A stretch of 42,727 nucleotides of DNA. Origin: Ilumatobacteraceae bacterium. Its GTDB lineage: Bacteria > Actinomycetota > Acidimicrobiia > Acidimicrobiales > Ilumatobacteraceae. Each line of letters begins with the position of its first letter. Position 1 is the stretch's first letter. The notes beneath the pieces are model-generated. The model was not told the DNA's origin and did no database searches. It worked only from the letters and a program-made list of their open reading frames with translations. The stretch covers positions 19,140 through 61,866 of the forward strand of contig JANQYF010000029.1 of assembly GCA_030729045.1 (NCBI GenBank). Direction: 5' to 3'. The position numbers and the translations under genes were made by a program. Positions 1-42,727 of the stretch are shown in pieces.

Positions 1-90
1 GCTGCTGCTTTCTTCTTACGTGCAGGAGCTTTCTTAGCTGCTGCTTTCTTCTTGCGTGCAGGAGCTTTTTTAGCTGCTGCTTTTTTCTTT
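1..90. repeat. 36-bp tandem repeat encoding a 12-aa AAAKKAPARKKK-type unit
   Basis: gctgctgctttcttctt(a/g)cgtgcaggagctttyttA occurs at 1-36 and 37-72, with a partial unit from 73. Confidence 0.8.
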
Positions 91-98
91 GCTGCCAC
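1..98 (-). CDS. Lys/Ala/Pro-rich histone H1-like basic protein, N-terminal part (runs off the window edge)
   Basis: Reverse strand from GTG at 98 reads (M)AAKKKAAAKKAPARKKKAAAKKAPARKKKAA..., with GAGAGG upstream as RBS. It resembles the C-terminal tail of actinobacterial HupB but is a separate ORF. Confidence 0.7.
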   Translation of the reverse strand, partial: MAAKKKAAAKKAPARKKKAAAKKAPARKKKAA

Positions 99-125
99 TT
101 GAGTTTCCTCTCGTTGTGTAAGTGG

Positions 126-410
126 TTACTTACGGTTTGGGTTCAGCTGAGCTTTTAATGTAGAGCTCGCTGTGAATTTCATCGCGGTTGAGGCGGGGAC
201 TGTTACTGCTGCACCCGTTTGTGGGTTACGGCCAGTCCTCTCCTTGCGATCGGTGGTGCTGAACGAGCCGAAGCCCGGCCATGCCACTTTTTCGCCCTTC
301 TTAGTAGAAGCAACAATTAGGTCAAAGAACGCTGCAAGGGTGCGCTCGGCGTCTGCCTTCGAGCACTCTGCTGCCTTTGATACCTCTTCGATGAGTTCTG
401 CTTTTGTCAT
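126..410 (-). CDS. hup: HU-family DNA-binding protein
   Basis: MTKAELIEEVSKAAECSKADAERTLAAFFDLI...GFGSFSTTDRKERTGRNPQTGAAVTVPA...KFTASSTLK is HU core. Start trimmed to ATG at 410, preceded by GGAGG. Confidence 0.95.
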   Translation of the reverse strand: MTKAELIEEVSKAAECSKADAERTLAAFFDLIVASTKKGEKVAWPGFGSFSTTDRKERTGRNPQTGAAVTVPASTAMKFTASSTLKAQLNPNRK

Positions 411-482
411 TGTGTATTCCTCCCCGGAATCGGAGTTGTCAAACAATTTGAACTGCTTTGGTCACAAAAAGCAAGCATTCGA

Positions 483-502
483 ATAGTTGCAAATGCAACT
501 AT
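483..502. promoter_or_regulatory. Perfect inverted repeat ATAGTTGCA-AA-TGCAACTAT upstream of hup
   Basis: Direct reading, 9-bp arms. A second inverted repeat ATCTCA-N5-TGAGAT (501-517) abuts it. Confidence 0.5.
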
Positions 503-832
503 CTCATTTTTTGAGATTTTGACGAAGTCCGAACAAAACCATTTTTCACAGTTCTCATTAGTCGATTCAATCTCATCGCATTATTTTCGGCGCATTAATT
601 GGGACCGTGACATGGATTCTGATCGCCAGCTAGTCGCGTCGACTATTTCCCCGCAAACCCTTACAGCACTTGACTTTTAGAGCAAAACCAGCCACTTCTT
701 GCTGATCAAATTTCTAGATTTTCGTTCACTGCACATTGTGATGATTGAGACTTTCGACACTCGTCACACACGATGACGTCGCACTACACGTTGCGTTTAC
801 GGCATCAAAAATTCCGTAGAAGAAACACCCAA

Positions 833-861
833 ATATTTTTTAAAAATATTTTAAAAAATAT
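833..861. promoter_or_regulatory. 29-bp AT-only palindrome ATATTTTTTAAAA-ATA-TTTTAAAAAATAT
   Basis: Perfect 13-bp arms, in the hup-phoH intergenic region. Confidence 0.5.
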
Positions 862-972
862 CCAAAAATACCCTCACAGTGGATTGTCGTGCACAAATTT
901 TTTCATTTCTTGCCAGTATGAAGAGACTAGAAGTTACAACGACATGAATACTTTGTTTGGGGCCCGAGCATC

Positions 973-996
973 CACCACCTAGAGGAATCGGTGGTG
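973..996. promoter_or_regulatory. Potential leader hairpin CACCACC-N10-GGTGGTG upstream of the PhoH gene
   Basis: Perfect 7-bp GC-rich arms, 46-69 nt before the start codon at 1042. Confidence 0.35.
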
Positions 997-1041
997 CAAA
1001 GATGAGACATCGATCATGTTGCGGAGCAGATCGGTGCCGAC

Positions 1042-2415
1042 ATGAAGTCACCAGATGACGTCATGACGAGCACTTCGGATTACCCCATTGGCGTGCGCAC
1101 CCGAATAGTCCTCGACACTTCAGTACTCGTTGCAGATCCTGGATGTCTTCATTCCTTCCCTGGTTGCGATGTAGTTATCCCTCTCACTGTTGTGGAAGAG
1201 CTCGATGGTTTGAAAAGTCGTGCTGATGACGTGGGTCGTGCTGCACGAACTGCATTACGCACGATTGAGGATTTACGCCGCAGAGCTGGTGGTTCCATTC
1301 ACCTTCCTGTTCCCCTGAATCAGGAACCAGGCGGGGCAACAGTCCATATTGAGGTAAACGGCATTCAGCGCCACCTGCTTGTAGAGAATGGGCTGAACCC
1401 AGAGATTCCAGATAACCGCATCATTGGTGCAGCGCTTGGACAATCACTGAAAGCCCCGACACAGATCATTTCGAACGATGCTGGTTTGCGAATCAAGGCA
1501 GCCCATTTGGGACTTGTCGCAGCAGAGCATCAGCCCGTCGGCAGATCTGCCCACACACGACCTATGGGTTGGTTCACTTTAGAAGTGTCATCTGCGGTTG
1601 TCGATGCTCTGTATGAACATGGCGAAATTCCGTCGGAGGCTTTTGATGCAGAGACTCACCTCACAACAAATGAATTTGCTGTCGTTCGTTCCGGTTCTCA
1701 ATCAGCTCTAGTTCGCAGTAGAGGCGAAACAGTCGAACTTCTTGCCACTGCCTCGCCCGAGGCGTGGGGACTTCGTGCCAGGTCAAAAGAACAACGTTTT
1801 GCGCTTGAACTTTTGATGGACCCTGATGTCAGCGTTGTTGCTCTTGACGGGCGCGCTGGAACAGGCAAGACCGTAATGGCTATTGCAGCAGGTCTTGAAC
1901 AAGTAGTTGAATCACGCACATATGAAAAGTTGGCCATCTATCGCCCGCTAGTTCCAGTAGGTCGAGCCGATGTTGGTTTCCTGCCTGGTGGGTTAGACGA
2001 AAAACTTGACCCGTGGATGTCTGCCATTCATGATGCGATTGTCGCGCTGACTGATCAACGTTCAAGCAACGACGCGAAGCGCCTCATTGAAGACCTCACC
2101 GCTCGTTCGCAACTCACACTTGAATCAGTTACCTTCTTGCGCGGCAGGTCGTTGCATCGCCAGTTTGTTGTGGTGGATGAGGCACAGAACCTTGAACCGA
2201 CCACATTGAAAACAATCCTTACCCGCATCGGTGAGGGTACAAAGGTGGTCTTTACTGGTGATACAAGCCAGATTGATGCTCCCTACATGGGAGAGTCAAA
2301 CAATGCCCTTGCAGTGCTGATTCACGCCTTTGCTGATCAGCAGTGTTTCGGCCACGTCACCCTTGCTGCCTGTGAGCGCAGTGAAGTGGCAAGCCTTGCA
2401 GCAGAACTTTTGTAG
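1042..2415 (+). CDS. PIN domain plus PhoH-like ATPase
   Basis: N-terminal PIN (RIVLDTSVLVADP...VVEELDGLK), then Walker A DGRAGTGKT, VVVDEAQN and FTGDTSQID. Confidence 0.93.
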   Translation: MKSPDDVMTSTSDYPIGVRTRIVLDTSVLVADPGCLHSFPGCDVVIPLTVVEELDGLKSRADDVGRAARTALRTIEDLRRRAGGSIHLPVPLNQEPGGATVHIEVNGIQRHLLVENGLNPEIPDNRIIGAALGQSLKAPTQIISNDAGLRIKAAHLGLVAAEHQPVGRSAHTRPMGWFTLEVSSAVVDALYEHGEIPSEAFDAETHLTTNEFAVVRSGSQSALVRSRGETVELLATASPEAWGLRARSKEQRFALELLMDPDVSVVALDGRAGTGKTVMAIAAGLEQVVESRTYEKLAIYRPLVPVGRADVGFLPGGLDEKLDPWMSAIHDAIVALTDQRSSNDAKRLIEDLTARSQLTLESVTFLRGRSLHRQFVVVDEAQNLEPTTLKTILTRIGEGTKVVFTGDTSQIDAPYMGESNNALAVLIHAFADQQCFGHVTLAACERSEVASLAAELL

Positions 2416-2420
2416 CGCCA

Positions 2421-2440
2421 CATGACACAATCGTGTCATG
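2421..2440. promoter_or_regulatory. 20-bp palindrome CATGACAC-AATC-GTGTCATG containing the start codon of the next gene
   Basis: Perfect 8-bp arms; the right arm ends in the ATG at 2438-2440. Confidence 0.45.
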
Positions 2441-2839
2441 ACAACTTCTCATACGCCTGATTCGATGATTCGGGAATTCATTTCACTTCTCGTATCACGC
2501 AATCTTGAAGCTGCCGCTGCCATGGTCACTGATGATTTCGAATATGACAATGTGCCAATGGGTAAATCCTTTGGTCCCCAGGCCATCGAAGACACTCTCA
2601 ATGGATTCTTCAGTATGTGTACAGGTATCGACTGGGAGATTCTTCGTCAAACTTCTAGCGGCACACTCGAATCAGGCACTGTGCTGAATGAACGTGACGA
2701 CAGAGTAGAGATTCACGGAAGGTGGGCAACTCTGCCAGTTGCAGGTGTGTTTGAGATACGCAACGGGAAGATTTGTCTCTGGCGTGACTACTACGACAAG
2801 CAAACCATCATCGATGTGATGACACCACCAGCAGGTTGA
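2438..2839 (+). CDS. SnoaL/limonene-epoxide-hydrolase-like (NTF2-fold) protein
   Basis: Sequence such as MIREFISLLVSRNLEAAAAMVTDDFEYDNVPMG...GVFEIRNGKICLWRDYYD is typical of LEH/SnoaL proteins. Confidence 0.8.
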   Translation: MTTSHTPDSMIREFISLLVSRNLEAAAAMVTDDFEYDNVPMGKSFGPQAIEDTLNGFFSMCTGIDWEILRQTSSGTLESGTVLNERDDRVEIHGRWATLPVAGVFEIRNGKICLWRDYYDKQTIIDVMTPPAG

Positions 2840-2892
2840 TGTCACATGATAGGAACATCACTCTGCCCCACCCCCGCTCTACAGTGCAGTCA

Positions 2893-3495
2893 ATGACATC
2901 GCACGACATATCTACTGCTCCAGAAACGATGCACAACGTGTCATTTGCTGTCGTCGACTTCGAAACAACTGGCCTCAACCCAGAAACAGATCGAATTGTG
3001 CAGTTAGCAGCGGTCATCGTTAATGGCGACGGAGACATAATTGATTCATTCGACACCATTGTTAAGCCCGAAAGTCCGGGCGAATACCAGCACGGTGCAG
3101 AACATATTCACGGCATTACAGCCGAACAAGTCGCCAACGGGATGCCACTACGAATAGCACTTGAAAAACTGTGGGAGATAAACACTGGCAATGTCTTCAC
3201 TGCCCACAATGCTCAATTCGATCTCGGATTTCTCCATGCCGAGTCGGAACGAGTGGGCATCGACGGCCATGTTGACGTCCATATCGACACATTGGAACTC
3301 TCGCGACGGATTTCAGGAGACGATAGTTCACGTCGCCACAATCTCTTAGCATTGTGTGAGCACTACGGCATCGAACGAGACAAGGTGCACGATGCAAAGT
3401 CAGATGCCACAGCAACTGCTCAACTTCTCATGCACCTAATGAAGGAAATAGGCGTTGAATTGCCTGATCAGGTAGCTGAACTGTTTGCGCCATAA
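2893..3495 (+). CDS. DnaQ-like 3'-5' exonuclease (DEDDh)
   Basis: FAVVDFETTGLNPETDRIVQLAAV, EHIHGIT, TAHNAQFDLGFL and HDAKSDATAT are ExoI-III motifs. Start set at ATG 2893, with TACAGT 7 nt upstream. Confidence 0.88.
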   Translation: MTSHDISTAPETMHNVSFAVVDFETTGLNPETDRIVQLAAVIVNGDGDIIDSFDTIVKPESPGEYQHGAEHIHGITAEQVANGMPLRIALEKLWEINTGNVFTAHNAQFDLGFLHAESERVGIDGHVDVHIDTLELSRRISGDDSSRRHNLLALCEHYGIERDKVHDAKSDATATAQLLMHLMKEIGVELPDQVAELFAP

Positions 3496-4424
3496 CGCGA
3501 CAACACAGCGTTGGCAGTACGGGTTTGTACCGAAGTCATTTCACTAGGACTCACCACAGTAATTGCGCCACCGGCACGAAGAAGTAAACGCCCGAGCCAA
3601 TGCTCACTGTTTGACACGATGTCAATGAGGTACGAACCATCTGGACGTTCTTCACGCACAGTGCACGGATATGTCTCCACCACCCACGCAGCAGAGGCTG
3701 CTACTTCAGCAGTCACCACCACACTTCCTGAAGCGTCGGCAAACCACACAGGAATTTGAGCTGTGGTCTCAGAAACTTCAACAAATTCATCTAGTGGGGT
3801 AACCGAACGAATGCGATCAACACGGAAATGTCGGCTGTCGTTTGATGCATCGTCATCTGCACGTATGTACCAATGTCCACGGTCAACAAAGACAGTGCGC
3901 ACAGTGACGGTGCGTTCCGATTCTTCATTACGCGCTGGGGTCCAATACGTAATGCGCAAACGCTGACCAGAGGATGCAGCATCGGTGACAACTGACAAAA
4001 ATGCAGGTGACTCAATATCAACGTCAACTAAGTCGTCGCCGAGCACCTTACGCAATTTCTTGACTGCGCTTTTCAAATCCTTACCCCGAGAAAAACCGGG
4101 CAGTTCCTTTGCAGCCGCCGCCATGAGGTTCAACCCAAAAGCCTCAGACGCCGTCAATTCCAAACTGCGTTCAAATCTCTTGTTCGCACCTACAAAGATG
4201 TAACCCTCATCGATATAGATATCAGTGAGTTCGAAGGGCGTATACGGAGGCACTCCACACATAGAGGCCATCTCAATGTCTTCAATAAGATCTGATTCTG
4301 ACATTGAAAACTGCTTCGCCATTTTGGCTACCGATACACGTTCTTGTTTCATCAACCACGGCAACATACGCAATAAACCACTCACGCGCACTTCTGAAGA
4401 ACGTGGACCACGCTTTGCGCTCAT
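3468..4424 (-). CDS. pafC: WYL-domain regulator, PafC-like
   Basis: HTH plus WYL-like architecture, overlapping pafB by 4 nt (ATGA). Confidence 0.82.
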   Translation of the reverse strand: MSAKRGPRSSEVRVSGLLRMLPWLMKQERVSVAKMAKQFSMSESDLIEDIEMASMCGVPPYTPFELTDIYIDEGYIFVGANKRFERSLELTASEAFGLNLMAAAAKELPGFSRGKDLKSAVKKLRKVLGDDLVDVDIESPAFLSVVTDAASSGQRLRITYWTPARNEESERTVTVRTVFVDRGHWYIRADDDASNDSRHFRVDRIRSVTPLDEFVEVSETTAQIPVWFADASGSVVVTAEVAASAAWVVETYPCTVREERPDGSYLIDIVSNSEHWLGRLLLRAGGAITVVSPSEMTSVQTRTANAVLSRYGANSSAT

Positions 4425-5383
4425 GATGCACCCCCTGCCAGACGAACCAAGTCAGCAATTACTTCATTTCGCACAGATTCAGGCGATACGACTTCCGCCC
4501 TATCGACCATTGCATATAGCCACGACCGAAAGGCCACACGATTGCCACATGCCACTTCAACATCAACAGAACCATCGGCTCGGACAGCAACAATTGCGTC
4601 ATCTCCGAGTTCTCGAATGACACCAGGAGCAATACGGCTATCAAGGCGCACTATCGCAACTTCGGCATCAGAACCAGGAAACGCCTTTGCATCACGCTCG
4701 AATGCAGTTGCAAGATTGAAATCTGCAGGGCGAACAAAAGATTCAGGTGCGCCAATAGTGGCCGCTTCCTCAAAACGATCTACACGGTACGTAACTTGCG
4801 CTTGACGGTCGGTATCAAAAGCAACGAGGTACCAGAAACCATTGCGAGAGATAAGACCATACGGATACACCGTGCGAACACGACCATGATACGGAAACGA
4901 AATCTGGCAACTCTTTGCAATAGCCGACCATAACTGTGGCAACTCTTGTGAACGGGCATCAACGTGCGCGACTGTATGAGATGGCGATTCATCAATGTCT
5001 CCGCCGAGCCATTGAACAGCTTGCTTTCCCCATTGTGTATCGATCTGAACTAGTGCTGCCGCCTGCTGCAATGCAGACAACTCATCTTCAGTCAGATCGA
5101 AGTTAATCAGTTTGTATTCCGCACGGTCAATTGAATATGCAGTTTTGCCGGCGTCATTGCCACCGAGTACTTGCATAGTGATGGGAACTCCTAATTTGCG
5201 CAATGATTTTTTGTCGCGCTCGAATGCGGTGCGACGAGCTTCGGCTTTCACTGGGTATTGATGCTCCATGTAATTACCAATATCTTCCAATGTCAACGGA
5301 CGATTGGATTCAGTTAGTAACGCAACAAGATTCAACATCCGTTCCGCTGAATTGATGATGGGCTTTGAAGATGCACTTGCCAT
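4421..5383 (-). CDS. pafB: WYL-domain regulator, PafB-like
   Basis: SAERMLNLVALLTESNRPLTLEDI...FERDKKSLRKLGVPI and a C-terminal WYL-like domain. TAACCT lies 7 nt before the ATG. Confidence 0.84.
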   Translation of the reverse strand: MASASSKPIINSAERMLNLVALLTESNRPLTLEDIGNYMEHQYPVKAEARRTAFERDKKSLRKLGVPITMQVLGGNDAGKTAYSIDRAEYKLINFDLTEDELSALQQAAALVQIDTQWGKQAVQWLGGDIDESPSHTVAHVDARSQELPQLWSAIAKSCQISFPYHGRVRTVYPYGLISRNGFWYLVAFDTDRQAQVTYRVDRFEEAATIGAPESFVRPADFNLATAFERDAKAFPGSDAEVAIVRLDSRIAPGVIRELGDDAIVAVRADGSVDVEVACGNRVAFRSWLYAMVDRAEVVSPESVRNEVIADLVRLAGGAS

Positions 5384-5405
5384 TGCAGGCAGGTTATCCC
5401 CTTTG

Positions 5406-6959
5406 CTATTGGTTGCGTGGCAGTCTTTTTCGAATTGATATGTACCAATTCAGCAAGGGGTGTGTCATAGTTTTCGTGTCAAGTTGAGAGCCATCAGCAA
5501 TCGCTGATGCAGCGTCAATTGCCAAGACTTTTCCCAATTCAACGCCCCACTGGTCAAAACTATTGATTCCCATCAGCCAGCCTTGAATGGTCACCGAATG
5601 TTCATACATCGCAATTAGCGAGCCAAGGCGACGAGGACTGAGTTCGTCGAGAACGAGAACACTGCTCGGACGATTCCCTTCAAATGTTTTGTGAGGTTCA
5701 TTGTGGGTTCGCCCTGCGGCCAGGGCCTCCGACTGGGCAATCACATTTGCGAACAGTAAGTCATGGGCTTCATCATCAGTGCCGAGCGAAGCAGCCGTGG
5801 TCACGAACTCAACAGGCACCACTTGAGTTCCCTGGTGCAACATTTGAAAGAAAGCATGCTGACCGTTCGTTCCGGCTTCGCCCCACACAACGGGACTAGT
5901 GCCGCCGAGAACTGAACGGCCATCGACCCCAACAGATTTTCCATTACTTTCCATAACCAGTTGCTGTAGATACGCAGGCAATCTGGACAAGTCATGACTG
6001 TACGGAATAACTGCAACTGTCGGAAATGTGTGCAACGCACTGTTCATCCACCAAATCAGAGCGTGCATCAGCGGGAGATTTGCATTGCCAGGCGAAGTGA
6101 CAACGTGGTGATCCATCTCTGACATTCCGGCTAGAAACTCGCTGAATTGATCTCCGCCAATTGAACACATAACGGGGAAACCAATAACGGATGACAACGA
6201 GAATCGTCCACCGACCCAGTCAAAGAATTCCAAGCAATGATCTTTTTGAATTCCCCAATTCAACGCAGCCTCAGCATGCGAAGTTGCGGCAACGAAATGA
6301 CTAGCCCAATCTGAAACAGCCGCCTGTGTCCACTGTCGAGCGCGTTCTGCATTGTGCATTGTTTCAAGAGTGGTGAAGGTCTTTGATGAAATCACAAACA
6401 ACGTGGTTTCCGGATGCGCACCATGCAATGCTTCATCAAGATCTGCGGCATCAATATTGGAAACGAATTTCACCACAGGTCCGTTAGCAAACCGACGTAA
6501 GGCACGCGCGACCATCGCTGGTCCAAGATCACTACCGCCGATACCAATGTTGATGACAGTCTCAATCTTTTTTCCAGTTGCGCCGACTGTTGCACCAGAG
6601 CGGATGCCGTCAGCCAATGTCTTTGCTCGCTCTAATTGTCCGGAAGCCTGCTGGGCCATTGGTGACGACGTGGCGGGCGCGCGTAATGCCATATGCCCAA
6701 CCGAGCGACCTTCAGTGACGTTCATAATCTCGCCAACAATCATCTTCCCGAACGAACCTCGAATGTCAACAACATCAGCGGAATGGAGCAATGCTTCACA
6801 AAGAGACGCATCGATGCGTTGACGAGAGAAGTCTGCATGAATTCCACATGCATCGACTGTCAACCATTGACTGCGAGAAGAATCCTTCTGAAACAGATCG
6901 GAAAGTGAAGCGACACTGGTGGCCAGATTCTTCAGCGACTGAAATACCTCTGCGTCCAT
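5406..6959 (-). CDS. pgi: Glucose-6-phosphate isomerase
   Basis: VINIGIGGSDLGPAM, VISSKTFTTLET, DWVGGRFSLSSVIG and SFDQWGVELGK. Confidence 0.97.
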   Translation of the reverse strand: MDAEVFQSLKNLATSVASLSDLFQKDSSRSQWLTVDACGIHADFSRQRIDASLCEALLHSADVVDIRGSFGKMIVGEIMNVTEGRSVGHMALRAPATSSPMAQQASGQLERAKTLADGIRSGATVGATGKKIETVINIGIGGSDLGPAMVARALRRFANGPVVKFVSNIDAADLDEALHGAHPETTLFVISSKTFTTLETMHNAERARQWTQAAVSDWASHFVAATSHAEAALNWGIQKDHCLEFFDWVGGRFSLSSVIGFPVMCSIGGDQFSEFLAGMSEMDHHVVTSPGNANLPLMHALIWWMNSALHTFPTVAVIPYSHDLSRLPAYLQQLVMESNGKSVGVDGRSVLGGTSPVVWGEAGTNGQHAFFQMLHQGTQVVPVEFVTTAASLGTDDEAHDLLFANVIAQSEALAAGRTHNEPHKTFEGNRPSSVLVLDELSPRRLGSLIAMYEHSVTIQGWLMGINSFDQWGVELGKVLAIDAASAIADGSQLDTKTMTHPLLNWYISIRKRLPRNQ

Positions 6960-6968
6960 GACGCCAAC

Positions 6969-7619
6969 TTACTTCTGTGCAGCAGTGTGAATCAGTCTTA
7001 AGAACGCAGCGGCCACCGCAACATGGCGTGATTGGTCGCCACGAGCACTCATTCTGCCTAAACCGGCCAAAACTGATGACACAAGATCGGCAAATGACTG
7101 CACCGTTGTGCCTTGCAAGATTCGATCAGTCTCTTTTGCCGTCGCGATGAGGTCAACAATGTTCCGGCCAAATTCCTTGCCGAATACATCAGTACCTTTC
7201 GATACTTCGGGATGCTTTTGAACTACAGCCGAAATGCCGGTGATGAAACCCACTGTGGAGGGTGCGCTCGCGCCGAGTGCACCAACTTCTGTAAAAAGCG
7301 CAACAAGGCGACCCTCAAGAGTGGTTTCAGTTGCCTTCACTCGTGCAAAAACATCCACGAAGATTTCAGTGATGGATTCACACACCGCAATGTAAATATC
7401 TGCCTTCGAAGGAAAGTAGTGATATAACGCAGCGCTAGAAACTTCCGCTGTTTCAGCAATCTCTCTATTGGTAGTGCCTTCGAATCCTTCAGCTGCAAAA
7501 CGTTCACGAGCACATACAACAATGCGATCACGAGTATCTGTTGAGTCAGTATCAGCCGGACGACCACGCTTACGGCTGACCACCGCAGTCTTGTTCATTG
7601 ATTGATCAGCCATAGCCAA
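6969..7619 (-). CDS. TetR/AcrR-family transcriptional regulator
   Basis: TRDRIVVCARERFAAEGFEGTTNREIAETAEVSSAALYHYFPSKADIY. Start could be ATG 7613. Confidence 0.93.
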   Translation of the reverse strand: MAMADQSMNKTAVVSRKRGRPADTDSTDTRDRIVVCARERFAAEGFEGTTNREIAETAEVSSAALYHYFPSKADIYIAVCESITEIFVDVFARVKATETTLEGRLVALFTEVGALGASAPSTVGFITGISAVVQKHPEVSKGTDVFGKEFGRNIVDLIATAKETDRILQGTTVQSFADLVSSVLAGLGRMSARGDQSRHVAVAAAFLRLIHTAAQK

Positions 7620-7646
7620 GTATGACCCAAATTGAACGCAGGAGGC

Positions 7647-8258
7647 TCAGCGAGGTTTTGCGTTGTACAGGGCCCAGCCAACTGGACTCACCAGTGCCGC
7701 CAGAACCAATTTCACAGCGTCCCCCGCAAGGAAAGGTGCGACTCCGAGAGAGATGGCATTGGTGTCACCGGTGGCGACTGGAACACCAATCGAGTGAGCC
7801 AACCAGACGGCCCCAAAGACGTAAATCACAGCTGTACTCAAGGCCATTGCCGACAACGACATCACGAAGTTGCGGTCATTGCGACGGTCGGCGTACCAAC
7901 CCACAATGCCGGCAGCAATAACGAAACCGAAGAAGTAGCCAAGTGTTGAACCTGTTGCGCGACTCCAGCCACCTGTTGCGTCAGCATAAAAGGGCAATCC
8001 GATTGCACCGAGAAGCCAATAGAGAGCCTGGCTAGCCATTGCGCGGCGTGAACCAAGTGCACCACCCATTGCAAGCACTGCGAATGTTTGACCTGTAATT
8101 GGCACTGGTGTGAAACCAAGATGCACAACTATCTGGGCGCATAGGGCGGTGAATAACGCCCCACCTATGACAAGCGTGACATCACGCGCCACTGATTTTT
8201 CCAAGATGCGTGGCATTGGAATGAGGTCTGTAAGAACGTTTGGTACTGCGTTTGACAT
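7647..8258 (-). CDS. bioY: BioY-family biotin ECF-transporter substrate component
   Basis: GFTPVPITGQTFAVLAMGGALGSRRAMASQALYWLLGAIGLPFYADATGGW...STLGYFFGF. Start trimmed to ATG 8258. Confidence 0.92.
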   Translation of the reverse strand: MSNAVPNVLTDLIPMPRILEKSVARDVTLVIGGALFTALCAQIVVHLGFTPVPITGQTFAVLAMGGALGSRRAMASQALYWLLGAIGLPFYADATGGWSRATGSTLGYFFGFVIAAGIVGWYADRRNDRNFVMSLSAMALSTAVIYVFGAVWLAHSIGVPVATGDTNAISLGVAPFLAGDAVKLVLAALVSPVGWALYNAKPR

Positions 8259-8323
8259 TCCCGTTACGCTACTACTGTGACATTCCTGAACATAAGTTTT
8301 CCCGGCTGGACCATTGTCACAAC

Positions 8324-9868
8324 ATGATCTTTGCACCACGCATCATCGCCGCAATCGATATCGGCACCAACAGCATTCATATGGTTGTTGCAAAAGTAAG
8401 CCCATCAGGGTTTGAAGTAATTACCCGCGAAAAAGACAATACGCGACTCGGCGAAGGTGGCGGTGACATGAAAATGTTGAGTCCCGAAGCTATTGAACGC
8501 GGGATAGCAGCACTACGTAACATGCGCCGGATCGCAGATGCACACCGAGCAAGCGTCTTTGCAGTTGCAACAAGCGCAGTCCGTGAAGCGAAGAACTCGG
8601 CAGATTTCGTCGACCGAGCTGCCAACGAAGCCGGAATTGATATTGAGGTCATTTCGGGAGTCGAAGAAGCTCGCCTAATTCACTTAGGTGTTTTACAAGC
8701 TCTCGCCCTTTCCGACAAGCGTTCGCTCCTTATCGATATCGGTGGCGGGTCAACCGAAGTCGTTATCTTCGACCACACGGAAGAACTGTTCGTTCGTAGT
8801 TTCAAAATCGGAGCCGTGCGCCTCACCAACCGATTCTTCCCATTCGCTTCGACACATCCCGCTTCAGTTCCCTCTTGTTCAAAATTCATTGCATCCACAG
8901 TGGAGCCAGTAAAAAGAGAGGTTCTCAAACTCCGTCATGAGGTCGCAATCGTCTCGTCGGGAACCGGTGAGACACTCGCTCGAATGTGCTGGATGCTGAC
9001 ACACGATGAAACACCTCGATCAATGAACGGCGTCATCTTTACTGCAGACGAATTACATCAGGTCACCAAGATGATTGCATCATCAACGCTAGAAGAACGA
9101 GCAAAGCTTGACGGCCTAGATGCTGATCGTGTCGACATTATTTTGGCCGGTGCACTTATTCTCGACACCTTGGCCGACTCCTTCGCCATCACATCATTTA
9201 TGTACTGCGACTACGCCCTTCGAGAAGGCGTACTGCTTGATGCCGCGCAGCGACTTGACCCAGAAGTCAACAACGATCTTCACAATGTTGCTATTCACAG
9301 TGCCCGAAAGTTGGCTGAGCGGTGCGACGATGACCCCTCCCACAGCCTTAATGTTTCGCGGTTGTCGTGCATGCTCTTTGATGAGTTGTCACAAAAGTAT
9401 GAAATCGACCCCCATCACCGCTTATATCTAGAAGCCGCGGCAGTGCTTGCCAATGTCGGTCTAGTCGTGTCACACGCTCGTCATCATTTACATACCTATT
9501 ACATCGTGCGCAATGCAGATCTTGTTGGATTCACAGATCATGAGATTGAGTTGATTGCACAAATTGCTCGGTACCACAGAAAGAGTGAACCCAAACTTCA
9601 ACATGCTGCTTTTGCTGCACTGTCAGAACAAGATCAACATACAGTTCGAATGTTGTCAGCGATTCTGCGAATCGCTATCGGTCTAGACCGTACGCATGAC
9701 GGGCGCACAACATCAGTGTCCGTCACTCAGAAAAATAAATCACTTCATCTCCTCATTGAGAGCGAGAAAAATGAAGACCTGGATTTGAACCTATACGCCA
9801 CTCAACAACGCGTAGCTCTTCTTGCTGACGTCTTCCAATGCAACGTCACCGTTGCAATTTCTAATTAA
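8324..9868 (+). CDS. ppx: Ppx/GppA phosphatase family protein (exopolyphosphatase-like), with C-terminal HD-like region
   Basis: IAAIDIGTNSIHMVVAKV, ATSAVREAKN, LLIDIGGGSTEVV. Start trimmed to ATG 8324. Confidence 0.92.
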   Translation: MIFAPRIIAAIDIGTNSIHMVVAKVSPSGFEVITREKDNTRLGEGGGDMKMLSPEAIERGIAALRNMRRIADAHRASVFAVATSAVREAKNSADFVDRAANEAGIDIEVISGVEEARLIHLGVLQALALSDKRSLLIDIGGGSTEVVIFDHTEELFVRSFKIGAVRLTNRFFPFASTHPASVPSCSKFIASTVEPVKREVLKLRHEVAIVSSGTGETLARMCWMLTHDETPRSMNGVIFTADELHQVTKMIASSTLEERAKLDGLDADRVDIILAGALILDTLADSFAITSFMYCDYALREGVLLDAAQRLDPEVNNDLHNVAIHSARKLAERCDDDPSHSLNVSRLSCMLFDELSQKYEIDPHHRLYLEAAAVLANVGLVVSHARHHLHTYYIVRNADLVGFTDHEIELIAQIARYHRKSEPKLQHAAFAALSEQDQHTVRMLSAILRIAIGLDRTHDGRTTSVSVTQKNKSLHLLIESEKNEDLDLNLYATQQRVALLADVFQCNVTVAISN

Positions 9869-10980
9869 GACGGAATAGTTGACGTCACCGAGGTAACCAC
9901 CGGAGCGACAGTAGTTTTTGGAACAGTCGTCTTTGGTACTGCATTTGTTACCGGCGGAATTGTCACCACGGGCACAGTCGTCGTTTTTGGCAGCGTTGTT
10001 GAAGTCGTAGAGGTAGTCGAAGACGTCGTAGTGGTGTAATTCGGATCTTTCTTGTCCCACGGTGGTGTTACAGATCCGTACTCTTCAGGTTCTTTCACGC
10101 CATCAAACACAAACACGCGGTCGTTGTACTGCACTAACGCAGGAAAGTAGTTCGAAATAAAGATTGGAATGCGCACGCAACCGTGAGATGCAGGTTTTTT
10201 CGGAACCATCATTGCGCCATGAATTGCAATGCCGAAGTTGAAATACACCGGATTCCACATCGTGCCCAATTTGCTTTCGCGTAGTCCTAGTTTGCGGTTA
10301 TAGAAGTAATAGATACCGCCAGGCGTAATCGCTTCTCCGCAAATCCCCATCTTGATAGGCACTGCACCTTTATTGCCTTCTTCGCCAGGGTCAACTGTCA
10401 CTTCTTCACACCACTTCTCATTGGTGCCTGTCGAAATATGGGTAACGAGCAAAAGTTGTTGGCCCTTAAAGACAGCCATTACTTGCTCAGGCAAATACAC
10501 CTCAACGTGGTTCGGTGATTTGGGCTGACGACGGGGAGTGATAGTTACATTTCCGCGCATTGATTCCCATAGAACGGGTGTCACGAAATCAACAATGGTG
10601 TCACGTGTCATTTTTTGCACAAGCGCTTGAAATGCCCACACCGCCATCTTGGTGTCGCCGCCATAGATGCCATCAATTCGGCCCGGATCAAAATTTAGAT
10701 CTTTCAGACGCTGCTGCAAGCGACGAACATCAGCACCCTTCATGCCGTCGCGAATTGTGCGAGTCAATGTGTAACACGTGATTGGCGCATCTGGCGGGCA
10801 GAACCCTGGAGTTGTCACCGTCGTTGTAGTGGTAGTTGTAGGACTCTGATTGTTATTTGCGACTGCAACTCCAGTGCCGACAACCACAAAAATCACCGAA
10901 GTAATGACTGCTTGACGCCACCTCACCCACCACGACTGGTGCACAGGCATTGCAAGTTCGGGCTCAAGGGGTTCAGACAC
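9865..10980 (-). CDS. L,D-transpeptidase (YkuD) with peptidoglycan-binding domain and C-terminal Thr/Pro-rich tail
   Basis: N-terminal TM segment; GMKGADVRRLQQRLKDLNFDPGRIDGIYGGDTKMAVWAFQ (PG_binding_1); catalytic AIHGAMM...SHGCVRIP; tail TTTTSSTTSTTSTTLPKTTT. Confidence 0.93.
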   Translation of the reverse strand: MSEPLEPELAMPVHQSWWVRWRQAVITSVIFVVVGTGVAVANNNQSPTTTTTTTVTTPGFCPPDAPITCYTLTRTIRDGMKGADVRRLQQRLKDLNFDPGRIDGIYGGDTKMAVWAFQALVQKMTRDTIVDFVTPVLWESMRGNVTITPRRQPKSPNHVEVYLPEQVMAVFKGQQLLLVTHISTGTNEKWCEEVTVDPGEEGNKGAVPIKMGICGEAITPGGIYYFYNRKLGLRESKLGTMWNPVYFNFGIAIHGAMMVPKKPASHGCVRIPIFISNYFPALVQYNDRVFVFDGVKEPEEYGSVTPPWDKKDPNYTTTTSSTTSTTSTTLPKTTTVPVVTIPPVTNAVPKTTVPKTTVAPVVTSVTSTIPS

Positions 10981-11024
10981 AGCACCAAAACGCTACCAAC
11001 GCACGAGGCCGGACTGCCTTCAGC

Positions 11025-11768
11025 CTAAACAACGGGCGAAATGCCTCGTATTTCGCGTCGAAGCTGGCGAGCTTCCTTCAAAATCTTCAGGATTACAGAG
11101 GGAGACGACAGCGTCGAAACCCCACGTGTACGGGGGAAGTAGTCAACCCCAAATTGAATAACTGAGTACCCGAATTTCTGAGCCTTCACCACCAGTTCGG
11201 CGTCGATGAATGACCCTTCACTCTTCAAGTCAACATGGTCAAAGATACGTGTGCGACATAACTTGAAGGCAAAGTTGATATCCCTCATTCGAATTCCGAA
11301 TAGCACACGAACCATGATGTTGTAGAAGAACGAATACACCGTGCGTACATAACCTTCTCCGGTGCGATCAAAACGGTATGCACTTACAACGTCTGCGTTG
11401 TAGTAGCGAAGAAGTCTCATTGCTTTATGAACATCATGCATGTCAAACGGCAAGTCTGCATCGGTATACAAGACTAAGTCACCAGTAGCGGCTGCATATC
11501 CGGACTTCATAGAACCACCGAGTTTGCGGTTCTCTGGGTGATGCACAACCTTCACTCGCGGATCTTGCGCGGCTAAACGTTGGGCAATTTCTAACGTGTT
11601 GTCAGTTGAAGCATCGTCGACAACAATCATTTCGTAATCAGCAATGTCGCCTTGTGCCATCAGGTCTTCGCACTCTTCACGCGCTGCATCAATTGCGCGC
11701 TCCATATATGCCTCTTCATTCCACATGGGAAAAAAGATCGACAATTTATTGAATGGCGACTTTTCCAT
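11025..11768 (-). CDS. Glycosyltransferase family 2 (dolichyl-phosphate-mannose-synthase-like)
   Basis: LSIFFPMWNEEAYMERAI, IVVDDASTDNT, VLYTDADLPFDM. Start trimmed to ATG 11768. Confidence 0.9.
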   Translation of the reverse strand: MEKSPFNKLSIFFPMWNEEAYMERAIDAAREECEDLMAQGDIADYEMIVVDDASTDNTLEIAQRLAAQDPRVKVVHHPENRKLGGSMKSGYAAATGDLVLYTDADLPFDMHDVHKAMRLLRYYNADVVSAYRFDRTGEGYVRTVYSFFYNIMVRVLFGIRMRDINFAFKLCRTRIFDHVDLKSEGSFIDAELVVKAQKFGYSVIQFGVDYFPRTRGVSTLSSPSVILKILKEARQLRREIRGISPVV

Positions 11769-11830
11769 ACGGATGCAGGCTATCCATAGGTGTCGCTTCT
11801 CATGGAGGCTGGCTGAGTACGGTGGCGAGT

Positions 11831-14653
<2,823 letters not shown>

Positions 14654-14673
14654 GGGTGAAATCGTGCCACGAA

Positions 14674-15786
14674 TCAGCGCTGAAACAACGTTTCAATTGT
14701 CACGCCATCACCAGTAAGCACCTCGGGCAATGGTTCAACGCCAATTCCCAGCCCCGCAGGAACCTGCAACATGCCATCTTCAAGTACAAAAGGCCGAGTG
14801 ACATCAGAGGCGAAGTATCGGGCAGAAGCAGACAAGTCAGGCGTCAATGTGAACCCAGGCATCGCAGCAAGTGCCAGACACGAGGCTCGACCAATGCCCG
14901 ATTCGAGCATGCCGCCGACCCATGCATCAACTCCTCGATCAACAAGCACATCGTGCATGGCGATCGCATCACGAATTCCGCCTACACGCGATGGCTTGAT
15001 GTTCACTACATCGCAAGCGCCTCGATCTAGTGCATTCAATAACTGACCCATAGTGTTCACCGATTCATCAAGACATACAGATGTGGCAGAACGATGCAGC
15101 AGTTCAGCATGGGAATCTAAATCATCAGCCGCAAATGGTTGCTCAATAAACTGCAACGCAAACTTGTCAAGAGAAACAAGCAAGTCAACGTCGTCTGCGC
15201 CATACGCACCGTTGGCGTCAGCTTGTAGCGCGTACTCAACACCCACAGCATCTCGCACCGCTGCAAGCACTTCCACATCGTGACCAGGTGCAATTTTTAC
15301 TTTGACCCGTGCATACCCTTGCTCAACACGCAACATCACTTCAGCAACAACATCGTCTATGGAATCATGCATTCCAACAACAACACCAACTTCAATTTCA
15401 GTTTCAACTGCGCCCAGCACTTCAGCCAGAGATTTTCCCTGACGACGAGCGTGCACATCCCATAACGCAGACTCAAGCGCATGCTTTGCGAAGTGTTGGC
15501 CTTCAATTCCCCACCATCCGTCAGTAAACAAATCAGCAACGGCCACGTCATGTTGCACCAGTTCAGGAATCAACAGCTGTGTCATCGCCGCATAAGAGGC
15601 TTCAGCATTTTCCCCGACATAGGCAACACCGCTAGTCGCGACATTTTCACCCCACCCGACGTAGCCATCTGAGTCAGTGATCTCAACTAGAACTGCTGAA
15701 CGCGATTGATGCGCGCCATCAGAAGTGCGAAGTGGAGACACAAGAACGAGAGGCACACGCGCCACTCTGATTCGTTCAATACGCAT
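14674..15786 (-). CDS. Enolase superfamily OSBS/NSAR (o-succinylbenzoate synthase or N-succinylamino acid racemase)
   Basis: YARVKVKIAPG (KxK), LQADANGAY, FIEQPF, VCLDESV, VVNIKPSRVGG. RBS GGAGG. Confidence 0.88.
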   Translation of the reverse strand: MRIERIRVARVPLVLVSPLRTSDGAHQSRSAVLVEITDSDGYVGWGENVATSGVAYVGENAEASYAAMTQLLIPELVQHDVAVADLFTDGWWGIEGQHFAKHALESALWDVHARRQGKSLAEVLGAVETEIEVGVVVGMHDSIDDVVAEVMLRVEQGYARVKVKIAPGHDVEVLAAVRDAVGVEYALQADANGAYGADDVDLLVSLDKFALQFIEQPFAADDLDSHAELLHRSATSVCLDESVNTMGQLLNALDRGACDVVNIKPSRVGGIRDAIAMHDVLVDRGVDAWVGGMLESGIGRASCLALAAMPGFTLTPDLSASARYFASDVTRPFVLEDGMLQVPAGLGIGVEPLPEVLTGDGVTIETLFQR

Positions 15787-15802
15787 TGTGCCTCCGAAGA
15801 AC

Positions 15803-15889
15803 TGGTGCCCGGAGCGGGAATCGAACCCGCAAGAGGTTGCCCTCCGGGGGGTTTAAGCCCCCTGCGTCTGCCTGTTCCGCCATCCGGGC
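15803..15889 (-). tRNA. tRNA-Leu (anticodon UAA), CCA encoded
   Basis: Reverse strand gcccggatggcggaacaggcagacgcagggggcTTAAaccccccggagggcaacctcttgcgggttcgattcccgctccgggcacca. Acceptor GCCCGGA/TCCGGGC, long variable arm, anticodon loop CTTAAAC. Confidence 0.96.
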
Positions 15890-15899
15890 AAGAACGTAT

Positions 15900-16274
15900 T
15901 TAGGCTACGCGCGTTGTGGCGTGGTCGTGGCGTACGCCATGAGGAGAATTCGACACTTCGTTTGAAATTTCTACTGTGAACTGCAACATGGTCCGCCATA
16001 ACTGGGTGCGAGCCCTGTCGGCTTCGGGGGGTTCGAGGCGGTTGATGAAAATGACACCTTCAATCATGTCGCCCACAGCTGCAGTGAAGGGCCTGTCAGA
16101 CAAGCGCACAGCCACGACACCGCCTTCACTATCGCGCGAACGCCTGATGCTGCGGTTGACGCCCACAATGCGAGGAGGGCTGCGAAACCCTGGCACCACC
16201 AGATCAAGTTCGGCCGCACGTTGGGCCAACACCCTGGCTGCTGCCGTGAACTTTGTGGTGGCCGATGGAGTCAT
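15900..16274 (-). CDS. Hypothetical protein
   Basis: 124 aa, no stop codons, fits a strand-consistent gap between the tRNA and the nuclease. Fold not recognised. Confidence 0.6.
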   Translation of the reverse strand: MTPSATTKFTAAARVLAQRAAELDLVVPGFRSPPRIVGVNRSIRRSRDSEGGVVAVRLSDRPFTAAVGDMIEGVIFINRLEPPEADRARTQLWRTMLQFTVEISNEVSNSPHGVRHDHATTRVA

Positions 16275-16348
16275 GGAGACATGATGCCAAAAGGGTGTGG
16301 CACACTCTCCCCTTCTGCGACACTCCCGCGACCTATCGTTACTGCGTC

Positions 16349-17284
16349 GTGGATACAGAACTCAACCCGTTGCAACAGGCCGTCATTTCGGCACTTGGCG
16401 TTCCCACTGATTGGGAACCGTTGTCTATCGACATTGTGGAATCAATCGAAGAACAACTTGTTGAAGCGCTTGCTCCCATCAAAGATTTATTCACACCAGA
16501 AGATCCGTTACGCGTCAACAAGCATCACATTGCAACTGTTCACGGCTGCGAGAAATACCACGTACTGAATCGACAAGCTCAATTTGCGTGGAACATCAAC
16601 ACCGTGCGCGGCACCATTGCCCATAAAGGTATTGAGTTGTTGTTGAACTGGCGAGGTCCAATAATTCCTTCAGAAATTGTTGATGCAGCTATTACTAGCG
16701 TTGCGGAAAACCCGCGCGAGAGCGCATCTGATTTCATTATCTCTTTGCCTGCACATGAACTTGCTGAACTGCGTGGAGCAGTTGTCGGAGCTGTTTCAAA
16801 TTTCCTTGAATGCTTCCCACCTGTCAAACCACAGTGGCGACCAATGGTTGAATACTCAGCGTCCTATTCACTTTTCGGTGGTGCAGTGTTGTTCACTTCG
16901 CGTATGGACTTAGTGCTTGGTGGACCAGGGCGCAAAGTCATCATCGACTTAAAGACAGGCCGGCTCACGCCCACCCACCGTGACGACCTTCGCTTTTATG
17001 CTCTTATCGAAACACTGCGCAGCCGCCAAGCGCCACGCAGACTTGCGTCGTATTCACTCGACTCTGCGCGTCTCGACGACGAGGACGTCACAGAAGGGTT
17101 ACTGCAATCAGCTGTTCGTCGCACTGCACAGGGCACTTTGTTAATTGCAGATCTTGTATTGAAAACTCGTGAACCAGAAGTTCGTCCTGGTTTTCAATGC
17201 AGATGGTGTCCGGCAAATGATTCGTGTGAAGTTGGTGCGCAGTTCTTGCGACAACTTGCCGGCGAAGACGAAGAGTCTGACTAA
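16349..17284 (+). CDS. PD-(D/E)XK superfamily nuclease, RecB/Cas4-like, putative Fe-S protein
   Basis: SRMDLVLGGPGRKVIIDLKTGRLTPTHRDDLRFYALI (D...DxK) and a C-terminal CRWCPANDSC cluster. GTG start at 16349 (VDTELN) in the supplied ORF frame. Confidence 0.8.
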   Translation: MDTELNPLQQAVISALGVPTDWEPLSIDIVESIEEQLVEALAPIKDLFTPEDPLRVNKHHIATVHGCEKYHVLNRQAQFAWNINTVRGTIAHKGIELLLNWRGPIIPSEIVDAAITSVAENPRESASDFIISLPAHELAELRGAVVGAVSNFLECFPPVKPQWRPMVEYSASYSLFGGAVLFTSRMDLVLGGPGRKVIIDLKTGRLTPTHRDDLRFYALIETLRSRQAPRRLASYSLDSARLDDEDVTEGLLQSAVRRTAQGTLLIADLVLKTREPEVRPGFQCRWCPANDSCEVGAQFLRQLAGEDEESD

Positions 17285-17285
17285 A

Positions 17286-17918
17286 TCAGCGTGTTGCCAT
17301 GCCCGGCACGTGCGGGGTCATCATGGCAAACGGAACACCAAGCCCTGTTGCTCCGCGCACGGTTGAGATGTAACGGCCAGGTTGTGTTGCACGCTTTGGT
17401 GGCGACGCAATGGCATCACCTAATGATTCGCAATATTCAAATAAGTCATCAATGCTTGCGACCATGCCCCACAACGAGGCACCAACAGTGGTGACGTGTG
17501 GCCCTGTGACAACTTCAATAATGGTGTTATCAAGTTTGTGGAACCTCTGGACGACCCCATTACCGACTTCACGCTCGCGGCGCACATCAAGACCAAGAAC
17601 AGCTTCAATAGCGGCACACGTACGGTCAAGGTTGTCGGTGTTCACGACCACATGGTCAAGGCCTGTGATGGTGTGAGAGCCGATCTGTGACGTGACGGAC
17701 CGTTGTGGCGACGTGGAAACAAGTGTGGTGGGGATGCCATCGATCTCGCAGACTTCATCAACGCCAACATCAATGGTCCAGGAATGGAGCCCAAGAGGGT
17801 GGTCTGTGATGGTCAGGTCAACATCAGCCAACAGACAAGAGTTACCAGTAAATGAAAGCCCCAGCTTCTGCCAGGGTTCACGAGAGCCTCCTGCATGCAG
17901 TGCAACGAGGCGGCTCAT
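17286..17918 (-). CDS. VOC/glyoxalase-like domain protein
   Basis: ITGLDHVVVNTDNLDRTCAAIEAVLGLDVRRER...IIEVVTGP is a vicinal-oxygen-chelate pattern. Confidence 0.8.
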   Translation of the reverse strand: MSRLVALHAGGSREPWQKLGLSFTGNSCLLADVDLTITDHPLGLHSWTIDVGVDEVCEIDGIPTTLVSTSPQRSVTSQIGSHTITGLDHVVVNTDNLDRTCAAIEAVLGLDVRREREVGNGVVQRFHKLDNTIIEVVTGPHVTTVGASLWGMVASIDDLFEYCESLGDAIASPPKRATQPGRYISTVRGATGLGVPFAMMTPHVPGMATR

Positions 17919-17930
17919 ATGGGTGTCGGC

Positions 17931-18017
17931 TTAGCCGCGACCCATGTTTGGACGCTTGCCGTGGTTGGCCTTGGAGCGGCGCATGCGCGCCTTACGCTTT
18001 TTGGTCTTCTTCGACAT
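17931..18017 (-). CDS. bL37-like small ribosomal protein, 28 aa
   Basis: MSKKTKKRKARMRRSKANHGKRPNMGRG. The basic N-terminus plus ANHGKRPN matches my recollection of actinobacterial bL37. ATG at 18017 with TAGCCT 8 nt upstream. Confidence 0.75.
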   Translation of the reverse strand: MSKKTKKRKARMRRSKANHGKRPNMGRG

Positions 18018-18063
18018 AGGAGTCAAGGCTATCGGGCAACAGCCCGAGCGCCACAAAGCAGTT

Positions 18064-19119
18064 TTACGCCGGGCGCCACATGAAATAGCCAGCTGCGTAT
18101 GCCGTTCCATCTTTGCGCTGATCAGAGCAGACATACGGGACGCCCTGATACTGCCCGGTCTGGCCAAACTCGGCTTTCTTGCATCGAACTGGCTTCACCT
18201 CGCGCACTCCGCTGACGACAGCAGGCACCGTGGAGTCAATTGGGGTGGCGTTGGGGGTGGTGACTACGGGAGCCAATGTTGTGGCTGAAGCAACCGTAGG
18301 ACTAGTGCCAGCGGTTGGCGGGGTCGTGACCGCTGTTGCCGGAGAAGCGGGCGCTGTTCCCCACGGCGCGATAGTGGACGTTGCACATGAGGCTGTGAGC
18401 AAGTTCTTGATGCGCCCAAACTCACTCTGATCCATCGACAGATTCCATCTGGCTTTGATAGCTACCCACTCAGACAGGTACGTGCATACGTATGACTTTT
18501 GCGGTGGGATCCAATTCGAAGGGTCGCGGTCGGATTTTGATCTGTTTTGCCCTGCGGTCACTGCAATAAGTGCACGCGGATCAGACAAATCATTTGCGAA
18601 AGTTTGGCGTTGAGCCGCAGACCATTTCCATGCGCCTGAATCCCAGGCTTCCTTCAATGGAATCATGTGATCAATATCAAGATTGCTTGGGTTTGTGTGC
18701 ATCACATTGTCGTATGGCGACAACCAGTCACCTTCTATGACTTTGCAGCCGTACGCATCAACTTGGGGCTTGCTCTGGGACTCTGCAATCAGCACTTCTT
18801 CACGCGTATCGCACCCATTTCCGTTGGCATCGATCCAGTGTTTAAACAACGAATGTGAGTACCCGGTCTTGTATTCGTTTTGCACAGTAATAGTTGCCAG
18901 AACTGACAACGCGGTTGAATCGCTAAGTACAGCACCTTTAGCAATAGTGGTAGCAGTCACCACCTTTTTCTTCTTCAGTGTTGTAGTGGTCTTCTTTGCA
19001 TCAGGAGATGGTGCTGCGCCAGAAGAACTAACACAACCGACCGTGACTACAAGTGCGAGAGCGGGAAAGACGATTAGTGATCGATGTAAACGTCGAGAAA
19101 TAGTGTTGGACATTTTCAT
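18064..19119 (-). CDS. Secreted lipoprotein with HNH-type nuclease domain (DUF1524/GmrSD C-terminal-like)
   Basis: Signal ALALVVTVGC (lipobox-like); NLDIDHMIPLKEAWDSGAW...ALIAVTAGQNRSKSDRDPSNWIPP HNH core; Thr/Pro linker. Confidence 0.85.
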   Translation of the reverse strand: MKMSNTISRRLHRSLIVFPALALVVTVGCVSSSGAAPSPDAKKTTTTLKKKKVVTATTIAKGAVLSDSTALSVLATITVQNEYKTGYSHSLFKHWIDANGNGCDTREEVLIAESQSKPQVDAYGCKVIEGDWLSPYDNVMHTNPSNLDIDHMIPLKEAWDSGAWKWSAAQRQTFANDLSDPRALIAVTAGQNRSKSDRDPSNWIPPQKSYVCTYLSEWVAIKARWNLSMDQSEFGRIKNLLTASCATSTIAPWGTAPASPATAVTTPPTAGTSPTVASATTLAPVVTTPNATPIDSTVPAVVSGVREVKPVRCKKAEFGQTGQYQGVPYVCSDQRKDGTAYAAGYFMWRPA

Positions 19120-19174
19120 AAGTACCTCTCATGGAGACCGTACTAGGAACGAGTCGCACTCATTGCTTTTGAGT

Positions 19175-19492
19175 TCAGTTGTGGCGTGTGCCCCAGCGCT
19201 CAAGGTCTTGAAGAATAGGAACCAACTCGAGCCCCTTCGCAGTGAGGTGATACTCGTAGCGTTCTGGCTTTTCCGTGTACATACGTTTTTCCAAAACGCC
19301 ACCAGCGACAAGAGTGTTCAGACGATCAGTAAGAATGTTGCGCGCGATGCCCAATGAATTCTGAATGGATTCAAAACGAAAGGCTCCGCTACTTACAGCC
19401 ATGATGATGAGCGGAGTCCACCATTCACCCATCACTTCCAACGCATCTGCGAGGCGATGATCGAGATGCTGGAAGTTCTTGCGTGGTGCCAT
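19175..19492 (-). CDS. HxlR-family transcriptional regulator
   Basis: LADALEVMGEWWTPLIIMAVSSGAFRFESIQNSLGIARNILTDRLNTLVAGGVLEKRMY. Start at ATG 19492, with TAAGGT 7 nt upstream. Confidence 0.93.
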   Translation of the reverse strand: MAPRKNFQHLDHRLADALEVMGEWWTPLIIMAVSSGAFRFESIQNSLGIARNILTDRLNTLVAGGVLEKRMYTEKPERYEYHLTAKGLELVPILQDLERWGTRHN

Positions 19493-19620
19493 TCGGTTCA
19501 CCTTAGAGTCTGCATGTGCCAATCAAAAGCGTTTTGTAAAGGACTTAATTCGTTTCGTTACGAGATTGACTACGAATTCAATTCAGTTTTGTGGTGAGAA
19601 CAATTCACTACAAAAACAAA

Positions 19621-19860
19621 TCAATCCTCTATCTCTACGAAGATGCATTCACCTGGACACACGTCAGCAGCTTGCACTACTGCGGAAAAATCACGAGCCA
19701 CAACTTCAGCTAACGAACCTGCACCGCCTGGATCGTTGAGAGGTTCCCCCAATTCAGCAACATATGCAATGCCGTCTTCAAGTTGCACGAATACATCAGG
19801 GCAGTGATCAACGCACAAACCGTCACCTGTACACAGGTCCTGGTCTATCCATACGCGCAT
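19621..19860 (-). CDS. Ferredoxin
   Basis: MRVWIDQDLCTGDGLCVDHCPDVFVQLEDG...AADVCPGECIFVEIED. Start trimmed to ATG 19860. Confidence 0.92.
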   Translation of the reverse strand: MRVWIDQDLCTGDGLCVDHCPDVFVQLEDGIAYVAELGEPLNDPGGAGSLAEVVARDFSAVVQAADVCPGECIFVEIED

Positions 19861-19900
19861 AACAAAACGGTACCGCTTCCCTGCCCTTATCCTGCATTGC

Positions 19901-21925
19901 ATGACATCGAATCTGCCCATTGCGCCACGGCGCCCACATACATGGGTACGACCTACTGGCGACGTGCAGGACCCGTATGCGTGGCTGTTGCAGAAGGATG
20001 ATGCCGCGACATTGCAATATCTCAATGAAGAGAATGCATATTCACAAGAATGGTTTTCCCAACACAAGTCTGTGACAGATGAGATTTTTTCAACCATCAA
20101 GTCACGCATACAAGAAGACGATGCATCACATCCAGTCAGTCACTCCGGATGGTGGTACACATCACGCACCGAAACCGGCAAGGCATACGCAATTCATTCC
20201 CGCGGTCGAACAGCAACTACGGCAACAGAGAACATTCTCATTGACGAGAACGTCGAGTCAGATGGCCATGACTATTTCTCATTGGGAGGCTTCGAAGTAT
20301 CAAACAACACTCGTCATCTTGCTTGGTCAAGCGACATTGATGGTGGCGAGTATTACACATTGCGAATTCGAGACACCGAAACTGGTCTTGATTCAGCGGA
20401 CAAAATCACCAACACGGCTTTTGGTGGCATTGCCTGGAGCACGAATGACGACTGGCTGTTTTATGTGACTCCCGATGAGCAAATGCGGCCATGGCAAGTG
20501 TGGCGACACAAGGTCGGTACTCCGGTCTCTGATGATGTCATGGTGTATCAAGATGCAGATGAGCGCTTCTTTGTTGGTGTTGCAGCCAGCCGTTCAGGGC
20601 AACTAATCATGATTGAATCCGCCAGCAAAACATCTAGTGAGACATGGATTCTTGATGCTTCAAAACCCACAGACCCGTTGCTATGTGTTGCCCCACGTCG
20701 CGACAACATTGAATACACAGTTGACCACTGGGGTACTGATTTAGCCATCACAACCAACCTTGATGCAGTTGACTTTCAGGTCATGACAGCATCTATTGCT
20801 GCTCCAACAGAGTGGAAGCCGTTCCTTTCTCACGTGGCCGGCGAACGCATCACCCAGTTCGAATGCTTTTCTTCATTTGCCGTGATGCAGCGATGGGTAA
20901 ACGGACAGCAAGTGATTTCAATTGTGAACCGCGATGGCAACGTCTCGCACGTTGCGATTATCGATGAGCCCCATGAAGTTGAACTCGACACCAATCCAGA
21001 TTTCGATACAGACGGCATTCGTCTGTCGTATCAATCACTCACAGTGCCTCACATCACCGCATGGTATTCACTTGCTTCAAACGAAGTGTCAACACTGAAG
21101 CAAGTGCGCGTCAACGCGTGTGACTTATCAATGTATGTGTCAGAACGTTTATGGGCTACATCAGATGACGGCACTCCAGTTCCCGTTGACATCGTTCGTC
21201 ATCGCGATACCCCGCTGAATGGCACTGCGCCAGCAATGGTCTATGTATACGGCTCATATGAAATTTCTGTTGCACCGTGGTTCTCGGTTGCACGACTGTC
21301 ACTACTTGACCGCGGCTGGATATGGGCACTCGCCCACCCTCGCGGCGGTGGCGAGATGGGTCGTGACTGGTACCTGCAGGGTCGCTTAGAGCACAAGCGC
21401 AATACGTTTACAGACACCATTGCAGTTGCAACACATTTGGCAGACAGTGGTGTTTGCGATGGTACGAAGATGGTTGTTCGCGGCGCAAGTGCCGGCGGAC
21501 TAGCGGTAGGCGCAAGCATCACGATTGCTCCAACACGTTTTGCAGGTGCAATTGCAGAAGTTCCGTTTGTTGATGTTGTCAGCACAATGAGCGATCCGTC
21601 ATTGCCCCTAACTGTTACGGAATGGGAAGAATGGGGCGATCCGCGCTCAGAGCCGTTCGCCTCATACATTGCTAGTTATTCCCCATATGACAACACTGTT
21701 GCTGTTGACTACCCACAGCTATATGTCACCGCGGGCTTGAACGATCCACGTGTCAGCTATCACGAACCTGCCAAATGGGTTGCACGTATGCGTCATGAAT
21801 CACCACAAACAACAGTGGTGTTCAAATGCGACATGGGGGCTGGTCACGGTGGACCTTCTGGCAGATACGACCAGTGGCGTGACGAAGCACAAACTTTGTC
21901 GTTCGCTATCGATTGTGTTCAATAG
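19901..21925 (+). CDS. ptrB: S9-family prolyl oligopeptidase (oligopeptidase B-like)
   Basis: YGSYEISVAPWFS, AHPRGGGEMGRDWYLQG, RGASAGGLAVGA, GLNDPRVSYHEPAKW, GAGHGGPSGRY. Confidence 0.93.
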   Translation: MTSNLPIAPRRPHTWVRPTGDVQDPYAWLLQKDDAATLQYLNEENAYSQEWFSQHKSVTDEIFSTIKSRIQEDDASHPVSHSGWWYTSRTETGKAYAIHSRGRTATTATENILIDENVESDGHDYFSLGGFEVSNNTRHLAWSSDIDGGEYYTLRIRDTETGLDSADKITNTAFGGIAWSTNDDWLFYVTPDEQMRPWQVWRHKVGTPVSDDVMVYQDADERFFVGVAASRSGQLIMIESASKTSSETWILDASKPTDPLLCVAPRRDNIEYTVDHWGTDLAITTNLDAVDFQVMTASIAAPTEWKPFLSHVAGERITQFECFSSFAVMQRWVNGQQVISIVNRDGNVSHVAIIDEPHEVELDTNPDFDTDGIRLSYQSLTVPHITAWYSLASNEVSTLKQVRVNACDLSMYVSERLWATSDDGTPVPVDIVRHRDTPLNGTAPAMVYVYGSYEISVAPWFSVARLSLLDRGWIWALAHPRGGGEMGRDWYLQGRLEHKRNTFTDTIAVATHLADSGVCDGTKMVVRGASAGGLAVGASITIAPTRFAGAIAEVPFVDVVSTMSDPSLPLTVTEWEEWGDPRSEPFASYIASYSPYDNTVAVDYPQLYVTAGLNDPRVSYHEPAKWVARMRHESPQTTVVFKCDMGAGHGGPSGRYDQWRDEAQTLSFAIDCVQ

Positions 21926-21928
21926 TTT

Positions 21929-22321
21929 CTAACTAAGGGCAGCGGCAGTAAACATCAGCGCAATTAATCCGAGATTGCGCACCACATCACGCCATGATGG
22001 CGGGCGATTCACATTGGCCCCGAAACATGCACATGGCACTTGAGACTTTGTCAATACTTGCATAGCTAAAAATGAAGTGAACACAACCAACAACAATGTT
22101 GCAAGGCCCAGAACGATGGGCGTCGGCTTCAAAACAAACAATGCAGCACCGAGCAATAGTTCAATCGCAGGAAGCGAAATAGCAACAATTTTCCAGAGGT
22201 GTTGTCGACGCGCATTCAAGAGCCATTGATTCCACGAAGTGAATTTGCCAGCTCCGGCTAGTGCCAGTGTTGCGCCAACAACTGCGGCACAAATACGGGC
22301 GGTGATTTCTTTACTATCCAC
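21929..22321 (-). CDS. MauE/DoxX-like membrane protein
   Basis: Four hydrophobic segments; GAGKFTSWNQW... and VPCACFGA are MauE-like. Confidence 0.78.
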   Translation of the reverse strand: MDSKEITARICAAVVGATLALAGAGKFTSWNQWLLNARRQHLWKIVAISLPAIELLLGAALFVLKPTPIVLGLATLLLVVFTSFLAMQVLTKSQVPCACFGANVNRPPSWRDVVRNLGLIALMFTAAALS

Positions 22322-22808
22322 CGTGCTTCACGCTTGAGACTTTGCCGCGAAAGAACACCATGGCGTTCTCAACTTCTTCTGCATGATCAAGCGAAGCAAC
22401 ACGACCAACAACACATGTGTGGTCTCCCATCACCGTTTCCGAGTCGATCTCGCAATCAATCCATGCAATCGAACCTGGCAAAACAGGACTGCCGCCTTCT
22501 GATGGAAGCCATTCAACACCAGCAAACTTGTCGTCGCCTTCTTTTGCAAAACGCCAACATGCTTCTTCTTGGTGTGAACCAAGGACATTTACGCAAAAGC
22601 GACCAGATTCACGAATTGCAGCCCATGACTGTGAACGGACACCAGGGAAAAAACCAACAAGCGGTGGGTCAAGCGAAACAGAGGCGAACGAGCCAATAGT
22701 GATGCCGAATGGTGACCCTTGCGCGTTTAGCCCGGTTACGACAACAACAGAAGTCGGTACATGGCCTAGTACGGCGCGAAACTGAGCAGAATCAAAAGAT
22801 GCAGACAT
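22314..22808 (-). CDS. Flavin reductase-like FMN-binding protein
   Basis: FRAVLGHVPTSVVVVTGLNAQGSPFGITIGSFASVSLDPPLVGFFPG...FCVNVLG. Confidence 0.92.
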   Translation of the reverse strand: MSASFDSAQFRAVLGHVPTSVVVVTGLNAQGSPFGITIGSFASVSLDPPLVGFFPGVRSQSWAAIRESGRFCVNVLGSHQEEACWRFAKEGDDKFAGVEWLPSEGGSPVLPGSIAWIDCEIDSETVMGDHTCVVGRVASLDHAEEVENAMVFFRGKVSSVKHGG

Positions 22809-22831
22809 GATTTCAGATTAGACGCAATGGG

Positions 22832-23671
22832 TCACAAGTTGATTGTTGCGCCTTCACGGGCCACAAAAATTTCAACGCCAGCAGAATCTGAACATGCCTT
22901 CGTGGCATCGAGTTCCGCATCTGTGCGCTCAGGGTCATGATGGAACAGGGCCAGTCGCTTTGCGCGACAGGACATTGCAACACCAACAGCGAATTCCGTG
23001 GTGCAGTGGCCCCAGTGAGCCTTGGTGACAAACTCGGCAGGCGTGTATTGAGCATCATGAATGAGTAGGTCGACGCCTTCAACTAATTCACGAACTCCGT
23101 CTGCAATGGCGAACGACCCATCAAGCGGTTGTTGATGATCAGAAATGTATGCGACCGAGACTCCGCCAAACTCAATGCGATACCCAACCGTTGGTCCGAT
23201 GTGCGGAACCAAACGCGACTTAATGGAATAACCATCTATTGCAAAGTCATTATCAGCAACATCATGAAACGAAAAACGTCCGTGCAAACCTGACAGGTCT
23301 ACGGGAAAGGTCGGCGGCCGAACAATGTTCTTTACAGACTCCATGAAACTGGTGCCATCTTCTTGAGCGGGCCCATACATTTCAAGACGTGCATCTGGTT
23401 TCAACACAGGTGCAAAAAATGGAAGCCCTTGAATGTGGTCCCAATGAAGATGCGTTACCAATGCAACTGCATCGACAGATTCATCTTTTCCAACAAACTG
23501 CTTACCGAAATAACGAAGGCCAGTTCCGAGGTCTAGAAGAAGTGGGCGTTGACCATCAGCCTGTACAGAAACACATGAAGTATTGCCACCGTATTTCACA
23601 GTGGTTGGACCATGGCATGGCGTTGAGCCCCTGACGCCGTGAAACGTGACGCGTAGTTGTTCTGCCCCCAT
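22832..23671 (-). CDS. MBL-fold metallo-hydrolase
   Basis: FHGVRGSTPCHGPTTVKYGGNTSCV, THLHWDHIQGLPFF, DHQQP, HDAQYTPAEF. Start moved to ATG 23671, with TAGCGT 7 nt upstream. Confidence 0.9.
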   Translation of the reverse strand: MGAEQLRVTFHGVRGSTPCHGPTTVKYGGNTSCVSVQADGQRPLLLDLGTGLRYFGKQFVGKDESVDAVALVTHLHWDHIQGLPFFAPVLKPDARLEMYGPAQEDGTSFMESVKNIVRPPTFPVDLSGLHGRFSFHDVADNDFAIDGYSIKSRLVPHIGPTVGYRIEFGGVSVAYISDHQQPLDGSFAIADGVRELVEGVDLLIHDAQYTPAEFVTKAHWGHCTTEFAVGVAMSCRAKRLALFHHDPERTDAELDATKACSDSAGVEIFVAREGATINL

Positions 23672-23757
23672 TTCTCTAACGCTACGCATATTCGCTCGTG
23701 AAGTACACAAATTCTTAGAGTGACGCGTGTCGCACCACACCCGAGTACCGTTCGGAT

Positions 23758-24636
23758 ATGGCTCATGAGATCACCACCCATACCGTCACCGCTAACGGCA
23801 TCGACTTCACCTACCTAGAGTGTGGCACCGGCCCTCTAGCCCTCTGCCTGCATGGCTTCCCTGATTCGGCCCATAGCTGGCGTTACCTCATGCCAGAACT
23901 TGCAGCCGCTGGTTACCGGGCAGTAGCCCCATTCACTCGCGGCTATGCACCAACGTCAATCGCGCCAGACGGCATGTACCAAACAGGTGCCTTATCTGCA
24001 GACGCCAATGCATTGCATGAGGCACTCGGAGGCGACGGCGACGCAGTTCTGATCGGACACGACTGGGGTGCGCCAAGTGTCTACGGTGCAGCAGCGAGCG
24101 AGCCGCAACGTTGGAAGCGTGTTGTCGGAATGGCAGTGCCTCCGGGTGCTGCAATGGGAATGTCGTTTGCCACCAACCTTGAACAAACAAAACGCAGTTG
24201 GTACATGTTCTATTTCCAACATCCATTGTCTGACATGGTGGTACCTGCAAACGATCTTGCATTTATTGACATGTTGTGGCGCGATTGGTCGCCTGGTTAT
24301 GACGGCGCAGTTGATTCTGAAAACTGCAAAGCGTGTTTGCGCGACCCTGCACACATGGCTGCTGCGCTTGGTTACTACCGCGCAACTCTTGGCGCTGGTG
24401 CACGTAGTGAGAAATACGATGCGATTCAAGCAGCTGGTGGCGGTGAACTAACTCAGCCAACGTTGTATCTACACGGATCAACCGACGGATGCATCGGAAT
24501 GGAAGTCGCAGAGTTGGCACGCGCAATGTCACCATGGGCCACAGTGCAAATCGTTGAAGGTGCTGGCCACTTCATGCAATTAGAAAAGCCTGCAGAAGTG
24601 AACAAACTGATTATTGATTGGATCACGGCAAAGTAA
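23758..24636 (+). CDS. Alpha/beta hydrolase (epoxide hydrolase/haloalkane dehalogenase-like)
   Basis: LCLHGFPDSAHSWRYLMPELAAAGYRAVAPFTRGY, LIGHDWGAPSVY, GAGHFMQLEKP. Confidence 0.93.
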   Translation: MAHEITTHTVTANGIDFTYLECGTGPLALCLHGFPDSAHSWRYLMPELAAAGYRAVAPFTRGYAPTSIAPDGMYQTGALSADANALHEALGGDGDAVLIGHDWGAPSVYGAAASEPQRWKRVVGMAVPPGAAMGMSFATNLEQTKRSWYMFYFQHPLSDMVVPANDLAFIDMLWRDWSPGYDGAVDSENCKACLRDPAHMAAALGYYRATLGAGARSEKYDAIQAAGGGELTQPTLYLHGSTDGCIGMEVAELARAMSPWATVQIVEGAGHFMQLEKPAEVNKLIIDWITAK

Positions 24637-25486
24637 TTGTCTTGCCGGTGCGCTGAAGTAACCCTTCGTCCACAAGTGACGCAATCAGTTTTTCTGCACG
24701 GCCCTCATCAACACGCATTGCTGCAATCACATCAGCGATTTGTTGGGAACCATCCCCCACTGCACGCAATGCACGTCCACGTGCCTGACGGTCAGACCCT
24801 TCGAAGCGGGGCTGAGGTTTACTGACTCCGGCAGACAACTGCGCCGGATCTTCTCCGTTGCCCTTGTATTTACACTGGGCTCGCACTGGACATGAATCAC
24901 ACAATGGTGAACGCACAGTGCAGTGCCGTGCGCCGAAATCCATCATCACCTGATTCCATTCCCATCCGAGTCCTTGCGGAACTAGCTCATCTGCGAAATC
25001 TTGCAGGGCGCGGGCTTTCATTGGTACGCCTTCAAGTCGCGACAACACACGCGAGACATTGACATCAACAACTGCAACATCAGCACGATGCGCAAATGCC
25101 AACACGGCACGCGCTGTGTACTGGCCAATGCCTGGGAGTGTTAGCAACTCATCAATGGTCATTGGCATTTGGTCATTGAACTGCTCGTGGAGCACCACCG
25201 CAGTTGCCTGCAGATTGCGACACCGCCGCGGATACCCAAGACCAGACCACAGACGTAATGCATCACCTAATGGAGCTTCTGCAAGCGCACCTGGTGTTGG
25301 AAAAGCTTCGAGGAAGGCCTCGTATTTTGGCATGACTCGCGCAACAGATGTCTGTTGCAGCATCACTTCGCTAACAAGGACACGCCACGGGTCGTTTGTA
25401 CGACGCCATGGAAGGTCTCGCAGCGAACCGCTGCCCCACTGAATCAAATTGGCCGCAATGCGGTCATTGCGACTTAGTCGGCCCAC
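24623..25486 (-). CDS. mutY: A/G-specific adenine glycosylase
   Basis: LPWRRTNDPWRVLVSEVMLQQTSVARV, LPGIGQYTARAVLAFA, VVDVNVSRVLSRL, C-X6-C-X2-C-X5-C Fe-S loop (CTVRSPLCDSCPVRAQC). Confidence 0.94.
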   Translation of the reverse strand: MGRLSRNDRIAANLIQWGSGSLRDLPWRRTNDPWRVLVSEVMLQQTSVARVMPKYEAFLEAFPTPGALAEAPLGDALRLWSGLGYPRRCRNLQATAVVLHEQFNDQMPMTIDELLTLPGIGQYTARAVLAFAHRADVAVVDVNVSRVLSRLEGVPMKARALQDFADELVPQGLGWEWNQVMMDFGARHCTVRSPLCDSCPVRAQCKYKGNGEDPAQLSAGVSKPQPRFEGSDRQARGRALRAVGDGSQQIADVIAAMRVDEGRAEKLIASLVDEGLLQRTGKTITLP

Positions 25487-25989
25487 ACGTCCTGTCCGTC
25501 GTATGGACGGCGACGGCTTGGAGCAAACTCACGCTTCCACACCATGACGCGGCGACGGAAGTAGCACACTTCCTTGCCGTCTTGGTTGAAACCTTTTGTC
25601 TCCACCAATACTGTGCCGCGATCGTTCTTTGACTTGCTTTCAGTCGTCTCGAGAACTCGTGTCTCAGCATGAATTGTGTCGCCGTGAAACGTTGGGAACT
25701 TGTGCTGAAGTGTTTCCACTTCAAGGTTTGCAATAGCCGCACCACTGATATCCGGAACACTCATACCGAGCACCAACGAATACACAAGGTTTCCTACAAC
25801 AACGTTGCGTCCTTGCACGCTCTCCTTTGCGAACCAGTCATTGGTGTGCAATGGGTGGTGGTTCATGGTGATCATGCAAAAAAGATGATCGTCATACTCA
25901 GTGATTGTCTTGCCTGGCCAGTGACGAAAAACGTCTCCAGGAACAAAATCTTCAAGGCAGCGACCAAAGGGGCGTTCATGTGTTGTCAT
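25474..25989 (-). CDS. MaoC-like (R)-enoyl-CoA hydratase family; mesaconyl-CoA hydratase candidate
   Basis: GRCLEDFVPGDVFRHWPGKTITEYDDHLFCMITMNHHPLHTNDWFA...VVGNLVYSLVLGMSVPDISG...FHGDTIHAET. Confidence 0.88.
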   Translation of the reverse strand: MTTHERPFGRCLEDFVPGDVFRHWPGKTITEYDDHLFCMITMNHHPLHTNDWFAKESVQGRNVVVGNLVYSLVLGMSVPDISGAAIANLEVETLQHKFPTFHGDTIHAETRVLETTESKSKNDRGTVLVETKGFNQDGKEVCYFRRRVMVWKREFAPSRRRPYDGQDVWAD

Positions 25990-25999
25990 GACTCCAACG

Positions 26000-27193
26000 C
26001 TACTCAGGTTTTAACGTGCCATCCGTATCGTCATCTGAGAATTCAAGATCTGTAGGGTCAAAGACTGGCATCGGAAACTGTCCTGTGCGGTCGCGTGGAG
26101 CGAATTTCTCCACCCAGTCGACGGTGGTGAGCCCACGTTGAGCTTGCGATGTGGCAACACGCGGCAATGGCCCCAACTTATGTTTGCGGTCAATAGAAAA
26201 GGGTCCGACACGTAATGACAAATAGCTCAACCAACCGACGATTATTGGTAGCCAATATTGCGCCACGCGATACGAGAGAACTCCAACGGTGGCTAGGGGA
26301 CGAGGTAAACCAAATCCGACAAGAGTCGGAATGTAAATACTCTCCATGATTCCTAATCCGCCAGGCGTAATCGGGATGACAGAGAAAACGTTTGCAATTC
26401 CGAACGACACAACAAGAGCATCGAAACCGAGTGTTCCGCCAAATGCCCGAAGGAACACCCACAGTGACAACGCATCAAGCGCCCAGTTCAATGTTGCCCA
26501 GCCAACTACGCGCCGCAACAATGCGCGGTCTGTAAACAGTCCTTCAATTCTGTTGCCTAAATGCTCAAGAACAGATGCTGCGTGGTGCTCATCGAATCGC
26601 AATCGTCTGGCAATGGACCGCACCAGACGCTCTGAACGCCCTTGACCTTCAACGAGACCGAAGATGACAAACCCAGCAAACGCCATCAAGAGAATTCCGA
26701 CAATTGCGGCAGATCCGTATGCAGCGTTAACACCTCTAGTAGGAATTGAGATAATCAAACCGAACCACAAGATGAAGTTCAATACAACAGCTGAACCAAC
26801 GCCTGCAGTTGCTAATGCAAACGCAGCATCGGGTCCTTTGACACCACACATTGTGATGAGGCGATATCCGAGCGCCGTACTTGCAGCACTTCCTCCAGGA
26901 ACAATGTTTCCTAGCGCCTTAGTACTCAGCTGAATCCGGAACAAACGCAAAACACTTATGTCTGCTCCGTGATCTCCAAGGGCAGCTCGTGTCAACATGG
27001 AATATGCAAACAGCGAAAAAACTTGCAGACCAATTGCAACGAATAAAAGATTCGGATCGACGTTTTTCAGATCTCGAACTGCATCGCGGAAACCTGGGAT
27101 AAGCGGCAACACAAAGAAGTACACAATGGCGCCGAGCACCACAAACTGCAGTGCCCTACTGACGCGCCAACGGCGCTGTACTTCCTCAGCCAT
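26000..27193 (-). CDS. Lysylphosphatidylglycerol synthase TM region/UPF0104-like membrane protein
   Basis: Polytopic; KALGNIVPGGSAASTALGYR and VIPITPGGLGIMES motifs. Start trimmed to ATG 27193, overlapping the upstream gene by 8 nt. Confidence 0.88.
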   Translation of the reverse strand: MAEEVQRRWRVSRALQFVVLGAIVYFFVLPLIPGFRDAVRDLKNVDPNLLFVAIGLQVFSLFAYSMLTRAALGDHGADISVLRLFRIQLSTKALGNIVPGGSAASTALGYRLITMCGVKGPDAAFALATAGVGSAVVLNFILWFGLIISIPTRGVNAAYGSAAIVGILLMAFAGFVIFGLVEGQGRSERLVRSIARRLRFDEHHAASVLEHLGNRIEGLFTDRALLRRVVGWATLNWALDALSLWVFLRAFGGTLGFDALVVSFGIANVFSVIPITPGGLGIMESIYIPTLVGFGLPRPLATVGVLSYRVAQYWLPIIVGWLSYLSLRVGPFSIDRKHKLGPLPRVATSQAQRGLTTVDWVEKFAPRDRTGQFPMPVFDPTDLEFSDDDTDGTLKPE

Positions 27194-28235
27194 AGTGACC
27201 ATCGTTGCCGATATCTGACCCTTGTGTTGGGAATGCGTGAACAATCTTTGATAATTCAGCTCTCAATGAAGGTGCATGGTCGGCATTGGTCTTTCCAAGT
27301 CTCACAACAACAAGGTTGCGCTTAGGTGACGCCCACGTGAACTGTCCTTCATATCCAAGTGCCGCAATAGAGCCGGGGTCATTCGGAAACATCCATACAT
27401 GTGCGCCGTAGTCAAGGTCGTTGTCTGGGTCGCGAGCGATTGGAGTGCGCGAATAATCCACCCAACCTTCAGGCAAGAGCCGTGAACCATTCCACATTCC
27501 ATCGGTCATATACAGATATCCGAATCGTGCAAAGTCGCGAGCGGTGGCGTACACATATGACGAGCCAACAAAATTACCTGAAGCATCAAAACGCGGAACC
27601 GCTGAATGCATACCCAATGGATCGAACAAACGGTCTTGCATGAATTTCGACATTGCGTCTGTGGAACCTGGCTTTTCACCTAATGCGCGAGACAAAATCC
27701 TTGTCACCAAGTTTGTTGTGCCAGATGAATACACATACTTCGAACCAGGAGCGGCATCTAAGTTTTTTGATGCCGCGTATGCCGCATGGTCGCCAACAAA
27801 CTTTTCACTACCGAACAACATTTCAATCACATCAGACGACTTGTCATCCACGTAGTCTTCGATCCACTCAAGACCACTAGACATATTCAATAAATGACCG
27901 AGGGTGATGTTGGCGCGCTCATCGTTTTCCCATTCGGGAAACAGATGATCGTCCTCAATCGACAGCAGCCCGTCTCCCATTGCCATCCCCACCAGTGCCT
28001 GCGTGATGCTTTTCGCCATCGACCATGAAATCAATGTGGTCGAAGCATCAATTTCGGGGCCATAAAACTCACGAACTATTCGACCGTTATAGATAACAAC
28101 GAGTGCCAAAGTTGTGGCCAAATGCGGCGGCTGTGAGGCCAGTTCTGCAATGGCGCCATCAAGAGTTTCCGCGTCAACTGATGGGGCAAGTTCGCCATCA
28201 AGCCAATCGAGCGCGGGAAAAGTGTCAAATGCCAC
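27186..28235 (-). CDS. Serine hydrolase (class C beta-lactamase-like)
   Basis: LISWSMAKSITQALVGMA (SxxK), YSSGTTNLVTRI (YxS-like), LLNMSSGLEW, WGHxW-like tail. Confidence 0.92.
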   Translation of the reverse strand: MAFDTFPALDWLDGELAPSVDAETLDGAIAELASQPPHLATTLALVVIYNGRIVREFYGPEIDASTTLISWSMAKSITQALVGMAMGDGLLSIEDDHLFPEWENDERANITLGHLLNMSSGLEWIEDYVDDKSSDVIEMLFGSEKFVGDHAAYAASKNLDAAPGSKYVYSSGTTNLVTRILSRALGEKPGSTDAMSKFMQDRLFDPLGMHSAVPRFDASGNFVGSSYVYATARDFARFGYLYMTDGMWNGSRLLPEGWVDYSRTPIARDPDNDLDYGAHVWMFPNDPGSIAALGYEGQFTWASPKRNLVVVRLGKTNADHAPSLRAELSKIVHAFPTQGSDIGNDGHYG

Positions 28236-28314
28236 ATCAAGAGACTAGGCGTGAGGGCCTAAACAGACATCACGGGTGCTCTGAACCCCTTACTTATTCA
28301 CTAGCGTTTAGGTC

Positions 28315-29916
28315 ATGAGCACCATTGCCCCTGATATCCAGACAGCCGCTTCGGTTATTTCCATCGCATCTTCGATGGTTGACAAAGCAATTACTTCATT
28401 GATCGCGCTAGGTGGACCTGACAAGAATCAAACTTTGGCATACGACCTTGCTCATGTGGCAGCAGCAGTGTCAACAGCTGAGTCACTTCTTGCATATGGC
28501 GCGAAGGGTGACGTTGAAAACAACATCGCATGTGCATTCACAGCCGACATGGTGCATGACTTTGTCTCTCGCCTCATCGGACGTGAAGAATTGTGGGGAG
28601 TCGAAGCATCACAGTTTGAGCCAGTACAGGGTTTTGTTCAGAGATACCGTGCGCCAGAATTTCTGGCATCACTTGCAGAAGTTCAAGGGCCTCGCCATTT
28701 GGCAAGCGACTTCGAAATGGTGCAAGACACTTTCCGTTCATACGCAAACAAAGTCATCGCGCCTCAAGCCGAGCATGTACACCGTCACAACGGTGATGTT
28801 CCAGAAGAAATCATCGCTGGACTTGCTGAAATTGGCGCTTTTGGTCTCAGTGTTCCGGTCGAGTACGAAGGTTTTAGTGAAGGCGGCGAAAGCGAATACA
28901 TGGCATCAGTCATCGCAACTGAGGAATTGTCACGCGGTTCGCTTGGCATCGGTGGATCATTAATCACTCGTCCTGAAATTCTTACGCGCGCACTTGTAAA
29001 GGGCGGCACAGAAGCACAGAAACTTGAATGGCTTCCAAAACTTGCCAGCACAGAAGTTATGTCAGCAGTTGCAGTTACAGAACCTGACTACGGTTCGGAT
29101 GTTGCAAGCTTGAAGACAACCGCAGTTCGCGGCACAGGACCTAACGGTGAAGCTGGCTGGATCATTAACGGAGTAAAGACATGGTGCACATTTGGTGCAC
29201 GTGCGAACGTGCTGATGCTTCTTGCTCGTACAGACCCAGACCGCTCAAAAGCACACCGCGGATTGTCACTGTTCATCGTTCCAAAACCACTGGGTGATTC
29301 ACACGGATTCACATTCAGTCAAGACGGTGGCGGAAAGATGGACGGCAGTCCTATCGACACCATCGGTTATCGCGGAATGCACAGCTACGAAATTGCTATC
29401 GAGAACTGGTGGGTCCCTGCTGCAAACCTCATTGGCGAAGAAGACGGACTCGGCAAGGGTTTCTACTTGCAGATGGCTGGGTTCGAGAATGGTCGTTTGC
29501 AAACAGCTGCTCGCGCAGTTGGCGTTATGCAGGCCGCGTACGAAGCAGCAGTTGACTACGCGAACAACCGCACAGTTTTCGGACAACCCATCTCGCAATA
29601 CGAACTCACGCAAGTGAAGCTTGGACGCATGGCCGTCCTTATTCAGGCGTCACGCCAGTTCTGTTATTCAGTAGCTGGCCTTATGGGTAAGGGTGAAGGC
29701 GCGATGGAAGCCAGCATGGTGAAGGCATATGTATGCCGTGCAGCCGAATGGGTAACGCGCGAAGCTCTCCAGATTCATGGTGGTTACGGCTATGCAGAGG
29801 AATACAGCGTCAGTCGTTTGTATGTCGATGCTCGCGTGTTGTCAATCTTTGAAGGCGCAGACGAAACTCTGTGCCTGAAGGTGATTGCAAAGAACCTTTG
29901 CGACGCTAAGAAATAG
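28315..29916 (+). CDS. Acyl-CoA dehydrogenase family protein with long N-terminal extension; (2S)-methylsuccinyl-CoA dehydrogenase candidate
   Basis: ACAD core (AVTEPDYGSDVASLKTTA, NGVKTWCTFGARA, GRLQTAARAVGVMQAAYEAAVDYANNRTVFGQPIS, LQIHGGYGYAEEY) preceded by about 140 aa outside a standard ACAD. Confidence 0.9.
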   Translation: MSTIAPDIQTAASVISIASSMVDKAITSLIALGGPDKNQTLAYDLAHVAAAVSTAESLLAYGAKGDVENNIACAFTADMVHDFVSRLIGREELWGVEASQFEPVQGFVQRYRAPEFLASLAEVQGPRHLASDFEMVQDTFRSYANKVIAPQAEHVHRHNGDVPEEIIAGLAEIGAFGLSVPVEYEGFSEGGESEYMASVIATEELSRGSLGIGGSLITRPEILTRALVKGGTEAQKLEWLPKLASTEVMSAVAVTEPDYGSDVASLKTTAVRGTGPNGEAGWIINGVKTWCTFGARANVLMLLARTDPDRSKAHRGLSLFIVPKPLGDSHGFTFSQDGGGKMDGSPIDTIGYRGMHSYEIAIENWWVPAANLIGEEDGLGKGFYLQMAGFENGRLQTAARAVGVMQAAYEAAVDYANNRTVFGQPISQYELTQVKLGRMAVLIQASRQFCYSVAGLMGKGEGAMEASMVKAYVCRAAEWVTREALQIHGGYGYAEEYSVSRLYVDARVLSIFEGADETLCLKVIAKNLCDAKK

Positions 29917-30597
29917 TTACAACAGCTCGAGGAGCGAGATAATTCTGCGACACGTCACAAAGTCTGCAGCATCGTCATACGGGTCAACCAGAATTGGGAT
30001 GAGTCCTGCTGCAGTTGCTCCACCGACGTCCATCACCACGCTGTCACCGACGTATGCGATACGTGACCGATCAATGTCGTCAAAGAATGGCAGCGCGAAA
30101 TCAAAAATGTGTGGGTCAGGCTTGGCTACCCCAACAACGTGACTATCAACAATGCACCGAACACTTGCTAACGGGCCATCACCCACTTGACAAATGCCAC
30201 TGCGGGCAAGAATTTCCTCTATCTGCCCACTGGCGTTACTGACAATTCCAATCGGGACTCCGGCAGCGTTTAGTCCGCGAAGTGTCTCGGCGGAACCTGC
30301 AAGAGGCGCACGCCATAAATGGGCGTGACGAGTTCGAGACAAAACAAAGGTTGCTTCTTCTCGGTTGTGTTCTGGCACTCCCACCAACTGCACGTATGCG
30401 GTGTTGTAGTGCGACCAATCATCTTCGCCGGAGCCTTGTCGCGATTTTGCTGCCATCGCGCCGTAGTGGGCACGAACATAAGCGTCATGGTCAGAGGTGG
30501 CTCCGTAATAGGCCAGTGTTGGCGCCAATACAGCTGGGTCTGGAATGAGGAACACTCCCCCAGCATCAAAAAGAATGGCGTCGTATTGCTGGCTCAT
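29917..30597 (-). CDS. HAD-superfamily hydrolase
   Basis: AILFDAGGVFLIPD, IGIVSNASGQ, KPDPHIFDFAL, AYVGDSVVMDVGGA. Start trimmed to ATG 30597. Confidence 0.92.
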   Translation of the reverse strand: MSQQYDAILFDAGGVFLIPDPAVLAPTLAYYGATSDHDAYVRAHYGAMAAKSRQGSGEDDWSHYNTAYVQLVGVPEHNREEATFVLSRTRHAHLWRAPLAGSAETLRGLNAAGVPIGIVSNASGQIEEILARSGICQVGDGPLASVRCIVDSHVVGVAKPDPHIFDFALPFFDDIDRSRIAYVGDSVVMDVGGATAAGLIPILVDPYDDAADFVTCRRIISLLELL

Positions 30598-30607
30598 GCC
30601 AACGACA

Positions 30608-31021
30608 CTAGGAGATTTGGCCTGCTGGCATGATCCATTCAGAACGTTGACCAGTGACGTCAGCAATATGGTCGAAATCAATGTCGTAGTGCAGCAAAAT
30701 GAGGTCTAGTTGTTCTGCGACTGCAGCAATGATGAGATCCGGAATTTTCCGACCGCGTTGAGACTTTTCCGCGAGAATTCTTTGCACCTGTAGAGCACGT
30801 GTGAAATGTTCAGGTTGAACCTCAATGTTGAAGAAACGCGATAACAAATGCGAAGCACCTTCCCATTCGTCTTCATTGCGCGCGGAATACAGATACTCGA
30901 GGTCAGTTATTGAGCACCGTGCAATTTCTCCGTTCAATGTCAACGCTCGAACTTTCGTCAAAACCTCGTCACTCTTTAGACGGTGAAGAACACTCGTATC
31001 GATGAGGTATTTCAGCGCCAT
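30608..31021 (-). CDS. vapC: PIN-domain toxin, VapC-like
   Basis: MALKYLIDTSVLHRL...ITDLEYLYSA...IPDLIIAAVAEQLDLILLHYDIDFDHIA. Confidence 0.9.
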   Translation of the reverse strand: MALKYLIDTSVLHRLKSDEVLTKVRALTLNGEIARCSITDLEYLYSARNEDEWEGASHLLSRFFNIEVQPEHFTRALQVQRILAEKSQRGRKIPDLIIAAVAEQLDLILLHYDIDFDHIADVTGQRSEWIMPAGQIS

Positions 31022-31206
31022 GCGCTCTCATTGCCGCTCGTGTCGAATGTTGAACCGAACTGAAGTGCTTTGTCGAGTTCATGTTCGGCTTCTGAAACGG
31101 AATTCATAAGCGCCCGATTGATGGTGTCTTTCATGGTGGCGGTACCGAGAGCTGCTTGGGCAGCCACGAGCAGTTCATCAGGTATTTCCACTAGGCGTTT
31201 GGTCAT
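31012..31206 (-). CDS. vapB: VapB-like antitoxin
   Basis: MTKRLVEIPDELLVAAQAALGTATMKDTINRAL; overlaps vapC by 10 nt. ATG at 31206. Confidence 0.88.
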   Translation of the reverse strand: MTKRLVEIPDELLVAAQAALGTATMKDTINRALMNSVSEAEHELDKALQFGSTFDTSGNESAWR

Positions 31207-31213
31207 AGATTGC

Positions 31214-31219
31214 AGTATA
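31214..31219 (-). promoter_or_regulatory. Predicted -10 box (TATACT) of a leaderless vapBC transcript
   Basis: Reverse strand TATACT-gcaatct-ATG. Flanking ATAGAT-N8-ATCTAT inverted repeat (31205-31224). Confidence 0.5.
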
Positions 31220-31297
31220 TCTATAACTTCTATGTGTATATATCGCCATCTCCATGGCAATGTTTCGCCAGACTCAGTCCCCGCATACGATTAACAC

Positions 31298-32347
31298 GTG
31301 CGCCCATCTCGTGACTTTTTCAAACCCCTCGCCGCCGGAGCTCCTGCCCCAGTTCAAGAGATTCCTTTTAAGCCCAGTCGTGTTATTCACTTCTTTCCCC
31401 CTCACAACGAAAAGATGGTTGCAAAGCTTCCTGACACCATTCCAAATGTCGACATCATTCTCGGCAACTTGGAAGATGCGATTCCGATGGCCGACAAAGC
31501 TGCAGCGCGCGCAGGGCTTATCAAGGTTGCCAACACACTCGACTTCGGCACCACACAATTGTGGACTCGCGTCAACAGCCTCGACTCTCCGTGGTTCCTT
31601 GATGACATCATCGACATCGTCACACAAGCCGGAGACAAATTCGACGTCATCATGATTCCAAAGGTGGAAGGCCCTGAAGACATTCACTATGTCGATCGCC
31701 TACTTGCACAACTTGAGGCACGTGCCGGATTGAAGAAGCCATTACTTCTTCATGCAATTCTTGAAACAGCTCGCGGCGTTGCAAACGTTGAAGAAATTTG
31801 TGCTGCATCTCCACGTATGCAGGGAATTTCACTCGGACCTGCAGACCTTGCAGCAAACCGCCGCATGAAAACCACCCGTGTTGGTGGTGGCCACCCCGAC
31901 TACATCGTTCGCGCAGACCCAGAAGGCGACAACTACGAAGGTGCACGCACCGTGTACCAACAAGATTTGTGGCACTACACACTTGCCCGCATGGTCGATG
32001 CCTGCGTGATGAACGGAGTGCTTCCGTTCTATGGCCCATTCGGCGACATCAAAGACACTGTTGCGTGTGAAGACCAGTTCCGCAACGCATACCTCCTTGG
32101 TTGCGTTGGTGCATGGAGCCTTCACCCAGTACAGATCGATATTGCAAAGCGCGTGTTCAGCCCTCGTCCCTCAGACGTATTGCAAGCTCAGCGCGTCATC
32201 GACGCAATGGGTGACGGCACTGGTGCTGTCATGCTCGACGGCAAGATGGAAGACGATGCATCTGTAAAGCAGTGCAAAGTTGTCGTACAACTCGCTCGTC
32301 AATTGGCAGAGCGCGACCCCGCACTTGCCGCTTCATACGGTTTCTAA
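31298..32347 (+). CDS. mcl1: HpcH/HpaI aldolase family; L-malyl-CoA/beta-methylmalyl-CoA lyase (Mcl1-like)
   Basis: [39 protein letters not shown]...NLEDAIPM...[15 protein letters not shown]...[25 protein letters not shown] closely follows the recalled Chloroflexus Mcl pattern. GTG start. Confidence 0.88.
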
Positions 32348-32372
32348 ACCCCCACAACACTGAGGAGACTCC

Positions 32373-33239
32373 ATGTCTGCACAACGTCCACGCCGTTCCG
32401 CTTTGTATATGCCCGCCGCCAATGAGCGCGCGCTAGAAAAAGCCAAAGGAATTCCAACCGATGCGATCATCTTCGACCTTGAAGATGCAGTGTCACCAGA
32501 TTCGAAAGACCTTGCACGTGCACAAGCAATTGCAGCAGTGAACTCCGGCGAGTACGGCAAGCGCGAGCTCACCATTCGCTGCAATGCGCTCGCAACACCA
32601 TGGGGCCATGCAGATGTTGCAGCAGCTGCAAAGGCTTGCGTGTCAGCAGTTGTTATTCCGAAGATCAACTCTGTTGCCGAAGTGAATGAAGTATCAGCAG
32701 CTCTTGATGCCGCTGGCGCACCAAAAGAGATGATGATCTGGGCGATGATCGAAACCCCAACCGCAATCTTTGATTGTCGCGAGATTGCCGCACACCCTCG
32801 CGTTGCAGTTCTTGTTATGGGAACCAATGACTTGGCAAAGGAATTGCGCGCAGCGCAAGTACCTGGTCGCGCTCCGTTGTACCCAAGCCTTCACACCGCA
32901 CTTCTTGCAGCACGTGAAGCAGGAAAGACAATTCTCGATGGTGTCTACAACGACATCAAGAACGCAGACGGATTCCGTGCAGAGTGTGTTCAAGGTGCAG
33001 AGATGGGCTTTGACGGAAAGACCCTGATTCACCCTGACCAAGTTGGCGTTGCTAACGACGTGTGGTCACCAAGTGAAGCCGAAGTGGAACACGCACGCAA
33101 AGTTATTGCAGCATTCGACGAAGCACTTGCTGCCGGCAAAGGCGTTGTGCAACTTGACGGTCGCATGATTGAAAACCTGCACGTTGCAAACGCACAGCGC
33201 GCTATTGCAATTGCTGATGCAATCGCCGAACTTTCCTAA
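32373..33239 (+). CDS. HpcH/HpaI aldolase/citrate lyase family; (3S)-malyl-CoA thioesterase candidate (Mcl2-like)
   Basis: RSALYMPAANERALEKAKGIPTDAIIFDLEDAVSPDSK...VLVMGTNDLAKEL...ILDGVYNDIKNADGFRAECVQGAEMGFDGKTLIHPDQ. RBS GAGGAG. Confidence 0.82.
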   Translation: MSAQRPRRSALYMPAANERALEKAKGIPTDAIIFDLEDAVSPDSKDLARAQAIAAVNSGEYGKRELTIRCNALATPWGHADVAAAAKACVSAVVIPKINSVAEVNEVSAALDAAGAPKEMMIWAMIETPTAIFDCREIAAHPRVAVLVMGTNDLAKELRAAQVPGRAPLYPSLHTALLAAREAGKTILDGVYNDIKNADGFRAECVQGAEMGFDGKTLIHPDQVGVANDVWSPSEAEVEHARKVIAAFDEALAAGKGVVQLDGRMIENLHVANAQRAIAIADAIAELS

Positions 33240-33250
33240 CCCATTACAAA

Positions 33251-33275
33251 TTTACGAGCTGTAGCTCCGCGTAAA
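33251..33275. terminator. Candidate hairpin tttacg-agctgtagctccg-cgtaaa between convergent genes
   Basis: Inverted repeat TTTACG/CGTAAA with an internal AGCT pair; no strong U-tract. Confidence 0.3.
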
Positions 33276-33280
33276 ATCAG

Positions 33281-33868
33281 TTAATTCTCATACCTACTGA
33301 ATAGCTCTCGCGCATTCGGTTCCATTTCTGGTCCGAGAAGAGACATCGCACGAATGCGAGCTGGGGCTTCTTCATCTGGTCCTTGCAAAGTGACGAGCCA
33401 ACCGATAGCGCGCTGAACATCAACTGATCCGTGCCGCAACATTGACTCGATATCAACCCAATCTTTACTGCGGTTAAATAGTGCTTTCAAAACGGTGAGA
33501 TGAGTTGCCGAGATATACGGAAGTTCTCGATCGCCAAATGGACGTCTTGACGACATCATGCGCATCTCGTCATGGAATACATGTTCTGCAAGAAAGATGT
33601 CGAGGGGGTATCGGCCGACAAGCAACCGCACTTGACCATCTCGCTTCAACAATGCAACCTGTTCTTCAGTGGCTTGAACTAGCGGGGACAAAGCTTCAAT
33701 GACGATTTCGGCGTCATCCTTAAGCACGCTGATATTGACATCAACGTCCCAAGTCGTACGCGGCTCGGCCACATAATGCATGAGCGCGAGTGCGCCGCCA
33801 AAAGCATGTTCTAGACCGGCATCATCCAAGGCCTTGTGGGTTGCAAAAATAAGTTCAGCGAACAACAT
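33281..33868 (-). CDS. Nucleotidyltransferase-fold protein (AbiEii/DUF6036-like), putative toxin
   Basis: GLEHAFGGALALMHYVAEPRTTWDVDVNISV (GG...R.T.DxD); overlaps the HTH gene by 14 nt. Confidence 0.75.
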   Translation of the reverse strand: MLFAELIFATHKALDDAGLEHAFGGALALMHYVAEPRTTWDVDVNISVLKDDAEIVIEALSPLVQATEEQVALLKRDGQVRLLVGRYPLDIFLAEHVFHDEMRMMSSRRPFGDRELPYISATHLTVLKALFNRSKDWVDIESMLRHGSVDVQRAIGWLVTLQGPDEEAPARIRAMSLLGPEMEPNARELFSRYEN

Positions 33869-34172
33869 CTTGAAACCTCGGAAATTTTAAGTACGGATCG
33901 GCTGGCCGAATGTCGACCATGTCAACTATCGACAAGAGATCCGCCATCATCTCGCCACGTTGCACTAGTTCTGGTAACACCGGAGTGAGATGCACTTCCA
34001 CTTCCCAACCCGCAACGCGCAAAATTCTGTTCAGGGTGTCGATCGTTGGGGATGATTGCCGTGCTTCATATTTCACGATGGCAGCGGGCGACGTACCCGC
34101 ACGACGAGCAAGTTCCCGTTTGGACAAACCTGACTTTTCTCGAGCTTCCCTGATGACCTGTGAAACGTCCAT
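33855..34172 (-). CDS. XRE-family HTH protein, putative antitoxin
   Basis: VIREAREKSGLSKRELARRAGTSPAAIVKYEARQSSPTIDTLNRILRVAGWEVEV. Confidence 0.92.
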   Translation of the reverse strand: MDVSQVIREAREKSGLSKRELARRAGTSPAAIVKYEARQSSPTIDTLNRILRVAGWEVEVHLTPVLPELVQRGEMMADLLSIVDMVDIRPADPYLKFPRFQDVVR

Positions 34173-34180
34173 TTCCCCAC

Positions 34181-34218
34181 TTTATCAGGTGTTATCTATT
34201 TAGATAACACCTGATAAA
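34181..34218. promoter_or_regulatory. 38-bp palindrome TTTATCAGGTGTTATCTA-TT-TAGATAACACCTGATAAA, predicted operator of the XRE/NTase pair
   Basis: 18-bp perfect arms with a 2-nt spacer. It begins 8 nt upstream of the XRE ATG and overlaps the predicted -10 TAAAGT (34179-34184, reverse). Confidence 0.8.
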
Positions 34219-34236
34219 ACCCATACAGGGCAGGGC

Positions 34237-34905
34237 TTAGAGATTCGCGCGGAATAGCGCGAGAGTGCGATCCCACGCAGTTTTTGCAACTGCAGCGTCG
34301 TAGACCTCAGGACGAGTGTCATTGAAGAATGCATGCTGTGTTCCGGGATACACATGGAACGTCGCGTCCTTGCCTTTGGCGCGCAATGTGGCTTCCAGTT
34401 CTTTCACTGCTTCTGGTGCCGCAGTGCCTCGGTCTGTTGCGGCGTAATGGCCTTCAACAACTGCTGCCAAGTTGTCCCATTCAATAACAGTGTCTGGGCG
34501 CATGCCGCCGTAGAACGGTGCAGCAGCCGCAATTGCATCTGGACGCAAACATGCAGCCATCAGAGCGAGCCCGCCACCCATACAGAAACCAGTGACGCCA
34601 ACTTTGGTGCGACCAGTACGTTCTTGCAATAAATCAACTGCACCACTGAGATCTTTTCCTGCTGTTGCAAGATTCATGCTCATCAGTAACTTGCCGGCCA
34701 TGTCTGGCTCGTCGGTCATTTCGCCGTGATACATATCAGGTGCAAGCGCAACGAAACCTTCTGCAGCGAAACGATCTGCGATGTCAGTGATGTGTGGAAC
34801 TAAGCCCCACCACTCTTGAATAACAATGACACCGGGGCCACTTGTGCCAGCAAGATAGCCAGTGCATGTTCCGCCGTTACTTTTGAATTCGACCATTTCG
34901 CCCAT
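34237..34905 (-). CDS. Dienelactone hydrolase family protein
   Basis: GVIVIQEWWGLVPHITDIADRFAAEGFVALAPDMYHG, GVTGFCMGGGLAL, YPGTQHAFFNDTRPEVYD. Confidence 0.95.
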   Translation of the reverse strand: MGEMVEFKSNGGTCTGYLAGTSGPGVIVIQEWWGLVPHITDIADRFAAEGFVALAPDMYHGEMTDEPDMAGKLLMSMNLATAGKDLSGAVDLLQERTGRTKVGVTGFCMGGGLALMAACLRPDAIAAAAPFYGGMRPDTVIEWDNLAAVVEGHYAATDRGTAAPEAVKELEATLRAKGKDATFHVYPGTQHAFFNDTRPEVYDAAVAKTAWDRTLALFRANL

Positions 34906-34951
34906 CGGAAAACTCCTTGTTGATTCGTGAGTCCCAAACTAGACGGAACGG

Positions 34952-35758
34952 TCACACAACACTGCGCCGAAGAAGTTCATCGGCAGCAGGGCACGCCTTC
35001 GTGCGGGCAAGAGTGTCAGCAGTACCTGACGTAATGGTTGGGGCAAATACGGAAGTGACGAGTGCGTGTGGCACAACATCAAACCCTGACGCCCATGGGT
35101 CTGGACGATCACGCACTCCGGCAACCATTGCTGTAAACAATCCGTCTGGCAAGCGTGTGCCTTCAGATGCCACCATCCACACCGGTTGCTCGACGCAATA
35201 TGCGACAGTGGCAAGCGCCAATGAACCACCTGCGCACAACACACTGTCATTGCCGACTGCGAGTGCGGACAAAATTGTTGCGTCAGCGCATTCAGCTGCC
35301 GATGCAAGACCTTCAGGTGCGACTAGTTCGCAATTCACTTCGCGACGAGACAAGTAACGCAGTGCGTCTTGACCGTCACCCAATGAATCGACAACCAGTG
35401 CGTGTATGTCTCCGCGTCGTGCCAGTGCATCAACCAAATGACCAGACCAACCAATCATGCAAATGGTTGACGCACCATCAAGTGCGTCAACAAGATTTGT
35501 GGCTGTGGGGTCATTCGCAATTCGACGCGCCAAATCGTCAACGTCTCGGTACGGGTCCATTGAAGTCACTGCATGAGCACACACAGACCACAACGGAGCG
35601 TTTGTGGGGTGATGTTCCACCAACCGACGAGCGGCCACCAAAGCTGCAGCCGGGTCGCGGGAAATGCCCGCGAGAGCGTCGGCCGCACCCATGGCAACTT
35701 CCACCGGGTCTGCCCCGTGGGCTCGCGCCACATAACGGAGATGCTCGATGGGGTGCAT
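34952..35758 (-). CDS. Conserved hypothetical, eIF-2B/ribose-1,5-bisphosphate isomerase-like fold suspected
   Basis: Rossmann-like SRREVNCELVAPEGLASAAECADATILSALAVGNDSVLCAGGSLALATVAYCVEQPVWMVA resembles the eIF2B/MtnA C-terminal domain. Confidence 0.6.
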   Translation of the reverse strand: MHPIEHLRYVARAHGADPVEVAMGAADALAGISRDPAAALVAARRLVEHHPTNAPLWSVCAHAVTSMDPYRDVDDLARRIANDPTATNLVDALDGASTICMIGWSGHLVDALARRGDIHALVVDSLGDGQDALRYLSRREVNCELVAPEGLASAAECADATILSALAVGNDSVLCAGGSLALATVAYCVEQPVWMVASEGTRLPDGLFTAMVAGVRDRPDPWASGFDVVPHALVTSVFAPTITSGTADTLARTKACPAADELLRRSVV

Positions 35759-35763
35759 GTTCT

Positions 35764-35785
35764 CAACGCTACTGAACTAGCGTTG
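35764..35785. promoter_or_regulatory. 22-bp palindrome CAACGCTA-CTGAAC-TAGCGTTG forming divergent -10 boxes
   Basis: TAGCGT on each strand (35778-35783 plus, 35766-35771 minus), each exactly 7 nt from a start codon (GTG 35791, ATG 35758). Confidence 0.7.
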
Positions 35786-35790
35786 AAGCC

Positions 35791-36291
35791 GTGGCAACCG
35801 CATCTCTCCCCAACCCCAGCATGGACCTCACCCTCACCCCCCTCAAAGGTGACGCGAAGACTCTTCAACAGTGGCTCACCACTTTTCACCTTGCTTCTGT
35901 GGTTCTCGACCCATTCACGAACGAGAGCTCGTGGATTCTCGAAACCGCTGTCCGCATTCTTCGTCAATTCTCTGGTGCCGCAGTTCGTATCAACTTCATT
36001 GTCACCTGCGAAGCAAGCGATGCTCGCGCATTCCTTGGTCCATACGCCGACGAGTTCTTAGTCTTCTGTGATCCAGATCGCGTTGCGGTGAAGGCACTCG
36101 GATTATCCGAACTACCTGCATTTGTTCTCATCAAGTCTGACGGATCTGTACCGAATGCAGCGCAAGGCTGGACATCAGCTGACTGGAAAGAAGTTGCCGC
36201 AGCCGTGGCAGCCCTGACCAACTGGTCTCGACCCACCATTCCTGCGCCCGGCGACCCTGGTTCATTTCGCGGCACACCCGCACTTGTCTGA
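35791..36291 (+). CDS. Hypothetical protein, possible thioredoxin-like fold without a CXXC motif
   Basis: VRINFIVTCEASDARAFLGPYADEFLVFCDPDRVAVKALGLSELPAFVLIKSDGSV is thioredoxin-like in pattern. GTG start. Confidence 0.62.
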   Translation: MATASLPNPSMDLTLTPLKGDAKTLQQWLTTFHLASVVLDPFTNESSWILETAVRILRQFSGAAVRINFIVTCEASDARAFLGPYADEFLVFCDPDRVAVKALGLSELPAFVLIKSDGSVPNAAQGWTSADWKEVAAAVAALTNWSRPTIPAPGDPGSFRGTPALV

Positions 36292-38776
36292 TTCGTTACC
36301 GAACACAGGTCTCCCTGTTGAAGAGGCCATTGCCGAACTAAGAGACGCACTCGCCTCTCGTCGACATTCTGTTCTCATTGCTCCACCTGGTGCAGGCAAA
36401 ACAACTCTTGTTCCTCTGCGTCTCTTTCATGAGAATTGGGTAGCAGGCCGCAAAATAGTGATGCTTGAACCGCGTCGACTTGCTGCGCGAGCGGCAGCAC
36501 AGCGTATGGCACACATGCTGGGCGAAAAAGTAGGTGACACGGTTGGATACCAAACTCGTGACGAGCGAAAGATTGGTGCCAACACACGTATCGAAGTGTT
36601 GACCGAGGGAATTCTGACGCGGCGTTTACAGAATGATCCGACACTTGAAGGCACTGCACTAGTGATTTTCGATGAAGTACACGAACGCAATGTGCCAACT
36701 GACCTTGGGCTTGCATTTCTTCTTGATGCAATCAAGACATTTTCTACAGACGTAAAGATTTTGGCTATGTCTGCCACCGCCCAAACACAATTGTTTGCTC
36801 ACGTGCTTGCAGATGACAGGGGCGATGCACCAATCATCACTTCTGAAGGGCGAACATTTCCGATTGATGTTCGCTACGTGCCACGCCAACGTAATGACCG
36901 ACTTGAGAATGCAATTACAGATGTAGTTCTCGGGGCACTCAACACTGACGACGGCGACATTTTGGTGTTCTTGCCTGGAATTGGTGAGATCAACCGAGCG
37001 CAAACACTGCTGAAAGAACGCGTGGCAGGCAACGTTGACGTGTTGCGACTTGCAGGCGCTCTGCCATTTTCTGAACAAGACGCGGCTCTCAACGCCAGTG
37101 GTCTTGGACGTCGTCGCGTGGTGTTGTCCACCGATATTGCCGAGACTTCTCTTACTGTTGACGGAGTCCACATCGTGGTTGATGCTGGTATCGCACGAGT
37201 GCCACGACTTGATTCGCGAACAGGCCTTACCGAATTAGTCACTGTTACATCATCGCGAGCGTCTGCAGACCAACGCAGTGGCCGAGCAGGACGCGTACGT
37301 GAAGGTGTTGCATACAGAATGTGGAGCCGTATTGAAGACTCCACTCGCCTTCCGCATCTACCGGCCGAAATCACCCAGGTCGACCTGTGTGATGTTGCGT
37401 TAGAAGTTGCCGCATGGGGAACACCGCTTGCGCAGTTGTCGTTTCTTGATGCACTTCCCGAGAAATCATTACGCGTAGCTACTGACACGTTGACCATGTT
37501 GCACTTGCTGAATAATGAAGGCCACATCACCCCACTTGGTAGGTCTGTACTTGGTTTGCCACTTCACCCACGCCTTGGCACCATGGTTGCTCGCAACCGA
37601 GACCTTCACCCTCACGGTTGGATTGCCTGTGTGGTTGCCGCGTTGCTGGAAGAGCGCGACATCATGCGGGGCAAACCAGATACGTTGCCAGCTGACCTTG
37701 CACTTCGAGTGAAAGCCGTGCTTGGCATTGCACATCATGACGCAGCGGATCGCGGTGCTACACGCCGTGTTCTTGAAGCGGCACGCGACATTGCACGACG
37801 GTCATCAATTCATACAGATGACAATGTTTCTGATGACGCCGTTGATTCATTGTGTGGCGTTGTCCTGTTATCGGCCTACCCCGACAGGCTCGGTATGCGC
37901 AGATCGTCGCCAGGCCAGTTTGTGATGCGCGGCGGTGGCGGCGTCACTATGGATTCGAAAGATCCAATTGCGCGCGAGAAGTTTGTAGTTGCAGCCGATA
38001 TTGATGCTCAACGTTCCACTTCTCGGCTTCGTCGCGGTGCAGCAGTGGATATTGAGTTCATTGCGACGGTCCTTGGAGACGATGTTGAACTGGAGTCGTA
38101 CTTACTGTGGGACAAGTCTCGCGACGACCTTGTGCAACGCGTAGTGCGCAAAGTAGGCAGTATCCGCATTGATGAGCGTGATCTGCAACCCACACCAGGC
38201 GACGAGACAACCGATGCTCTACTTGAAAGAGTTCGCGCAACGAACATGGCCGTGCTTGGTAACGGTTCTGCAACAACGTTTCGGCAACGCATTGCATTTT
38301 TGCGCCACCATCAGGGCGACACATGGCCAGAGACTTCCAATGCACATTTACTCGCAACTCTTGAGGAATGGCTTGTGCCCTTCCTTGCAGGTGCAACTTC
38401 ACGCAGCGACCTTGCCAAAGTAGACGTCACAATGGTGTTGCAATCAACCCTTGGTTGGGATGCAAGTTCGCAACTTGACCAACTAGCGCCTCCACAGTTC
38501 TCTCCGCCGCGTGGTCAACCGGTTGACATCAACTACGCAGACCCAGCTGCTCCGATGATTTCCATACGTGTGCAACACCTCTACGGCGTCACCACTCACC
38601 CATCTGTTCTCAACAACACCATCCCGCTTCGCATTCAGCTTTTGTCGCCTGCACAACGGCCCATTCAGATCACCGCTGACTTACCTGGCTTCTGGAAAGG
38701 CTCTTGGGCAGAAGTGCGCAAAGAGATGGCCGGCAGGTACCCAAAGCACGATTGGCCCATCGACCCCAGCGCATAG
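36284..38776 (+). CDS. hrpB: ATP-dependent helicase HrpB (DEAH-box)
   Basis: LIAPPGAGKTTLVPLRL, IFDEVHERN, AMSATAQT, STDIAETSLTVDGVHIVVDAG, QRSGRAGRVREG, C-terminal HrpB region. Confidence 0.96.
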   Translation: MSDSLPNTGLPVEEAIAELRDALASRRHSVLIAPPGAGKTTLVPLRLFHENWVAGRKIVMLEPRRLAARAAAQRMAHMLGEKVGDTVGYQTRDERKIGANTRIEVLTEGILTRRLQNDPTLEGTALVIFDEVHERNVPTDLGLAFLLDAIKTFSTDVKILAMSATAQTQLFAHVLADDRGDAPIITSEGRTFPIDVRYVPRQRNDRLENAITDVVLGALNTDDGDILVFLPGIGEINRAQTLLKERVAGNVDVLRLAGALPFSEQDAALNASGLGRRRVVLSTDIAETSLTVDGVHIVVDAGIARVPRLDSRTGLTELVTVTSSRASADQRSGRAGRVREGVAYRMWSRIEDSTRLPHLPAEITQVDLCDVALEVAAWGTPLAQLSFLDALPEKSLRVATDTLTMLHLLNNEGHITPLGRSVLGLPLHPRLGTMVARNRDLHPHGWIACVVAALLEERDIMRGKPDTLPADLALRVKAVLGIAHHDAADRGATRRVLEAARDIARRSSIHTDDNVSDDAVDSLCGVVLLSAYPDRLGMRRSSPGQFVMRGGGGVTMDSKDPIAREKFVVAADIDAQRSTSRLRRGAAVDIEFIATVLGDDVELESYLLWDKSRDDLVQRVVRKVGSIRIDERDLQPTPGDETTDALLERVRATNMAVLGNGSATTFRQRIAFLRHHQGDTWPETSNAHLLATLEEWLVPFLAGATSRSDLAKVDVTMVLQSTLGWDASSQLDQLAPPQFSPPRGQPVDINYADPAAPMISIRVQHLYGVTTHPSVLNNTIPLRIQLLSPAQRPIQITADLPGFWKGSWAEVRKEMAGRYPKHDWPIDPSA

Positions 38777-38789
38777 AGCGCCCCGAGTG

Positions 38790-38803
38790 GGTTAGTTCTA
38801 ACC
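38790..38803. promoter_or_regulatory. Palindrome GGTTAG-TT-CTAACC overlapping predicted -10 TAACCT of the fumarase gene
   Basis: TAACCT at 38799-38804, 6 nt before ATG 38811. Confidence 0.45.
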
Positions 38804-38810
38804 TAGGTGC

Positions 38811-40451
38811 ATGCCAGATTTTGTCTTTTCAGAGATCTTCCCCCTAGGGCCAGATACCACCGAATACCGTTTGCTATCGAAAGAAGGAGTCTCAGAAGTC
38901 GAAACCCCTCTCGGCACTTTCCTGAAGGTCACACCTGAGGCCATCACACTTCTTACGCAAACAGCAATGCGCGACATTGCACACCTCTTGCGCACAGATC
39001 ATCTGCAGCAACTCAGCAACATTTTGTCTGACCCTGAGGCAAGCTCAAACGACCGCTTCGTTGCTCTTGACCTGTTGAAGAACGCCGGCATTGCAGCTGG
39101 CGGTGTTTTGCCAATGTGCCAAGACACCGGCACTGCAATTGTGAAGGGCAAGAAGGGCCAATTTGTTATGACTGGCGGAGGCGACGAAGAGGCAATCGCT
39201 CGCGGTGTTTTCAATACATACCAAACAAGCAACCTTCGTTACAGCCAGATGGCTCCCATCACCATGTACGAAGAGAAGAACACCGGCAACAACTTGCCAG
39301 CCGAAATCAAGATTGCATCAGTTGATGGCGACTCGTACAAGTTCCTTTTCATGGCCAAAGGTGGCGGCTCTGCAAACAAGAGCTACCTGTTTCAAGAAAC
39401 AAAAGCGCTACTTAACGAAAAGGCGCTTTTGCCCTGGGTGTTTGAAAAGATGATCACACTTGGAACTGCAGCATGCCCGCCGTATCACTTGGCAATTGTC
39501 ATTGGTGGTACTTCTGCCGAACAAGCGGTGGAGACAGCAAAATTAGCAAGCGCTCATTACCTCGATTCACTCCCCACACAGGGCAGCGAACTAGGTCATG
39601 CATTCCGTGATCTTGACTTAGAGCAAAAAGTTCTGAAGTTGTCGCAAGAGACAGGTATCGGTGCACAGTTCGGTGGAAAGTATTTCTGCCACGACGTGCG
39701 CATCGTTCGCCTTCCACGTCACGGTGCCAGTTGCCCAGTTTCGTTTGCGGTGTCATGCAGTGCTGACCGTCAAGTACTCGGAAAAATCACACGTGATGGC
39801 ATCTTCCTTGAAGCGCTTGAAACAGACCCAGCACGTTTCTTGCCAGAGGTAACCCATGAGGACTTAAGTGAGGAAGTAGTCCATATTGATCTCACCCAGC
39901 CGATGGATCAGATTCGTGCCACATTGTCGAAGTACCCAGTGAAGACACGCGTCATGTTGACCGGACCAATGGTTGTTGCGCGTGACATTGCACACGCAAA
40001 ACTAAAAGAGCGTCTTGATGCAGGTAACGGACTACCGCAATACATGAAAGACCACTGCGTGTATTACGCAGGTCCTGCAAAGACACCGACCGGAATGGCG
40101 TCTGGCTCATTTGGGCCCACTACTGCTGGCCGTATGGATAGCTACGTGTCAGAGTTTCAAGCTGCTGGCGGAAGTTTTGTGATGTTGGCAAAAGGCAACA
40201 GGTCGCGCCAAGTTACTGAGGCTTGTCACACCTATGGCGGGTTCTATCTAGGTTCTATTGGCGGCCCAGCAGCTCGACTTGCTCAAGATTGCATCACCAA
40301 AGTTGAAGTTTTGGAATATGAAGAACTCGGCATGGAAGCTGTGTGGAAGATTGAAGTGCAAGATTTCCCAGCATTCATCGTGGTCGACGACAAGGGCAAC
40401 GACTTCTTTGACCAGGTCGGCGGCACCGGCACCCCGGTCCACCTCCACTAA
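38811..40451 (+). CDS. fumA: Class I (Fe-S) fumarate hydratase
   Basis: [92 protein letters not shown]. Confidence 0.96.
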
Positions 40452-41528
40452 CTATTCAGCTTCTGCGAAGCCTGGCCAGTTACCCATATAACCAATAAAC
40501 GATTCACTAAGACCTTCTGCGCGCAATGTGGCGCGTGGAACCGGCAATGTGCGCATTGCAAACGCAGGGTCTTTTGCAAGACGTGCGAAATCATGATTCG
40601 TAATGGCGGCTCTACCAACGGCAACAATATCTGCACCTGCATCGACTGCACGTTGGCAATCGGCAGCTGAATACAACTTGCCGGCAACGGCCAGCTTGGT
40701 CGCTCCGCGTTCAAGGTTGGCGAAAATATCAATGAGAATTTTGCCATCGCAGTCCTCATCAACAGCGACTTTGAAACAGTCCCACAGAGACATATCGATC
40801 ATGTCTACTTTTCCGGAATCAACAAGCCGGCCGTACACCTCAACTATTTCTGAAGTTTTCATACCGAAACGTTCAGGCGAAAGACGAACTGCCAGGTTTA
40901 AGTCGGCACCACAGCGTGCGCGGATGCCGTCAACGATGTCAAACAACACACGCGAACGGTTCTCTAACGAACCTCCGTACTTATCGGTACGAATATTGAG
41001 TTCAGAATTCAGGAATTGGCAGATGAGATAGTCATGAGCACCGTGAAGTTCCACCCCGTGGTAGCCGGCTTTCTCACTACGCACAGCTGCCTCAATAAAC
41101 GCTTCCACCATCTCTTCCACTTCGCCAGTGGTCATGGCGCGTGAATCCATCTTTTCGTCGACGCCAGAACTGAGTGGCTGCCCTCCAATCAGTTCTTTCG
41201 GTGAACGACGGCCCGCATGGTGCAGCTGCACAAAAGACAAACTGTCTTCTTTGTTGATGGCATCAGCGAGCCGCGTCAGGCCCTCAAGGTGTTGATCACC
41301 GAAGCAGCCCAGCTGGCCAGCAAAACCTTGACCAACCGCTTGCACGTGTGAAGCACATGTCATGGTGAGTGCAAAACCACCCTGAGCGCGCATTGTTAGC
41401 CAGCGGAACTCATCATCTGACAAGGTTCCATCCACGTGGCTTTGTTGGTTCGTAAGCGGAGCCAACATAAAACGGTTCTTCATAGCTGGGCCATGAGCAA
41501 ATGTCACTGAATCAAAAAGGGAAACCAT
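40452..41528 (-). CDS. Old yellow enzyme family NADH:flavin oxidoreductase
   Basis: NRFMLAPLTNQQS, FVQLHHAGRRS, GYHGVELHGAHDYLICQFLNSELNIRTDKYGGSLENRSR, DIVAVGRAAI. The start may be 41528 (ATG) or 41552 (TTG). Confidence 0.93.
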   Translation of the reverse strand: MVSLFDSVTFAHGPAMKNRFMLAPLTNQQSHVDGTLSDDEFRWLTMRAQGGFALTMTCASHVQAVGQGFAGQLGCFGDQHLEGLTRLADAINKEDSLSFVQLHHAGRRSPKELIGGQPLSSGVDEKMDSRAMTTGEVEEMVEAFIEAAVRSEKAGYHGVELHGAHDYLICQFLNSELNIRTDKYGGSLENRSRVLFDIVDGIRARCGADLNLAVRLSPERFGMKTSEIVEVYGRLVDSGKVDMIDMSLWDCFKVAVDEDCDGKILIDIFANLERGATKLAVAGKLYSAADCQRAVDAGADIVAVGRAAITNHDFARLAKDPAFAMRTLPVPRATLRAEGLSESFIGYMGNWPGFAEAE

Positions 41529-41573
41529 GACTACAGCATTACCTTTCAGCAATGCATAACAAGAATTGAAGGT

Positions 41574-42392
41574 TCAGTCGTTGATTTCGGTGGCTAGTTC
41601 ACCCAAACGAAGTTCACCTTCGCGAGTCTGACCACCACGTTCCATGAAATTATTCATGGCAGCAATTGCTCGTGGGTCTGACAGAAGAGCATTGAACTCC
41701 CCGGCTTCTGCAAGCAAGTCTTCAACCACATGATCATCACTACGCAAGATCGAACGCTTCGCGGCTTGTACGGCGGCGGCAGGAAACGAAGCAATACGTT
41801 GCGCCATAGCCAATGAATGCTCAACAGGATTATCGACTACGCGATTCACCCATCCCCACTTTTCAGCAGTCATCGCATCAATATCGTCACTGCCAAGCAC
41901 TACTTCAAGAGCACGAGAGCGGCCCACTAAGCGAGCCAAACGAACTGTTCCGCTACCCCCAGGAATAATACCCAATGCCACTTCAGGCTGATTAAACACT
42001 GCGCGTGGAGATGCAAACCTCATATCCATGCTGAGAGTTACTTCACTTCCGCCACCGCCAACACGACCATCTATTGCGCAGATTGTCACTTTGGGCATCG
42101 TGCGAAATGTCTCACACATAACGTGGAAATGATTGAGTTCAGTTGGCGCAGGTTGCCCAGTAGGCAGTTGCAAAATTCTTGAAACATCGAAATGAGCGAT
42201 GAAGAACTCCGGGTTTGCAGACGACACGACCACTGCACGAACATCTTCGTCATCGCGCAGTTGGGCGGTGAGCTTTGCCATTTCTGGGTACAGAACCAAA
42301 TCAAACAAGTTGATCGGCGGATTATCAATGATGACGTGGGCTACCCCATCCATCAACTCAACGGTTAATGATTGAAAGCCCGCGTAGTTCAT
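41574..42392 (-). CDS. Enoyl-CoA hydratase/isomerase family protein
   Basis: VAHVIIDNPPINLFD, ICAIDGRVGGGGSEVTLSMDMRFASPRAVFNQPEVALGIIPGGSGTVRLARLVG. Confidence 0.93.
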   Translation of the reverse strand: MNYAGFQSLTVELMDGVAHVIIDNPPINLFDLVLYPEMAKLTAQLRDDEDVRAVVVSSANPEFFIAHFDVSRILQLPTGQPAPTELNHFHVMCETFRTMPKVTICAIDGRVGGGGSEVTLSMDMRFASPRAVFNQPEVALGIIPGGSGTVRLARLVGRSRALEVVLGSDDIDAMTAEKWGWVNRVVDNPVEHSLAMAQRIASFPAAAVQAAKRSILRSDDHVVEDLLAEAGEFNALLSDPRAIAAMNNFMERGGQTREGELRLGELATEIND

Positions 42393-42394
42393 TT

Positions 42395-42727
42395 CTACTT
42401 CAGCAAACCCTTGATTGCATCACGAGTGTTGGCAATTTCTTCAGGTGTTGCACCGAACTCCACAGCGGCGAAATCGGTGACCCCAATGTCTGCCAGTGCA
42501 GCAACCCTGTCTTGCACTTCACCAATTGAACCCATGATGGCGATATCTGCTGGGCCTGCTGCACCTTCACGGTCGAGCATGGCTCGGTAGCTAGGCAATG
42601 TGCCGTACACCGCGAACACTTTGGCTGCACGTTCTGCTGCAGCAACTTTGTCAGTTGTTACACACACCGGAAGCGCTGCGATGATGCGAGGTGCTGGTCG
42701 ATCGAATTCGTCTGCTGCTTTTGTGAT
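42395..42727 (-). CDS. LLM-class F420-dependent oxidoreductase, C-terminal part (truncated by the window edge)
   Basis: The frame stays open to 42727: ITKAADEFDRPAPRIIAALPVCVTTDKVAAAERAAKVFAVYGTLPSYRAMLDREG...ADIAIMGSIGEVQDRVAALADIGVTDFAAVEFG. Confidence 0.85.
   Translation of the reverse strand: MTKAADEFDRPAPRIIAALPVCVTTDKVAAAERAAKVFAVYGTLPSYRAMLDREGAAGPADIAIMGSIGEVQDRVAALADIGVTDFAAVEFGATPEEIANTRDAIKGLLK

Follow-up and report, generated by a model that had tools for sequence, protein, structure and literature searches.

Promoters of M. tuberculosis as a rule have TANNNT and lack a -35 element; leaderless transcripts make up 22-26% of the total, and divergent promoters in close juxtaposition are described as common (Cortes et al. 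2013, PMC3898074). A TANNNT motif (TA-like signal) located ~12 bp upstream was inferred to mark leaderless genes (Zheng et al. 2011, PMC3160421). Bidirectional promoters were defined by Warman, Grainger and colleagues by divergent start sites 7-25 bp apart and reciprocally overlapping -10 elements (PMC10268837). All five bidirectional promoters studied in E. coli proved too weak for competition at basal activity; it occurred only on strong activation (PMC12825309). A search for papers on leaderless bidirectional promoters in Acidimicrobiia, covering few subscription journals, returned none.

The locus described here was found in a small freshwater actinobacterium, an Ilumatobacteraceae bacterium, within an analysed stretch of 42,727 nucleotides (hereafter the window). 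The assembly is a 1.13-Mb draft with 51% GC and ~80% completeness, and its nearest relatives in public data are metagenome bins of freshwater Ilumatobacteraceae/Acidimicrobiaceae. The start codons of two divergent genes have 32 bp between them; an earlier note made from the sequence had called this the start-to-start spacing, and the value stands for the stretch between the codons, the start-to-start distance being 33. The locus comprises the following features:

34952 to 35758, minus strand: gene for an eIF2B alpha/beta/delta-like protein of 268 aa with N-terminal helices and a Rossmann-like domain, predicted leaderless (profile, AlphaFold, Foldseek).
35764 to 35785, no strand: 22-bp inverted repeat CAACGCTA-CTGAAC-TAGCGTTG (direct reading; unique in the genome).
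35766 to 35771, minus strand: TAGCGT, the -10 box of the left (eIF2B-like) gene, with 7 nt between it and ATG 35758; TANNNT conserved in relatives, absent in congeners without the left gene.
35772 to 35777, no strand: spacer CTGAAC between the boxes, 6 bp; invariant in the seven nearest congeners, mostly 12 bp in other relatives and otherwise 14-143 bp.
35778 to 35783, plus strand: TAGCGT, the -10 box of the right (thioredoxin-fold) gene, with 7 nt between it and GTG 35791; TANNNT conserved in relatives, retained in nine congeners without the left gene.
35791 to 36291, plus strand: gene for a thioredoxin-fold protein of 166 aa without CXXC, GTG start, predicted leaderless (AlphaFold, Foldseek, weak profile match).

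Direct reading gave the same sequence, coordinates, TAGCGT boxes and 7-nt distances as the earlier note, and one more pair extends the arms to 9 bp (35763-35786, TCAACGCTA/TAGCGTTGA). The exact motif is present as a single copy in the assembly. Both start codons have a purine as first base and a C just before it, which fits a +1 on the start codon.

The reading that we favour, with a probability of about 0.86, is that of two independent, opposed housekeeping -10 elements giving rise to leaderless mRNAs, with a palindrome that is incidental. The 32-bp intergenic region would consist of two oppositely oriented -10 elements for a housekeeping (sigma-A-type) sigma factor, each placing the transcription start on the first base of the start codon, and both the eIF2B-like and the thioredoxin-fold gene would yield leaderless mRNAs. 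Each promoter would be recognized mainly via its own TANNNT box, without a recognizable -35. One polymerase at a time would probably occupy the site, with a small effect on output at ordinary promoter strength. The 22-bp palindrome would result from the coincidence that both boxes read TAGCGT(T), together with their separation by only 6 bp in the close species. The computed part comprises where the boxes lie, their conservation, the turnover of spacing, the loss of an arm together with its gene and the genome-wide frequency; the actual start sites, the sigma factor, steric exclusion and the lack of a regulatory effect we infer.

Both products, described as uncharacterised in the earlier note, could be assigned a fold. 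The 268-aa minus-strand protein matched the eIF2B alpha family profile (E=1e-7), and its AlphaFold model (pLDDT 91) matched eIF2B subunits in Foldseek with E ~1e-12. For the 166-aa protein, the AlphaFold model (pLDDT 94) gave ResA/thioredoxin as top Foldseek matches (E ~2e-8), a weak profile match to DsbE/ResA was obtained, and the plus-strand sequence carried no CXXC pair. Pfam gave no match or model for either family. Judged by predicted fold, neither product is a DNA-binding regulator. The N-terminus of the eIF2B-like family is nearly invariant (MHPIEHLRYVAR), and this family is paired with the CXXC-less thioredoxin-fold family across the bacterial family. Nearby in the window (33281-34172, minus strand), a small helix-turn-helix gene adjoins a nucleotidyltransferase-like gene, an arrangement that reads as toxin-antitoxin-like.

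Conservation was assessed over 53 distinct loci holding both genes. In 50 of these, each gene had a TANNNT 6-8 nt before its start, though hexamers, spacing and start codons varied. The left box was located at 7 nt from the start in 48 loci; the right box was 7 nt away in 23 loci and 8 nt away in 26. Most left hexamers were TAGCGT, the right one being TACGGT, TAGCGT or TACCGT, and the two were identical in 14 and different in 36 of the 50 relatives. The gap between the boxes was 12 bp in 36 relatives from several genera, 6 bp in six (the close relatives of the window), 14 bp in four, and 33, 38, 70 and 143 bp in one each; start codons were 38-39 bp apart in most. Down to 40-60% protein identity, the starts were conserved and the boxes kept their fixed distance from them, and the divergent gene pair is old. 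Among six congeners, the 20-bp core AACGCTACTGAACTAGCGTT showed zero changes while fourfold-degenerate sites there differed by 21-36% (P ~1e-4 for the most distant congener alone). The outermost pairs of the palindrome changed among the closest species without compensation. Four congeners (L018, L023-L025) carried a longer, different palindrome at the same locus, ACGCTAGTGCC-AA-GGCACTAGCGT, with 12 bp between the boxes and one copy per genome. The retained 12-bp spacing, together with well-conserved spacer bases, could reflect more than two independent boxes. Independent boxes do not fully explain this long-lived gap and the palindrome of the four congeners, the latter being nothing that they require.

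Natural variants separated the boxes from the symmetry. In nine congeners (L008-L016) the right gene was present and the left gene was not beside it; CTAGCGT was kept 7 nt from the GTG in all nine and the left arm in none, which makes the palindrome dispensable for the right box. In L010 and L014, it is as if the eIF2B-like gene had been excised. The next divergent start in these two (ATTTCGCCCAT) resembles that of a dienelactone hydrolase gene, which in the window follows the eIF2B-like gene. Within the genus, L017 kept both half-sites with 27 bp inserted between them, resulting in a gap of 33 bp, and in L020 TAACCT replaced the right TAGCGT, giving the boxes TAGCGT/TAACCT. Elsewhere in the family the gap was 143 bp (L030), and it was 70 bp in L078. 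The palindrome as a conserved unit is thus not supported by these alignments: symmetry or spacing was lost with both genes kept (L017 and L020 in the genus, L030 in the family). The earlier note had named such a loss as refuting its proposal; it speaks against the palindrome as the functional unit but not against the promoters, which persisted. Back-to-back leaderless promoters, the other part of that proposal, are supported by the deep conservation of both boxes at a fixed distance from the starts and the leaderless signal of the genome.

For the genome-wide analysis, gene calls were made with a simple home-made script, gene starts being approximate. A TANNNT was located 6-9 nt before the first start codon in 255 of 1035 genes (about a quarter), versus a background of ~4 per position; at these distances the motif was ~15-fold above background. 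No -35 signal was enriched upstream of the leaderless boxes of this genome set, nor were TTGACA-like hexamers at any spacing. The locus conforms to leaderless actinobacterial promoters on both counts, with a TANNNT 7 nt from the start on both strands, at the genome-wide peak distance, and no -35 consensus needed. It had been argued that each -35 region would lie in the start region of the opposing gene. With no detectable -35 signal this argument carries little, although steric overlap is still expected from the spacing.

Tight divergent pairs were frequent. Of the 154 divergent pairs, 24 carried both boxes with starts separated by no more than 50 bp, versus 0-1 in shifted-distance controls, and 15 of ~154 had at most 35 bp. 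The set includes murF/ddl, selA/selD, rnhB and argC pairs, named from reading protein sequences without a family search. Boxes were present on both strands in selA/selD (C31), with 27 bp between starts. Some tight pairs share one -10 within an 18-23 bp intergenic region. In one pair outside the window (L228, G000:C38:53046-53063), 18 bp separate two ATGs (CATTCCCGTAACCTAGCCTGCATG) and a single TAACCTA serves both strands; the distance was 17-19 bp across 18 loci of the genus, several with TACCGTA instead of TAACCTA and the box kept on both strands. The pairs algH/argC (L198, 22 bp), rnhB/MOSC (L258, 23 bp) and murF/ddl (L168, 33 bp), with leaderless boxes on both strands, were likewise conserved across the genus, so that all four pairs compared in this way hold, and the murF/ddl core was unchanged down to ~52% protein identity. 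Since the hexamer changes in the tightest pairs preserve both strands at once, a single -10 would serve both leaderless genes. Two further divergent pairs of the window (23672-23757 and 28236-28314) also carry a TANNNT at 6-7 nt from each start, the starts being separated by 86 and 79 bp.

In two GC-rich relatives of the order, each sampled over 400 kb, 0 of 50 and 0 of 34 pairs had both boxes with starts 50 bp or less apart, one of the two genomes having 75% GC and hence lower power. This suggests a tight layout particular to the compact lineage. The comparisons make it fairly probable that in this compact freshwater lineage divergent pairs have collapsed to promoters running from start codon to start codon and that, in the tightest, one -10 makes up the entire regulatory region of both leaderless genes. 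Tight divergent leaderless pairs are numerous in this compact genome, the locus being one of them. It is real but, with the layout so common, probably no special switch.

Bare inverted repeats are not rare (95 with perfect 9-bp arms and a loop of 0-6 genome-wide, 29 of them wholly intergenic), and the significance of this one derives from two boxes at start-codon distance, not from rarity as a repeat. The probability that two random leaderless boxes of the genome have the same hexamer is P = 0.036, which for the 24 close divergent pairs gives an expectation of 0.9 with identical boxes. The palindromic symmetry is therefore about what chance gives, and the locus is the approximately one expected close pair with identical boxes. 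A hairpin or RNA element was rejected because transcripts would start outside the palindrome; an Rfam search gave no match. A mobile or viral repeat was also rejected, no exact match to the palindrome having been found in viral contigs.

Among the alternatives, an operator is the strongest, though still improbable. A dimeric transcription factor would bind the palindrome, which overlaps both promoters, and repress or co-regulate both genes. The arms perfect over 9 bp, the 20-bp core invariant among seven close species and the longer, different palindrome that four congeners have at this position speak for it. However, exact and 3-mismatch searches of the own and related genomes returned one site per genome, the variant form included, save for a lone 3-mismatch match in one distant genome, and a regulon operator was rejected on this single site. 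Unlike an operator of a dimeric factor, the locus is variable in spacing and symmetry: the outer pairs vary with no compensating change, the two hexamers are unequal in 36 of 50 relatives, the gap ranges over 6, 12, 14, 33, 38, 70 and 143 bp, and the right arm survives alone once the left gene is lost. By fold, moreover, neither product would bind DNA.

Slightly less probable again, and unlikely on its own terms, is a device in which competition of two polymerases results in mutually exclusive, switch-like expression; the earlier note had proposed mutual exclusion and, as a possibility, a switch. Since the boxes lie 6 bp apart, two holoenzymes should not, by geometry, both be able to bind, and exclusion of simultaneous binding is plausible from this spacing. 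Strong activation in one direction can also repress the other at bidirectional promoters (PMC12825309). Against this, none of the five tested E. coli promoters showed competition at basal activity (PMC12825309), and with no sign of an activator at the locus a switch is unsupported. Neither gene encodes a regulator that could provide feedback, the exclusion is not conserved (L030 has a gap of 143 bp, L078 one of 70 bp), and many unrelated housekeeping pairs, for instance selA/selD, murF/ddl and rnhB, share the layout. Least credible is a chance inverted repeat with genes transcribed from elsewhere or by upstream read-through: perfect 9-bp repeats are common, as counted above, but the boxes keep their distance from conserved starts over the identity range given, and divergent neighbours leave space for another upstream promoter only inside opposing coding sequence.

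Two independent leaderless promoters thus remain the preferred reading. Leaderless divergent genes can share almost no DNA, two genes being driven from 18-35 bp because no leader or ribosome site is needed. Such loci offer natural tests of the rules of bidirectional promoters (spacing, shared -10, polymerase competition), as dozens of species are available in which to compare insertions, deletions and gene losses. Like actinobacterial leaderless promoters (PMC3898074, PMC3160421), those of this genome have TANNNT 6-9 nt from the start, no -35 signal and a share of about a quarter of genes; unlike those described, two stand back to back here with 32 bp between start codons, at predicted start sites. 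With prokaryotic bidirectional promoters (PMC10268837, PMC12825309) the locus has in common opposed -10 elements in a short stretch, and from the spacing a polymerase would be expected to face one way or the other, not both at once. It differs from those of Warman, Grainger and colleagues in that its start sites are predicted 33 bp apart and its boxes are separate by 6 bp. At this predicted distance the locus is not a bidirectional promoter by the published definition but a pair of adjacent leaderless promoters; other pairs of the genome, with 17-23 bp, do fit that definition and are more interesting objects than the locus itself.
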